NCBI GenBank assembly: GCA_016196925.1
Contig: JACPWS010000001.1
Location: 1 to 40,752 of the forward strand
Reading direction: 5' to 3'
DNA from: Burkholderiales bacterium
GTDB taxonomy: Bacteria; Pseudomonadota; Gammaproteobacteria; Burkholderiales; Burkholderiaceae_D
DNA length: 40,752 bases
Shown: positions 1 through 40,752 of the stretch, in pieces
Layout of the letters: each line of letters opens with the position of its first letter
How positions within the stretch are numbered: position 1 is the first letter of the stretch
Made by a program: the position numbers and the translations under genes
The notes under the pieces: model-generated
Databases searched by the model: none
Told to the model about the DNA's origin: nothing
The model's input: the letters and a program-made list of their open reading frames with translations, nothing else

Positions 1-139
1 AATGGTGATGCCAGGCGACAACGTCTCGATCACCGTCAAGCTGATCAACCCGATCGCGATGGAAGAAGGTCTGCGCTTCGCTATCCGTGAAGGCGGCCGT
101 ACTGTCGGCGCCGGTGTGGTTGCCAAGATCATCGAGTAA
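1..139 (+). CDS. tuf: Elongation factor Tu, C-terminal end (partial)
   Basis: This is the last 45 or so codons of EF-Tu, the GTPase that brings aminoacyl-tRNA to the ribosome. The visible residues ([19 protein letters not shown], then [18 protein letters not shown]) are the conserved end of the third beta-barrel domain. The gene begins upstream of the window. The stop codon is TAA at 137–139. Its position just before tRNA-Trp and secE is the usual proteobacterial arrangement. The copy cannot be assigned as tufA or tufB from the sequence alone. Confidence 0.97.
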
Positions 140-211
140 TTAAGTAATAAAGAATCAAGTGCGGCGACTCGTTCCGGGTCGCCGTGACAATTCGAGTAGT
201 TTCAAAGGCGT

Positions 212-287
212 AGGGGTGTAGCTCAATTGGCAGAGCGTCGGTCTCCAAAACCGAAGGTTGGGGGTTCGATTCCCTCCGCCCCTGCCA
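212..287 (+). tRNA. tRNA-Trp (anticodon CCA)
   Basis: A full 76-nt cloverleaf can be folded. The 7-bp acceptor stem AGGGGTG/CGCCCCT contains one G-U pair. The D arm GCTCAATTGGCAGAGC is present, the anticodon loop CTCCAAA gives anticodon CCA, and the T loop is TTCGATT. The CCA end is encoded at 285–287. It lies between tuf and secE, where tRNA-Trp is normally found in proteobacteria, and is probably cotranscribed with them. Confidence 0.97.
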
Positions 288-321
288 CCATCAAGGCCGC
301 AGGGCACCGAAAGTAACAAGT

Positions 322-705
322 ATGTCTAATCATCCAGTTCAAACAGTCAGTACTTCCAATGACAAATACAAGGTCATGCTGGCGGTAGCGGCTGTGGTTG
401 CCGGAGTTGCTGCTTTTTATATTCTCGTTGGTCAATCTACGATGATTCGCGCTGCCGCTTTGCTGGCTGGTCTGGCCGTGGCGGTGGTGCTGATCGCGAC
501 TTCGGATATGGGTCGCGATTTTGTTGCGTTTGCTAAAGAATCTGTACGTGAAGCCAAGAAAGTTGTCTGGCCTACCCGCAAGGAAGCCGGTCAGATTACT
601 GCAGTCGTGTTCGGCTTCGTGCTGATCATGGCGATATTTCTCTGGGGGACTGACAAGTTTCTGGAATTCATGTTGTATGACGTAATCCTTGGATGGAAAA
701 AATAA
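322..705 (+). CDS. secE: Preprotein translocase subunit SecE
   Basis: SecE stabilises SecY in the inner-membrane Sec translocon. The 127-aa product has two N-terminal hydrophobic segments (about residues 18–36 and 43–60). The conserved SecE signature follows, an amphipathic helix with the motif KVVWPTRKE, and then a final membrane segment near residues 96–112. This three-TM form is the long SecE typical of beta- and gammaproteobacteria. The gene follows tRNA-Trp by 34 bp, and its stop codon overlaps the nusG start (TAATG), so the two are probably translated together. Confidence 0.95.
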
Positions 706-1298
706 TGAGCGAGAACATTCAGGAAAACGAACAAGGTGCAGCGCCTACGGTGTCTGTGCCTAAAAGCGCTAAAAGATGGTATGCCGTGCATGCGTATTCC
801 GGCATGGAAAAAAGTGTGCAGCGCGCCTTGACTGAGCGCATAGAGCGCGCAGAGATGCAGGATAAGTTCGGCCAGATTCTGGTTCCTACCGAAGAAGTGA
901 TCGAGGTAAAGAACGGCAAGAAGGCTGTCACCGAGCGTCGTCTGTTTCCTAGCTATGTATTCGTCGAAATGGAAATGACCGACGATACCTGGCACCTGGT
1001 GAAAAACACCAGTAAGGTTACCGGCTTTATCGGTGGTAAATCGAATAAGCCATCGCCGATTCCTCAGCACGAAGTCGACAAGATTTTGCAGCAAATGCAA
1101 GAAGGCGTCGAGAAGCCAAGGCCGAAAGTGTTGTATGAGGTTGGCGAGGTGGTTCGCATTAAAGATGGTCCGTTCACCGATTTCAACGGCAACGTAGAAG
1201 AAGTGAATTACGAGAAGTCCAAAGTGCGCGTCACTGTGACCATTTTTGGTCGTGCGACTCCAGTTGAACTGGAATTTGCACAGGTCGAAAAGGTTTAG
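705..1298 (+). CDS. nusG: Transcription termination/antitermination protein NusG
   Basis: NusG binds the clamp of RNA polymerase, suppresses pausing, and links it to Rho and to the ribosome (S10). The N-terminal NGN domain shows the expected [19 protein letters not shown] start, and the C-terminal KOW domain shows [18 protein letters not shown] chose ATG 705, which overlaps the secE stop and gives 197 aa starting MSENIQ. The in-frame ATG at 693 lies inside secE and adds only four residues. The stop at 1298 is followed by a 122-bp leader before rplK. Confidence 0.93.
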
Positions 1299-1363
1299 AA
1301 ATACGCGCCGCTCGGTGCGCGATAAAAGCAATTTTATCGAAACTGAGGCTAGCAAGAAGAGGA

Positions 1364-1391
1364 GCCCATTAATGTGTATGCATTAGTGGGC
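1364..1391 (+). promoter_or_regulatory. Hairpin in the rplK leader
   Basis: GCCCATTAATG (1364–1374) pairs with CATTAGTGGGC (1381–1391), giving an 11-bp stem with one G-U pair and a 6-nt loop. It ends about 18 nt before the rplK Shine-Dalgarno AGGAG. A second hairpin, GATAAAA/TTTTATC, lies at 1321–1338. In E. coli, L1 represses the L11–L1 mRNA by binding near this point, so this structure is a candidate L1 target. The regulatory role is inferred from position only. Confidence 0.45.
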
Positions 1392-1420
1392 GCTATTACT
1401 CAATTTATGAAGGAGCCATC

Positions 1421-1852
1421 ATGGCAAAGAAAATTATCGGTTTTATCAAGCTGCAAGTGCCAGCTGGTAAAGCAAATCCATCCCCACCGATTGGCCCGGC
1501 TCTGGGTCAGCGCGGTCTGAACATCATGGAATTCTGCAAGGCGTTTAACGCGCAGACTCAAGGTGTTGAGCCAGGCATGCCTATCCCTGTCGTGATCACT
1601 GCGTTTGCGGACAAGTCTTTCACTTTCGTGATGAAGACGCCTCCTGCAACTTACATGATCAAGAAAGCAGCCGGCATCACTAAAGGTTCCGCCAAGCCGC
1701 ATACAGACAAAGTTGGCAAAATCACCCGTAAGCAAGCCGAAGAGATCGCAACCGTTAAACGCGCCGATCTGACAGCCGCCGATATGGACGCCGCAGTGCG
1801 TACTATCGCCGGTTCCGCCCGTTCCATGGGCATCACGGTGGAGGGTCTGTAA
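1421..1852 (+). CDS. rplK: 50S ribosomal protein L11
   Basis: L11 binds the GTPase-associated region of 23S rRNA and takes part in factor binding and the stringent response. The 143-aa length is standard. Conserved features are the N-terminal [23 protein letters not shown], in which the prolines form the hinge contacted by thiostrepton-type drugs, and the C-terminal rRNA-binding part ending in [13 protein letters not shown] 1421 has a strong AGGAG five bases upstream. The stop codon overlaps the rplA start (TAATG). Confidence 0.97.
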
Positions 1853-2547
1853 TGGCTAAGTTATCCAAAAAAGCAAAATTGCTGGCATCTAAAGTCGATC
1901 GTCTGAAGGTTTATTCTTTCGACAATGCGATTGCCTTGATCAAAGAATGCGCAACCGCAAAATTCAACGAATCCATCGACGTTTCTGTACAACTCGGTGT
2001 CGATCCTAAGAAATCCGACCAGGTTGTCCGTGGTTCCGTCGTGTTGCCAGCCGGCACAGGCAAGACCGTACGCGTGGCCGTATTTGCTCAAGGCGCGAAA
2101 GCCGAAGAAGCAAAAGCAGCCGGCGCCGATATCGTCGGTATGGAAGATCTGGCCGAGCGCGTCAAAGCTGGCGACATGCCATTCGACATCGTCATCGCTT
2201 CGCCTGACACTATGCGTATCGTCGGTACTCTGGGCCAGATCCTGGGCCCACGTGGCCTGATGCCAAACCCTAAAGTCGGCACTGTGACTCCTGACGTAGC
2301 GAATGCAGTTAAAAATGCAAAAGCCGGTCAGGTTCAATACCGTACCGACAAGGCTGGTATCATCCACTCGACTATCGGCCGCAAGTCTTTCGGCGATGCA
2401 GAGTTGAAATCCAACCTGGTTGCTTTGATCGATGCATTGAACAAGGCTAAGCCAGCATCCAGCAAAGGCGTGTATCTGCGTAAAGTATCGATCTCATCCA
2501 CTATGGGTGCAGGCGTACGCGTAGACCACGGCAACCTGGCTGCGTAA
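1852..2547 (+). CDS. rplA: 50S ribosomal protein L1
   Basis: L1 forms the mobile stalk that helps release deacylated tRNA, and it represses its own operon by binding the L11 leader mRNA. The 231-aa protein has the family signature near [19 protein letters not shown] (about residues 125–143) and the usual [20 protein letters not shown] segment near the start. Translation is coupled to rplK through a 1-bp overlap. The gene is followed by the 284-bp rplJ leader. Confidence 0.97.
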
Positions 2548-2831
2548 GAATTAAGTCCCTGTGTCTATGACCAGGGCGCATCTTTGGGCTGAATGATGCA
2601 TTCCGTATCATTCAGAGTGTCAAAGACCGTTGGGCCTAGCGCTTAATAACGCGAAGTTAAACTTCTGGAGAGCAATCGACGGAACCCAACGCAGATGGTG
2701 TACCCGAACAAGTTTTGTAGTGCTCCTGGTTCGCCAGTTGAACTCCTAACTTCGGACGCCGTGTTCGAAACGATATGAGGGAAGCGCATCATCCCGATGT
2801 GGTGACTGAATATCATTAATGGAGGTTGACC
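2548..2831 (+). promoter_or_regulatory. rplJ leader (L10-type autoregulatory region)
   Basis: This 284-bp stretch between rplA and rplJ contains no gene. It holds a 9-bp hairpin, CTGAATGAT (2589–2597) with ATCATTCAG (2607–2615). This is followed by AAAGACCGTTGGG, which resembles the conserved core of L10 leaders, and then by further paired segments. In E. coli the L10–L12 complex binds this leader and blocks rplJ translation, and a promoter for the L10 operon lies in the same interval. Both roles are inferred here from position and the short core match. Confidence 0.65.
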
Positions 2832-3368
2832 GTGAGTCTCAATCTGAATGACAAAAAGGCCGTCGTCGCTGAAGTCTCTGCAGTTGTAGCAAATGCACAG
2901 ACTATCGTCGTGGCTGAATATCGTGGCATCCAGGTCGGTCATTTGACGCAATTGCGTGCTAACGCACGTGCTCAGGGCGTATACATGCGCGTGTTGAAAA
3001 ATACACTCGCACGCCGCGCCGTTGAGGGAACTGCCTTTGCCAGCCTCGCTTCTGAAATGACCGGTCCGTTGATCTATGCGATCTCGGAAGATGCTGTTGC
3101 AGCGGCTAAAGTCGTTCAAGACTTTGCCAAAACCAACGACAAGCTGGTTGTTAAAGCAGGTAACTATGCAGGCAAATCGCTGGATAAAGCTGGCGTTGTG
3201 GCATTGGCAAGCATTCCTAGCCGTGAAGTACTGTTGGCGCAAGTTCTGGGTATGATGCAGGCTCCTGTATCCGCCTTTGCCCGCGCTCTGGCAGCTCTGG
3301 CAGCGAAGAAAGAATCCGATACACCTGCAGCACCGGCAGCGGAAGTTGCTGAAGCCGCAGCTGAGTAA
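2832..3368 (+). CDS. rplJ: 50S ribosomal protein L10
   Basis: L10 anchors the L12 dimers of the ribosomal stalk to L11 and 23S rRNA. The N-terminal rRNA-binding part shows [19 protein letters not shown] and [14 protein letters not shown]. The C-terminal helix that holds L12 ends in an Ala/Glu-rich tail. I chose GTG 2832, giving 178 aa starting [12 protein letters not shown], because GGAGG at 2821–2825 is spaced six bases from it. A TTG six bases further upstream is badly placed for that site. Confidence 0.95.
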
Positions 3369-3419
3369 GATTTTTTCGTCAAATACCGTATCAATGTAAT
3401 TTAATAATTGGAGTTTCAA

Positions 3420-3791
3420 ATGGCAATTAGCAAAGACGATATCCTGGAAGCCGTAGGCGCGATGTCCGTAATGGACCTGAACGACCTGGTTAAGGCATTC
3501 GAAGAAAAATTCGGCGTTTCCGCTGCTGCAATGTCCGCCGGCCCAGCCGCTGGTGCTGCTGCTGCTGTAGTTGAAGAACAAACAGAATTCAACGTAATTC
3601 TGGCTGAAGTCGGCGCGAACAAAGTTGGCGTCATTAAAGCAGTTCGCGAAATCACCGGCCTGGGCTTGAAAGAAGCTAAAGACCTGGTTGATGGCGCACC
3701 TAAAGCAGTTAAGGAAGCCGTTTCGAAAGCTGACGCTGACGCTGCCAAGAAGAAATTGGAAGAAGCCGGCGCGAAAGTCGACGTTAAGTAA
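3420..3791 (+). CDS. rplL: 50S ribosomal protein L7/L12
   Basis: L12 is the flexible multi-copy stalk protein that recruits translation GTPases. The 123-aa product has an N-terminal dimerisation helix ([20 protein letters not shown]). An Ala/Gly hinge follows around residues 36–50, and then the globular C-terminal domain with [20 protein letters not shown], the factor-binding surface. I chose ATG 3420 (MAISKDD), with GGAG at 3410–3413. An upstream in-frame ATG would only add MEFQ. Confidence 0.97.
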
Positions 3792-3804
3792 TATCGCAGT
3801 ATCA

Positions 3805-3864
3805 GGCAAATCTCTGGATTTGCCCAAGTCAAAGACAGGAATCCTCTCGCAAGAGAGGGTTCCT
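3805..3864 (+). promoter_or_regulatory. Two tandem hairpins between rplL and rpoB
   Basis: The first stem is GGCAAATC (3805–3812) with GATTTGCC (3817–3824) and a TCTG loop. The second is AGGAATCCTCTC (3837–3848) with GAGAGGGTTCCT (3853–3864), 12 bp with one G-U pair and a GCAA tetraloop. Neither is followed by a long T run. In E. coli the same interval holds a partial terminator and an RNase III site that lower rpoBC expression relative to rplL. A similar role fits here but is inferred from position. The rest of 3865–4008 shows nothing clear. Confidence 0.7.
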
Positions 3865-4008
3865 CTTTGGCTTCTTTGTCGTTCAGGGTTGTTTAGTCGT
3901 TTATTAAGACCGAGGGCTGAGACTTGAGGTTTTTTGTCGCCGAGTTGCTGAAATTTAGCGTCAGGAATCCTGAATTCTCCATCCTTCCTTGTCACTCACG
4001 GAGTGTCC

Positions 4009-7000
4009 ATGCACTACTCATTTACTGAGAAGAAGCGTATTCGTAAATCTTTTGCGAAACGCGCCAACGTCCACAACGTTCCGTTCCTGCTGGCGACTCA
4101 AATCGAGTCGTACCAGAGTTTCTTGCAAGAAGACAGAGTAGCGTCTACGCGCAAAAATGAGGGCTTGCAGTCTGCCTTCACCTCGATTTTCCCGATTGTT
4201 TCGCATAACGGGTTCGCACGCCTTGAATTTTTGTCTTATGTTTTAGGCGATCCGGCTTTTGACGTCAAGGAATGTCAACTGCGTGGATTGACTTACGCAT
4301 CTCCGCTGCGCGCCAAGGTGCGTCTGGTGATATTGGATAAAGAATCGCCGACCAAGCCTGTCGTCAAAGAAATGAAAGAGCAGGAAGTCTACATGGGCGA
4401 ATTGCCTTTGATGACGACTACCGGTTCTTTCGTGATCAACGGTACCGAGCGCGTTATCGTGTCCCAGTTGCACCGTTCGCCAGGCGTGTTCTTCGAGCAC
4501 GACCGCGGCAAGACACATTCTTCCGGCAAGTTGCTGTTCTCGGCCCGCATCATTCCTTACCGCGGCTCCTGGCTCGATTTCGAATTCGACCCTAAGGACA
4601 TCCTGTTCTTCCGTATCGACCGCCGTCGCAAGATGCCGGTCACGATCTTGTTGCGTGCTATCGGCATGAACAATGAGCAGATCCTGGCGAACTTCTTCGT
4701 CTTCGATAATTTCAACCTGCATGCCGACGGCGCGGAAATGGAATTTGTGGCCGAGCGTCTGCGCGGTGAAGTTGCGCGTTTCGATATCGCCGACAAGTCC
4801 GGCAAGATCATCGTGGCCAAGGACAAGCGTATCAACGCCAAGCATGTGCGCGAGATCGAAGCCGGCGGCATCAAGCATATCTCGGTACCGGAAGATTATC
4901 TGCTCGGCCGCGTGCTGGCCAAGAACATCATCGATGCCGATACCGGCGAAGTGATCGCCAACGCCAACGACGAGCTGACTGAAGAGTTGCTCGGTCGCTT
5001 GCGCGACGCCAAAGTTGCCGACATCCAGACTCTGTACACCAACGATCTGGATCAGGGTTCGTATATCTCCCAGACCTTGCGCACTGACGACACCGCCGAC
5101 CAGATGGCCGCACGCGTGGCGATCTATCGCATGATGCGCCCTGGCGAACCGCCGACAGAAGACTCCGTGGAAGCCCTGTTCAACGGCTTGTTCTACAGCG
5201 AGGATCGTTACGATCTGTCCGCTGTCGGCCGCATGAAGTTCAACCGCCGTATCGGCCGCGATGAACTGACCGGCGCCATGACCTTGTCGAATGAAGACGT
5301 GCTGGCCGTGATCAAGATCCTGGTCGAGTTGCGCAATGGCCGCGGCGAAGTCGACGATATCGATCACCTCGGTAACCGTCGCGTCCGTTGCGTCGGCGAA
5401 CTGGCTGAGAACCAGTTCCGTGCCGGTCTGGTGCGCGTCGAGCGCGCCGTCAAAGAGCGTCTGGGCCAGGCGGAAGCCGATAACCTGATGCCGCACGATC
5501 TGATCAACTCCAAGCCTATCTCGGCCGCGATCCGCGAGTTCTTCGGTTCTTCGCAATTGTCGCAGTTTATGGACCAGACCAACCCGCTGTCCGAGATCAC
5601 GCACAAGCGCCGTATCTCCGCGCTGGGACCCGGCGGTCTGACCCGCGAGCGCGCCGGTTTCGAGGTGCGCGACGTGCATCCTACCCACTACGGCCGCGTG
5701 TGCCCGATCGAGACGCCTGAAGGCCCGAACATCGGTCTGATCAACTCGCTGGCGCTGTACGCCCGCCTGAACGAATACGGCTTTCTGGAAACACCGTATC
5801 GCAAGGTGGTCGACAGCAAGATCACGAACCAGATCGATTATCTGTCCGCGATCGAAGAAGGCCGCTACATCATCGCTCAGGCGAATGCCACGATCGATAA
5901 AGGCGGCAAGCTGATCGACGAACTGGTTTCCGCACGTGAAGCCGGTGAAACCATCCTGGTCTCGCCGGAACGCATCCAGTACATGGACGTCGCGACCGGT
6001 CAGGTGGTTTCCGTTGCGGCTTCGCTGATTCCTTTCCTCGAGCACGACGATGCGAACCGTGCCTTGATGGGCGCCAACATGCAAAGGCAGGCAGTGCCTT
6101 GCTTGCGTCCTGAGAAGGCTTTCGTCGGTACCGGTATCGAACGCACGGTGGCGGTCGACTCCGGCACGACGGTGCAAGCGCTGCGTGGCGGTAAAGTCGA
6201 TTACATCGATGCCGGCCGTATCGTGATTCGCGTCAACGACGCTGAAGCGCAAGCCGGTGAAGTCGGTGTGGATATCTACAACCTGATCAAGTACACCCGT
6301 TCCAACCAGAACACCAACATCAACCAGCGTCCTATCGTCAAGGTCGGCGACATCGTTGCCAAGGGCGACGTGCTGGCCGACGGCGCCTCGACCGATATGG
6401 GCGAGCTGGCCCTGGGTCAGAACATGCTGGTCGCGTTCATGCCGTGGAACGGCTATAACTTCGAAGATTCGATCCTGATCTCGGAAAAAGTCGTGGCGGA
6501 CGACCGCTACACTTCGATTCATATCGAAGAATTGTCGGTCGTGGCGCGCGACACCAAGCTCGGTGCCGAAGAAATCACGCGCGATATCTCGAATCTGGCT
6601 GAGAACCAACTGGCGCGTCTGGATGAATCCGGTATCGTGTACATCGGCGCCGAAGTGACTGCCGGCGATACCCTGGTCGGTAAAGTGACGCCTAAAGGCG
6701 AAACCCAGCTGACTCCGGAAGAAAAACTGCTGCGCGCGATTTTCGGTGAAAAAGCTTCCGACGTGAAAGACACTTCGCTGCGCGTGCCATCCGGCATGGT
6801 CGGCACGGTGATCGACGTGCAAGTGTTTACCCGCGAAGGCATACAGCGCGACAAACGTGCGCAACAGATTATCGACGATGAACTGAAGCGCTATCGTCTC
6901 GATCTGAACGATCAGCTGCGTATCGTGGAAGGCGACGCGTTCGAACGTCTGGAGCGTATGCTGGCCGGCAAGGTCGCCGACGGCGGTCCTGCCAAGCTGG

Positions 7001-8115
7001 CCAAGGGCACCAAACTGAGCAAGGAATATCTGGCCAGCATCGACAAATATCACTGGTTCGACATCCGTCTGGCAGAAGACGATGCGGCGAATGCGCTGGT
7101 GGCGATCAAGGATTCCATCGCTGAAAAACGCCACCAGTTCGACCTGGCGTTTGAAGAGAAGCGCACCAAGCTGACCCAGGGCGACGAATTGCCGCCGGGC
7201 GTACAGAAGATGGTCAAGGTGTATCTGGCGGTGAAACGTCGTCTGCAGCCAGGCGACAAGATGGCCGGTCGTCACGGTAACAAGGGTGTGGTTTCCCGCA
7301 TCGTGCCTATCGAAGACATGCCTTACATGGCCGACGGTACGCCAGCCGACATCGTGCTGAACCCGCTCGGCGTTCCGTCCCGGATGAACGTCGGTCAGGT
7401 GTTGGAAGTGCATCTGGGCTGGGCCGCGAAAGGCCTGGGTCTGCGCATAGGCGAAATGCTGAAAGCCAAGGCCAAGGTCGAAGAACTGCGCGGCTTCCTG
7501 AAGCAGATTTACAACGAATCGGGCAAACAGGAAGATCTGGACAGCTTCAGCGATGCTGAAATTCTGGAACTGACCAGCAATCTGAAAAACGGCGTGCCGT
7601 TTGCGACACCGGTGTTCGACGGTGCGCACGAAAGCGAAATCCGCCGCATGCTGGATCTGGCCTTCCCTGACCATATTGCACAGCAATTGGGTATGACGCC
7701 ATCCAAGAACCAGGTAACGCTGTATGACGGTCGCACCGGTGAAGCGTTCGAACGTAAGGTAACCCTCGGTTACATGCACGTTCTGAAGCTGCACCATCTG
7801 GTCGACGACAAGATGCATGCGCGTTCCACCGGTCCTTACTCGCTGGTGACGCAGCAACCACTGGGCGGTAAAGCGCAGTTCGGTGGCCAGCGTTTCGGCG
7901 AGATGGAGGTGTGGGCACTGGAAGCGTACGGCGCGTCTTACGTCTTGCAAGAGATGTTGACCGTCAAGTCCGACGACGTGAATGGCCGTACCAAAGTGTA
8001 CGAAAATCTGGTCAAGGGCGACCACGTGATCGACGCCGGCATGCCGGAATCGTTCAACGTGCTGGTCAAGGAAATTCGTTCTCTCGGTATCGACATCGAT
8101 CTGGAACGCGACTGA
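4009..8115 (+). CDS. rpoB: DNA-directed RNA polymerase subunit beta
   Basis: RpoB forms one half of the polymerase active cleft. The 1368-aa length is normal for betaproteobacteria. The rifampicin pocket reads [20 protein letters not shown] followed by [11 protein letters not shown]. Residues matching E. coli D516, H526 and S531 are therefore unchanged, and no common resistance substitution is visible. The C-terminal part holds the conserved [15 protein letters not shown] segment. I chose ATG 4009 ([13 protein letters not shown]), because GGAG at 4000–4003 fits it and the E. coli protein starts similarly. A GTG two codons upstream overlaps that ribosome site. Confidence 0.98.
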
Positions 8116-8141
8116 GCGTAGTTTAGTCATTTAGTAGTAAA

Positions 8142-8172
8142 GCCTTCGCCCGAATGCGTTTCGGGCGAAGGC
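8142..8172 (+). promoter_or_regulatory. Hairpin between rpoB and rpoC
   Basis: GCCTTCGCCCGAA (8142–8154) pairs perfectly with TTCGGGCGAAGGC (8160–8172) around a 5-nt loop. No T run follows, so it is unlikely to stop transcription fully. It may be a processing or mRNA-stabilising structure within the rpoBC transcript. The remaining bases up to rpoC (8173–8344) contain no gene and no other strong signal that I can see. Confidence 0.7.
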
Positions 8173-8344
8173 CCTTCAGCTAGCCGGAAGTTTGGAAGAG
8201 GATTTTCGTTCCCGGTATCCGCGGCACCCGTGTTGAAAGACCGGGCTCTCCCGCTGATGCGAACAGGGTCAGACGAACAGACTCATCCCTTGCAGCACTA
8301 TTCAGCCAACTAGCGTTTTCTGACGCTTTACTGGAGTGATACAC

Positions 8345-12574
<4,230 letters not shown>

Positions 12575-12592
12575 CAGCAACTGAAGTAAGTT

Positions 12593-12627
12593 AAAAAGCG
12601 GCGCCGTAGCATGGTGCCGCTTTTTTT
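12593..12627 (+). terminator. Rho-independent terminator after rpoC
   Basis: AAAAAGCGGCGCC pairs with GGTGCCGCTTTTT around a GTAGCAT loop and is followed by an unbroken run of T's. This is a textbook terminator 19 bp after the rpoC stop, and it marks the end of the ribosomal protein/polymerase operon. Confidence 0.92.
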
Positions 12628-12704
12628 GTATCCGTACCGGGCGTGGTATCGAGGCAGCACGCCCTGCTGCGCAGGTCCTTGCTCCCGGTAGAAATAAAAA
12701 TGAA

Positions 12705-13520
12705 ATGAACGCATCACAGAATCTGAAATCGACTCGCGACCTGAATGCGGTCGACATAGAAATGCGGCGCGACGCATTTGGCATGCTGGCCGACGTCGAA
12801 GTCGTGCCGGAAACCGGCTCCACCAATGCCGATCTGATGGCGAGATTGTGCGATTTGCAGCAAGCCTTGCTGCGGGTCGCCATCCACCAGACCGCAGGGC
12901 GCGGCCGCGCCGGCCGCAGCTGGCATACGGTGCGCGGCGGCATGCTGACGTTTTCGCTCGCATGGCGCTTCCCGCAAGCGGCGCATACCCTGATGGGCTT
13001 GCCGTTGGCCGTCGGCGTGGCAGTGGCCGAAGTGCTGAACGGGCTCGGGGTGGCGGTGCAATTGAAATGGCCGAACGATATCCTGCGCGGCGGCAAGAAG
13101 CTGGCCGGGATTTTGATAGAAACCGCCGCCGCAAAAGACGGCGGAACCTGGGTGGTGGCCGGCGTCGGCCTGAACCTGCAGGTGCCGGACCGGCTGGAAA
13201 GCGAGATCGGGCGCGCCGTGGCCGATGCACCCTGGCTGGCGCAGATGGACAGGAACGCCTTGATGGCGCAGTTGCTGAATGCGCTGGCGCGCGCGCTCGA
13301 CCAGTTCCAGCGCCAGGGTTTCGCCGCCTTCTTGCCGCGCTGGAATGCCTTGCACGCCTACGCCGGGCAAGCGGTAGTGATACTCGACCACGGACAAATC
13401 GTGCAACGCGGCATCGCGCTCGGCGTCGATCTGGCCGGTTGCCTGGTGTTGCAAACCGCCCATGGACAAGCGAGTGTATTGGCGGGCGATGTCTCGCTGC
13501 GCCCGGACGACGGCGCATGA
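12705..13520 (+). CDS. birA: Biotin–[acetyl-CoA-carboxylase] ligase (short form)
   Basis: BirA activates biotin with ATP and attaches it to the lysine of biotin carboxyl carrier protein. The biotinyl-AMP loop GRGRAGR is at residues 65–71 and the KWPND motif at 121–125, with the C-terminal SH3-like domain after them. At 271 aa it lacks the roughly 60-residue N-terminal winged helix of E. coli BirA, so it should be an enzyme only and not the biotin operon repressor. Its stop overlaps the first possible coaX start, and the two genes probably form one unit. The Shine-Dalgarno is weak. Confidence 0.93.
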   Translation: MNASQNLKSTRDLNAVDIEMRRDAFGMLADVEVVPETGSTNADLMARLCDLQQALLRVAIHQTAGRGRAGRSWHTVRGGMLTFSLAWRFPQAAHTLMGLPLAVGVAVAEVLNGLGVAVQLKWPNDILRGGKKLAGILIETAAAKDGGTWVVAGVGLNLQVPDRLESEIGRAVADAPWLAQMDRNALMAQLLNALARALDQFQRQGFAAFLPRWNALHAYAGQAVVILDHGQIVQRGIALGVDLAGCLVLQTAHGQASVLAGDVSLRPDDGA

Positions 13521-13531
13521 AAGGAGCTGAA

Positions 13532-14302
13532 ATGTTATTACTGATCGATGCCGGCAATACCCGCATCAAATGGGCCGTACCCGACCTGCGCGCGCAGCGT
13601 AGCGGGCCGGCGCCGCTGTGGCTGCAGCTCGACTCGGTCAGCCACGCCGAGATCGCCCAACTGGCCAGCCAGTGGCAGCCGTTAACGCTGAAGCGGGTGC
13701 TGATTTCGAATGTGGCCGGGGCGGAAATTCACAACAAGCTGAGCACGATTTTGGCGGCGGCGGTGCCGTACATCGTGCCGGAATGGCTGGCGTCGACGGA
13801 AAAGCTGGCCGGCGTGCTGAATACCTACCGCAATCCGGCGCAGCTAGGCTGCGACCGCTTTGCCTCGGCGATTGCGGCGCACACCCTGTTCCCGCAACAG
13901 ACGCTGGTGGTGGCGACTTGCGGCACGGCCACCACCGTCGATGCGGTGACGGCCGACGGTGTATTTTTGGGCGGCATGATTTTGCCCGGTCTGCAACTGA
14001 TGGCGCAAGCGCTGGCGCGCAATACCGCGCAACTGCCGCAAGTCGCGGCCAGCGTCGCGCCGGAAAATCCGTTCGCGGACAATACCGAGCTGGCCATCGT
14101 CAGCGGTTGCATCAGCGCCCAGGTCGGCGCCATCGCGCGCGCGGTAACGGCGCTGGCGCAGCGCCAGCAGCAAAGCGTCACCTGCGTCTTGTCCGGCGGC
14201 GCCGCGCCCTATCTGTTGCCGCATCTGGGCTTTACTTGCCAGCATATCGACAATCTGGTCTTGACCGGCCTGTATGTCGTGGCACAATCGGTATCACACT
14301 GA
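13532..14302 (+). CDS. coaX: Type III pantothenate kinase
   Basis: CoaX phosphorylates pantothenate in the first committed step of coenzyme A synthesis and is not inhibited by CoA. The N-terminal ASKHA-fold phosphate loop LLIDAGNTRIKWA, the central GCDRFASAIAA (aspartate for catalysis) and VVATCGTATTVDAV are all present. I chose ATG 13532, giving 256 aa, because AAGGAG at 13521–13526 sits five bases upstream. ATG 13517 overlaps the birA stop but has no such site. birA–coaX pairing is common in betaproteobacteria. Confidence 0.93.
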   Translation: MLLLIDAGNTRIKWAVPDLRAQRSGPAPLWLQLDSVSHAEIAQLASQWQPLTLKRVLISNVAGAEIHNKLSTILAAAVPYIVPEWLASTEKLAGVLNTYRNPAQLGCDRFASAIAAHTLFPQQTLVVATCGTATTVDAVTADGVFLGGMILPGLQLMAQALARNTAQLPQVAASVAPENPFADNTELAIVSGCISAQVGAIARAVTALAQRQQQSVTCVLSGGAAPYLLPHLGFTCQHIDNLVLTGLYVVAQSVSH

Positions 14303-14320
14303 ATTTCTTAATCATTCACT

Positions 14321-15001
14321 ATGCTGCGATTTATCTTCTGGAGCCTGCTGATACTGAATGCCTTGTTGCTGGCATTTAATTTCGGCTACCTCGGCCATTG
14401 GTCTTTAGATGCACACGAACCCGAACGCCTGAAAATGCAGCATCACGCCGATCAGCTGAACCTGATTTCCGCCAGCGCCGCCATCGCGCCGGCCGAGCCT
14501 GAGCCGGCCAGCAAGCCGGAAGTGATCGCCTGCCTGGAAGTCGGCAATTTTGCGCAAACCGATGCGACGCGCATAGAAGAAAAACTCAAGCAACTCGCGC
14601 TGGGCGAACGCCAGTCGCGCATCAATGTGGTCGAGGTGGCGGCGCACATGGTGTATATCCCATCGCAGGGCAGCAAGGACGGCGCCGACAAGAAAGCCGG
14701 GGAATTGCGCCGGCTCGGCATCAGCGATTTCTTCATCGTGCAAGACCAGTCCAATCTGCGCTGGGGCATTTCGCTTGGCGTGTTTAAAACCGAAGAAGCG
14801 GCCAGGCTGCATTTAAACAATCTCAATAATAAAGGCGTCAAGTCTGCCCGCATAGGCCCGCGCAGCGTCAGCACCACCAAGTTCGCCTATCAGCTGCGCG
14901 CCCTGAGCCAGGAAGAAAAAAGCAAGCTGGATGCGATCAGGGCCGATTTCCCGCAGCAGGAAAGCCGCAATTGCCAGACTACGGCGTACAGCAAAAACTG
15001 A
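14321..15001 (+). CDS. Membrane-anchored SPOR-domain protein
   Basis: The 226-aa protein begins with a single hydrophobic segment (residues 4–24) that should anchor it in the inner membrane with the rest in the periplasm. Residues about 66–145 look like a SPOR domain, with CLEVGNFAQTDATRIEEKL followed by NLRWGISLGVFKTEEAARLH. SPOR domains bind denuded septal peptidoglycan glycan strands. The end is polar and carries a late Cys. It follows coaX by 18 bp and probably shares its transcript. The precise division role is not known from sequence. Confidence 0.75.
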   Translation: MLRFIFWSLLILNALLLAFNFGYLGHWSLDAHEPERLKMQHHADQLNLISASAAIAPAEPEPASKPEVIACLEVGNFAQTDATRIEEKLKQLALGERQSRINVVEVAAHMVYIPSQGSKDGADKKAGELRRLGISDFFIVQDQSNLRWGISLGVFKTEEAARLHLNNLNNKGVKSARIGPRSVSTTKFAYQLRALSQEEKSKLDAIRADFPQQESRNCQTTAYSKN

Positions 15002-15124
15002 AGCGCGGGCGCATGCGCGGACAAAAGTCTGGCGTCATTCTCATTTTGCGGGAATGATTGCTTGAAAAGCTGGAATGAACTGTTAGGATAAGGGGACCAT
15101 CCCTTCTCCCGCCCGGCAAACTTC

Positions 15125-15877
15125 ATGCGCCCACTCCCCGCCGCCACTATTCCCGTCAACGAAAGGGCATTGCAGTTACTGGTCTGTATCGCGTGCTGCG
15201 GACAGGCGGTCTCGGCGCGCGCGCTGGCGGATCAGACCGGTTTGCCCCTCAGCACCTTGTATCGCCATCTGGCTCCGTTGAAAAAATGGGGCCTGGTGCA
15301 AGAACATGCGCAAACCGGCTTGTACGAGCCGGGGCCGGTGGCGCTGCAACTGGCCTGGGGCTTCGACCAGCATTCCTGGCTGATGGCGCAAGCGCGGCCG
15401 GAGATAGAGCAACTGGTGGCCCGTTCCGGCGAGAGCGTTGGCTTGCTCAGTTACCTGAATGGGCAGGTGATCTGCCTCGATATGCAGGAAAGCGCGCACG
15501 CGCTGCGCTGCTCGTTCGCCAGAGGGCGCGCCAATTCGGCAGTGCGCGGCGCCTCCGCCAAGGCTTTACTGGCTTTTTTGCCGGAAGCGGTGCAACAGGC
15601 GCTGATCGCCGAGAATTTCCTGGAACAAGCGGATACCGGCGACAGGCTAGCCTTGCTGCAGCAATTGCAAAGCATACGCACCCAGCGCTATGCCACCAGC
15701 GAAAACGAAATCGACCAGGGCGTGTGGGGCGTCAGCGCGCCGGTATTTTCCGCCAGGGGGAAGCTGGAAGCGACCATCTCGCTGATGGCGCCGGCCGCGC
15801 GCGCCCAGGCGCGGCAAACCGAACTGATTTCCATGACGCTGGCTGCGGCCGACCGGCTCAGCCGCAAACTGCAGTAA
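15125..15877 (+). CDS. IclR-family transcriptional regulator
   Basis: The 250-aa protein has an N-terminal winged helix-turn-helix around residues 12–60 (VSARALADQTGLPLSTLYRH), followed by a C-terminal effector-binding domain with GASAKALLAFLPEAV and the family-typical VWGVSAPVFSARGKLEATIS. IclR proteins are small-molecule-responsive repressors or activators of catabolic genes. It lies 27 bp upstream of hutG on the same strand, so control of the histidine-degradation pair is the most likely job, with an intermediate of that route as a possible ligand. Pseudomonas-type hut genes are usually controlled by a GntR-family HutC, so this would be an alternative regulator. Confidence 0.88.
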   Translation: MRPLPAATIPVNERALQLLVCIACCGQAVSARALADQTGLPLSTLYRHLAPLKKWGLVQEHAQTGLYEPGPVALQLAWGFDQHSWLMAQARPEIEQLVARSGESVGLLSYLNGQVICLDMQESAHALRCSFARGRANSAVRGASAKALLAFLPEAVQQALIAENFLEQADTGDRLALLQQLQSIRTQRYATSENEIDQGVWGVSAPVFSARGKLEATISLMAPAARAQARQTELISMTLAAADRLSRKLQ

Positions 15878-15904
15878 CGATGACAGATACCACGAGGACA
15901 GACC

Positions 15905-16723
15905 ATGACCACGCCATTTCACTTTCGCGAGGGCAGCGCGCCGCTGCTGATTTCCATGCCGCATGCAGGCACCGCCATTCCCGCCGATATCGCGGCGCAA
16001 ATGCTGCCGGTCGCGCTAGCTAAAGCCGACACCGACTGGCATCTGCCGCTGCTGTACGACATGGCGGACGGACTGGGCGCATCGGTCATCAGCGCCGAAT
16101 ATTCGCGCTATGTGATCGACCTGAACCGCGCGCCCGATAACGCCAACCTGTATCCGGGCCAGGACACCACCGGCTTATGCCCGGTCGACACTTTTCATAA
16201 GCAGCCTTTGTACGTCGCAGACAAATTGCCGTCCGCCGCTGAAGTGCAGCGGCGCATCGCGGCTTACTGGCAACCGTATCACCAGCAATTGCAAGCCGAG
16301 CTGGCGCGCCTGCTGAGCGTGCACGGACACGTGCTGTTATGGGACGCGCATTCGATCGCCTCGCAAGTGCCGCGCTTCTTTGCCGGCAAACTGCCCGACC
16401 TGAATTTCGGCACCGCCGATAGTGTTTCCTGCGACCTCGGCTTGCAGGACGCGCTGATGCAAGTGCTGAAGCAGTCGCCAGCAGCGCAAGCGTATACCCA
16501 TGTGTTCAACGGCCGCTTCAAGGGCGGCTATATCACGCGCCATTACGGACAGCCGGCGCGCCGCATCCATGCGGTGCAGCTGGAAATGAGCCAATGTCTG
16601 TACATGGATGAAGCGGCGCCGTATGCCTACCGGCCTGCACTCGCGCAACAGCTGCAGCCGCTGCTCAAGCAATTACTGCAAGGCGGCCTGAACTGGGTAG
16701 TCCAGCATGGAGGCGCAGCATGA
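15905..16723 (+). CDS. hutG: N-formylglutamate deformylase
   Basis: HutG cleaves N-formyl-L-glutamate to glutamate and formate, the last step of the five-step histidine pathway. The 272-aa product shows family blocks LISMPHAGTAIPADI, RYVIDLNRAPDNANLYPGQ, LLWDAHSIASQVPRFF and FKGGYITRHYG, with His and Asp residues expected to bind the metal. It overlaps hutF by 4 bp (ATGA), so the two are translationally coupled and act in sequence. hutH, hutU and hutI are not in the window. Confidence 0.93.
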   Translation: MTTPFHFREGSAPLLISMPHAGTAIPADIAAQMLPVALAKADTDWHLPLLYDMADGLGASVISAEYSRYVIDLNRAPDNANLYPGQDTTGLCPVDTFHKQPLYVADKLPSAAEVQRRIAAYWQPYHQQLQAELARLLSVHGHVLLWDAHSIASQVPRFFAGKLPDLNFGTADSVSCDLGLQDALMQVLKQSPAAQAYTHVFNGRFKGGYITRHYGQPARRIHAVQLEMSQCLYMDEAAPYAYRPALAQQLQPLLKQLLQGGLNWVVQHGGAA

Positions 16724-18081
16724 ACAGCCTGTACGCACGGCACGCCTATCTGCCGCAAGGCTGGAGCGAGAATGTGCGGCTGCACTGGAATGCGCACGGC
16801 GATCTTTCCGGCATAGAATTGCATGCGCAAGTTCGTCCCGGCGAGCCGCAAGAGAATTTTGTCTTGCCCGGCATGAGCAATCTGCACTCGCACGCGTTCC
16901 AGCGCGCCATGGCCGGCATGACCGAGAGCGCCGGCGAGAGTAAAGACAGTTTCTGGACCTGGCGCGACTTGATGTACCGCTACGCGCTGCACATCACGCC
17001 CGAGCAGATACAGGCCATCGCCGCGCAACTCTACGTGGAATGCCTGCGCCACGGCTATACTGCTGTGTGCGAATTCCATTACCTGCACCGCGCCGGCGAC
17101 GGCGCCTGGTATGTCAATCCGGCCGAGATGGCGCAACGCATAATCGCCGCTGCGGCACAGAGCGGCATAGGCATGACCATGCTGCCGGTCTTGTACAGCT
17201 ACGCCGATTTCGGCGGGCAAGCCCTGCGCCACGACCAGCGCCGCTTCGCCAGCGATGTGCAGGAAATTATGAAGCTGGTGCAGGCGCTGGAAAGTGCGCG
17301 CAACGCCCAGGTGGAAATCGGCGTGGCGCCGCATTCGCTGCGCGCCGCCAGCATAGAGCAAATCCGCGCGCTGCACGCCGCCCTGCCGGTCGGCCGTCCC
17401 ATCCACATCCACATCGCAGAACAGCAAAAAGAAGTCGAGGCCTGCCTGGCCGCCACTGGCAAACGGCCGGTCGAGCTGTTGCTGGAAAGCGGGCTGGTCG
17501 ATAGCCGCTGGTGCCTGGTGCATGCGACCCATCTGCATCCATCGGAAGTGCAGGGCCTGGCCGTCAGCGGCGCGGTGGCCGGCATCTGCAGCACGACCGA
17601 AGGCAATCTCGGCGACGGTTTCTTCGATCTGCCCGATTACATCGCCGCCGGCGGCCGCTTCGGCATCGGCAGCGACAGCCACGTCTCGCACAGTCCGATC
17701 GAGGAATTGCGCTGGCTGGAATACGGCCAGCGCCTGCGTCTGCAAGGCCGCAACATCGCGAGCACCTCAGGTCAGCGCCAGGTCGGCGATTTCCTGTGGC
17801 AATCCGCGCTGCAAGGCGGCGCCCAAGCCAGCGGCCGCAAAATCGGGCAACTGGCCAGCGGCTGCCGCGCCGATTTGCTGGTGCTGGACGAAAACCACCC
17901 CAATCTGGACGGCGTCGCCAGCCGCGATCTGCTGAACACCTGGATTTTCGCCGGCAACGACAACCTGGTGCGCGATGTGTACGTCGGAGGGCAGCGCGTG
18001 GTGCAGGACGGACGGCACATCCATCAGGCGCAGATACAGGCGGCGTACGGGCATTGCATGCGGACGCTGCGGGCTTTGTAG
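16720..18081 (+). CDS. hutF: Formimidoylglutamate deiminase
   Basis: HutF is an amidohydrolase-superfamily enzyme that removes ammonia from N-formimidoyl-L-glutamate to give N-formylglutamate, the substrate of the adjacent HutG. The 453-aa protein has the HxH metal site in NLHSHAFQRAM (H56, H58), then FHYLH, HIHIAEQQKEVEAC, VHATHLHPSE and the metal-binding Asp in GSDSHVSHS. All key positions are present. The ATGA overlap with hutG ensures coupled synthesis. A repeat element and a possible terminator follow the stop. Confidence 0.94.
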   Translation: MNSLYARHAYLPQGWSENVRLHWNAHGDLSGIELHAQVRPGEPQENFVLPGMSNLHSHAFQRAMAGMTESAGESKDSFWTWRDLMYRYALHITPEQIQAIAAQLYVECLRHGYTAVCEFHYLHRAGDGAWYVNPAEMAQRIIAAAAQSGIGMTMLPVLYSYADFGGQALRHDQRRFASDVQEIMKLVQALESARNAQVEIGVAPHSLRAASIEQIRALHAALPVGRPIHIHIAEQQKEVEACLAATGKRPVELLLESGLVDSRWCLVHATHLHPSEVQGLAVSGAVAGICSTTEGNLGDGFFDLPDYIAAGGRFGIGSDSHVSHSPIEELRWLEYGQRLRLQGRNIASTSGQRQVGDFLWQSALQGGAQASGRKIGQLASGCRADLLVLDENHPNLDGVASRDLLNTWIFAGNDNLVRDVYVGGQRVVQDGRHIHQAQIQAAYGHCMRTLRAL

Positions 18082-18083
18082 TA

Positions 18084-18204
18084 GCCCCTCGCTCACTTGC
18101 GGGAGATGGGTTGGGGGCGTAGCAGGGAATTCGAGCAGCATGCTGCGAGCCTGCGGAGCGATACTCGCTTGCAAGCGAGTATGCGCACTGCGAGTGAGGG
18201 GATT
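18084..18204. repeat. Intergenic palindromic repeat element (copy 1)
   Basis: A 120-bp region directly after hutF is built of nested palindromes. It contains GCAGCATGCTGC at 18135–18146 and a perfect 22-bp palindrome at 18161–18182 centred on TTGCAA. CCCCTCGCTCAC at the left and GTGAGGGG at the right form an imperfect outer stem. It shares its layout (a GCATGC-centred palindrome followed by a TTGCAA-centred palindrome inside a larger stem) with the element at 38114–38296. Such elements resemble REP/BIME-type intergenic repeats. Confidence 0.7.
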
Positions 18205-18254
18205 TCCTTATTTCAGTCCAGCGCCAATTTTTTACCAACCAAAAACCGCGCAAT

Positions 18255-18314
18255 ACCGAGGCACAGAGGCAGAGCCGGGAACGGCTGCTTTTTTCTGTCG
18301 CTCTGTGCCCCGGT
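18255..18314. terminator. Possible bidirectional terminator/hairpin
   Basis: ACCGAGGCACAGAG (18255–18268) pairs with CTCTGTGCCCCGGT (18301–18314) with one mismatch. Inside, GCAG...CTGC forms a smaller stem directly followed by TTTTTT at 18289–18294. It lies between the converging hutF gene and the leftward remnant at 18346, so it could end transcription from either side. The inner stem contains a bulge, so the strength is uncertain. Confidence 0.45.
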
Positions 18315-18345
18315 GTCAGCGCGTTTTGATTTTCTTCTTAGCTTG

Positions 18346-19117
18346 CTATGGCGTAGTGAGCAGCGTCATGCCGGCGCGGTCGGTCTTAATCACATAGTTG
18401 ACGACACTCGCCGAATTTTGATCGTTGAGCGTATACACATATTGACTTAACACGCCGGTTTGCCCAAACGTGCGCAAGGGGCTAAAGCCAAATTTACTGG
18501 CATACCCGGCTGGAATGGCTGAGACGCTGCCGTACTCAAGCCGCAGCGCACCGCTTACCGCATCGATGCTGCGCACCTTGTCGTTTTGCACCACCATCAG
18601 CTGCGCGCAAAAACTGTCCGTGTTAATGCTGAGGCTGGCAGGGTTAAGACAGCCGGCAAACTGGGTATTGCTAAAGGTTTGCAGATTCGAGCCATCGCTA
18701 TTGAGCGCCAGCAGATTATTGCTGATTAAAAAACTGAGCCATATTTTTTCGCCCACCATAATCAGCTGAGGCCAGCGATACTGGATACTGCCGGTAAAAA
18801 TTTTCTGGGCGCTGCCGCCGGATCTCGCCAGCGCGAAGATGTCGCCGCTGATCTGATCGCTTAAAATGACACGGCTAGGGGTGAGCTCTATCCGTATGCC
18901 GGCGGAACCCGGCACGGAACCTAGCAGGGCAGCGGTTTTATTGTTTTTATTGTAGCGAATCAGCTTGCAGCTGCCTCCAGTTACATTGCGACAGATAGGG
19001 ATGAAATACTCCATATAAAACCCGATTCGCCGCAGGCGCGAGGCACATCTGCGTGAACGGTGGCTGATTAGGCGCGGCGTCCACGCCGGTCAGCACCCGG
19101 GGCAATGCCTCTGTCAT
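18346..19117 (-). pseudogene. Truncated, frameshifted hypothetical protein (beta-propeller-like)
   Basis: The main open frame (19014 down to 18346, 222 aa) has short repeated strand-rich units such as SDQISGDIFALARSGGSAQK and LLALNSDGSNLQTF, like blades of a beta-propeller, and three cysteines in its middle and start. The preceding bases, read from ATG 19117 in another frame, encode QMCLAPAANRVLYGVF. This joins smoothly to FIPICRNVTGGSCKLIRY of the main frame if one base is shifted. I therefore read this as the C-terminal remnant of a longer gene with a frameshift. A real short gene starting at 19014 is the alternative. No function is recognised. Confidence 0.45.
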
Positions 19118-19356
19118 GCATCTCCCAACTCATCCCTATCAGTTGCCGATACGTCCGCGTGCCATTCCAGAATATCCCCCGGCTGGCACGCGAGCCGTTC
19201 GCAAATCTTCTCAAGTGTTGAAAACCGGATCCCTCGCACCTTCCCCGACTTCAGCAGCGAGAGATTTTGTTCAGTGATACCGATATAACTCGCCAGCTCC
19301 TTCGACTTGATTTTTCGCTTGGCAAGCATGACGTCCAAATTGATGATGATCCCCAT
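19114..19356 (-). CDS. XRE-family HTH regulator (YozG-like)
   Basis: This small 80-aa DNA-binding protein consists almost only of a Cro/C1-type helix-turn-helix (KSKELASYIGITEQNLSLL, then FSTLEKICERLACQPGDILEW). That pattern matches the short regulators found next to DUF2975 membrane proteins. I chose ATG 19356 (MGIIINLDVML) because it overlaps the stop of the DUF2975 gene (ATGA); the longer frame reaches back into that gene. The pair faces away from the peptide operon across a shared AT-rich region, so it is a good candidate for controlling that operon and itself. Confidence 0.85.
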   Translation of the reverse strand: MGIIINLDVMLAKRKIKSKELASYIGITEQNLSLLKSGKVRGIRFSTLEKICERLACQPGDILEWHADVSATDRDELGDA

Positions 19357-19940
19357 CAGATAAAAGCCTCGTTTTCTTCGCTCAGACGACGCCCTTCCTG
19401 CATAACGCCGACGACCAGGTAAAACAGCCCGCACACAAGCAGCAACAGCAACTCGTTCGACGTAACCTCGATCGGGGTTCGGTAGCCGGTGTCGCCACTG
19501 CTGATCAGATTCAAAATCAGGTTGCGCAACGGCTTTTCGATATTTGACAGCACTGAAGTAATCAGCGCCGCGCCGGTAAATGTGCGCGCATGGTTGATTG
19601 TCAGAGTCGCGAAGATATTCCCTTTCTGGAATTGGCTGATCATCTGGCCAAGCCGCCGCACGGCGTACGTCAGAGTTAGCAAGCCTGGCAGTCCAATCAG
19701 GACTCCGATCGTCCTCTGCATACCGTCCAACTCAACGGTTTCGCCGAAAGGCAAGACCTGGAGATCGAATTGCATGTGTATCGACCCTATCTTTATCGGC
19801 CCCTGCAACGCCCAGGACAGGATGAAGAAGCCAATCTGAACTAGCCAAAAAATGAGCAGCATCCAGCGGATGACATTGCACATGCGAAAGAGTTGGTTGA
19901 ACTTCTGGCCGGCCAGGGAACTTTCTATATTAGTATTCAT
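19356..19940 (-). CDS. DUF2975 family membrane protein
   Basis: The 194-aa protein has four predicted membrane segments: about residues 25–45, 78–98, 120–140 and 160–180. The spacing and the ending, in which GLFYLVVGVMQEGRRLSEENEAFI precedes an overlapping HTH gene, match DUF2975 proteins, which are widely found coupled to a YozG-like regulator. The molecular role of DUF2975 is not established. The pairing suggests a membrane component that senses or sequesters the regulator. A TATAAT -10 candidate on this strand lies at 19996–19991. No strong Shine-Dalgarno is seen. Confidence 0.8.
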   Translation of the reverse strand: MNTNIESSLAGQKFNQLFRMCNVIRWMLLIFWLVQIGFFILSWALQGPIKIGSIHMQFDLQVLPFGETVELDGMQRTIGVLIGLPGLLTLTYAVRRLGQMISQFQKGNIFATLTINHARTFTGAALITSVLSNIEKPLRNLILNLISSGDTGYRTPIEVTSNELLLLLVCGLFYLVVGVMQEGRRLSEENEAFI

Positions 19941-19962
19941 TAAATAATGGAAAAATTAGTGT

Positions 19963-19991
19963 TTGACAGTATTTTTGTTGTAGCATATGCA
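19963..19991 (+). promoter_or_regulatory. Candidate sigma-70 promoter P1, rightward
   Basis: TTGACA (19963–19968), a 17-bp spacer, then TATGCA (19986–19991). The -35 is a perfect consensus. The -10 overlaps a leftward TATAAT (19996–19991) suited to the DUF2975 gene, so the two directions may compete. It would give a leader of about 340 nt before the peptide gene. The 396-bp region 19941–20336 is very AT-rich in its first half and contains no convincing gene apart from these signals. Confidence 0.45.
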
Positions 19992-20103
19992 TTATATCTG
20001 AGACCTACCTCTTTCCTCCCCCCTTTTTTTCTCGGACATCGCTGGCTAAATAAAGGGGCAAAATAAAAAATAAAATTATCGTTATATAATAAAAAATTAT
20101 TTA

Positions 20104-20132
20104 TTGACGATAAAAATAATCTCAGGTAGACT
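20104..20132 (+). promoter_or_regulatory. Candidate sigma-70 promoter P2 for the peptide operon
   Basis: TTGACG (20104–20109), a 17-bp spacer and TAGACT (20127–20132) give a good match to consensus, with an expected start near 20139 and a leader of roughly 200 nt. An inverted repeat TTATCGT (20076–20082)/ACGATAA (20107–20113) overlaps the -35 and could be an operator for the neighbouring XRE regulator. Both are pattern matches only. Confidence 0.45.
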
Positions 20133-20336
20133 GTTTTGCATCAACTGAAAACAAGTTCTCGTGAGTGCCAAAAGCATCAGCTCAAAGCACGCAAGTCGGA
20201 ATCTGGTATTCGGAGGAGAGCGCAAGGTCCGGCGCGTTATCGGTGGGAGGCGCCACTGCTCTGCAGGGCGCGGCAGCCAAGCATCAGTAGAAGGCAAAAG
20301 TAAGTTTTTCCTAACCTAAAATTAATGGAGTCCCAC

Positions 20337-20462
20337 ATGCAACAGTTTGACATCATCACCGAAGAATTCTCAATCGAAGCCCTGGAAGCGCGTTTCGAAA
20401 TGGAAGCGGCGCCGATCGATGTAGTGCCTGACTGGAAGTCCACCTGCACGATTGAGAATTAA
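20337..20462 (+). CDS. Candidate ribosomal precursor peptide, 41 aa
   Basis: A well-placed GGAG (20327–20330) sits six bases before ATG 20337, and the frame encodes 41 residues ending at TAA 20460–20462. Residues 1–25 are strongly acidic and helix-prone (EEFSIEALEARFEME), a pattern like RiPP leader peptides with an ExLExRFEM-type recognition helix. Residues 26–41 read PIDVVPDWKSTCTIEN, with one Cys (C37) flanked by Ser and Thr and a single Lys and Trp. There is no Gly-Gly cleavage site, signal peptide or lipobox. It is followed by a hairpin and a protease with a PqqD-like domain. Precursor status is an inference from size, composition and context. Confidence 0.75.
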   Translation: MQQFDIITEEFSIEALEARFEMEAAPIDVVPDWKSTCTIEN

Positions 20463-20472
20463 GACTCAAGTT

Positions 20473-20506
20473 TTCGGGAGTGCGGTCACCGTATCGCGCT
20501 CCCGAA
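20473..20506 (+). promoter_or_regulatory. Hairpin between precursor gene and maturation genes
   Basis: TTCGGGAG (20473–20480) pairs perfectly with CTCCCGAA (20499–20506). The stem continues inward with a T-G pair and GCG/CGC, for about 12 bp and a 10-nt loop. No T run follows. In RiPP operons a partial terminator or stabilising hairpin after the precursor gene often keeps the precursor in excess over the enzymes. That role fits here but is inferred. Confidence 0.75.
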
Positions 20507-20567
20507 CAAATTCCACCTTGACACGCAGCGCACCTCGCTCGCGCCAGCTCGCACCGGATCATCCCTC

Positions 20568-21851
20568 ATGTTACTGCCCACCACAGCATCGATTCCCCTG
20601 CTTAAGCCGGGCATCACGATCGCCCCATATCAGGATGATGTCGTATCAGCGACGCCGCGGTTCTTGTTGGCGTTTGGCGATCGTTATTTCCTTGTTTCCG
20701 CGAAAGCGCGCGCCCTCATCCTGACACTGTTGGGCGCACCAGCTAATATAGAAGAGCTTGAAGTCGGTTTCGAAGCCGAAAGCGGCCAGCGCCTTCCGGC
20801 TCAGTATCTGCTCGCGCTTGCCGCCAAAACACTGCCCCCGGTCTTGTTCCACGACGCGCCCGATGCGGCGCGCGAGATGCCATTCATTATCAGCCTCACG
20901 TTGCTCGGACCGCGCATCGCGACCCGGGTGACGGCGTGCATGGCCTGGTTTTTTACCCCTGCACTGGCGCTGCCGTTGGTCGCGATCTTCGGACTGCTGC
21001 ACCTGTTCGCGTTACCATTGGCGATGGATCAGGCCAGCAGTGTCTTCACTGTCAGGGAAAGCATGCAACTGGTATGTCTGTACATGTTAAGCGGGTTGCT
21101 CCACGAGCTTGGACATACATCAGCCTGCCGCTACTTCAAGTGTCCACATGGCGGTATCGGGTTCGGACTCTATTACATATTCCCCGCCTGGTACTCCGAC
21201 GTGACACAGGCCTGGGGCCTGCCTGGACGCCAGCGCGCCGTGGTTGACCTCGGCGGAGTTTATTTCCAATCCATTTTCCTCATCGTCATCGATGCCTGGG
21301 CGCTTGCCACAAACAGTCCGCTCGCGTTTAAGCTGGTATTCATCATCACCTTTACGATGTTGTTTACGCTAAACCCCGTTTTCAAGTTCGACGGCTACTG
21401 GCTGTTGTCCGATCTGAGTGGACTACACAATTTACACCAGCAGGTGCGGCGTTCGACCGCCGCACTGATTGCGACGATGCTAGGCAAACGCCCCGCTGCG
21501 GCATCAACTCTGCGTGGTGCCATCCTGTACGCTTACTCCGCTCTCAGCGTCGGCTATCTGGTCTACTTCGCCCATTTCCTGGTAAGCGCCATAGCCCGGC
21601 TGGTCGGCACGCTCGCGGACGACGTGACAAGCCGTTTGGCTGTGCTGGGCGGTACCACAGCAGATCCGGGCTGGGGTAGTGTGGTTGCCTTCGGCCAGCT
21701 CTGCGAAACGCTGCTCTGGCCGCTGATCCTCCTACTGGCCTGCGTGTTCTTCTTCGATAAATTGCGCCGCTCGCTGATGGAAATTGTCAGCATCGTGCGG
21801 TCGACCCGCGCGGCGGCGCCTGGCGATACGGTAGCCTTGGAGAAACTTTGA
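20568..21851 (+). CDS. M50-type membrane zinc metalloprotease with N-terminal PqqD-like domain
   Basis: The 427-aa protein resembles the 'putative peptide zinc metalloprotease' group that includes YydH of the B. subtilis epipeptide operon. Residues about 11–85 look like a PqqD/RRE fold (KPGITIAPY, then RFLLAFGDRYFLVSAKARALI and NIEELEVGF), the fold that binds RiPP leaders. Membrane segments follow. Within them are the zinc motif HELGH (H179, E180, H183), FPAWYSDVTQAWGL, and the second metal motif NPVFKFDGYWLLSDL (D275). All catalytic residues are present. It should bind and cut a peptide at the membrane, most simply the 41-aa peptide encoded 105 bp upstream. It overlaps the next gene by 1 bp. 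Confidence 0.85.
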   Translation: MLLPTTASIPLLKPGITIAPYQDDVVSATPRFLLAFGDRYFLVSAKARALILTLLGAPANIEELEVGFEAESGQRLPAQYLLALAAKTLPPVLFHDAPDAAREMPFIISLTLLGPRIATRVTACMAWFFTPALALPLVAIFGLLHLFALPLAMDQASSVFTVRESMQLVCLYMLSGLLHELGHTSACRYFKCPHGGIGFGLYYIFPAWYSDVTQAWGLPGRQRAVVDLGGVYFQSIFLIVIDAWALATNSPLAFKLVFIITFTMLFTLNPVFKFDGYWLLSDLSGLHNLHQQVRRSTAALIATMLGKRPAAASTLRGAILYAYSALSVGYLVYFAHFLVSAIARLVGTLADDVTSRLAVLGGTTADPGWGSVVAFGQLCETLLWPLILLLACVFFFDKLRRSLMEIVSIVRSTRAAAPGDTVALEKL

Positions 21852-22798
21852 TGCGAATGCCTCATCTATTCAGTTTTCACATGCGCAAGACGACGGCCGC
21901 CCCCCAGCGTGCCGACCAGCGCATGCAGAATCACACGGCACTGGGAATTGGTTACTTCCTCGGCCAGACCGAGGAATCGACAGCCAACATGGCAGACGCA
22001 ATATTGGAAAAGCGCCACCAGCTACATAGCCCCGAAGTCGCCCAGTCTGCGGCGTTGTTGGCAGAGACCCGCGCGGCGATCGATGCGGCGCTAGCGCACG
22101 GTTCTTGCCTCATGGCGTTACCATGCCACGTCGAGGCGCTACTTCTGCTGCGGGCGCTCGCGCACGACGCCAGCTTGCGCCTGGTTTTGGTCGATAGCCC
22201 GGCCGCCCGCACGTTGAGCGACGAAGCCTTCGCAGGGCGCCACATCGAGCGCTGTGCAACGCAGGACCTGGTCAAGCGTGTGAAGCGCGCTGACGTTGAA
22301 GATGTTCAGGCCGTCTATATCAGTTTCCCGGAGTTGCATTCCTTAACCCATGGCACCACTGCCACCATCCTTTTTCTTGGAAAAGCGTGCCGTGTGTCGG
22401 TGCTCGAATCCCTGCTATGCGTGTCCGGGCTCAATACTCTGCTCACACTTGGCAGCCGCGACGACGCCAGCCATCCCCATCTTATGGTGGTCAGTTGGAA
22501 CCGGTCGGTCTTCGCGCAAAATCAGACACGCGCCATCTCTGTCGCGCTCGGCTGGTTGTGGTCGCACTTGCAAGCGGTGGCAAGCGTGGCGCCTGCCGAG
22601 ATGCTCTCGTGGCACGCACTTTACCGTGCCAGCGAACATTGCCGCCACATTGAGCGGGAGAACCAGATCAAGCAGCTCGAAGCATATTTCGAAGCATGGA
22701 GGCGTTCGCCTGCCGCTCTGTCTGCCGACACCCACCAGCTTGCCTTGGCGCGCCTTGCAGCGATGCGCGATCACAAACCACCAGGAGCGGCAGCATGA
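21851..22798 (+). CDS. Unrecognised protein, possibly a degenerate acyltransferase-fold partner
   Basis: The 315-aa product matches no family I can name with confidence. Residues about 150–205, containing AVYISFPELHSLTHGTTATI followed by LFLGKACRVSVLESLLCVSG, follow the same block order as the LpxL-type acyltransferase core of the next gene. An earlier block, GSCLMALPCHVEALLLLRAL, aligns by position with that core's His block but lacks the H-x4-E pattern. It may be a catalytically weak paralogue or a substrate-binding partner. No signal peptide or clear membrane helix is seen. ATG 21851 overlaps the protease stop; a TTG one codon earlier is less likely. It overlaps the next gene by 4 bp. Confidence 0.7.
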   Translation: MRMPHLFSFHMRKTTAAPQRADQRMQNHTALGIGYFLGQTEESTANMADAILEKRHQLHSPEVAQSAALLAETRAAIDAALAHGSCLMALPCHVEALLLLRALAHDASLRLVLVDSPAARTLSDEAFAGRHIERCATQDLVKRVKRADVEDVQAVYISFPELHSLTHGTTATILFLGKACRVSVLESLLCVSGLNTLLTLGSRDDASHPHLMVVSWNRSVFAQNQTRAISVALGWLWSHLQAVASVAPAEMLSWHALYRASEHCRHIERENQIKQLEAYFEAWRRSPAALSADTHQLALARLAAMRDHKPPGAAA

Positions 22799-23850
22799 TC
22801 AGCGCAATCCGAGAAGCACTGCTGCGCCAGCGCATCGCGCTGGCTCGCTTACAACTGGTGAGCCAGGATACGCCATCCGCTCTCGCGCAGTTTACCCAAT
22901 CGGTGCGGATTGCCTTTCCCGCACTATCCGACAGAGAAACGGGCAGTCTGTATGCGCGCTACCGGCTGTCGATGCGCAAGTTCGGACTGCTCAAGAACCA
23001 CCTGTCGGCACTGGATGAGGGTCAACTGAGCAGATTCCTGGACCGCCACGTCGACGTCGAAGGGCAGGAACACCTTGACGCAGTCAAGGCGGACAAGGCG
23101 CCGGTAATTTTTGTCACGCCACACTATGGCAATTTTCCCGCAGGCTGCCTGAAGCTAATCAAGGAAATCGGACGCACCAAGACCATCAACGCTTTCTATA
23201 ACCCGCCGTCGAAAAATCGCAGTTCGGAAGGCTTCGAGGAACTGTTCCATGGCTTGGGCTACGGCTTCAACGCGCTCTTCAATGACGAAACAGCGGTGCT
23301 GAAAGCCTTGCGCGTTCTCAAGCGCGGTGAAGCGCTGACAATGATGCCGGATGTCTTTGATATCAGCGGCCATGTGCTGTACGTCCCCTTCTTCGGACGT
23401 CTGATCCCGGCCATGGCGGGTACGGCGCTGTTCGCGCTCAAGAGCCGCGCCACGATCATCGTGGGCTACAACTGTCCTGGCGAGGGGCTGAAATCGACCC
23501 TGAAACTGGGCAAGCCGCTCGTGTTCGAACGCAGCGGCAAGCTCGACGAGGATATTGCCGCCCTGACAGCCGCGATTTTTCGCGAGCTCGAAGCGCAAAT
23601 CCGTCAATCGCCTGAGCATTGGATTTACCTGCGGGGCATCGGCGACTTGCTGGGCGGTCGACTCATCCTAGGCACCGGGCAGACGGACGACTGGCTCGCC
23701 GCGCTCGATGCCGCCACGTCGCAGATTGACGCCATGCTACCGGACTGGCCCGACGCGCTACGGGAAATCAAGGCCATGCACAGTACAGAGAACCGGCGGC
23801 GATCCGCTGCGAGTCAACTCCTTCCCACACCACATAAGGCATACTCTTAA
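22795..23850 (+). CDS. LpxL/HtrB-like acyltransferase family protein
   Basis: The 351-aa protein has the block order of lipid A late acyltransferases. APVIFVTPHYGNFPAGCLKL (H110) comes first, then TINAFYNPPSKNRSSEGFEE, then TMMPDVFDISGHVLYVPFFG followed by AGTALFALKSRATIIVGYN. It lacks the usual N-terminal membrane anchor. The catalytic H-x4-E/D motif is altered, with proline (P115) where the acidic residue should be, so it may use another residue or have another chemistry. In this operon it is more likely to acylate the peptide or a carrier than lipid A. AGGAG lies seven bases before ATG 22795, which overlaps the previous stop. Its own stop overlaps the next start (TAATG). Confidence 0.75.
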   Translation: MISAIREALLRQRIALARLQLVSQDTPSALAQFTQSVRIAFPALSDRETGSLYARYRLSMRKFGLLKNHLSALDEGQLSRFLDRHVDVEGQEHLDAVKADKAPVIFVTPHYGNFPAGCLKLIKEIGRTKTINAFYNPPSKNRSSEGFEELFHGLGYGFNALFNDETAVLKALRVLKRGEALTMMPDVFDISGHVLYVPFFGRLIPAMAGTALFALKSRATIIVGYNCPGEGLKSTLKLGKPLVFERSGKLDEDIAALTAAIFRELEAQIRQSPEHWIYLRGIGDLLGGRLILGTGQTDDWLAALDAATSQIDAMLPDWPDALREIKAMHSTENRRRSAASQLLPTPHKAYS

Positions 23851-24566
23851 TGAAAAAAATACTCTTCCTGCTGTCGCTGTGCGTTGGCCTGTCCACCGCC
23901 GCCACCGCCGCCACCGCCACCGCCGTCACCGGCGCCACCGGCGCCACCGGCGCTGATCGCGATTGGGTCGATTACAAACACCTTCTCGAAATTACCCGGC
24001 TCGACAAATTCTACGCGGCACCCGTAGCGCTGCGCGACAAAGTCAGGATGTACGGCACGGTCAAACCCAATAACGCCGGCATCGCGCCTGCCGGCATCGT
24101 ATTCACGGTGGTGCATGGTGCCGAGCGCAAACGGATCTCGGTCAGCGCCGACGGCACATTCGATCCTGCGATCGATCCGGCATGGGCCAAAGACAACCCG
24201 AAAGTACTGACCAATATGCCTGAAGGCGAAAAGGCCGGCTTCTCATTTGGCGCGGCGCCGCTTGTTCCGGCAGGCCTGCAGTTCGATTACCAGTCGCTGA
24301 TGGGTAGTGTGCCGCAAGGTAACGCACTGATCAAGGCGCAAGCCGGTATCATGCGCTTCATGATGCCGACCTTCGTCGGGCTGGCATTGCATTACCCGCG
24401 CGGCGAAGCGGCCACTGCACACATCCAGTCGCGTCAAGGTGAGAAAACCATCAGTGCCGACGCCAACGGCGTACTGCGCTTGATGTTCGAAGAATCCTTG
24501 CTCGCGGCAAACGCCCAAGTGACATTGTCACAACGCCCACAATCCTTTGACCTGATTGCCGATTAA
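23850..24566 (+). CDS. Exported protein with Ala/Thr/Gly repeat linker
   Basis: The 238-aa product starts with a clear Sec signal peptide (MKKILFLLSLCVGLSTAATA). It is followed by a low-complexity stretch ATATAVTGATGATGAD and then a soluble domain that should be periplasmic. The domain has several strand-rich blocks such as RMYGTVKPNNAGIAPAGIVF and AHIQSRQGEKTISADANG, but I do not recognise a family. It has no Cys after the signal peptide, no lipobox and no catalytic motif. Its place between the acyltransferase-like gene and the CPBP protease suggests a periplasmic role such as binding, immunity or delivery of the operon's product. Confidence 0.75.
   Translation: MKKILFLLSLCVGLSTAATAATATAVTGATGATGADRDWVDYKHLLEITRLDKFYAAPVALRDKVRMYGTVKPNNAGIAPAGIVFTVVHGAERKRISVSADGTFDPAIDPAWAKDNPKVLTNMPEGEKAGFSFGAAPLVPAGLQFDYQSLMGSVPQGNALIKAQAGIMRFMMPTFVGLALHYPRGEAATAHIQSRQGEKTISADANGVLRLMFEESLLAANAQVTLSQRPQSFDLIAD
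23893..23954 (+). repeat. Short tandem CCACCG/GCGCCACCG-type repeat inside the exported protein gene
   Basis: About 60 bp are built of CCACCGCCG-like and GGCGCCACC units that encode the Ala-Thr and Gly-Ala-Thr run just after the signal peptide. The units are multiples of three, so gain or loss of copies would change linker length without breaking the frame. Confidence 0.8.
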
Positions 24567-24569
24567 ACG

Positions 24570-25523
24570 ATGCCAACACAGGGTGGACCAGGCCGCTACT
24601 CACGAATAAAAAACTGGCTGCTGCAATGGACATTGTTCCGTATCGCGTTGGCAAGCGCCTGCATGGTGCTGTCGACCACCTTGCTCGGGCCGGTGACCAG
24701 ATCCTTCACGCCAGGCTCCGCACCGCGCATGGCGATGGCTGGGGTCGGGATCGCGGTGGTACTGGCCTGCTACAGTGGCTATGTGCGCTGGATCGAGCAG
24801 CGACCCGCACGCGAGCTGTCGCTGCCCGGCGCCGGGCGCGAATTCGGCTTGGGAATGTGCCTCGGACTGGCCGTGTTTGCGCTCGTGATCGGCATCCTGA
24901 CCGGTGTGGGTGCCTACCGCATTACGGGGCGGAACGACTTGTCGGTCATGCTGGCAACGATACCTGGCTTTCTGGTTGTGGCCGTGTTCGAGGAAGTACT
25001 GTTTCGCATGATCATATTTCGCATCCTCGAATCAGCGTTAGGCAGTTGGAACGCACTGGCCATTTCGTCGCTTGCCTTTGGCTTGATGCATCTCGGGAAT
25101 CCGGATGCGGGACTGCTCAGTGCGCTCGCGATTTCCATCGAAGCCGGCCCGATGATCGGCGCTGCCTACATGCTGACGCGTCGGCTGTGGTTATGCGCGG
25201 CGCTGCATTTCGCCTGGAACTTTGCGCAGGGCGGCATCTTCTCGATCGCAGTGTCGGGTCATAAGCAGAAAGGACTGTTTGAAATGCAACTTACGGGTCC
25301 CGACTGGCTCACTGGCGGCCAGTTCGGGGTGGAGGCTTCGCTAATAGCCATTCTCGTGTGCATGCCACTTGGGGCTGCGATGCTGGCTCAAGTGGTGAGC
25401 GCAGACAGAATTGTCCGCCCCGGTTGGCGCATCGCCGCAGCGCGCCGAACTGGAACGGCCGCATGGCTGCTGGCAAACGAATCAAACGAGAATTCCAAAG
25501 GAGTGGCAAGCGAAACCGGATGA
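24570..25523 (+). CDS. CPBP family intramembrane metalloprotease
   Basis: The 317-aa polytopic protein carries the three CPBP/Rce1 signatures: EEVLFR (E141, E142, R146), FGLMH (F170, H174) and HFAWN (H213, N217). Several membrane segments surround them. The family includes Rce1, which cuts prenylated CaaX proteins, bacteriocin self-immunity proteins, and S. aureus MroQ, which contributes to Agr autoinducing peptide maturation. It starts 3 bp after the previous stop, so it belongs to the same operon, either as a second processing protease or as the immunity function. Its stop overlaps the ATG at 25520 of the M16 remnant. Confidence 0.85.
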   Translation: MPTQGGPGRYSRIKNWLLQWTLFRIALASACMVLSTTLLGPVTRSFTPGSAPRMAMAGVGIAVVLACYSGYVRWIEQRPARELSLPGAGREFGLGMCLGLAVFALVIGILTGVGAYRITGRNDLSVMLATIPGFLVVAVFEEVLFRMIIFRILESALGSWNALAISSLAFGLMHLGNPDAGLLSALAISIEAGPMIGAAYMLTRRLWLCAALHFAWNFAQGGIFSIAVSGHKQKGLFEMQLTGPDWLTGGQFGVEASLIAILVCMPLGAAMLAQVVSADRIVRPGWRIAAARRTGTAAWLLANESNENSKGVASETG

Positions 25524-27610
25524 TGTTCAGATATGCACGATGCTTTCCCGCTTTCGCTATTGGATTGGTTCCCTACAACATCTCTTTCGGCGCCGTGCTC
25601 AAGCCGCAACGCGCGCTGAGCAATACCTGGACCCGCGAAGCGCAGCGCGACGGCACGCGTGAAGTGACCGTGCGCCGGGTCGGCGATCAGCAACTGGCGG
25701 CGGTGTTGTATCCGACTTCTCCGGGCAGCCACGCCGATGCGGCGGCGATTTCCGCGCTGGCGCAGATCCTGGGCGCCGAGCCTAACGGCCGTCTGTACAA
25801 GCAACTGGTGGAGAGCAAGCAAGCGGTGAATGTAGGCGAGATCGCGTTCCAGCTGGCGGAACCCGGCTACACCATGTTCCTGGCGAATCTGAATAAAGAA
25901 CAAAACATAGAGCAGGCCAAGAAAACCCTGATCGCCACCGTGGAAGGCCTGGCGCAGACGCCGGTCACGGAAGCGGAACTGAAACGCGCTAAAACGCATC
26001 TGCTGAACGCGCTGGAAAAAACCATCAACGACCCGCAACGCCTGTGCGTCAGCATGTCGGAATCGATAGCGATGGGCGACTGGCGCCTGTTCTTCATCCA
26101 GCGCGACCGCATCGAAGCGCTGACCCTGTCCGACGTGCAGCGCGTCGCGCAGAATTACTTCAAGCCGGACAACCGCAGCTACGGCCAGTATTTGCCGGTA
26201 GCAGCACCCGATCGCGCCGAGATCCCGGCGGCGCCGGATGTCGCGAAACTGGTGGACGGTTATAAAGGCCGCGCCAGCGTCGCCGCCGGCGAAACTTTCG
26301 ACGCCACCCCGGCGAATATCGACAAGCGCACCGAAAAACTCACGCTGGCAAACGGCGCCAAGGTCGCCTTGCTGAGCAAAAAAACCCGCGGCGAAACCGT
26401 GAACGGCCGCCTGAGCCTGCATTTCGGCGATGAAAAATCGCTGTTCGGAAAAGTCGCGGAATCCGATTTGACAGCCGACATGCTGATGCGCGGTTCCGGT
26501 AAATTCACGCGCTCCGAGCTGGACACGAAATTAGGCGAGCTGAAGGCGAAACTGACGATCTCCGGCGCCGGACAAAATCTGGTGGTGGGCTTCGATACCG
26601 TGCGTTCCAACCTGCCGGCGCTGCTCGATTTGTTGCGTGAAGTCTTGCGCGCGCCCAGCTTCCCGCAAAGCGAATTCGATATGCTGGTCAAGGAAAATCT
26701 GGCCGGCATGGAAGCCTCGCGCAACGAGCCGCAAACGGTCGCCAGCCAAGCGAACAGCGTCTTGCAGAATGCGCCGTATCAGAAGGGCGACATCCGTTAT
26801 ACAGCCTCGACCGACGAAGCCATCGCCGCTTACAGCGCAGCCAGGCTGGACAGCGTAAAAGACTTCTATAAGAATTTTTACGGTGCCGGCAGCGCAGAGT
26901 TGTCCCTGGTCGGCGATTTCGATGCCGCCGCGGTAAAAGCGCAATTGGCGAACGTGCTCGGCGACTGGAACAGCCCGGCAAAATTCGTGCGCGCGCCTGA
27001 CCTGAACCTCAAGGCGGAAAGCCAGGCCAAGACCATAGAAACACCGGACAAGGCGAATGCATTTTATCTGGCGACCCTGCCGTTAGAACTCGATGACCAG
27101 GCCGCCGATTATCCGGCTTTGCTGGTGGCGAATAATATCCTCGGCGGCGGCATCAAGTCGCGTCTGTTCGGCCGTTTGCGTCAGAAAGAAGGCATCAGCT
27201 ACGGCGCCGGCAGCAGCCTGTCGGTTCCGGCGCTGGACAAGAATGCGCGCGTCACCCTGTATGCGATGTATGCCCCGCAAAACCTGGAGAAATTGCAGAC
27301 CGGCGTCAAGGAAGAATTGGCCCTGTTGGTCAAAGGCGGTGTGACGGCGACCGAGTTGGCCGACGCCAAGCAGGCGCTGGCGCAGGAAAATAATATCCGT
27401 CGCGCACAGGACGCCGGCCTGGCAGGCAGCCTGCGCAATCAGCTGTTCCTGGGCCGCAGCATGGACTTCGACGCAGCGCTGGATGCCAAGCTGGCAGCCA
27501 TGACGCTGGAGGAAGTCAATGCGGCGATACGCAAATACATCAAGCCGGAAAGCTTCGCGCATTTCTATGCTGGTGATTTTGTGGGCGCGGCCAAGAAGGC
27601 GGTGAAATAA
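25520..27610 (+). pseudogene. M16 peptidase lacking its catalytic N-terminus
   Basis: From about residue 25 the 696-aa frame matches the later part of a two-repeat M16 (pitrilysin/insulinase-type) periplasmic protease. It contains TREVTVRRVGDQQLAAVLYP, KRAKTHLLNALEKTINDP, then a full second M16 unit with RLRQKEGISYGAGSSLSV. Such proteins usually exceed 900 aa and carry the zinc motif HxxEH in their first 100 residues, which is absent here. The first residues (MMFRYARCFPAFAIGLVP) do not look like the family. The simplest view is that insertion or deletion at the island border removed the 5' third. A role as a non-catalytic partner cannot be excluded, because the frame is otherwise intact. Confidence 0.75.
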
Positions 27611-27652
27611 GCGGCTAGCTTTTATCGCTGTTGCTTAGGCGATCATCGCGAT

Positions 27653-27690
27653 AAAAATAGCGCAGAGCGGTAAGCTCTGCGCTATTTTTT
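27653..27690. terminator. Strong bidirectional terminator between M16 remnant and aroG
   Basis: AAAAATAGCGCAGAGC (27653–27668) pairs perfectly with GCTCTGCGCTATTTTT (27674–27689) around a GGTAA loop. It has an A run on the left and T run on the right, so it can act for the rightward M16 frame and the leftward aroG gene. Confidence 0.92.
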
Positions 27691-27709
27691 ATCGTCGAAA
27701 ATGAGTGCT

Positions 27710-27734
27710 GTAGGGTGCGCCGTGCGCACCCTAC
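27710..27734. repeat. GTAGGGTGCGC palindrome
   Basis: GTAGGGTGCGC and GCGCACCCTAC form a perfect 11-bp inverted repeat with a 3-bp loop CGT, ending 3 bp before the aroG stop codon. Similar GTAGGGTGCG...CGCACC sequences are common dispersed repeats between genes in many proteobacteria. No function is known from the sequence. Confidence 0.7.
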
Positions 27735-27737
27735 GGT

Positions 27738-28793
27738 TTACTTCCCCCGCAAGCGTGTCGCCGCATCGCGCAACATCTGCTCCGTCGTCTCCCAATCGAC
27801 GCAGGCATCGGTCACCGAACAGCCGTACTTCAATTGCGACAAATCTTCCGGTATCGCCTGGTTACCGGCCACCAGGTTCGACTCTATCATCACGCCGACG
27901 ATGGCGTCGTTGCCGTTGGCGATCTGGTTCACTACGTCGGCCATCACCAGCGTCTGCAGTTCCGGTTTCTTGTAGCTATTGGCGTGCGAACAGTCGATCA
28001 CGATGTTTGGCGCCAGCCTGGCTTTTACCAAGGCTTGCTGCGCGATGGCGACCGAGACCGTGTCGTAGTTCGGGCGGCCGTCGCCGCCGCGCAAGACCAC
28101 GTGGCCGTAGCGGTTGCCGCTGGTGCGCACGATGGCGACTTTGCCCTGGCCGTTCAGGCCGAGGAAAGAATGCGGGTGCGAGGCCGACAGGATGGCGTTG
28201 ATCGCGATGCTGATGTCGCCGTCGGTGCCGTTCTTGAAGCCGACCGGCGTCGAGAGGCCGGACGACATTTCGCGGTGCGTTTGCGATTCTGTGGTGCGTG
28301 CGCCGATGGCGGTCCAGGCGATCAGGTCGCCCAGGTATTGCGGCGAGATCGGATCCAGCGCTTCGGTGCCGGTCGGCAGGCCGAGCTCGCATACGTCGAG
28401 TAGGAATTTGCGCGCTTTTTCCATGCCGACGTCGACGCGGAAAGAGTCGTCCATATACGGGTCGTTGATATAGCCTTTCCAGCCGGTGGTGGTGCGCGGT
28501 TTTTCAAAATACACGCGCATCACCAGCAGCATCACGTCCTTGATTTCTTCCTGCAGCGCTTTCAGGCGGCGCGCGTAATCGAGGCCGGCCACCGGGTCGT
28601 GGATAGAGCAGGGGCCGACCACCACGAACAGGCGTTTATCGCGGCGCTCGAGGATATTGCGCAAGGCTTCGCGGCTGTGCTCGACCACGGCGCCGGCCAG
28701 CTCGGACAGCGGCAAGCGGGCGTGCAAGTCTTCCGGGGTGGGCATGCTGTCGAACGAGGTGACGTTGATATTTTCGAGTACGGTAAGTGTCAT
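27738..28793 (-). CDS. aroG: 3-deoxy-7-phosphoheptulonate synthase, class I
   Basis: This enzyme condenses phosphoenolpyruvate and erythrose 4-phosphate in the first step of aromatic amino acid synthesis. The 351-aa protein is typical of the AroF/G/H type: LFVVVGPCSIHDP, MRVYFEKPRTTTGWKGYIND, GARTTESQTHREMSSGLSTP, GFKNGTDGD and VIDCSHANSYK are all present with the metal and PEP ligands. Which aromatic amino acid inhibits it cannot be told safely, so the symbol names the family. It is a single-gene unit bounded by the terminator at 27653–27690. Confidence 0.94.
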   Translation of the reverse strand: MTLTVLENINVTSFDSMPTPEDLHARLPLSELAGAVVEHSREALRNILERRDKRLFVVVGPCSIHDPVAGLDYARRLKALQEEIKDVMLLVMRVYFEKPRTTTGWKGYINDPYMDDSFRVDVGMEKARKFLLDVCELGLPTGTEALDPISPQYLGDLIAWTAIGARTTESQTHREMSSGLSTPVGFKNGTDGDISIAINAILSASHPHSFLGLNGQGKVAIVRTSGNRYGHVVLRGGDGRPNYDTVSVAIAQQALVKARLAPNIVIDCSHANSYKKPELQTLVMADVVNQIANGNDAIVGVMIESNLVAGNQAIPEDLSQLKYGCSVTDACVDWETTEQMLRDAATRLRGK

Positions 28794-28910
28794 GGTGAGT
28801 GAATGAAGCAGAAAGAATGTCTGCCATTATGACGCAATTTTTATCGGCGCCAGGCATGGCACAATAGCAAGCATGCGGCCATGCGCAAAAGCAATCAAAA
28901 CCATGTCCCC

Positions 28911-29007
28911 GAAAAACACGAAAAGCACGAAAAAGACTAAACCTATCCTAACCTTCAGGCGTGCCGGACGTTGATTTTATTTTCGTGAGTTTCGTGTTTT
29001 TCGTGGG
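28911..29007. repeat. Inverted CACGAAAA-type repeat
   Basis: The left arm CCGAAAAACACGAAAAGCACG (from about 28910) mirrors the right arm with TTTCGTGAGTTTCGTGTTTTTCGTG ending near 29006, as an imperfect inverted repeat about 50 bp apart. It lies between the divergent aroG and dioxygenase genes. The T-rich right side runs into the dioxygenase start region. This may be a dispersed repeat or an operator; nothing else is visible in 28794–29030. Confidence 0.4.
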
Positions 29008-29030
29008 CAAAATTTTTTTTAAAATTAACT

Positions 29031-29786
29031 ATGATCACTTCCATCCAAGTCGAACAATTTCAACACAACGGCTACCTGGTCTTGCCGGCATACGCCACGC
29101 CGGAATATTGCGAGCAGGTGATCGCGTTCGCCCGGCAAGCGCTGGCGGCGCACGCGCTGCCGATAGAATACGAAGCCGATACAGCTTATGCCGGCGCGCC
29201 GGCCAGCCGCGAGGCGGAAGGCGGGCACACCGCGCGCCGCCTGTTGCAGGCGTATGCGCGCAGCCGCTTGCTGGCGGACTGGGCGACTGGCCCGCAACTG
29301 GCGCAGCCCTTGCGGCAATTGCTGGGGCCGGGCGCCTTGCTGTCGCAGGCGCACCACAACTGCATCATGAGCAAGCAGCCGGAATATTCGACCGCCACCG
29401 GCTGGCATCGCGACAGCCGCTACTGGAATTTTCAGCGCGCGGAACTGGTGTCGGCCTGGCTGGCCTTGCGTGCCGAAACGGTGGAGAACGGTTGCCTGTT
29501 GGTGATACCAGGCTCGCACCGTTTGGAGCTGGAGGCGGCGCAACTCGATGCGGCGCAGTTCTTGCGCGCGGACGCGGCGCAGAACCGGGCTTTGCTGGCC
29601 AGCGCGCAAGCGGTGCCGCTGCAGCAGGGCGATCTGCTGCTATTCCACAGCAAGCTGTTCCACGCGGCCGGCAAGAACCAGACCGAGGCCACCAAGTTCT
29701 CGCTGGTCTTCACTTACCGCGCCGCCGACAATATGCCGCAACCCGGTTCGCGCTCGGCGGCGCTGGCGGAAATCCCTTTGGAATAG
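29031..29786 (+). CDS. Phytanoyl-CoA dioxygenase (PhyH) family protein
   Basis: The 251-aa protein has the iron-binding facial triad of Fe(II)/2-oxoglutarate oxygenases: H126 and D128 in GWHRDSRYW and distal H211 in LLLFHSKLFHAAGKN. R230 (VFTYR) is a likely 2-oxoglutarate ligand. Members hydroxylate diverse small molecules, and the substrate cannot be given from sequence. It stands alone between aroG and lysA. The start follows an A/T-rich stretch with no clear Shine-Dalgarno. Confidence 0.87.
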   Translation: MITSIQVEQFQHNGYLVLPAYATPEYCEQVIAFARQALAAHALPIEYEADTAYAGAPASREAEGGHTARRLLQAYARSRLLADWATGPQLAQPLRQLLGPGALLSQAHHNCIMSKQPEYSTATGWHRDSRYWNFQRAELVSAWLALRAETVENGCLLVIPGSHRLELEAAQLDAAQFLRADAAQNRALLASAQAVPLQQGDLLLFHSKLFHAAGKNQTEATKFSLVFTYRAADNMPQPGSRSAALAEIPLE

Positions 29787-29931
29787 GCGGGCCGCCTCGC
29801 TTCTTACTCGTTTTTTAGTAATTTAATGGGGGTATGTGCAAAAAACGCGCTATCGTCAGCGTATTTAAAGGCTCTGCAAATATACTCCCCTTCAGTATTT
29901 TTACGATCGAAAACACAAAAAAACTCCGATT

Positions 29932-31164
29932 TTACAGCTCCAGCGCGATCAATTCCTGCACCGTCTGACGGCGCCTGATCTGTCGGATTGCGTCGCCGTC
30001 GACCAGCACTTCCGGCAGCAGCGGGCGCGAGTTGTAGTTGGACGACATGCTGGCGCCGTAAGCGCCGGCGTCGTGGAACACCAGCAGGTCGCCGATCTGG
30101 CAGGCCGGCAAATCCTGGGTGCTGACCACGCCGCCTTCTTCCTGGGTGAACACGTCGCCCGATTCGCACAACGGTCCGGCCACCACGGTAGCGCGCAACT
30201 GACCCGTGCGCGGGTTGCCGTCTACCGTGCAAGCCGTGATGCGGTGGTAGCTGCCGTACATGGCCGGGCGCGCCAGGTCGTTGAAGCCGGCGTCGACCAG
30301 GGCAAAGAAATTATTCCCGACTTGTTTCTGCGCGCGTAATGTCGAAATCAAGACGCCGCTTTGCGCCACCAGGAAGCGCCCCGGCTCGATTTCCATGCTG
30401 ATCTTATGGCCGAGATGCGCTTCGATTTCCTTGCGCGCCGCATCCCAGATCTGGAAATAATGTTCGGTGTCGACTTCCGCATCGCCCTCGCGATACGGTA
30501 TAGACAAGCCGCCGCCGATAGAGATCGCCTGCAAGTCGCGCCCGCAAGCCTTGACTTGCGCCAGCATCGCTTCGCAGACTTGCTGCAGATGGCCGTAATC
30601 GACGCCGGAACCGATATGCATGTGCAAGCCGACCAGCTGCAAATCGTATTGCGCGATGATGGCCAGGCTATGCGCCAGCTCTGCATGCCAGATGCCGTGT
30701 TTGCTTTGCTCGCCGCCGGTATTGGTCTTGCGGCTATGACCGTGGCCGAAGCCGGGGTTGATGCGCAGCCAGACCGGGTGGCCGCGCTGCGCCTGCCCTA
30801 ATTGTTCCAGCATGTCGGGCGAGCCGCAATTCACCGGGATATTCAATTCCACCACGCGCTGCAGCGCATGCTGATCCAGCAAATCGGCGGTGTACACGAT
30901 CTCGGCATGCAGCCCATTGCCAGGGGTATAGCCGGCCGCCAGCGCGCGCTCGACTTCGCCCAGCGAGACCGAATCGACCAGCACGCCTTGTTCGCGCATC
31001 AGGCGCAGCAGGTGGATATTGCTGGATGCCTTCTGGGCGAAGCGGATCACGTCGAACTGGCGCAGGCGCGCGATCTGGCGCCGGATAACGGCGGCGTTGT
31101 AGGCCCAGCACGGGGTCTGGAATTCGGCGGCGATCCGGGCGATCTGGGTAGGGTTGATGGTCAT
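29932..31164 (-). CDS. lysA: Diaminopimelate decarboxylase (type III PLP fold)
   Basis: The 410-aa protein matches alanine-racemase-fold PLP decarboxylases. The PLP lysine lies in RFAQKASSN, a glycine-rich phosphate site in ISIGGGLSIPYREG, and the substrate motif in GPLCESGDVF, typical of LysA, with GASMSSNYNSRP near the end. It should make lysine from meso-diaminopimelate. The N-terminus was set at ATG 31164 (MTINPTQIARIAAEF), because the longer frame begins at a GTG with unrelated residues. It diverges from an Lrp/AsnC-type regulator 130 bp away, which may control it. Another amino acid decarboxylase of this fold is possible. Confidence 0.8.
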   Translation of the reverse strand: MTINPTQIARIAAEFQTPCWAYNAAVIRRQIARLRQFDVIRFAQKASSNIHLLRLMREQGVLVDSVSLGEVERALAAGYTPGNGLHAEIVYTADLLDQHALQRVVELNIPVNCGSPDMLEQLGQAQRGHPVWLRINPGFGHGHSRKTNTGGEQSKHGIWHAELAHSLAIIAQYDLQLVGLHMHIGSGVDYGHLQQVCEAMLAQVKACGRDLQAISIGGGLSIPYREGDAEVDTEHYFQIWDAARKEIEAHLGHKISMEIEPGRFLVAQSGVLISTLRAQKQVGNNFFALVDAGFNDLARPAMYGSYHRITACTVDGNPRTGQLRATVVAGPLCESGDVFTQEEGGVVSTQDLPACQIGDLLVFHDAGAYGASMSSNYNSRPLLPEVLVDGDAIRQIRRRQTVQELIALEL

Positions 31165-31294
31165 TTTGAATTCTCGCGACGGTAGGCTTAAGATAAACTC
31201 CACTGTAACAAGCAGTTTGCCGGGATAGAATGGGATTCCATAAGCAATTCAGGCGAACACCGACGGTTTGATTCGAATTTAGGAAAAAACACGA

Positions 31295-31744
31295 ATGAAT
31301 CAAAAAATCGACAGTTTCGACCAGAAAATCCTGGCCTTATTGCAACAAGATGCGCGCATCTCGCATGCCGAAATCGGCCGCCAGGTGCATCTGAGCCAGC
31401 CGGCCGTGTCCGAGCGCATCAAGCGGCTGGAGGCGGCCCAGGTGATACGCGGCTACCGCGCCGAGATCAACCCGAAAGCGCTCGGTTACCAGATTACGGC
31501 CATGATACGCCTCTCCACCCAACAGGGACGGCCGTATGCGCAATACGTGGCCGAGCGGCCCGAGATCATCGATTGCTATACCGTCACCGGCGAAGACGGC
31601 GCCGTGATGCGGGTGCTGGCGACCGATGTCGAGCACCTGCAACGCATCATCAACGACTTGAACGCCTACGGCTCGACCTCGACCGCGATCGTGCTGACCA
31701 CCCACGTGGCGGGCAAGGCGATCGCGGCGCCGCCAGCCGCCTAA
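31295..31744 (+). CDS. Lrp/AsnC family transcriptional regulator
   Basis: The 149-aa protein has the N-terminal winged helix DQKILALLQQDARISHAEIG, then VHLSQPAVSERIKRLE, and a C-terminal RAM ligand-binding domain (YRAEINPKALGYQITAMIRL). Such regulators sense amino acids and usually act on a divergent gene. Here that is lysA, with a 130-bp shared region. An octameric local regulator of lysine or a related amino acid is the likely role, but the ligand is unknown. Confidence 0.9.
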   Translation: MNQKIDSFDQKILALLQQDARISHAEIGRQVHLSQPAVSERIKRLEAAQVIRGYRAEINPKALGYQITAMIRLSTQQGRPYAQYVAERPEIIDCYTVTGEDGAVMRVLATDVEHLQRIINDLNAYGSTSTAIVLTTHVAGKAIAAPPAA

Positions 31745-31789
31745 CATTGCGCCGGCTGCCGTCGCTGTCATGCCTGAGCGACTTGCGTC

Positions 31790-32971
31790 TCAGGATGGAA
31801 AATTCCGCCTTGCCGGCAGCAAGAGCAGCAGCGTCAGCAGGCAGAAGCCGGCCCCGGCGTAAAAGGTAAAGGCGCCGCCCAGCCTGTCCCATAGCAAGCC
31901 AGCCACGGCGCTGGCCAGCAACAGCGCCAGACCGCTCATCAGGTTGAAGCAGCCGTAAGCCGTGCCGCGCAGATCGGCCGGCGCGCTGGCCGCCACCATG
32001 CTGGCCAGCAAGCCTTGCGTCATGCCCATGTGTACGCCCCACAGGGCGACCCCGGCCAGCAGGCTGGCCCAGTGCGTGCTGCTGGCCAGCACCAGGTCGG
32101 CCGCGATCAGCACCAGCAGGCCGGCCATCAATAAGCGCGTGTGGCTGTTGCCGTCCGACCATTTTCCGAATGGGTAGGCACTGCCCGCATACACCAGGTT
32201 CATCGCCACCATCACCAGCGGCACCAGCGCCAGCGGCACGCCGGATTGTTGCGCGCGCAGCACCAGAAACGCTTCGGAAAAACGCGCCAGGGTGAAAATC
32301 GCGCCGATAGCGACCACCCACCAATAAGCGCTGCCTAGCCGCTGCAGATTTTGCCGGCTGACCGGGTTGTGCGGTTTAGTCGTATGCGCGCGTTCTGGCT
32401 CCTGCACCCCAAACAGCAGTAAAACCAGCGCCAGCAAAGCCGGAATCACGGAGAGCAAGAATATTCTGCGGAAATCATTGGCCCACAATAGCATCAGCGC
32501 CACCGCCAGCAGCGGGCCGATGAAGGCGCCCACGGTATCGAGCGACTGGCGCAAGCCGAACGCCGCCCCGCGCAATCCGGGCGGGGCCAGATCGGCCACC
32601 AGCGCATCGCGCGGCGCGCCGCGTATGCCTTTGCCGACCCGGTCCAGCAGGCGCGCCGTGAGCACCACGCCGCTGCTGTTCGCCAGCGCAAACAAGGGCT
32701 TGGTCAGGGCGCTCATGCCGTAGCCGAACAGCGCCAAGCCTTTGCGCTTGCCGAGGTAATCGCTGAGCGCGCCGGAAAACACCTTGACGATCAGGGCGGT
32801 CGCTTCCGCCATGCCCTCGATCAGGCCGACCGTGAACGAGCTCGCGCCCAGCGTCCCGACCATGAACAGCGGCAACAGGCTATGGATCAGCTCGGAAGAG
32901 ATATCCATCAGCATGCTGACCAGGCCCAGCATCCATATGCTGGCCGGCAACGCCGTTTTGATTTTTGTCAT
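31790..32971 (-). CDS. Major facilitator superfamily transporter
   Basis: The 393-aa protein has the twelve-helix pattern of MFS carriers. It carries the loop 2–3 motif GALSDYLGKRKGLALFGYG and, later, RLLDRVGKGIRGAPRDALVA. The latter stretch occurs in a group of uncharacterised drug/efflux-like MFS proteins. The substrate cannot be assigned. I chose ATG 32971 (MTKIKTALPASIW), which places the first membrane helix directly after the start and has AAAGG just upstream; two earlier in-frame Met codons are possible. It converges with the Lrp-type gene. Confidence 0.85.
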   Translation of the reverse strand: MTKIKTALPASIWMLGLVSMLMDISSELIHSLLPLFMVGTLGASSFTVGLIEGMAEATALIVKVFSGALSDYLGKRKGLALFGYGMSALTKPLFALANSSGVVLTARLLDRVGKGIRGAPRDALVADLAPPGLRGAAFGLRQSLDTVGAFIGPLLAVALMLLWANDFRRIFLLSVIPALLALVLLLFGVQEPERAHTTKPHNPVSRQNLQRLGSAYWWVVAIGAIFTLARFSEAFLVLRAQQSGVPLALVPLVMVAMNLVYAGSAYPFGKWSDGNSHTRLLMAGLLVLIAADLVLASSTHWASLLAGVALWGVHMGMTQGLLASMVAASAPADLRGTAYGCFNLMSGLALLLASAVAGLLWDRLGGAFTFYAGAGFCLLTLLLLLPARRNFPS

Positions 32972-33065
32972 ATTGCCTTTCAGCTCAGGCATAGCGGCCA
33001 GCCGCAAGTGCGCCGCACAGCACGTATAATGTCGCTTCTAGTCTGGATAATGTATCGGAAGTCTC

Positions 33066-33587
33066 ATGTTGGCGCCATCCTCCCCCCGTAAGTTCATGAT
33101 TTTTTCCGTGCTGGCGGCGGCTTTGCTGCTGGTGCTGGGCGGCTTGTTTTACCAGTCCTTATCGGCCAAACAAGCCGTACCCGAGGTCAGTTTCACCAAC
33201 CTGAAAGGCGAACAGATCAGTACGCAAAGCTTGCGCGGCAAGGTCGTGCTGGTGAATTTCTGGGCCACTTCCTGCGCTACCTGCGTTGCCGAAATGCCAC
33301 ACATGGTGGAGACGTATAACAAGTACCACGCGCAAGGGCTGGAATTCGTCGCGGTGGCGATGCGCTACGATGCGCCGAATTATGTCGTGAACTACAGCGA
33401 AACGCGCCGCCTGCCTTTCCATGTCGCGCTCGACGTGCAGGGCAAACTGGCGCAGGCCTTCGGGGACGTCAGGCTGACCCCGACCACCTTCGTGATCGAC
33501 AAGCAGGGCAAGATATTGAAACGCTATGTCGGCCAGCCTTCCTTTGCGGAATTGCACGCCTTGCTGGAACAGGCGCTGGCGGCCTGA
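33066..33587 (+). CDS. TlpA-like membrane-anchored thioredoxin
   Basis: The 173-aa protein has a single N-terminal membrane anchor (residues 9–29) and a periplasmic thioredoxin-like domain of the TlpA/ResA type. The redox motif is CATC (C70, C73) in VLVNFWATSCATCVAEMP, and the cis-proline is in RLTPTTFVIDKQG. It probably reduces disulfides of periplasmic apocytochromes or similar proteins. The location 1 kb before the haem d1 locus would fit supply of c-type cytochromes, but this link is only positional. Confidence 0.88.
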   Translation: MLAPSSPRKFMIFSVLAAALLLVLGGLFYQSLSAKQAVPEVSFTNLKGEQISTQSLRGKVVLVNFWATSCATCVAEMPHMVETYNKYHAQGLEFVAVAMRYDAPNYVVNYSETRRLPFHVALDVQGKLAQAFGDVRLTPTTFVIDKQGKILKRYVGQPSFAELHALLEQALAA

Positions 33588-33626
33588 GGCCGCAGCCCCG
33601 GGTGCGCTGTACGCCAGCGCGAACCG

Positions 33627-34439
33627 TTATTCTTCGGCCGCCGGCGCCCCGGTAAACCATTGCAATTTTTGATGCAGGGTCACCACTTCGCCGACGATGA
33701 TCAGGCACGGCGATTGCACGCTTTGCGCGCTGGCCAGCTCGGCGATGTCGGACAGCGTGCCGATGACGACGCGCTGGCGCGCGGTGGTGCCGTTTTCCAC
33801 CAGCGCCACCGGCATCGCGGCCGATTGCCCATGCGTGATCAATTGCCGGCTGATTTCAGGCAAGGCGCCCAGCCCCATATAAATCACCACGGTCTGGCGC
33901 GGCTGCGCCAGGCTCTTCCAATTCAGATGCAGGCTGCCGTCTTTCAGATGGCCGGTGGCGAACTTGCACGATTGCGCGTAATCGCGGTGGGTCAGCGGGA
34001 TGCCGGTGTAACACGAGATACCGTTCGCGCTGGTGATGCCGGGCACCACTTCAAAGCGTATCCCCTGCGCCGCCAGCACTTCGGCCTCTTCGCCGCCGCG
34101 CCCGAAGATAAACGGGTCGCCGCCTTTCAGCCGCAGCACGCGCTTGCCTTGCCGGGCGAGGCGCACCAGCAAAGTATTGATCCGTTCCTGCGGCAAGGTA
34201 TGCAGGCTTTCCTGCTTGCCGACATAAATTCTTTCGGCCTGCGCCGCCGCCAGTCCGAGTATGTCGGCGCTGACCAGATGGTCGTATACCAGCGCATCGG
34301 CCTGCGCCAGCAAACGCGCGGCGCGCAAGGTCAGCAGCTCAGGATCGCCCGGGCCGGCGCCGACCAGATACACGATGCCGCTATCTGGCCTGATCAGCGC
34401 CGCGCTGGAAGTTGACGAGGGCCTTGCTGGCTGGTTCAT
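33627..34439 (-). CDS. cobA: Uroporphyrinogen-III C-methyltransferase (SUMT)
   Basis: The enzyme methylates uroporphyrinogen III at C2 and C7 with S-adenosylmethionine to give precorrin-2, the branch point to sirohaem, cobalamin and haem d1. The 270-aa protein contains [40 protein letters not shown] and [20 protein letters not shown], all typical of stand-alone SUMT with no CysG dehydrogenase part. Because it diverges from the nir genes across a shared FNR/DNR-like site, it may be the NirE of this denitrification locus; the name cobA is kept because the activity is common to both. Confidence 0.92.
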
Positions 34440-34500
34440 GACGGTTCTCTGCTGGCTATTCGGAATGAATCGATTCTAGCTGCGCCCAGTCCCAGAACTA

Positions 34501-34514
34501 TTGAGCTTCCTCAA
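34501..34514. promoter_or_regulatory. FNR/DNR-type box upstream of the nir operon
   Basis: TTGAGCTTCCTCAA is a palindrome matching TTGA-N6-TCAA, close to the FNR/DNR consensus. If it is centred at -41.5, transcription would start near 34549, with TAAGCT (34537–34542) as the -10. This favours activation under low oxygen with nitric oxide or nitrite. The site lies 62 bp from the cobA start as well, so it may control both directions. Confidence 0.65.
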
Positions 34515-34559
34515 TGAGCCGGAATATGCCGGCAGGTAAGCTGGCGCTACTTCACGTCC

Positions 34560-34946
34560 ATGCCGAATCGCTACCAGATGAAATTTTCCGCCCGTCTCAG
34601 GCTTGTCTCTCGCCCTGCGTTGAGCTGGCTGACGGCCTGCGCAATCGGCACATTCTGCCCGTGCGCCGACGCGGCCGAGGCGGCGCCGGCGGCAGCCAGG
34701 CGCGCCGAACTGATCGCTCTGGTACGCCAGGATTGCGGCTCTTGTCACGGCCTGACGCTGAACGGCGGCCTCGGCCCGGCCTTGCTGCCGCGGACATTGA
34801 ACGATAAACCGGCCGACAGCCTGAAGGCCGTGATTTTGTACGGCCGACCCGGCACCGCGATGCCGCCCTGGCAGCGCTTCCTCAGCGCAGCCGAAGCCGC
34901 GTGGATAGTCGCGCAATTGCAGAAAGGATTTCCCCTTGAAAAATAA
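34560..34946 (+). CDS. nirC: Periplasmic c-type cytochrome NirC
   Basis: The 128-aa protein begins with a basic and hydrophobic signal peptide (to about residue 38), followed by a single mono-haem domain with CGSCH (C59, C62, H63) and the axial methionine in GTAMPPW (M101). In Pseudomonas NirC is an electron donor for cd1 nitrite reductase or takes part in haem d1 completion. It overlaps nirF by 11 bp. A second in-frame ATG at 34578 (MKFSARLR) is equally good for a signal peptide and leaves a longer leader after the FNR box, so the start is uncertain. Confidence 0.87.
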   Translation: MPNRYQMKFSARLRLVSRPALSWLTACAIGTFCPCADAAEAAPAAARRAELIALVRQDCGSCHGLTLNGGLGPALLPRTLNDKPADSLKAVILYGRPGTAMPPWQRFLSAAEAAWIVAQLQKGFPLEK

Positions 34947-36120
34947 ACTGATGCGGCTGGGCTTGCTGGCCTGGATGACAGCCGGCTTGCTCGCCTGTAG
35001 CAATGCGCCGCTGCGCGGCACCGGCGACCTCGGCGTGGTGATACAGCGCGCCAGCGGCAGCCTGCAAATTATCGACAGCACGCAGATGAAGGCTATCGCA
35101 ACGGTGCAGGGTCTCGGCGATCTGTCGCACGCTTCGCTGGTGTACTCGCGCGACGGCCGCTACGCCTATGTGTTCGGGCGCGACGGCGGCCTGACTAAGG
35201 TCGATCTGCTGCGCGGCGCGATCGTGCAACGCGTGCTGCAAGCCGGCAACAGCATAGGCGGCGCGATTTCCCAAGATGGCAAGCTGGTGGCCGCGCAAAA
35301 CTATAGCCCCGGCGGCGTCAGAATTTTCAACGCCGAGACGCTGGAACTGGTGGCCGATATCCCGGCCGCTTACGGCGAACACGGGCAATTTTCCAAGGTG
35401 GTCGGGCTGGCCGATGCGCCCGGCCAGCGCTTCGTCTGGAGCCTGTTCGACGCCGGCGAAATCTGGACGGCCGAACTGAGCGACCCGCAACATCCGCGCG
35501 TGGAAAAATTCAAAAACATAGGCAAGCAACCGTACGACGGCCTGATCACGCCGGATGGCCGCTATTACCTGGCCGGCCTGTTCGGCGAAGACGGTATGGC
35601 GCTGCTCGACCTGTGGCGCCCGGAGCAGGGCGTGCGCCGCATCCTGGACGGTTACGGCCAGGGCAGGGAAAAACTGCCGGTGTACAAGATGCCGCATCTG
35701 CGCGGCTGGGCCGTGGCCGGGCGCTACGCCTATGTGCCGGCGATAGGCGCGCATGAAGTGCTGATCATCGATACCGAAACCTGGCGCGAAGCGGGCCGCA
35801 TCGCGGTGGCCGGGCAGCCGGTGTTCGTGATCGCGCGGCCGGACGGGCGCCAGGTCTGGGTCAATTTCGCGTTTCCCGATAACGCCAAGGTCGAAGTGAT
35901 CGATGTCGAAACGCGCCGCATCGTCCAGCAACTGGAGCCGGGCAAGGCGGTGCTGCACATGGAATTCACGCCGCGCGGCGAAGCGGTCTGGATCTCGGCG
36001 CGCGACGACAACCGGGTGCTGGTGGTCGACACCGCCAACTTCAGCCAGCGCGCCGTGTTGCCAGCCGCCGCGCCTAGCGGCATCTTCTTCACCAGCCGCG
36101 CGACGCGCATAGGATTCTGA
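34936..36120 (+). CDS. nirF: Haem d1 biosynthesis protein NirF
   Basis: NirF acts in the last steps of haem d1 synthesis in the periplasm. Work on the Pseudomonas protein supports a lipoprotein with dihydro-haem d1 dehydrogenase function. The 394-aa product has a lipobox LLAC with Cys21 and a d1-type beta-propeller with repeats such as VYSRDGRYAYVFGRDGGLTK and GKPYDGLITPDGRYY-like units. It has no CXXCH haem site, unlike NirS or NirN. The 1-bp gap to the next gene suggests cotranscription. Confidence 0.92.
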   Translation: MKNKLMRLGLLAWMTAGLLACSNAPLRGTGDLGVVIQRASGSLQIIDSTQMKAIATVQGLGDLSHASLVYSRDGRYAYVFGRDGGLTKVDLLRGAIVQRVLQAGNSIGGAISQDGKLVAAQNYSPGGVRIFNAETLELVADIPAAYGEHGQFSKVVGLADAPGQRFVWSLFDAGEIWTAELSDPQHPRVEKFKNIGKQPYDGLITPDGRYYLAGLFGEDGMALLDLWRPEQGVRRILDGYGQGREKLPVYKMPHLRGWAVAGRYAYVPAIGAHEVLIIDTETWREAGRIAVAGQPVFVIARPDGRQVWVNFAFPDNAKVEVIDVETRRIVQQLEPGKAVLHMEFTPRGEAVWISARDDNRVLVVDTANFSQRAVLPAAAPSGIFFTSRATRIGF

Positions 36121-36121
36121 T

Positions 36122-37138
36122 ATGCGTGTGGCGACCGACACGCAGTACGATGCCGAGGTGTTCGAATTCTGCCTGCTGAATTCGTTTCAGCGCAATTTTC
36201 CGCTGACGCCGGAACCGTTCGCGCAGATCGCCGGCCGGCTCGGCAGCGACCAGGCGACGGTGCTGAGCTGCTTGCAAGACTTGCAGCAGCGCGGTTTGAT
36301 CAGCCGGGTCGGCGCCGTGTTCCGTCCGAATACCGTGGGCGCCAGCGCCTTGGCCGCGCTGGCCGTGCCGCCGCACAGGCTGGAGCAAGTGGCGGCCTAT
36401 GTCAGCGCGCGCGCCGAGATCAATCATAACTATCAGCGCGAACACCATTTCAATCTGTGGTTCGTAGCGGCCGCAGCCAGCGGCGGCGCATTGCGCTTAG
36501 CCCTGCAAGAAATCGAACAAGACTGCGCTAGCGGCGAGATGCTGGTGCTGCCCATGCTGGAAGAATTCCACATCGACCTCGGCTTCGATCTGGCGGCGGA
36601 GACGCCGCCTACTGTGCCGGTCCGCATCGCCCACAGCGCGGGCGCAAGCGCCGCCCTGAACGCCAGCGGGAAAATCTTGCTGGCGGCCCTGCAGCATGGC
36701 TTGCCGCTGGCGCCGCAGCCGTACACCCAGCTGGGGCTGCCGCAGGAGCAGGCGCTGCAAATACTGCAGCGCTGGGTCGACGATGGCGTGATCAAACGCT
36801 TTGGCGTCATCGTGCGCCATCACGAACTGGGCTTTAACGCGAACGCCATGCTGGTGTGGGATGTGCCGGATGCGATCGTCGGCGCAGTCGGACAGCGCAT
36901 CGCCGCCAGCGGCCTGGTCAGCCTGTGCTACCGCCGCCCGCGCCAGCTGCCGCAGTGGCCGTACAACCTGTTTTGCATGATGCACGGCAGGGACAGGGAA
37001 GAAGTCGAGGCGCGCATCGCTCGCCTGAGCGCCGCCTGCGGAGTGCGGGAATTCCCGCGCGACACGCTGTTCAGCCAGCGCCGTTTCAAGCAACGCGGCG
37101 CGCATTATGTGGCGCAAAAAGAGGCTGCGTATGGATGA
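36122..37138 (+). CDS. nirD: Fused sirohaem decarboxylase subunit NirDL
   Basis: The NirD/L/G/H proteins decarboxylate sirohaem to didecarboxy-sirohaem on the way to haem d1. This 338-aa protein joins two AsnC-like halves. The first, from about residue 10 to 160, has the HTH QDLQQRGLISRVGAVFRPNT and REHHFNLWFVAAA. The second, from about 175 onward, has VDDGVIKRFGVIVRHHELGF and YRRPRQLPQWPYNLFCMMHG. The fused form is known from Paracoccus and other beta- and alphaproteobacteria. It overlaps nirG by 8 bp. Confidence 0.92.
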   Translation: MRVATDTQYDAEVFEFCLLNSFQRNFPLTPEPFAQIAGRLGSDQATVLSCLQDLQQRGLISRVGAVFRPNTVGASALAALAVPPHRLEQVAAYVSARAEINHNYQREHHFNLWFVAAAASGGALRLALQEIEQDCASGEMLVLPMLEEFHIDLGFDLAAETPPTVPVRIAHSAGASAALNASGKILLAALQHGLPLAPQPYTQLGLPQEQALQILQRWVDDGVIKRFGVIVRHHELGFNANAMLVWDVPDAIVGAVGQRIAASGLVSLCYRRPRQLPQWPYNLFCMMHGRDREEVEARIARLSAACGVREFPRDTLFSQRRFKQRGAHYVAQKEAAYG

Positions 37139-37574
37139 ACTCGATAAAGCCATCATCAACTGCCTGCAGGGCGATTTACCGCTGTGCGAGCGCCCGTATC
37201 TGGCCGCCGCGCAAGACCTGGGCTGCAGCGAAGACGAGTTGCTGACGCGCCTGCAGCGCTTGCTGGCGGACGGCGTGCTGACGCGGGTCGGTCCGCTGTT
37301 CCAGATCGAACGCATGGGCGGCGCTTTCACGCTGGCCGCCCTGGCCGCGCCGCCTGAGCGCTATGAGGAAATCGCCGCCGCCGTGAACGCCATGCCGCAA
37401 GTCGCGCACAATTACTGGCGCGAACACGCGCTCAATATGTGGTTCGTGCTGGCCACCGAAACGCCGGACGGCATCGCCGCTGCGATCGCGGACATCGAGC
37501 GCGCCACCGGCTGCGCAGTCTGCAATTTCCCCAAGAGCCGCGAATATTTCGTCGAACTGAAACTGGAAGCTTGA
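37131..37574 (+). CDS. nirG: Sirohaem decarboxylase subunit NirG
   Basis: This 147-aa Lrp/AsnC-like protein starts at ATG 37131 (MDELDKAIINCLQGDLPL). It has the helix-turn-helix part LLADGVLTRVGPLFQIERMG and an L-type motif HNYWREHALNMWFVLATET, the same form as the first half of NirDL, so it is the partner of NirH in a second heterodimer. The start overlaps the nirDL stop, and the stop lies 2 bp before nirH. Confidence 0.88.
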   Translation: MDELDKAIINCLQGDLPLCERPYLAAAQDLGCSEDELLTRLQRLLADGVLTRVGPLFQIERMGGAFTLAALAAPPERYEEIAAAVNAMPQVAHNYWREHALNMWFVLATETPDGIAAAIADIERATGCAVCNFPKSREYFVELKLEA

Positions 37575-37576
37575 GC

Positions 37577-38089
37577 ATGTCAGACCACGCCATCAGCGAC
37601 ATCGAGCGCGCCATCATTGTCGCCACCCAGGGCGGCTTGCCGCTGGTGGCGCGTCCTTACCACGCCGTCGCCGAACAATTGAATATCAGCGCCGACGAAG
37701 TCATGCGCAGGATGGAAACCATGCAGCAGCGCGGCCTGATCCGCCGCATAGGCGTGGTGCCGAATCACTACGCGTTAGGCTACCGCGCCAACGGCATGTC
37801 GGTGTGGGATGTGGCGGATGAAGTCATCGATGCGCTGGGCGAGCGCGTCGGCCAGCTGCCCTTCGTCAGCCACTGCTACCGCCGCCCGCGCCGCCTGCCG
37901 CAATGGCCGTACAACCTGTTCGCCATGGTGCACGGCAAGAGCCGCAGCGAAGTCGAGCAAAAGGTGTCCGTCATCGCCGAACTGCTGGGCCGACAGGCGC
38001 GTGCGCACGAGATTTTGTATAGCACGAAAATTTTGAAGAAGACGGGTTTGCGGCTGGCGCAGGAGGCCAGCCGCACAGCGACTACGTGA
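37577..38089 (+). CDS. nirH: Sirohaem decarboxylase subunit NirH
   Basis: The 170-aa protein shares the pattern of the second half of NirDL: METMQQRGLIRRIGVVPNHY, WDVADEVIDALGERVGQLPF and YRRPRRLPQWPYNLFAMVHG. This identifies it as the H-type subunit of the sirohaem decarboxylase system. ATG 37577 (MSDHAISD) is 2 bp after the nirG stop, so the genes are coupled. Between its stop and nirJ lies a 274-bp gap filled by a palindromic repeat. Confidence 0.88.
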   Translation: MSDHAISDIERAIIVATQGGLPLVARPYHAVAEQLNISADEVMRRMETMQQRGLIRRIGVVPNHYALGYRANGMSVWDVADEVIDALGERVGQLPFVSHCYRRPRRLPQWPYNLFAMVHGKSRSEVEQKVSVIAELLGRQARAHEILYSTKILKKTGLRLAQEASRTATT

Positions 38090-38113
38090 CTGATGCTGCA
38101 GCCGGTTTTTGGC

Positions 38114-38296
38114 TCCTTCCCCCGGGCAGGGGGATGTTTGTGGGGTTTCGCGAAGCATGCTTCGCGCCACAAACATCCAAGCAGCTTGCAAGCTGCGCGG
38201 TGGAAGGTTGGGATGGGGGTCGAACGGTTGATTAACAGACTGCCGTTGCCTGACCGCTGCACCCCCATCCTAACCTTCCCCCTCAAAAGGGGAAGG
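38114..38296. repeat. Large intergenic palindromic repeat (copy 2)
   Basis: The element is built from nested inverted repeats. TCCTTCCCC (38114–38122) pairs with GGGGAAGG (38289–38296). GGATGTTTGTGG (38132–38143) pairs with CCACAAACATCC (38167–38178) around a perfect 18-bp palindrome (38149–38166) centred on GCATGC. GCAGCTTGCAAGCTGC (38181–38196) is a second palindrome. GGAAGGTTGGGATGGGGGT (38202–38220) pairs with ACCCCCATCCTAACCTTCC (38261–38279). Its layout matches the copy at 18084–18204. No gene is present in 38090–38363. Confidence 0.8.
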
Positions 38297-38363
38297 GACT
38301 AAAACGGGTACAGCAAGGTTTGCACAAGCGCAGAAATTTAACTTTGCCGGATAGAGGAAAATC

Positions 38364-39566
38364 ATGTTTCGCATCAGCCAAACCATGCGTGAAATCGCCC
38401 ACCCCACGCCGCCAGGCCCCAAGCGCAATCCGCCCGGACCGGTGGTGATCTGGAATTTGATACGCCGCTGCAATCTCACCTGCAAGCATTGCTATTCGAT
38501 TTCGGCCGACAAGGATTTTTCCGGCGAGCTGAACACGGCGGAAGTGCAAGAAGTGATGCGCGATTTGCGCAGCTTCGGCGTGCCGGTGATGATCTTGTCC
38601 GGCGGCGAGCCGCTGCTGCGCCCCGATATTTACCAGATCGCCGCCTATGCCAAGCAACTCGGTTTCTATGTCGGCCTGTCCACCAACGGCACCCTGGTGG
38701 ATGAAAGCAATATCGAACAGATCGCCGCCATCGGTTTCGATTACGTCGGCATCAGCCTGGACGGCATGCGCGCAACCCACGACGAGTTCCGCCGCAAGCA
38801 AGGCGCGTTCGACGCCTCGCTGCATGGCGTGCGCCTGTGCCGCGACGCCGGCATCAAGATAGGCACGCGCTTCACGCTGACGCAAGACAATGCGCACGAC
38901 CTGCCGGCGCTGCTGCAACTGGTGGAAGACGAAGGCATAGACAAGTTCTATCTGTCGCACCTGAACTACGCCGGCCGCGGCAATAAGAATCGCGGCCACG
39001 ACGCCTTTTTGCAGACCACGCGCCATGCGATGGATTTGCTGTTCGATACTTGCTGGGCATACCTGCAGCGCGGCCTGGAAAAAGAATTCGTGACCGGCAA
39101 CAACGATGCCGACGGCGTGTACCTGCTGCACTGGCTGCGCAAGCGTTTCCCCGAGAAAGAGGCGGCACTGCGCGCCAAGCTCGCGCAATGGGGCGGCAAT
39201 TCTTCCGGCGTGAATGTGGCGAATATCGACAACCTCGGCAACGTGCATCCCGATACCTTCTGGTGGCACTACAACCTCGGCAATGTGCGCCAGCGCGCGT
39301 TTTCCGACATCTGGCGCGACACTTCCGACCCGCTGATGGCCGGCTTGAAAACCTTCCCGCGCGCCATCAAGGGCCGCTGTGCCGAATGCAGCTACTTCGA
39401 CGTGTGCGGCGGCAACACCCGCGTGCGTGCGCTGCAACTGACCGGCGATCCGTGGCAGGAAGACCCGGCTTGCTATATGCTCGATGAAGAAATCGGCCTC
39501 AGCGGCGCGCGCGAACGGGTGCAGCTCGCGCCGTTTATCAAAGTCAAATCTGTTAAGGTGGCGTGA
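38364..39566 (+). CDS. nirJ: Radical SAM haem d1 biosynthesis protein NirJ
   Basis: NirJ converts didecarboxy-sirohaem by removing two propionates and installing the oxo groups' precursors of haem d1. The 400-aa protein has the radical SAM cluster motif CNLTCKHC (C36, C40, C43), a SAM-binding MILSGGEPLLRPD, and an SPASM-like C-terminal cluster with C339, C342, C348 and C370 (CAECSYFDVCGG...ACY). All cluster ligands are present. It begins at ATG 38364 (MFRISQTMREIAHP). It overlaps the next gene by 1 bp (TGATG). Confidence 0.93.
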   Translation: MFRISQTMREIAHPTPPGPKRNPPGPVVIWNLIRRCNLTCKHCYSISADKDFSGELNTAEVQEVMRDLRSFGVPVMILSGGEPLLRPDIYQIAAYAKQLGFYVGLSTNGTLVDESNIEQIAAIGFDYVGISLDGMRATHDEFRRKQGAFDASLHGVRLCRDAGIKIGTRFTLTQDNAHDLPALLQLVEDEGIDKFYLSHLNYAGRGNKNRGHDAFLQTTRHAMDLLFDTCWAYLQRGLEKEFVTGNNDADGVYLLHWLRKRFPEKEAALRAKLAQWGGNSSGVNVANIDNLGNVHPDTFWWHYNLGNVRQRAFSDIWRDTSDPLMAGLKTFPRAIKGRCAECSYFDVCGGNTRVRALQLTGDPWQEDPACYMLDEEIGLSGARERVQLAPFIKVKSVKVA

Positions 39567-40752
39567 TGCGAAAAAACCTTACCCGATTCCTGCTCGCGGC
39601 CGCCGGCTTGCTGGCCGCGCACGCCTATGCTGCGCCGGGCGCCATCAACGCCGATATGCTGTACCAGGATCATTGCGCCGCCTGCCACGGCGTCGAGCGC
39701 CTCGGTGGGCGCGGGCCGGCGCTATTGCCGGGCAACCTGGAAAGGCTGAAAAAACCGGAAGCCGTCAAGACGATAGCGGAGGGGCGCATCGCGACCCAGA
39801 TGCCGCCTTTCGGCCACAAACTGAGCGCCGATGAAATACTGGCGCTGACGCAATTGATCTACACGCCGCTCGCGCAGCAACCGCAGTGGGGCATGGAAGA
39901 AATGCAGGATTCGCGCGTGGTGCACCAGGCGCCCGGTACGCTGCCGGATAAGCCGGTGTTTAAAGCCGACCCGCTGAATTTATTCGTGGTGGTGGAACTC
40001 GGCGACCATCACGCCTCTATCCTCGACGGCGACAAGTTCGAAGTCATCGCGCGCTTCGCTACCCGCTACGCCTTGCACGGCGGCCCCAAGTTTTCGCCGG
40101 ACGGACGCTATGTGTATTTCGCCTCGCGCGACGGCTGGGTCGCCAAATACGATATCTGGAACCTGAAGCTGGTGGCGGAAATCCGCGCCGGCATCAACAC
40201 CCGCAACCTCGCGGTCTCCAGCGACGGCCGCTTCGTCATGGTCGCCAATTATCTGCCGCACACGCTGGTGCTGCTCGATACGCGCGAGCTGACGCCGCTC
40301 AAGGTGATAGACGTGAAAGACGACAGCGGTAAATCTTCGCGCGTCTCGGCCGTGTATGACGCCGCGCCGCGCAAGAGCTTCATCGCCGCGCTGAAAGACA
40401 TCCCGGAAGTGTGGGAACTCAGCTACGACGACAAGGCGCCGCCGCTGTACGCCGGCCTGGTGCACGACCACCGCATGGGCGAGGGCGTCGCCACGCCGGG
40501 CCAGTTTGCCGCGCGCCGCATCCGCCTCGACGATTACCTCGACGACTTTTTCTTCGATGCGCGCTACGACCACCTGATCGGCTCTTCGCGCGATGCGCAA
40601 GGCCAGGTGGTCAACCTCAACATCGGCCGCAAGATCGCCAGCGTCAGCCTGCCCGGTATGCCGCACCTCGGCTCCGGCATCACCTGGGATTACCACGGCA
40701 AGCCGGTGCTGGCCACGCCTAACCTGAAGGAAGGCGTGGTCACCGTGGTCGA
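39566..40752 (+). CDS. nirN: Haem d1-related c-type cytochrome NirN (partial)
   Basis: The first 395 residues are visible and the gene runs past the window end. After a signal peptide (MRKNLTRFLLAAAGLLAAHA) come a mono-haem site CAACH (C37, C40, H41) and a d1-type eight-bladed beta-propeller (from about residue 120: LNLFVVVELGDHHASILDGD, then SPDGRYVYFASRDGWVAKYD). It matches NirN, which helps in the final dehydrogenation and delivery of haem d1, more than nitrite reductase NirS, because it has the segment RLGGRGPALLPGNLERLKKP and lacks the NirS N-terminal extension. The start overlaps the nirJ stop. Confidence 0.88.
   Translation, partial: MRKNLTRFLLAAAGLLAAHAYAAPGAINADMLYQDHCAACHGVERLGGRGPALLPGNLERLKKPEAVKTIAEGRIATQMPPFGHKLSADEILALTQLIYTPLAQQPQWGMEEMQDSRVVHQAPGTLPDKPVFKADPLNLFVVVELGDHHASILDGDKFEVIARFATRYALHGGPKFSPDGRYVYFASRDGWVAKYDIWNLKLVAEIRAGINTRNLAVSSDGRFVMVANYLPHTLVLLDTRELTPLKVIDVKDDSGKSSRVSAVYDAAPRKSFIAALKDIPEVWELSYDDKAPPLYAGLVHDHRMGEGVATPGQFAARRIRLDDYLDDFFFDARYDHLIGSSRDAQGQVVNLNIGRKIASVSLPGMPHLGSGITWDYHGKPVLATPNLKEGVVTVV

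Follow-up and report, generated by a model that had tools for sequence, protein, structure and literature searches.

The window, a stretch of 40,752 nucleotides from a Burkholderiales bacterium (GCA_016196925.1, contig JACPWS010000001.1, positions 1-40,752 of the forward strand), contains a 41-aa peptide frame followed by genes for a membrane protease and acyltransferase-like proteins. Does this gene set form a RiPP operon, and if so, does it belong to a class already described? The relevant features are:

19114..19356, minus strand: gene for an 80-aa XRE/HTH_26 regulator (Pfam HTH_26, 6.3e-23), overlapping the DUF2975-like gene
19356..19940, minus strand: gene for a DUF2975-like membrane protein, divergent (Pfam, 8.8e-5, 22.9 bits)
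20077..20112, no strand assigned: operator-like element, TATCGTTATATAATAA on the plus strand plus an inverted partner
20104..20132, plus strand: promoter-like site TTGACG-17-TAGACT, weak alone
20337..20462, plus strand: gene for the 41-aa precursor peptide; the leader contains EFSIEALEARFEMEAAP (residues 10-26), and the predicted core is IDVVPDWKSTCTIEN
20473..20506, plus strand: hairpin between the peptide and M50 genes (intergenic z -3.0)
20568..21851, plus strand: M50 site-2 protease gene, 427 aa; HELGH at 179-183, NPVFKFDG at 269-276, RRE-like region at about 8-97
21851..22798, plus strand: gene 3, 315 aa, protein with a predicted LPLAT fold
22795..23850, plus strand: gene 4, 351 aa, LpxL/LpxM-like acyltransferase (Pfam Lip_A_acyltrans, 5.2e-15)
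23850..24566, plus strand: gene 5, DUF2987 protein, accessory (Pfam, 1.9e-8)
24570..25523, plus strand: gene 6, CPBP (Rce1-like) membrane protease, accessory (Pfam, 2e-17, and motifs)

Gene order and conservation of the precursor

The six plus-strand frames of the preliminary description all lie where it had placed them, including the peptide frame with its ribosome site (GGAG six bases 5' of the ATG). Downstream of the M50 gene, the junctions are TGATG, ATGA and TAATG overlaps followed by a 3-base gap, as had been described. The hairpin reported after the peptide gene was also recovered, and none of 200 dinucleotide shuffles of the intergenic stretch was as stable. Stable hairpins likewise follow the precursor in L031, L034, L086, L047, and L032, while none was found in L033 or L043-L046; the hairpin is thus not a general feature. 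The earlier extent of the operon holds for these six genes, but it left out the two upstream genes and the operator-like element (19114-20132), so that the dedicated XRE/DUF2975-like pair was missed.

A tblastn search with the window peptide aligned 38-41 of its 41 residues, at 57-68% identity, with precursors of J. lividum PAMC 25724 (L031), M. agri (L032), Massilia sp. HP4 (L033), and D. guangzhouensis (L034), and gave partial matches in L043-L045. Each match lies directly upstream of an M50 match. When the peptides themselves were compared, the window precursor was 66, 68, 54, and 59% identical to those of L031, L032, L033, and L034, respectively. The precursor of L046 was recovered by frame listing. 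L040-L042 duplicate the genomes of L031-L033, as G1310 does that of L034; each was counted once. The order peptide, M50, gene 3, gene 4 is identical in nine loci of the family; in D. guangzhouensis M50 and gene 3 are fused in one 708-aa frame. The same four-part set occurs in L086 (genome G680), which belongs to a different order of the class. There, two tandem precursors are followed by M50, a gene-3 analogue (assigned by position and 15% identity only), and an LpxL-like gene. Next comes an alpha/beta hydrolase whose N terminus, judged by eye, resembles that of a lipoprotein.

The preliminary description had made its proposal depend on conservation of the peptide beside the M50 gene in other genomes, and this is what we observed. 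Among 392 family genomes, 49 contained an M50 match at E ≤ 1e-10 and 12 at E < 1e-25, a cut chosen after viewing the list. All 12 of the latter carry a precursor, which in 11 lies upstream of M50 by at most about 650 bases; in the twelfth (G369), two precursors lie about 3 kb downstream, one detected by profile (E 7.4e-4) and both by motif. Among the candidates scored in the remaining 37 genomes, no precursor matched at E 0.01.

Profiles were built from 12 precursors and later from 15 precursors of 13 loci. In many genomes of the phylum, class, and family samples, 18 or 22 of the initial candidates were scored, so misses are possible. The 12-precursor profile recovered copies outside its own set, two in G680 (E 1.7e-12 and 4.7e-12; 398 phylum genomes) and a second copy in G308 (E 4.3e-6; 43 genomes of the window's genus). 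In the genus, it matched 5 of 43 genomes at E ≤ 0.1, one of which (E 0.06) was set aside, leaving four. In the phylum sample, at least 28 of 398 genomes matched at E 0.1; only the window's own genome (G000) and G680 passed 1e-3, and the other 26 were set aside. In the family sample, the 15-precursor profile had matches in at least 14/392 genomes (E ≤ 0.01). Eleven scored below 1e-10, but they are the same 11 genomes that have a precursor upstream of a strong M50 match, and because their precursors had gone into the profile these values are not independent. Two frames of 265 and 167 aa, in G151 and G247 respectively (E about 0.007), were set aside as chance matches, and among the candidates scored no further strong precursor was found away from such M50 genes. 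Among the candidates scored in the class sample, only G000 matched (1/321), and searches in the order and family of G680 returned G680 itself (1/148 and 1/116). Leader codons differ mostly at position 3 (158 of 276 pairwise differences over 13 codons in eight sequences, the pairs not being independent). The window leader differs from L031 at this position in 5/5 cases, from L086 in 8/16, and from L047 in 5/11, the last two not significant.

Judged from sequence, the precursor is genetically encoded, lies beside processing enzymes, and is conserved across genomes, as is characteristic of RiPPs. We consider it very probable that the locus is a RiPP operon.

Leader, core, and protease

Fifteen precursors of 13 loci share the leader motif, with MExxP exact in 8 of them, and one cysteine. 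It is the sole cysteine common to all 15; the preceding cysteine position is serine in the window, L033, and L048. This speaks against any chemistry dependent on a pair of cysteines. The cores are close between distant genomes (DWKCTCTIEN in G680, EWKCTCTIEN in M. agri, DWKSTCTIEN in the window). Between 4 and 12 residues follow the conserved cysteine, and in the window, L031, L032, and L086 the peptide ends with cysteine plus four residues. No signal peptide was seen by eye in the window precursor. Leader motifs of this kind were also observed in cyanobacteria, close to a radical SAM enzyme, and in another genome close to an arginase-family protein.

The M50 proteins are nearest to the proteases of daptides and epipeptides. 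The best NCBIfam match of the window protein is daptide_HExxH, at 85 bits (L086, 109 bits) against a cut-off of 300, while YydH/LiaK gave 57 bits against 225. A Foldseek search with the whole model gave no match at E ≤ 0.001. The RRE proposed earlier for this protease is consistent with the predicted model of the N-terminal domain (about residues 8-97), which has RRE topology and whose structure matches include TbiB1 and a heterocyclase, below firm Z. Separately, M50 had three matches in a plasmid collection at E 1e-20, all of them distant; the one examined was unannotated.

As in daptides, an N-terminal RRE would be fused to an intramembrane M50 protease (MpaP-type), and the leader carries an ELE...MEAP-like motif. 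By analogy with the daptide leader ELExMEAP, the window core is probably IDVVPDWKSTCTIEN. We propose that the RRE binds the leader (FSIEALEARFEME) of the 41-aa precursor and that M50 then cuts the captured peptide after MEAxP, inside the membrane, which would free the core; leader removal by M50 is a likely role. Leader and protease are probably of common descent with those of daptides. In contrast to daptides, which have an invariant C-terminal threonine, none of the 15 precursors ends in threonine, and the window M50 falls under the daptide cut-off. Aminotransferase, alcohol dehydrogenase, methyltransferase, and DUF-RRE, the daptide features given in PMC10036551, are absent from the six operon proteins, which instead include the LPLAT-fold pair.

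Epipeptides (YydH/LiaK, EpeP) have a related M50 protease, and their defining enzyme is a radical SAM epimerase. The operon encodes neither a radical SAM enzyme nor an ABC transporter, its precursor is different, and its protease misses the YydH/LiaK cut-off. According to PMC10885120, the epipeptide protease probably cuts and exports.

The LPLAT-fold pair and a possible lipid modification

The "acyltransferase-like pair" of the preliminary description was correctly named, gene 4 by profile (PF03279, 55.9 bits against a gathering score of 22.3) and gene 3 by predicted fold. Structure matches of gene 4 include LpxM (5knk/5kn7). Gene 4 keeps His110 and has lost the glutamate of HX4E. The histidine and a PD motif are retained in 12/12 gene-4 proteins, and the acid of HX4D/E, which we take to be the catalytic motif of PF03279 acyltransferases, is absent from all 12; this glutamate is named in the title of structure entry 5knk. 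The gene-3 proteins lack the catalytic histidine at the expected place (10/10), with LPCH in the window and LPFN, LPFS, or QPFS elsewhere, as opposed to PHxGxxE in relatives. Kinship between genes 3 and 4 is by predicted fold only; as a profile relative of gene 4, gene 3 was rejected (hhalign probability 0.2 out of 100). A tblastn search with the L086 gene-3 protein matched no other locus. The middle genes of L047 and L048 (245 and 237 aa), tried as gene-3 relatives, showed no relation by profile and no Pfam match.

We propose that genes 3 and 4 form a two-subunit LPLAT-fold enzyme acting on the captured peptide, and that it would most likely attach a fatty acyl chain, or a comparable lipid, to the core. 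Acylation had been suggested earlier, and the acyltransferase-fold pair stands in its favor; it is weakened by the lost catalytic glutamate of gene 4 and the lost histidine of gene 3. We rate a lipid-type modification by this pair as about evenly balanced. The common cysteine is the first candidate site, a tentative assignment that we hold at somewhat less than even.

The same losses would suit a RiPP pathway in which the pair does not acylate and the LPLAT fold holds the peptide at the membrane, carries a lipid substrate, or serves another cysteine condensation, the more so as ordinary LpxL-type paralogues in G000 and G250 keep PHLGCFEI. The invariant histidine and PD motif of gene 4 nevertheless suggest a working active site, and a thiol acceptor would require less base help. 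We regard a nonacylating pair as rather unlikely.

If acylation is right, the product would resemble the lipid-bearing ribosomal peptides (selidamides, goadvionins, lipolanthines, and lipoavitides). Selidamides differ in using GNATs on side chains, whereas a PF03279-type protein is found here and no GNAT model is listed for the six operon proteins; the operon also has no lanthionine enzyme. Genes 3 and 4 share their fold with LpxL/LpxM and PatA, and gene 4 shares the histidine and PD motif; they differ in the lost residues and in being encoded beside a peptide instead of lipid A genes. In S. aureus, Lns N-acylates lipoproteins through two proteins, one of them CPBP-like, as described in PMC7387801. 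There, LnsA is an NlpC/P60 protein, not an LPLAT, and LnsB lacks the CPBP catalytic motifs that gene 6 has. DAG-RiPPs carry lipid on cysteine, but according to PMC12636315 they depend on a signal peptide and on the lipoprotein pathway, whereas by eye the window precursor has no signal peptide. As their defining features tested here were absent, the locus is a member of neither the daptide, the epipeptide, nor the selidamide class. We found no match to a known RiPP class, in agreement with the preliminary description.

Probable regulation, accessory genes, and possible function

The DUF2975-like protein scores 22.9 bits against PF11188, below the gathering score of 27, hence its name. Together with the XRE gene it adjoins the operon in 9/9 core loci of the family; eight of these have the pair in divergent orientation, and L034 has it in line with the operon. 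XRE identity is 81-91% in the eight other loci, compared with at most 70% for the operon proteins. When DUF2975 relatives were sought in 20 chosen genomes at E 1e-8, all eight core genomes had a single copy, beside the operon; 11 of the 12 others had none, and G308 had a weak one elsewhere. Related systems in G332, G253, G308, G369, and G680 have no DUF2975-like partner beside them.

An element close to TATCGTAAAACAATAA lies between regulator and peptide in 9/9 loci (0-4 mismatches), with an inverted partner 20 bp off in six. In the window, both copies differ from the consensus at three positions and the element overlaps the -35 box. The consensus was derived from five loci, and the four Duganella-type loci outside have 2-3 mismatches. 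At up to four mismatches, the 16-base consensus also has a few scattered matches elsewhere in the window, L031, L032, and L033. Taken singly, the best inverted repeat was significant in L033 (0/60 shuffles as good) and not in the window (10/60) or L031 (50/60); the element is called operator-like on its conservation in nine loci. Promoter-like sites numbered 2 against 1.2 expected, and TTGAC and TAGACT recur in four and three of five aligned loci. XRE and DUF2975-like proteins would control the promoter through this element, which we consider quite likely, and they may act as a sensor of the product or of what it does to the membrane.

This arrangement raises the possibility of pheromone signaling, in which the DUF2975-like protein would detect the product, XRE would provide the readout, and the operon itself would be the target. 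The dedicated pair and its element point this way, as does the conservation of WKCTCTIEN between orders, since many antibacterial cores are variable. Autoregulation is, on the other hand, also common for toxic products, and no DUF2975 relative (E 1e-8) was found in G680, which has the same core, nor in G332 or G253. We consider pheromone signaling rather unlikely.

Gene 5 matches DUF2987 (PF11205, 34.8 bits; gathering score 25) and has a signal-like N terminus by eye; gene 6 has the CPBP motifs EExxxR, FxxxH, and HxxxN. The two occur together in 4/10 core loci (window, L031, L032, L034), so the CPBP and exported proteins, listed earlier as parts of the system, do not belong to the core. In L086 and in the related L047, an alpha/beta hydrolase takes their place, and because L086 has the core without CPBP, the basic product probably does not require CPBP. 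These genes would be exchangeable accessories for trimming or self-protection.

CPBP proteins act as immunity proteins elsewhere, and the swapped accessories and patchy occurrence (Duganella, 6/74) would fit a bacteriocin-like antibacterial lipopeptide with self-protection by CPBP/DUF2987 or the hydrolase. Five of the 10 core loci, however, have no adjoining accessory of either kind, and the core is conserved. We consider this role rather unlikely.

The ring size and STC sequence recall staphylococcal AIP, in which case the cysteine would close on the C terminus as a thiolactone. NCBIfam MroQ is weakly listed for gene 6 (0.013), and MroQ, an integral-membrane protease, works in the AIP pathway according to PMC10885120. 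Against this, the six operon proteins include no AgrB-like protein or ATP-using enzyme, the precursor has no C-terminal extension, and the tails after the cysteine vary in length. We consider a thiolactone highly improbable.

Overall, the locus looks like an RRE-M50 RiPP system, a real, conserved, and apparently undescribed operon that encodes an LPLAT-fold pair, proposed to form one two-subunit enzyme, and is accompanied by a dedicated regulator. Leader capture, lipidation by the LPLAT pair, cleavage by M50, and XRE/DUF2975 control best explain it as a whole, with a probability of about 0.5. A bolder form, quite unlikely as it stands, would make the locus a RiPP class in its own right: a heteromeric LPLAT (pseudoenzyme subunit plus Glu-less subunit) would lipidate the leader-bound peptide on its cysteine thiol, RRE-M50 would release the lipopeptide at the membrane, and XRE-DUF2975 would sense it there; if true, it would be a lipopeptide signaling circuit with new acylation chemistry.

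The distribution is patchy, with 4/43 genomes in the window's genus, 6/74 in Duganella (including G369; the genus name is taken from L034 lying in G1310), and 1/116 in the family of G680, which fits horizontal spread of an optional trait. The locus connects the fold of lipid A acyltransferases with the modification of a ribosomal peptide, and no pairing of RiPPs with lipid A or lysophospholipid acyltransferases turned up in open-licence literature. If gene 4 acylates without its glutamate, altered LPLAT chemistry could be tested on this enzyme. A wider set of RRE-M50 peptide systems could be mined with the leader motif as a handle, and, given the conservation of regulator and operator-like element, induction can be tested directly in culturable Janthinobacterium, Massilia, and Duganella.

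Middle genes of related clusters

In two related loci, L047 and L048, the M50 gene is followed by a gene of the middle position:

L047, 6079-6813: gene for a 245-aa protein, after M50
L048, 7537-8247: gene for a 237-aa protein, after M50

The two products are 35% alike, no family was detectable for either, and both clusters carry an LpxL-like gene. Two further loci, L049 (genome G369) and L050 (genome G308), are arranged as follows:

L049, 8308-9570: M50 gene
L049, 9471-10832: arginase-family protein gene, after the M50 gene
L049, around 12270 and 12640: two tandem precursors
L050, 428-3646: two precursors, M50 and an LPLAT-type protein

The tandem L049 precursors have the leader ELETRLEM and core ends SCSRCCANSSK and SCSRCCASAK; this is possibly an ornithine-forming RiPP cluster. 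The L050 pair reads ICCECLLQPYC and SCGICIPSHPYDRC. Further along the L050 contig, a phytanoyl-CoA dioxygenase-like frame and an NRPS-start-like frame were recognized by eye.

Cyanobacterial and acidobacterial loci

L037 (cyanobacterial), 6449-9167: LPLAT-type protein beside an RRE-M50-type gene and a repeat peptide

This peptide carries proline/threonine repeats, has the leader EVEQRLEL and lacks cysteine. Loci L036, L038 and L039, of cyanobacterial and acidobacterial origin, combine M50, a leader-type precursor and a radical SAM/SPASM-type protein, a label for which the L038 protein was scanned. Both L036 and L038 additionally contain frames belonging to a single permease-like cluster, an identification made by eye.

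Flanks of the window operon

19956-19971, minus strand: additional operator-like copy, 4 mismatches
25358-27610, plus strand: M16 peptidase gene, 5'-shortened, downstream of the operon

The operator-like copy lies near the start of the DUF2975-like gene, where it perhaps serves autoregulation or is due to chance. The M16 gene lacks its first ~244 codons, the HxxEH active site among them, and M16 similarity begins 60 bp past the CPBP stop codon. In the core-operon loci L043-L046, an M16 gene adjoins gene 4 in convergent orientation and encodes 921 aa (915 aa in L046), with the HxxEH motif seen in the L043 protein. A recombination event that truncated the window's M16 gene may have brought in the operon.
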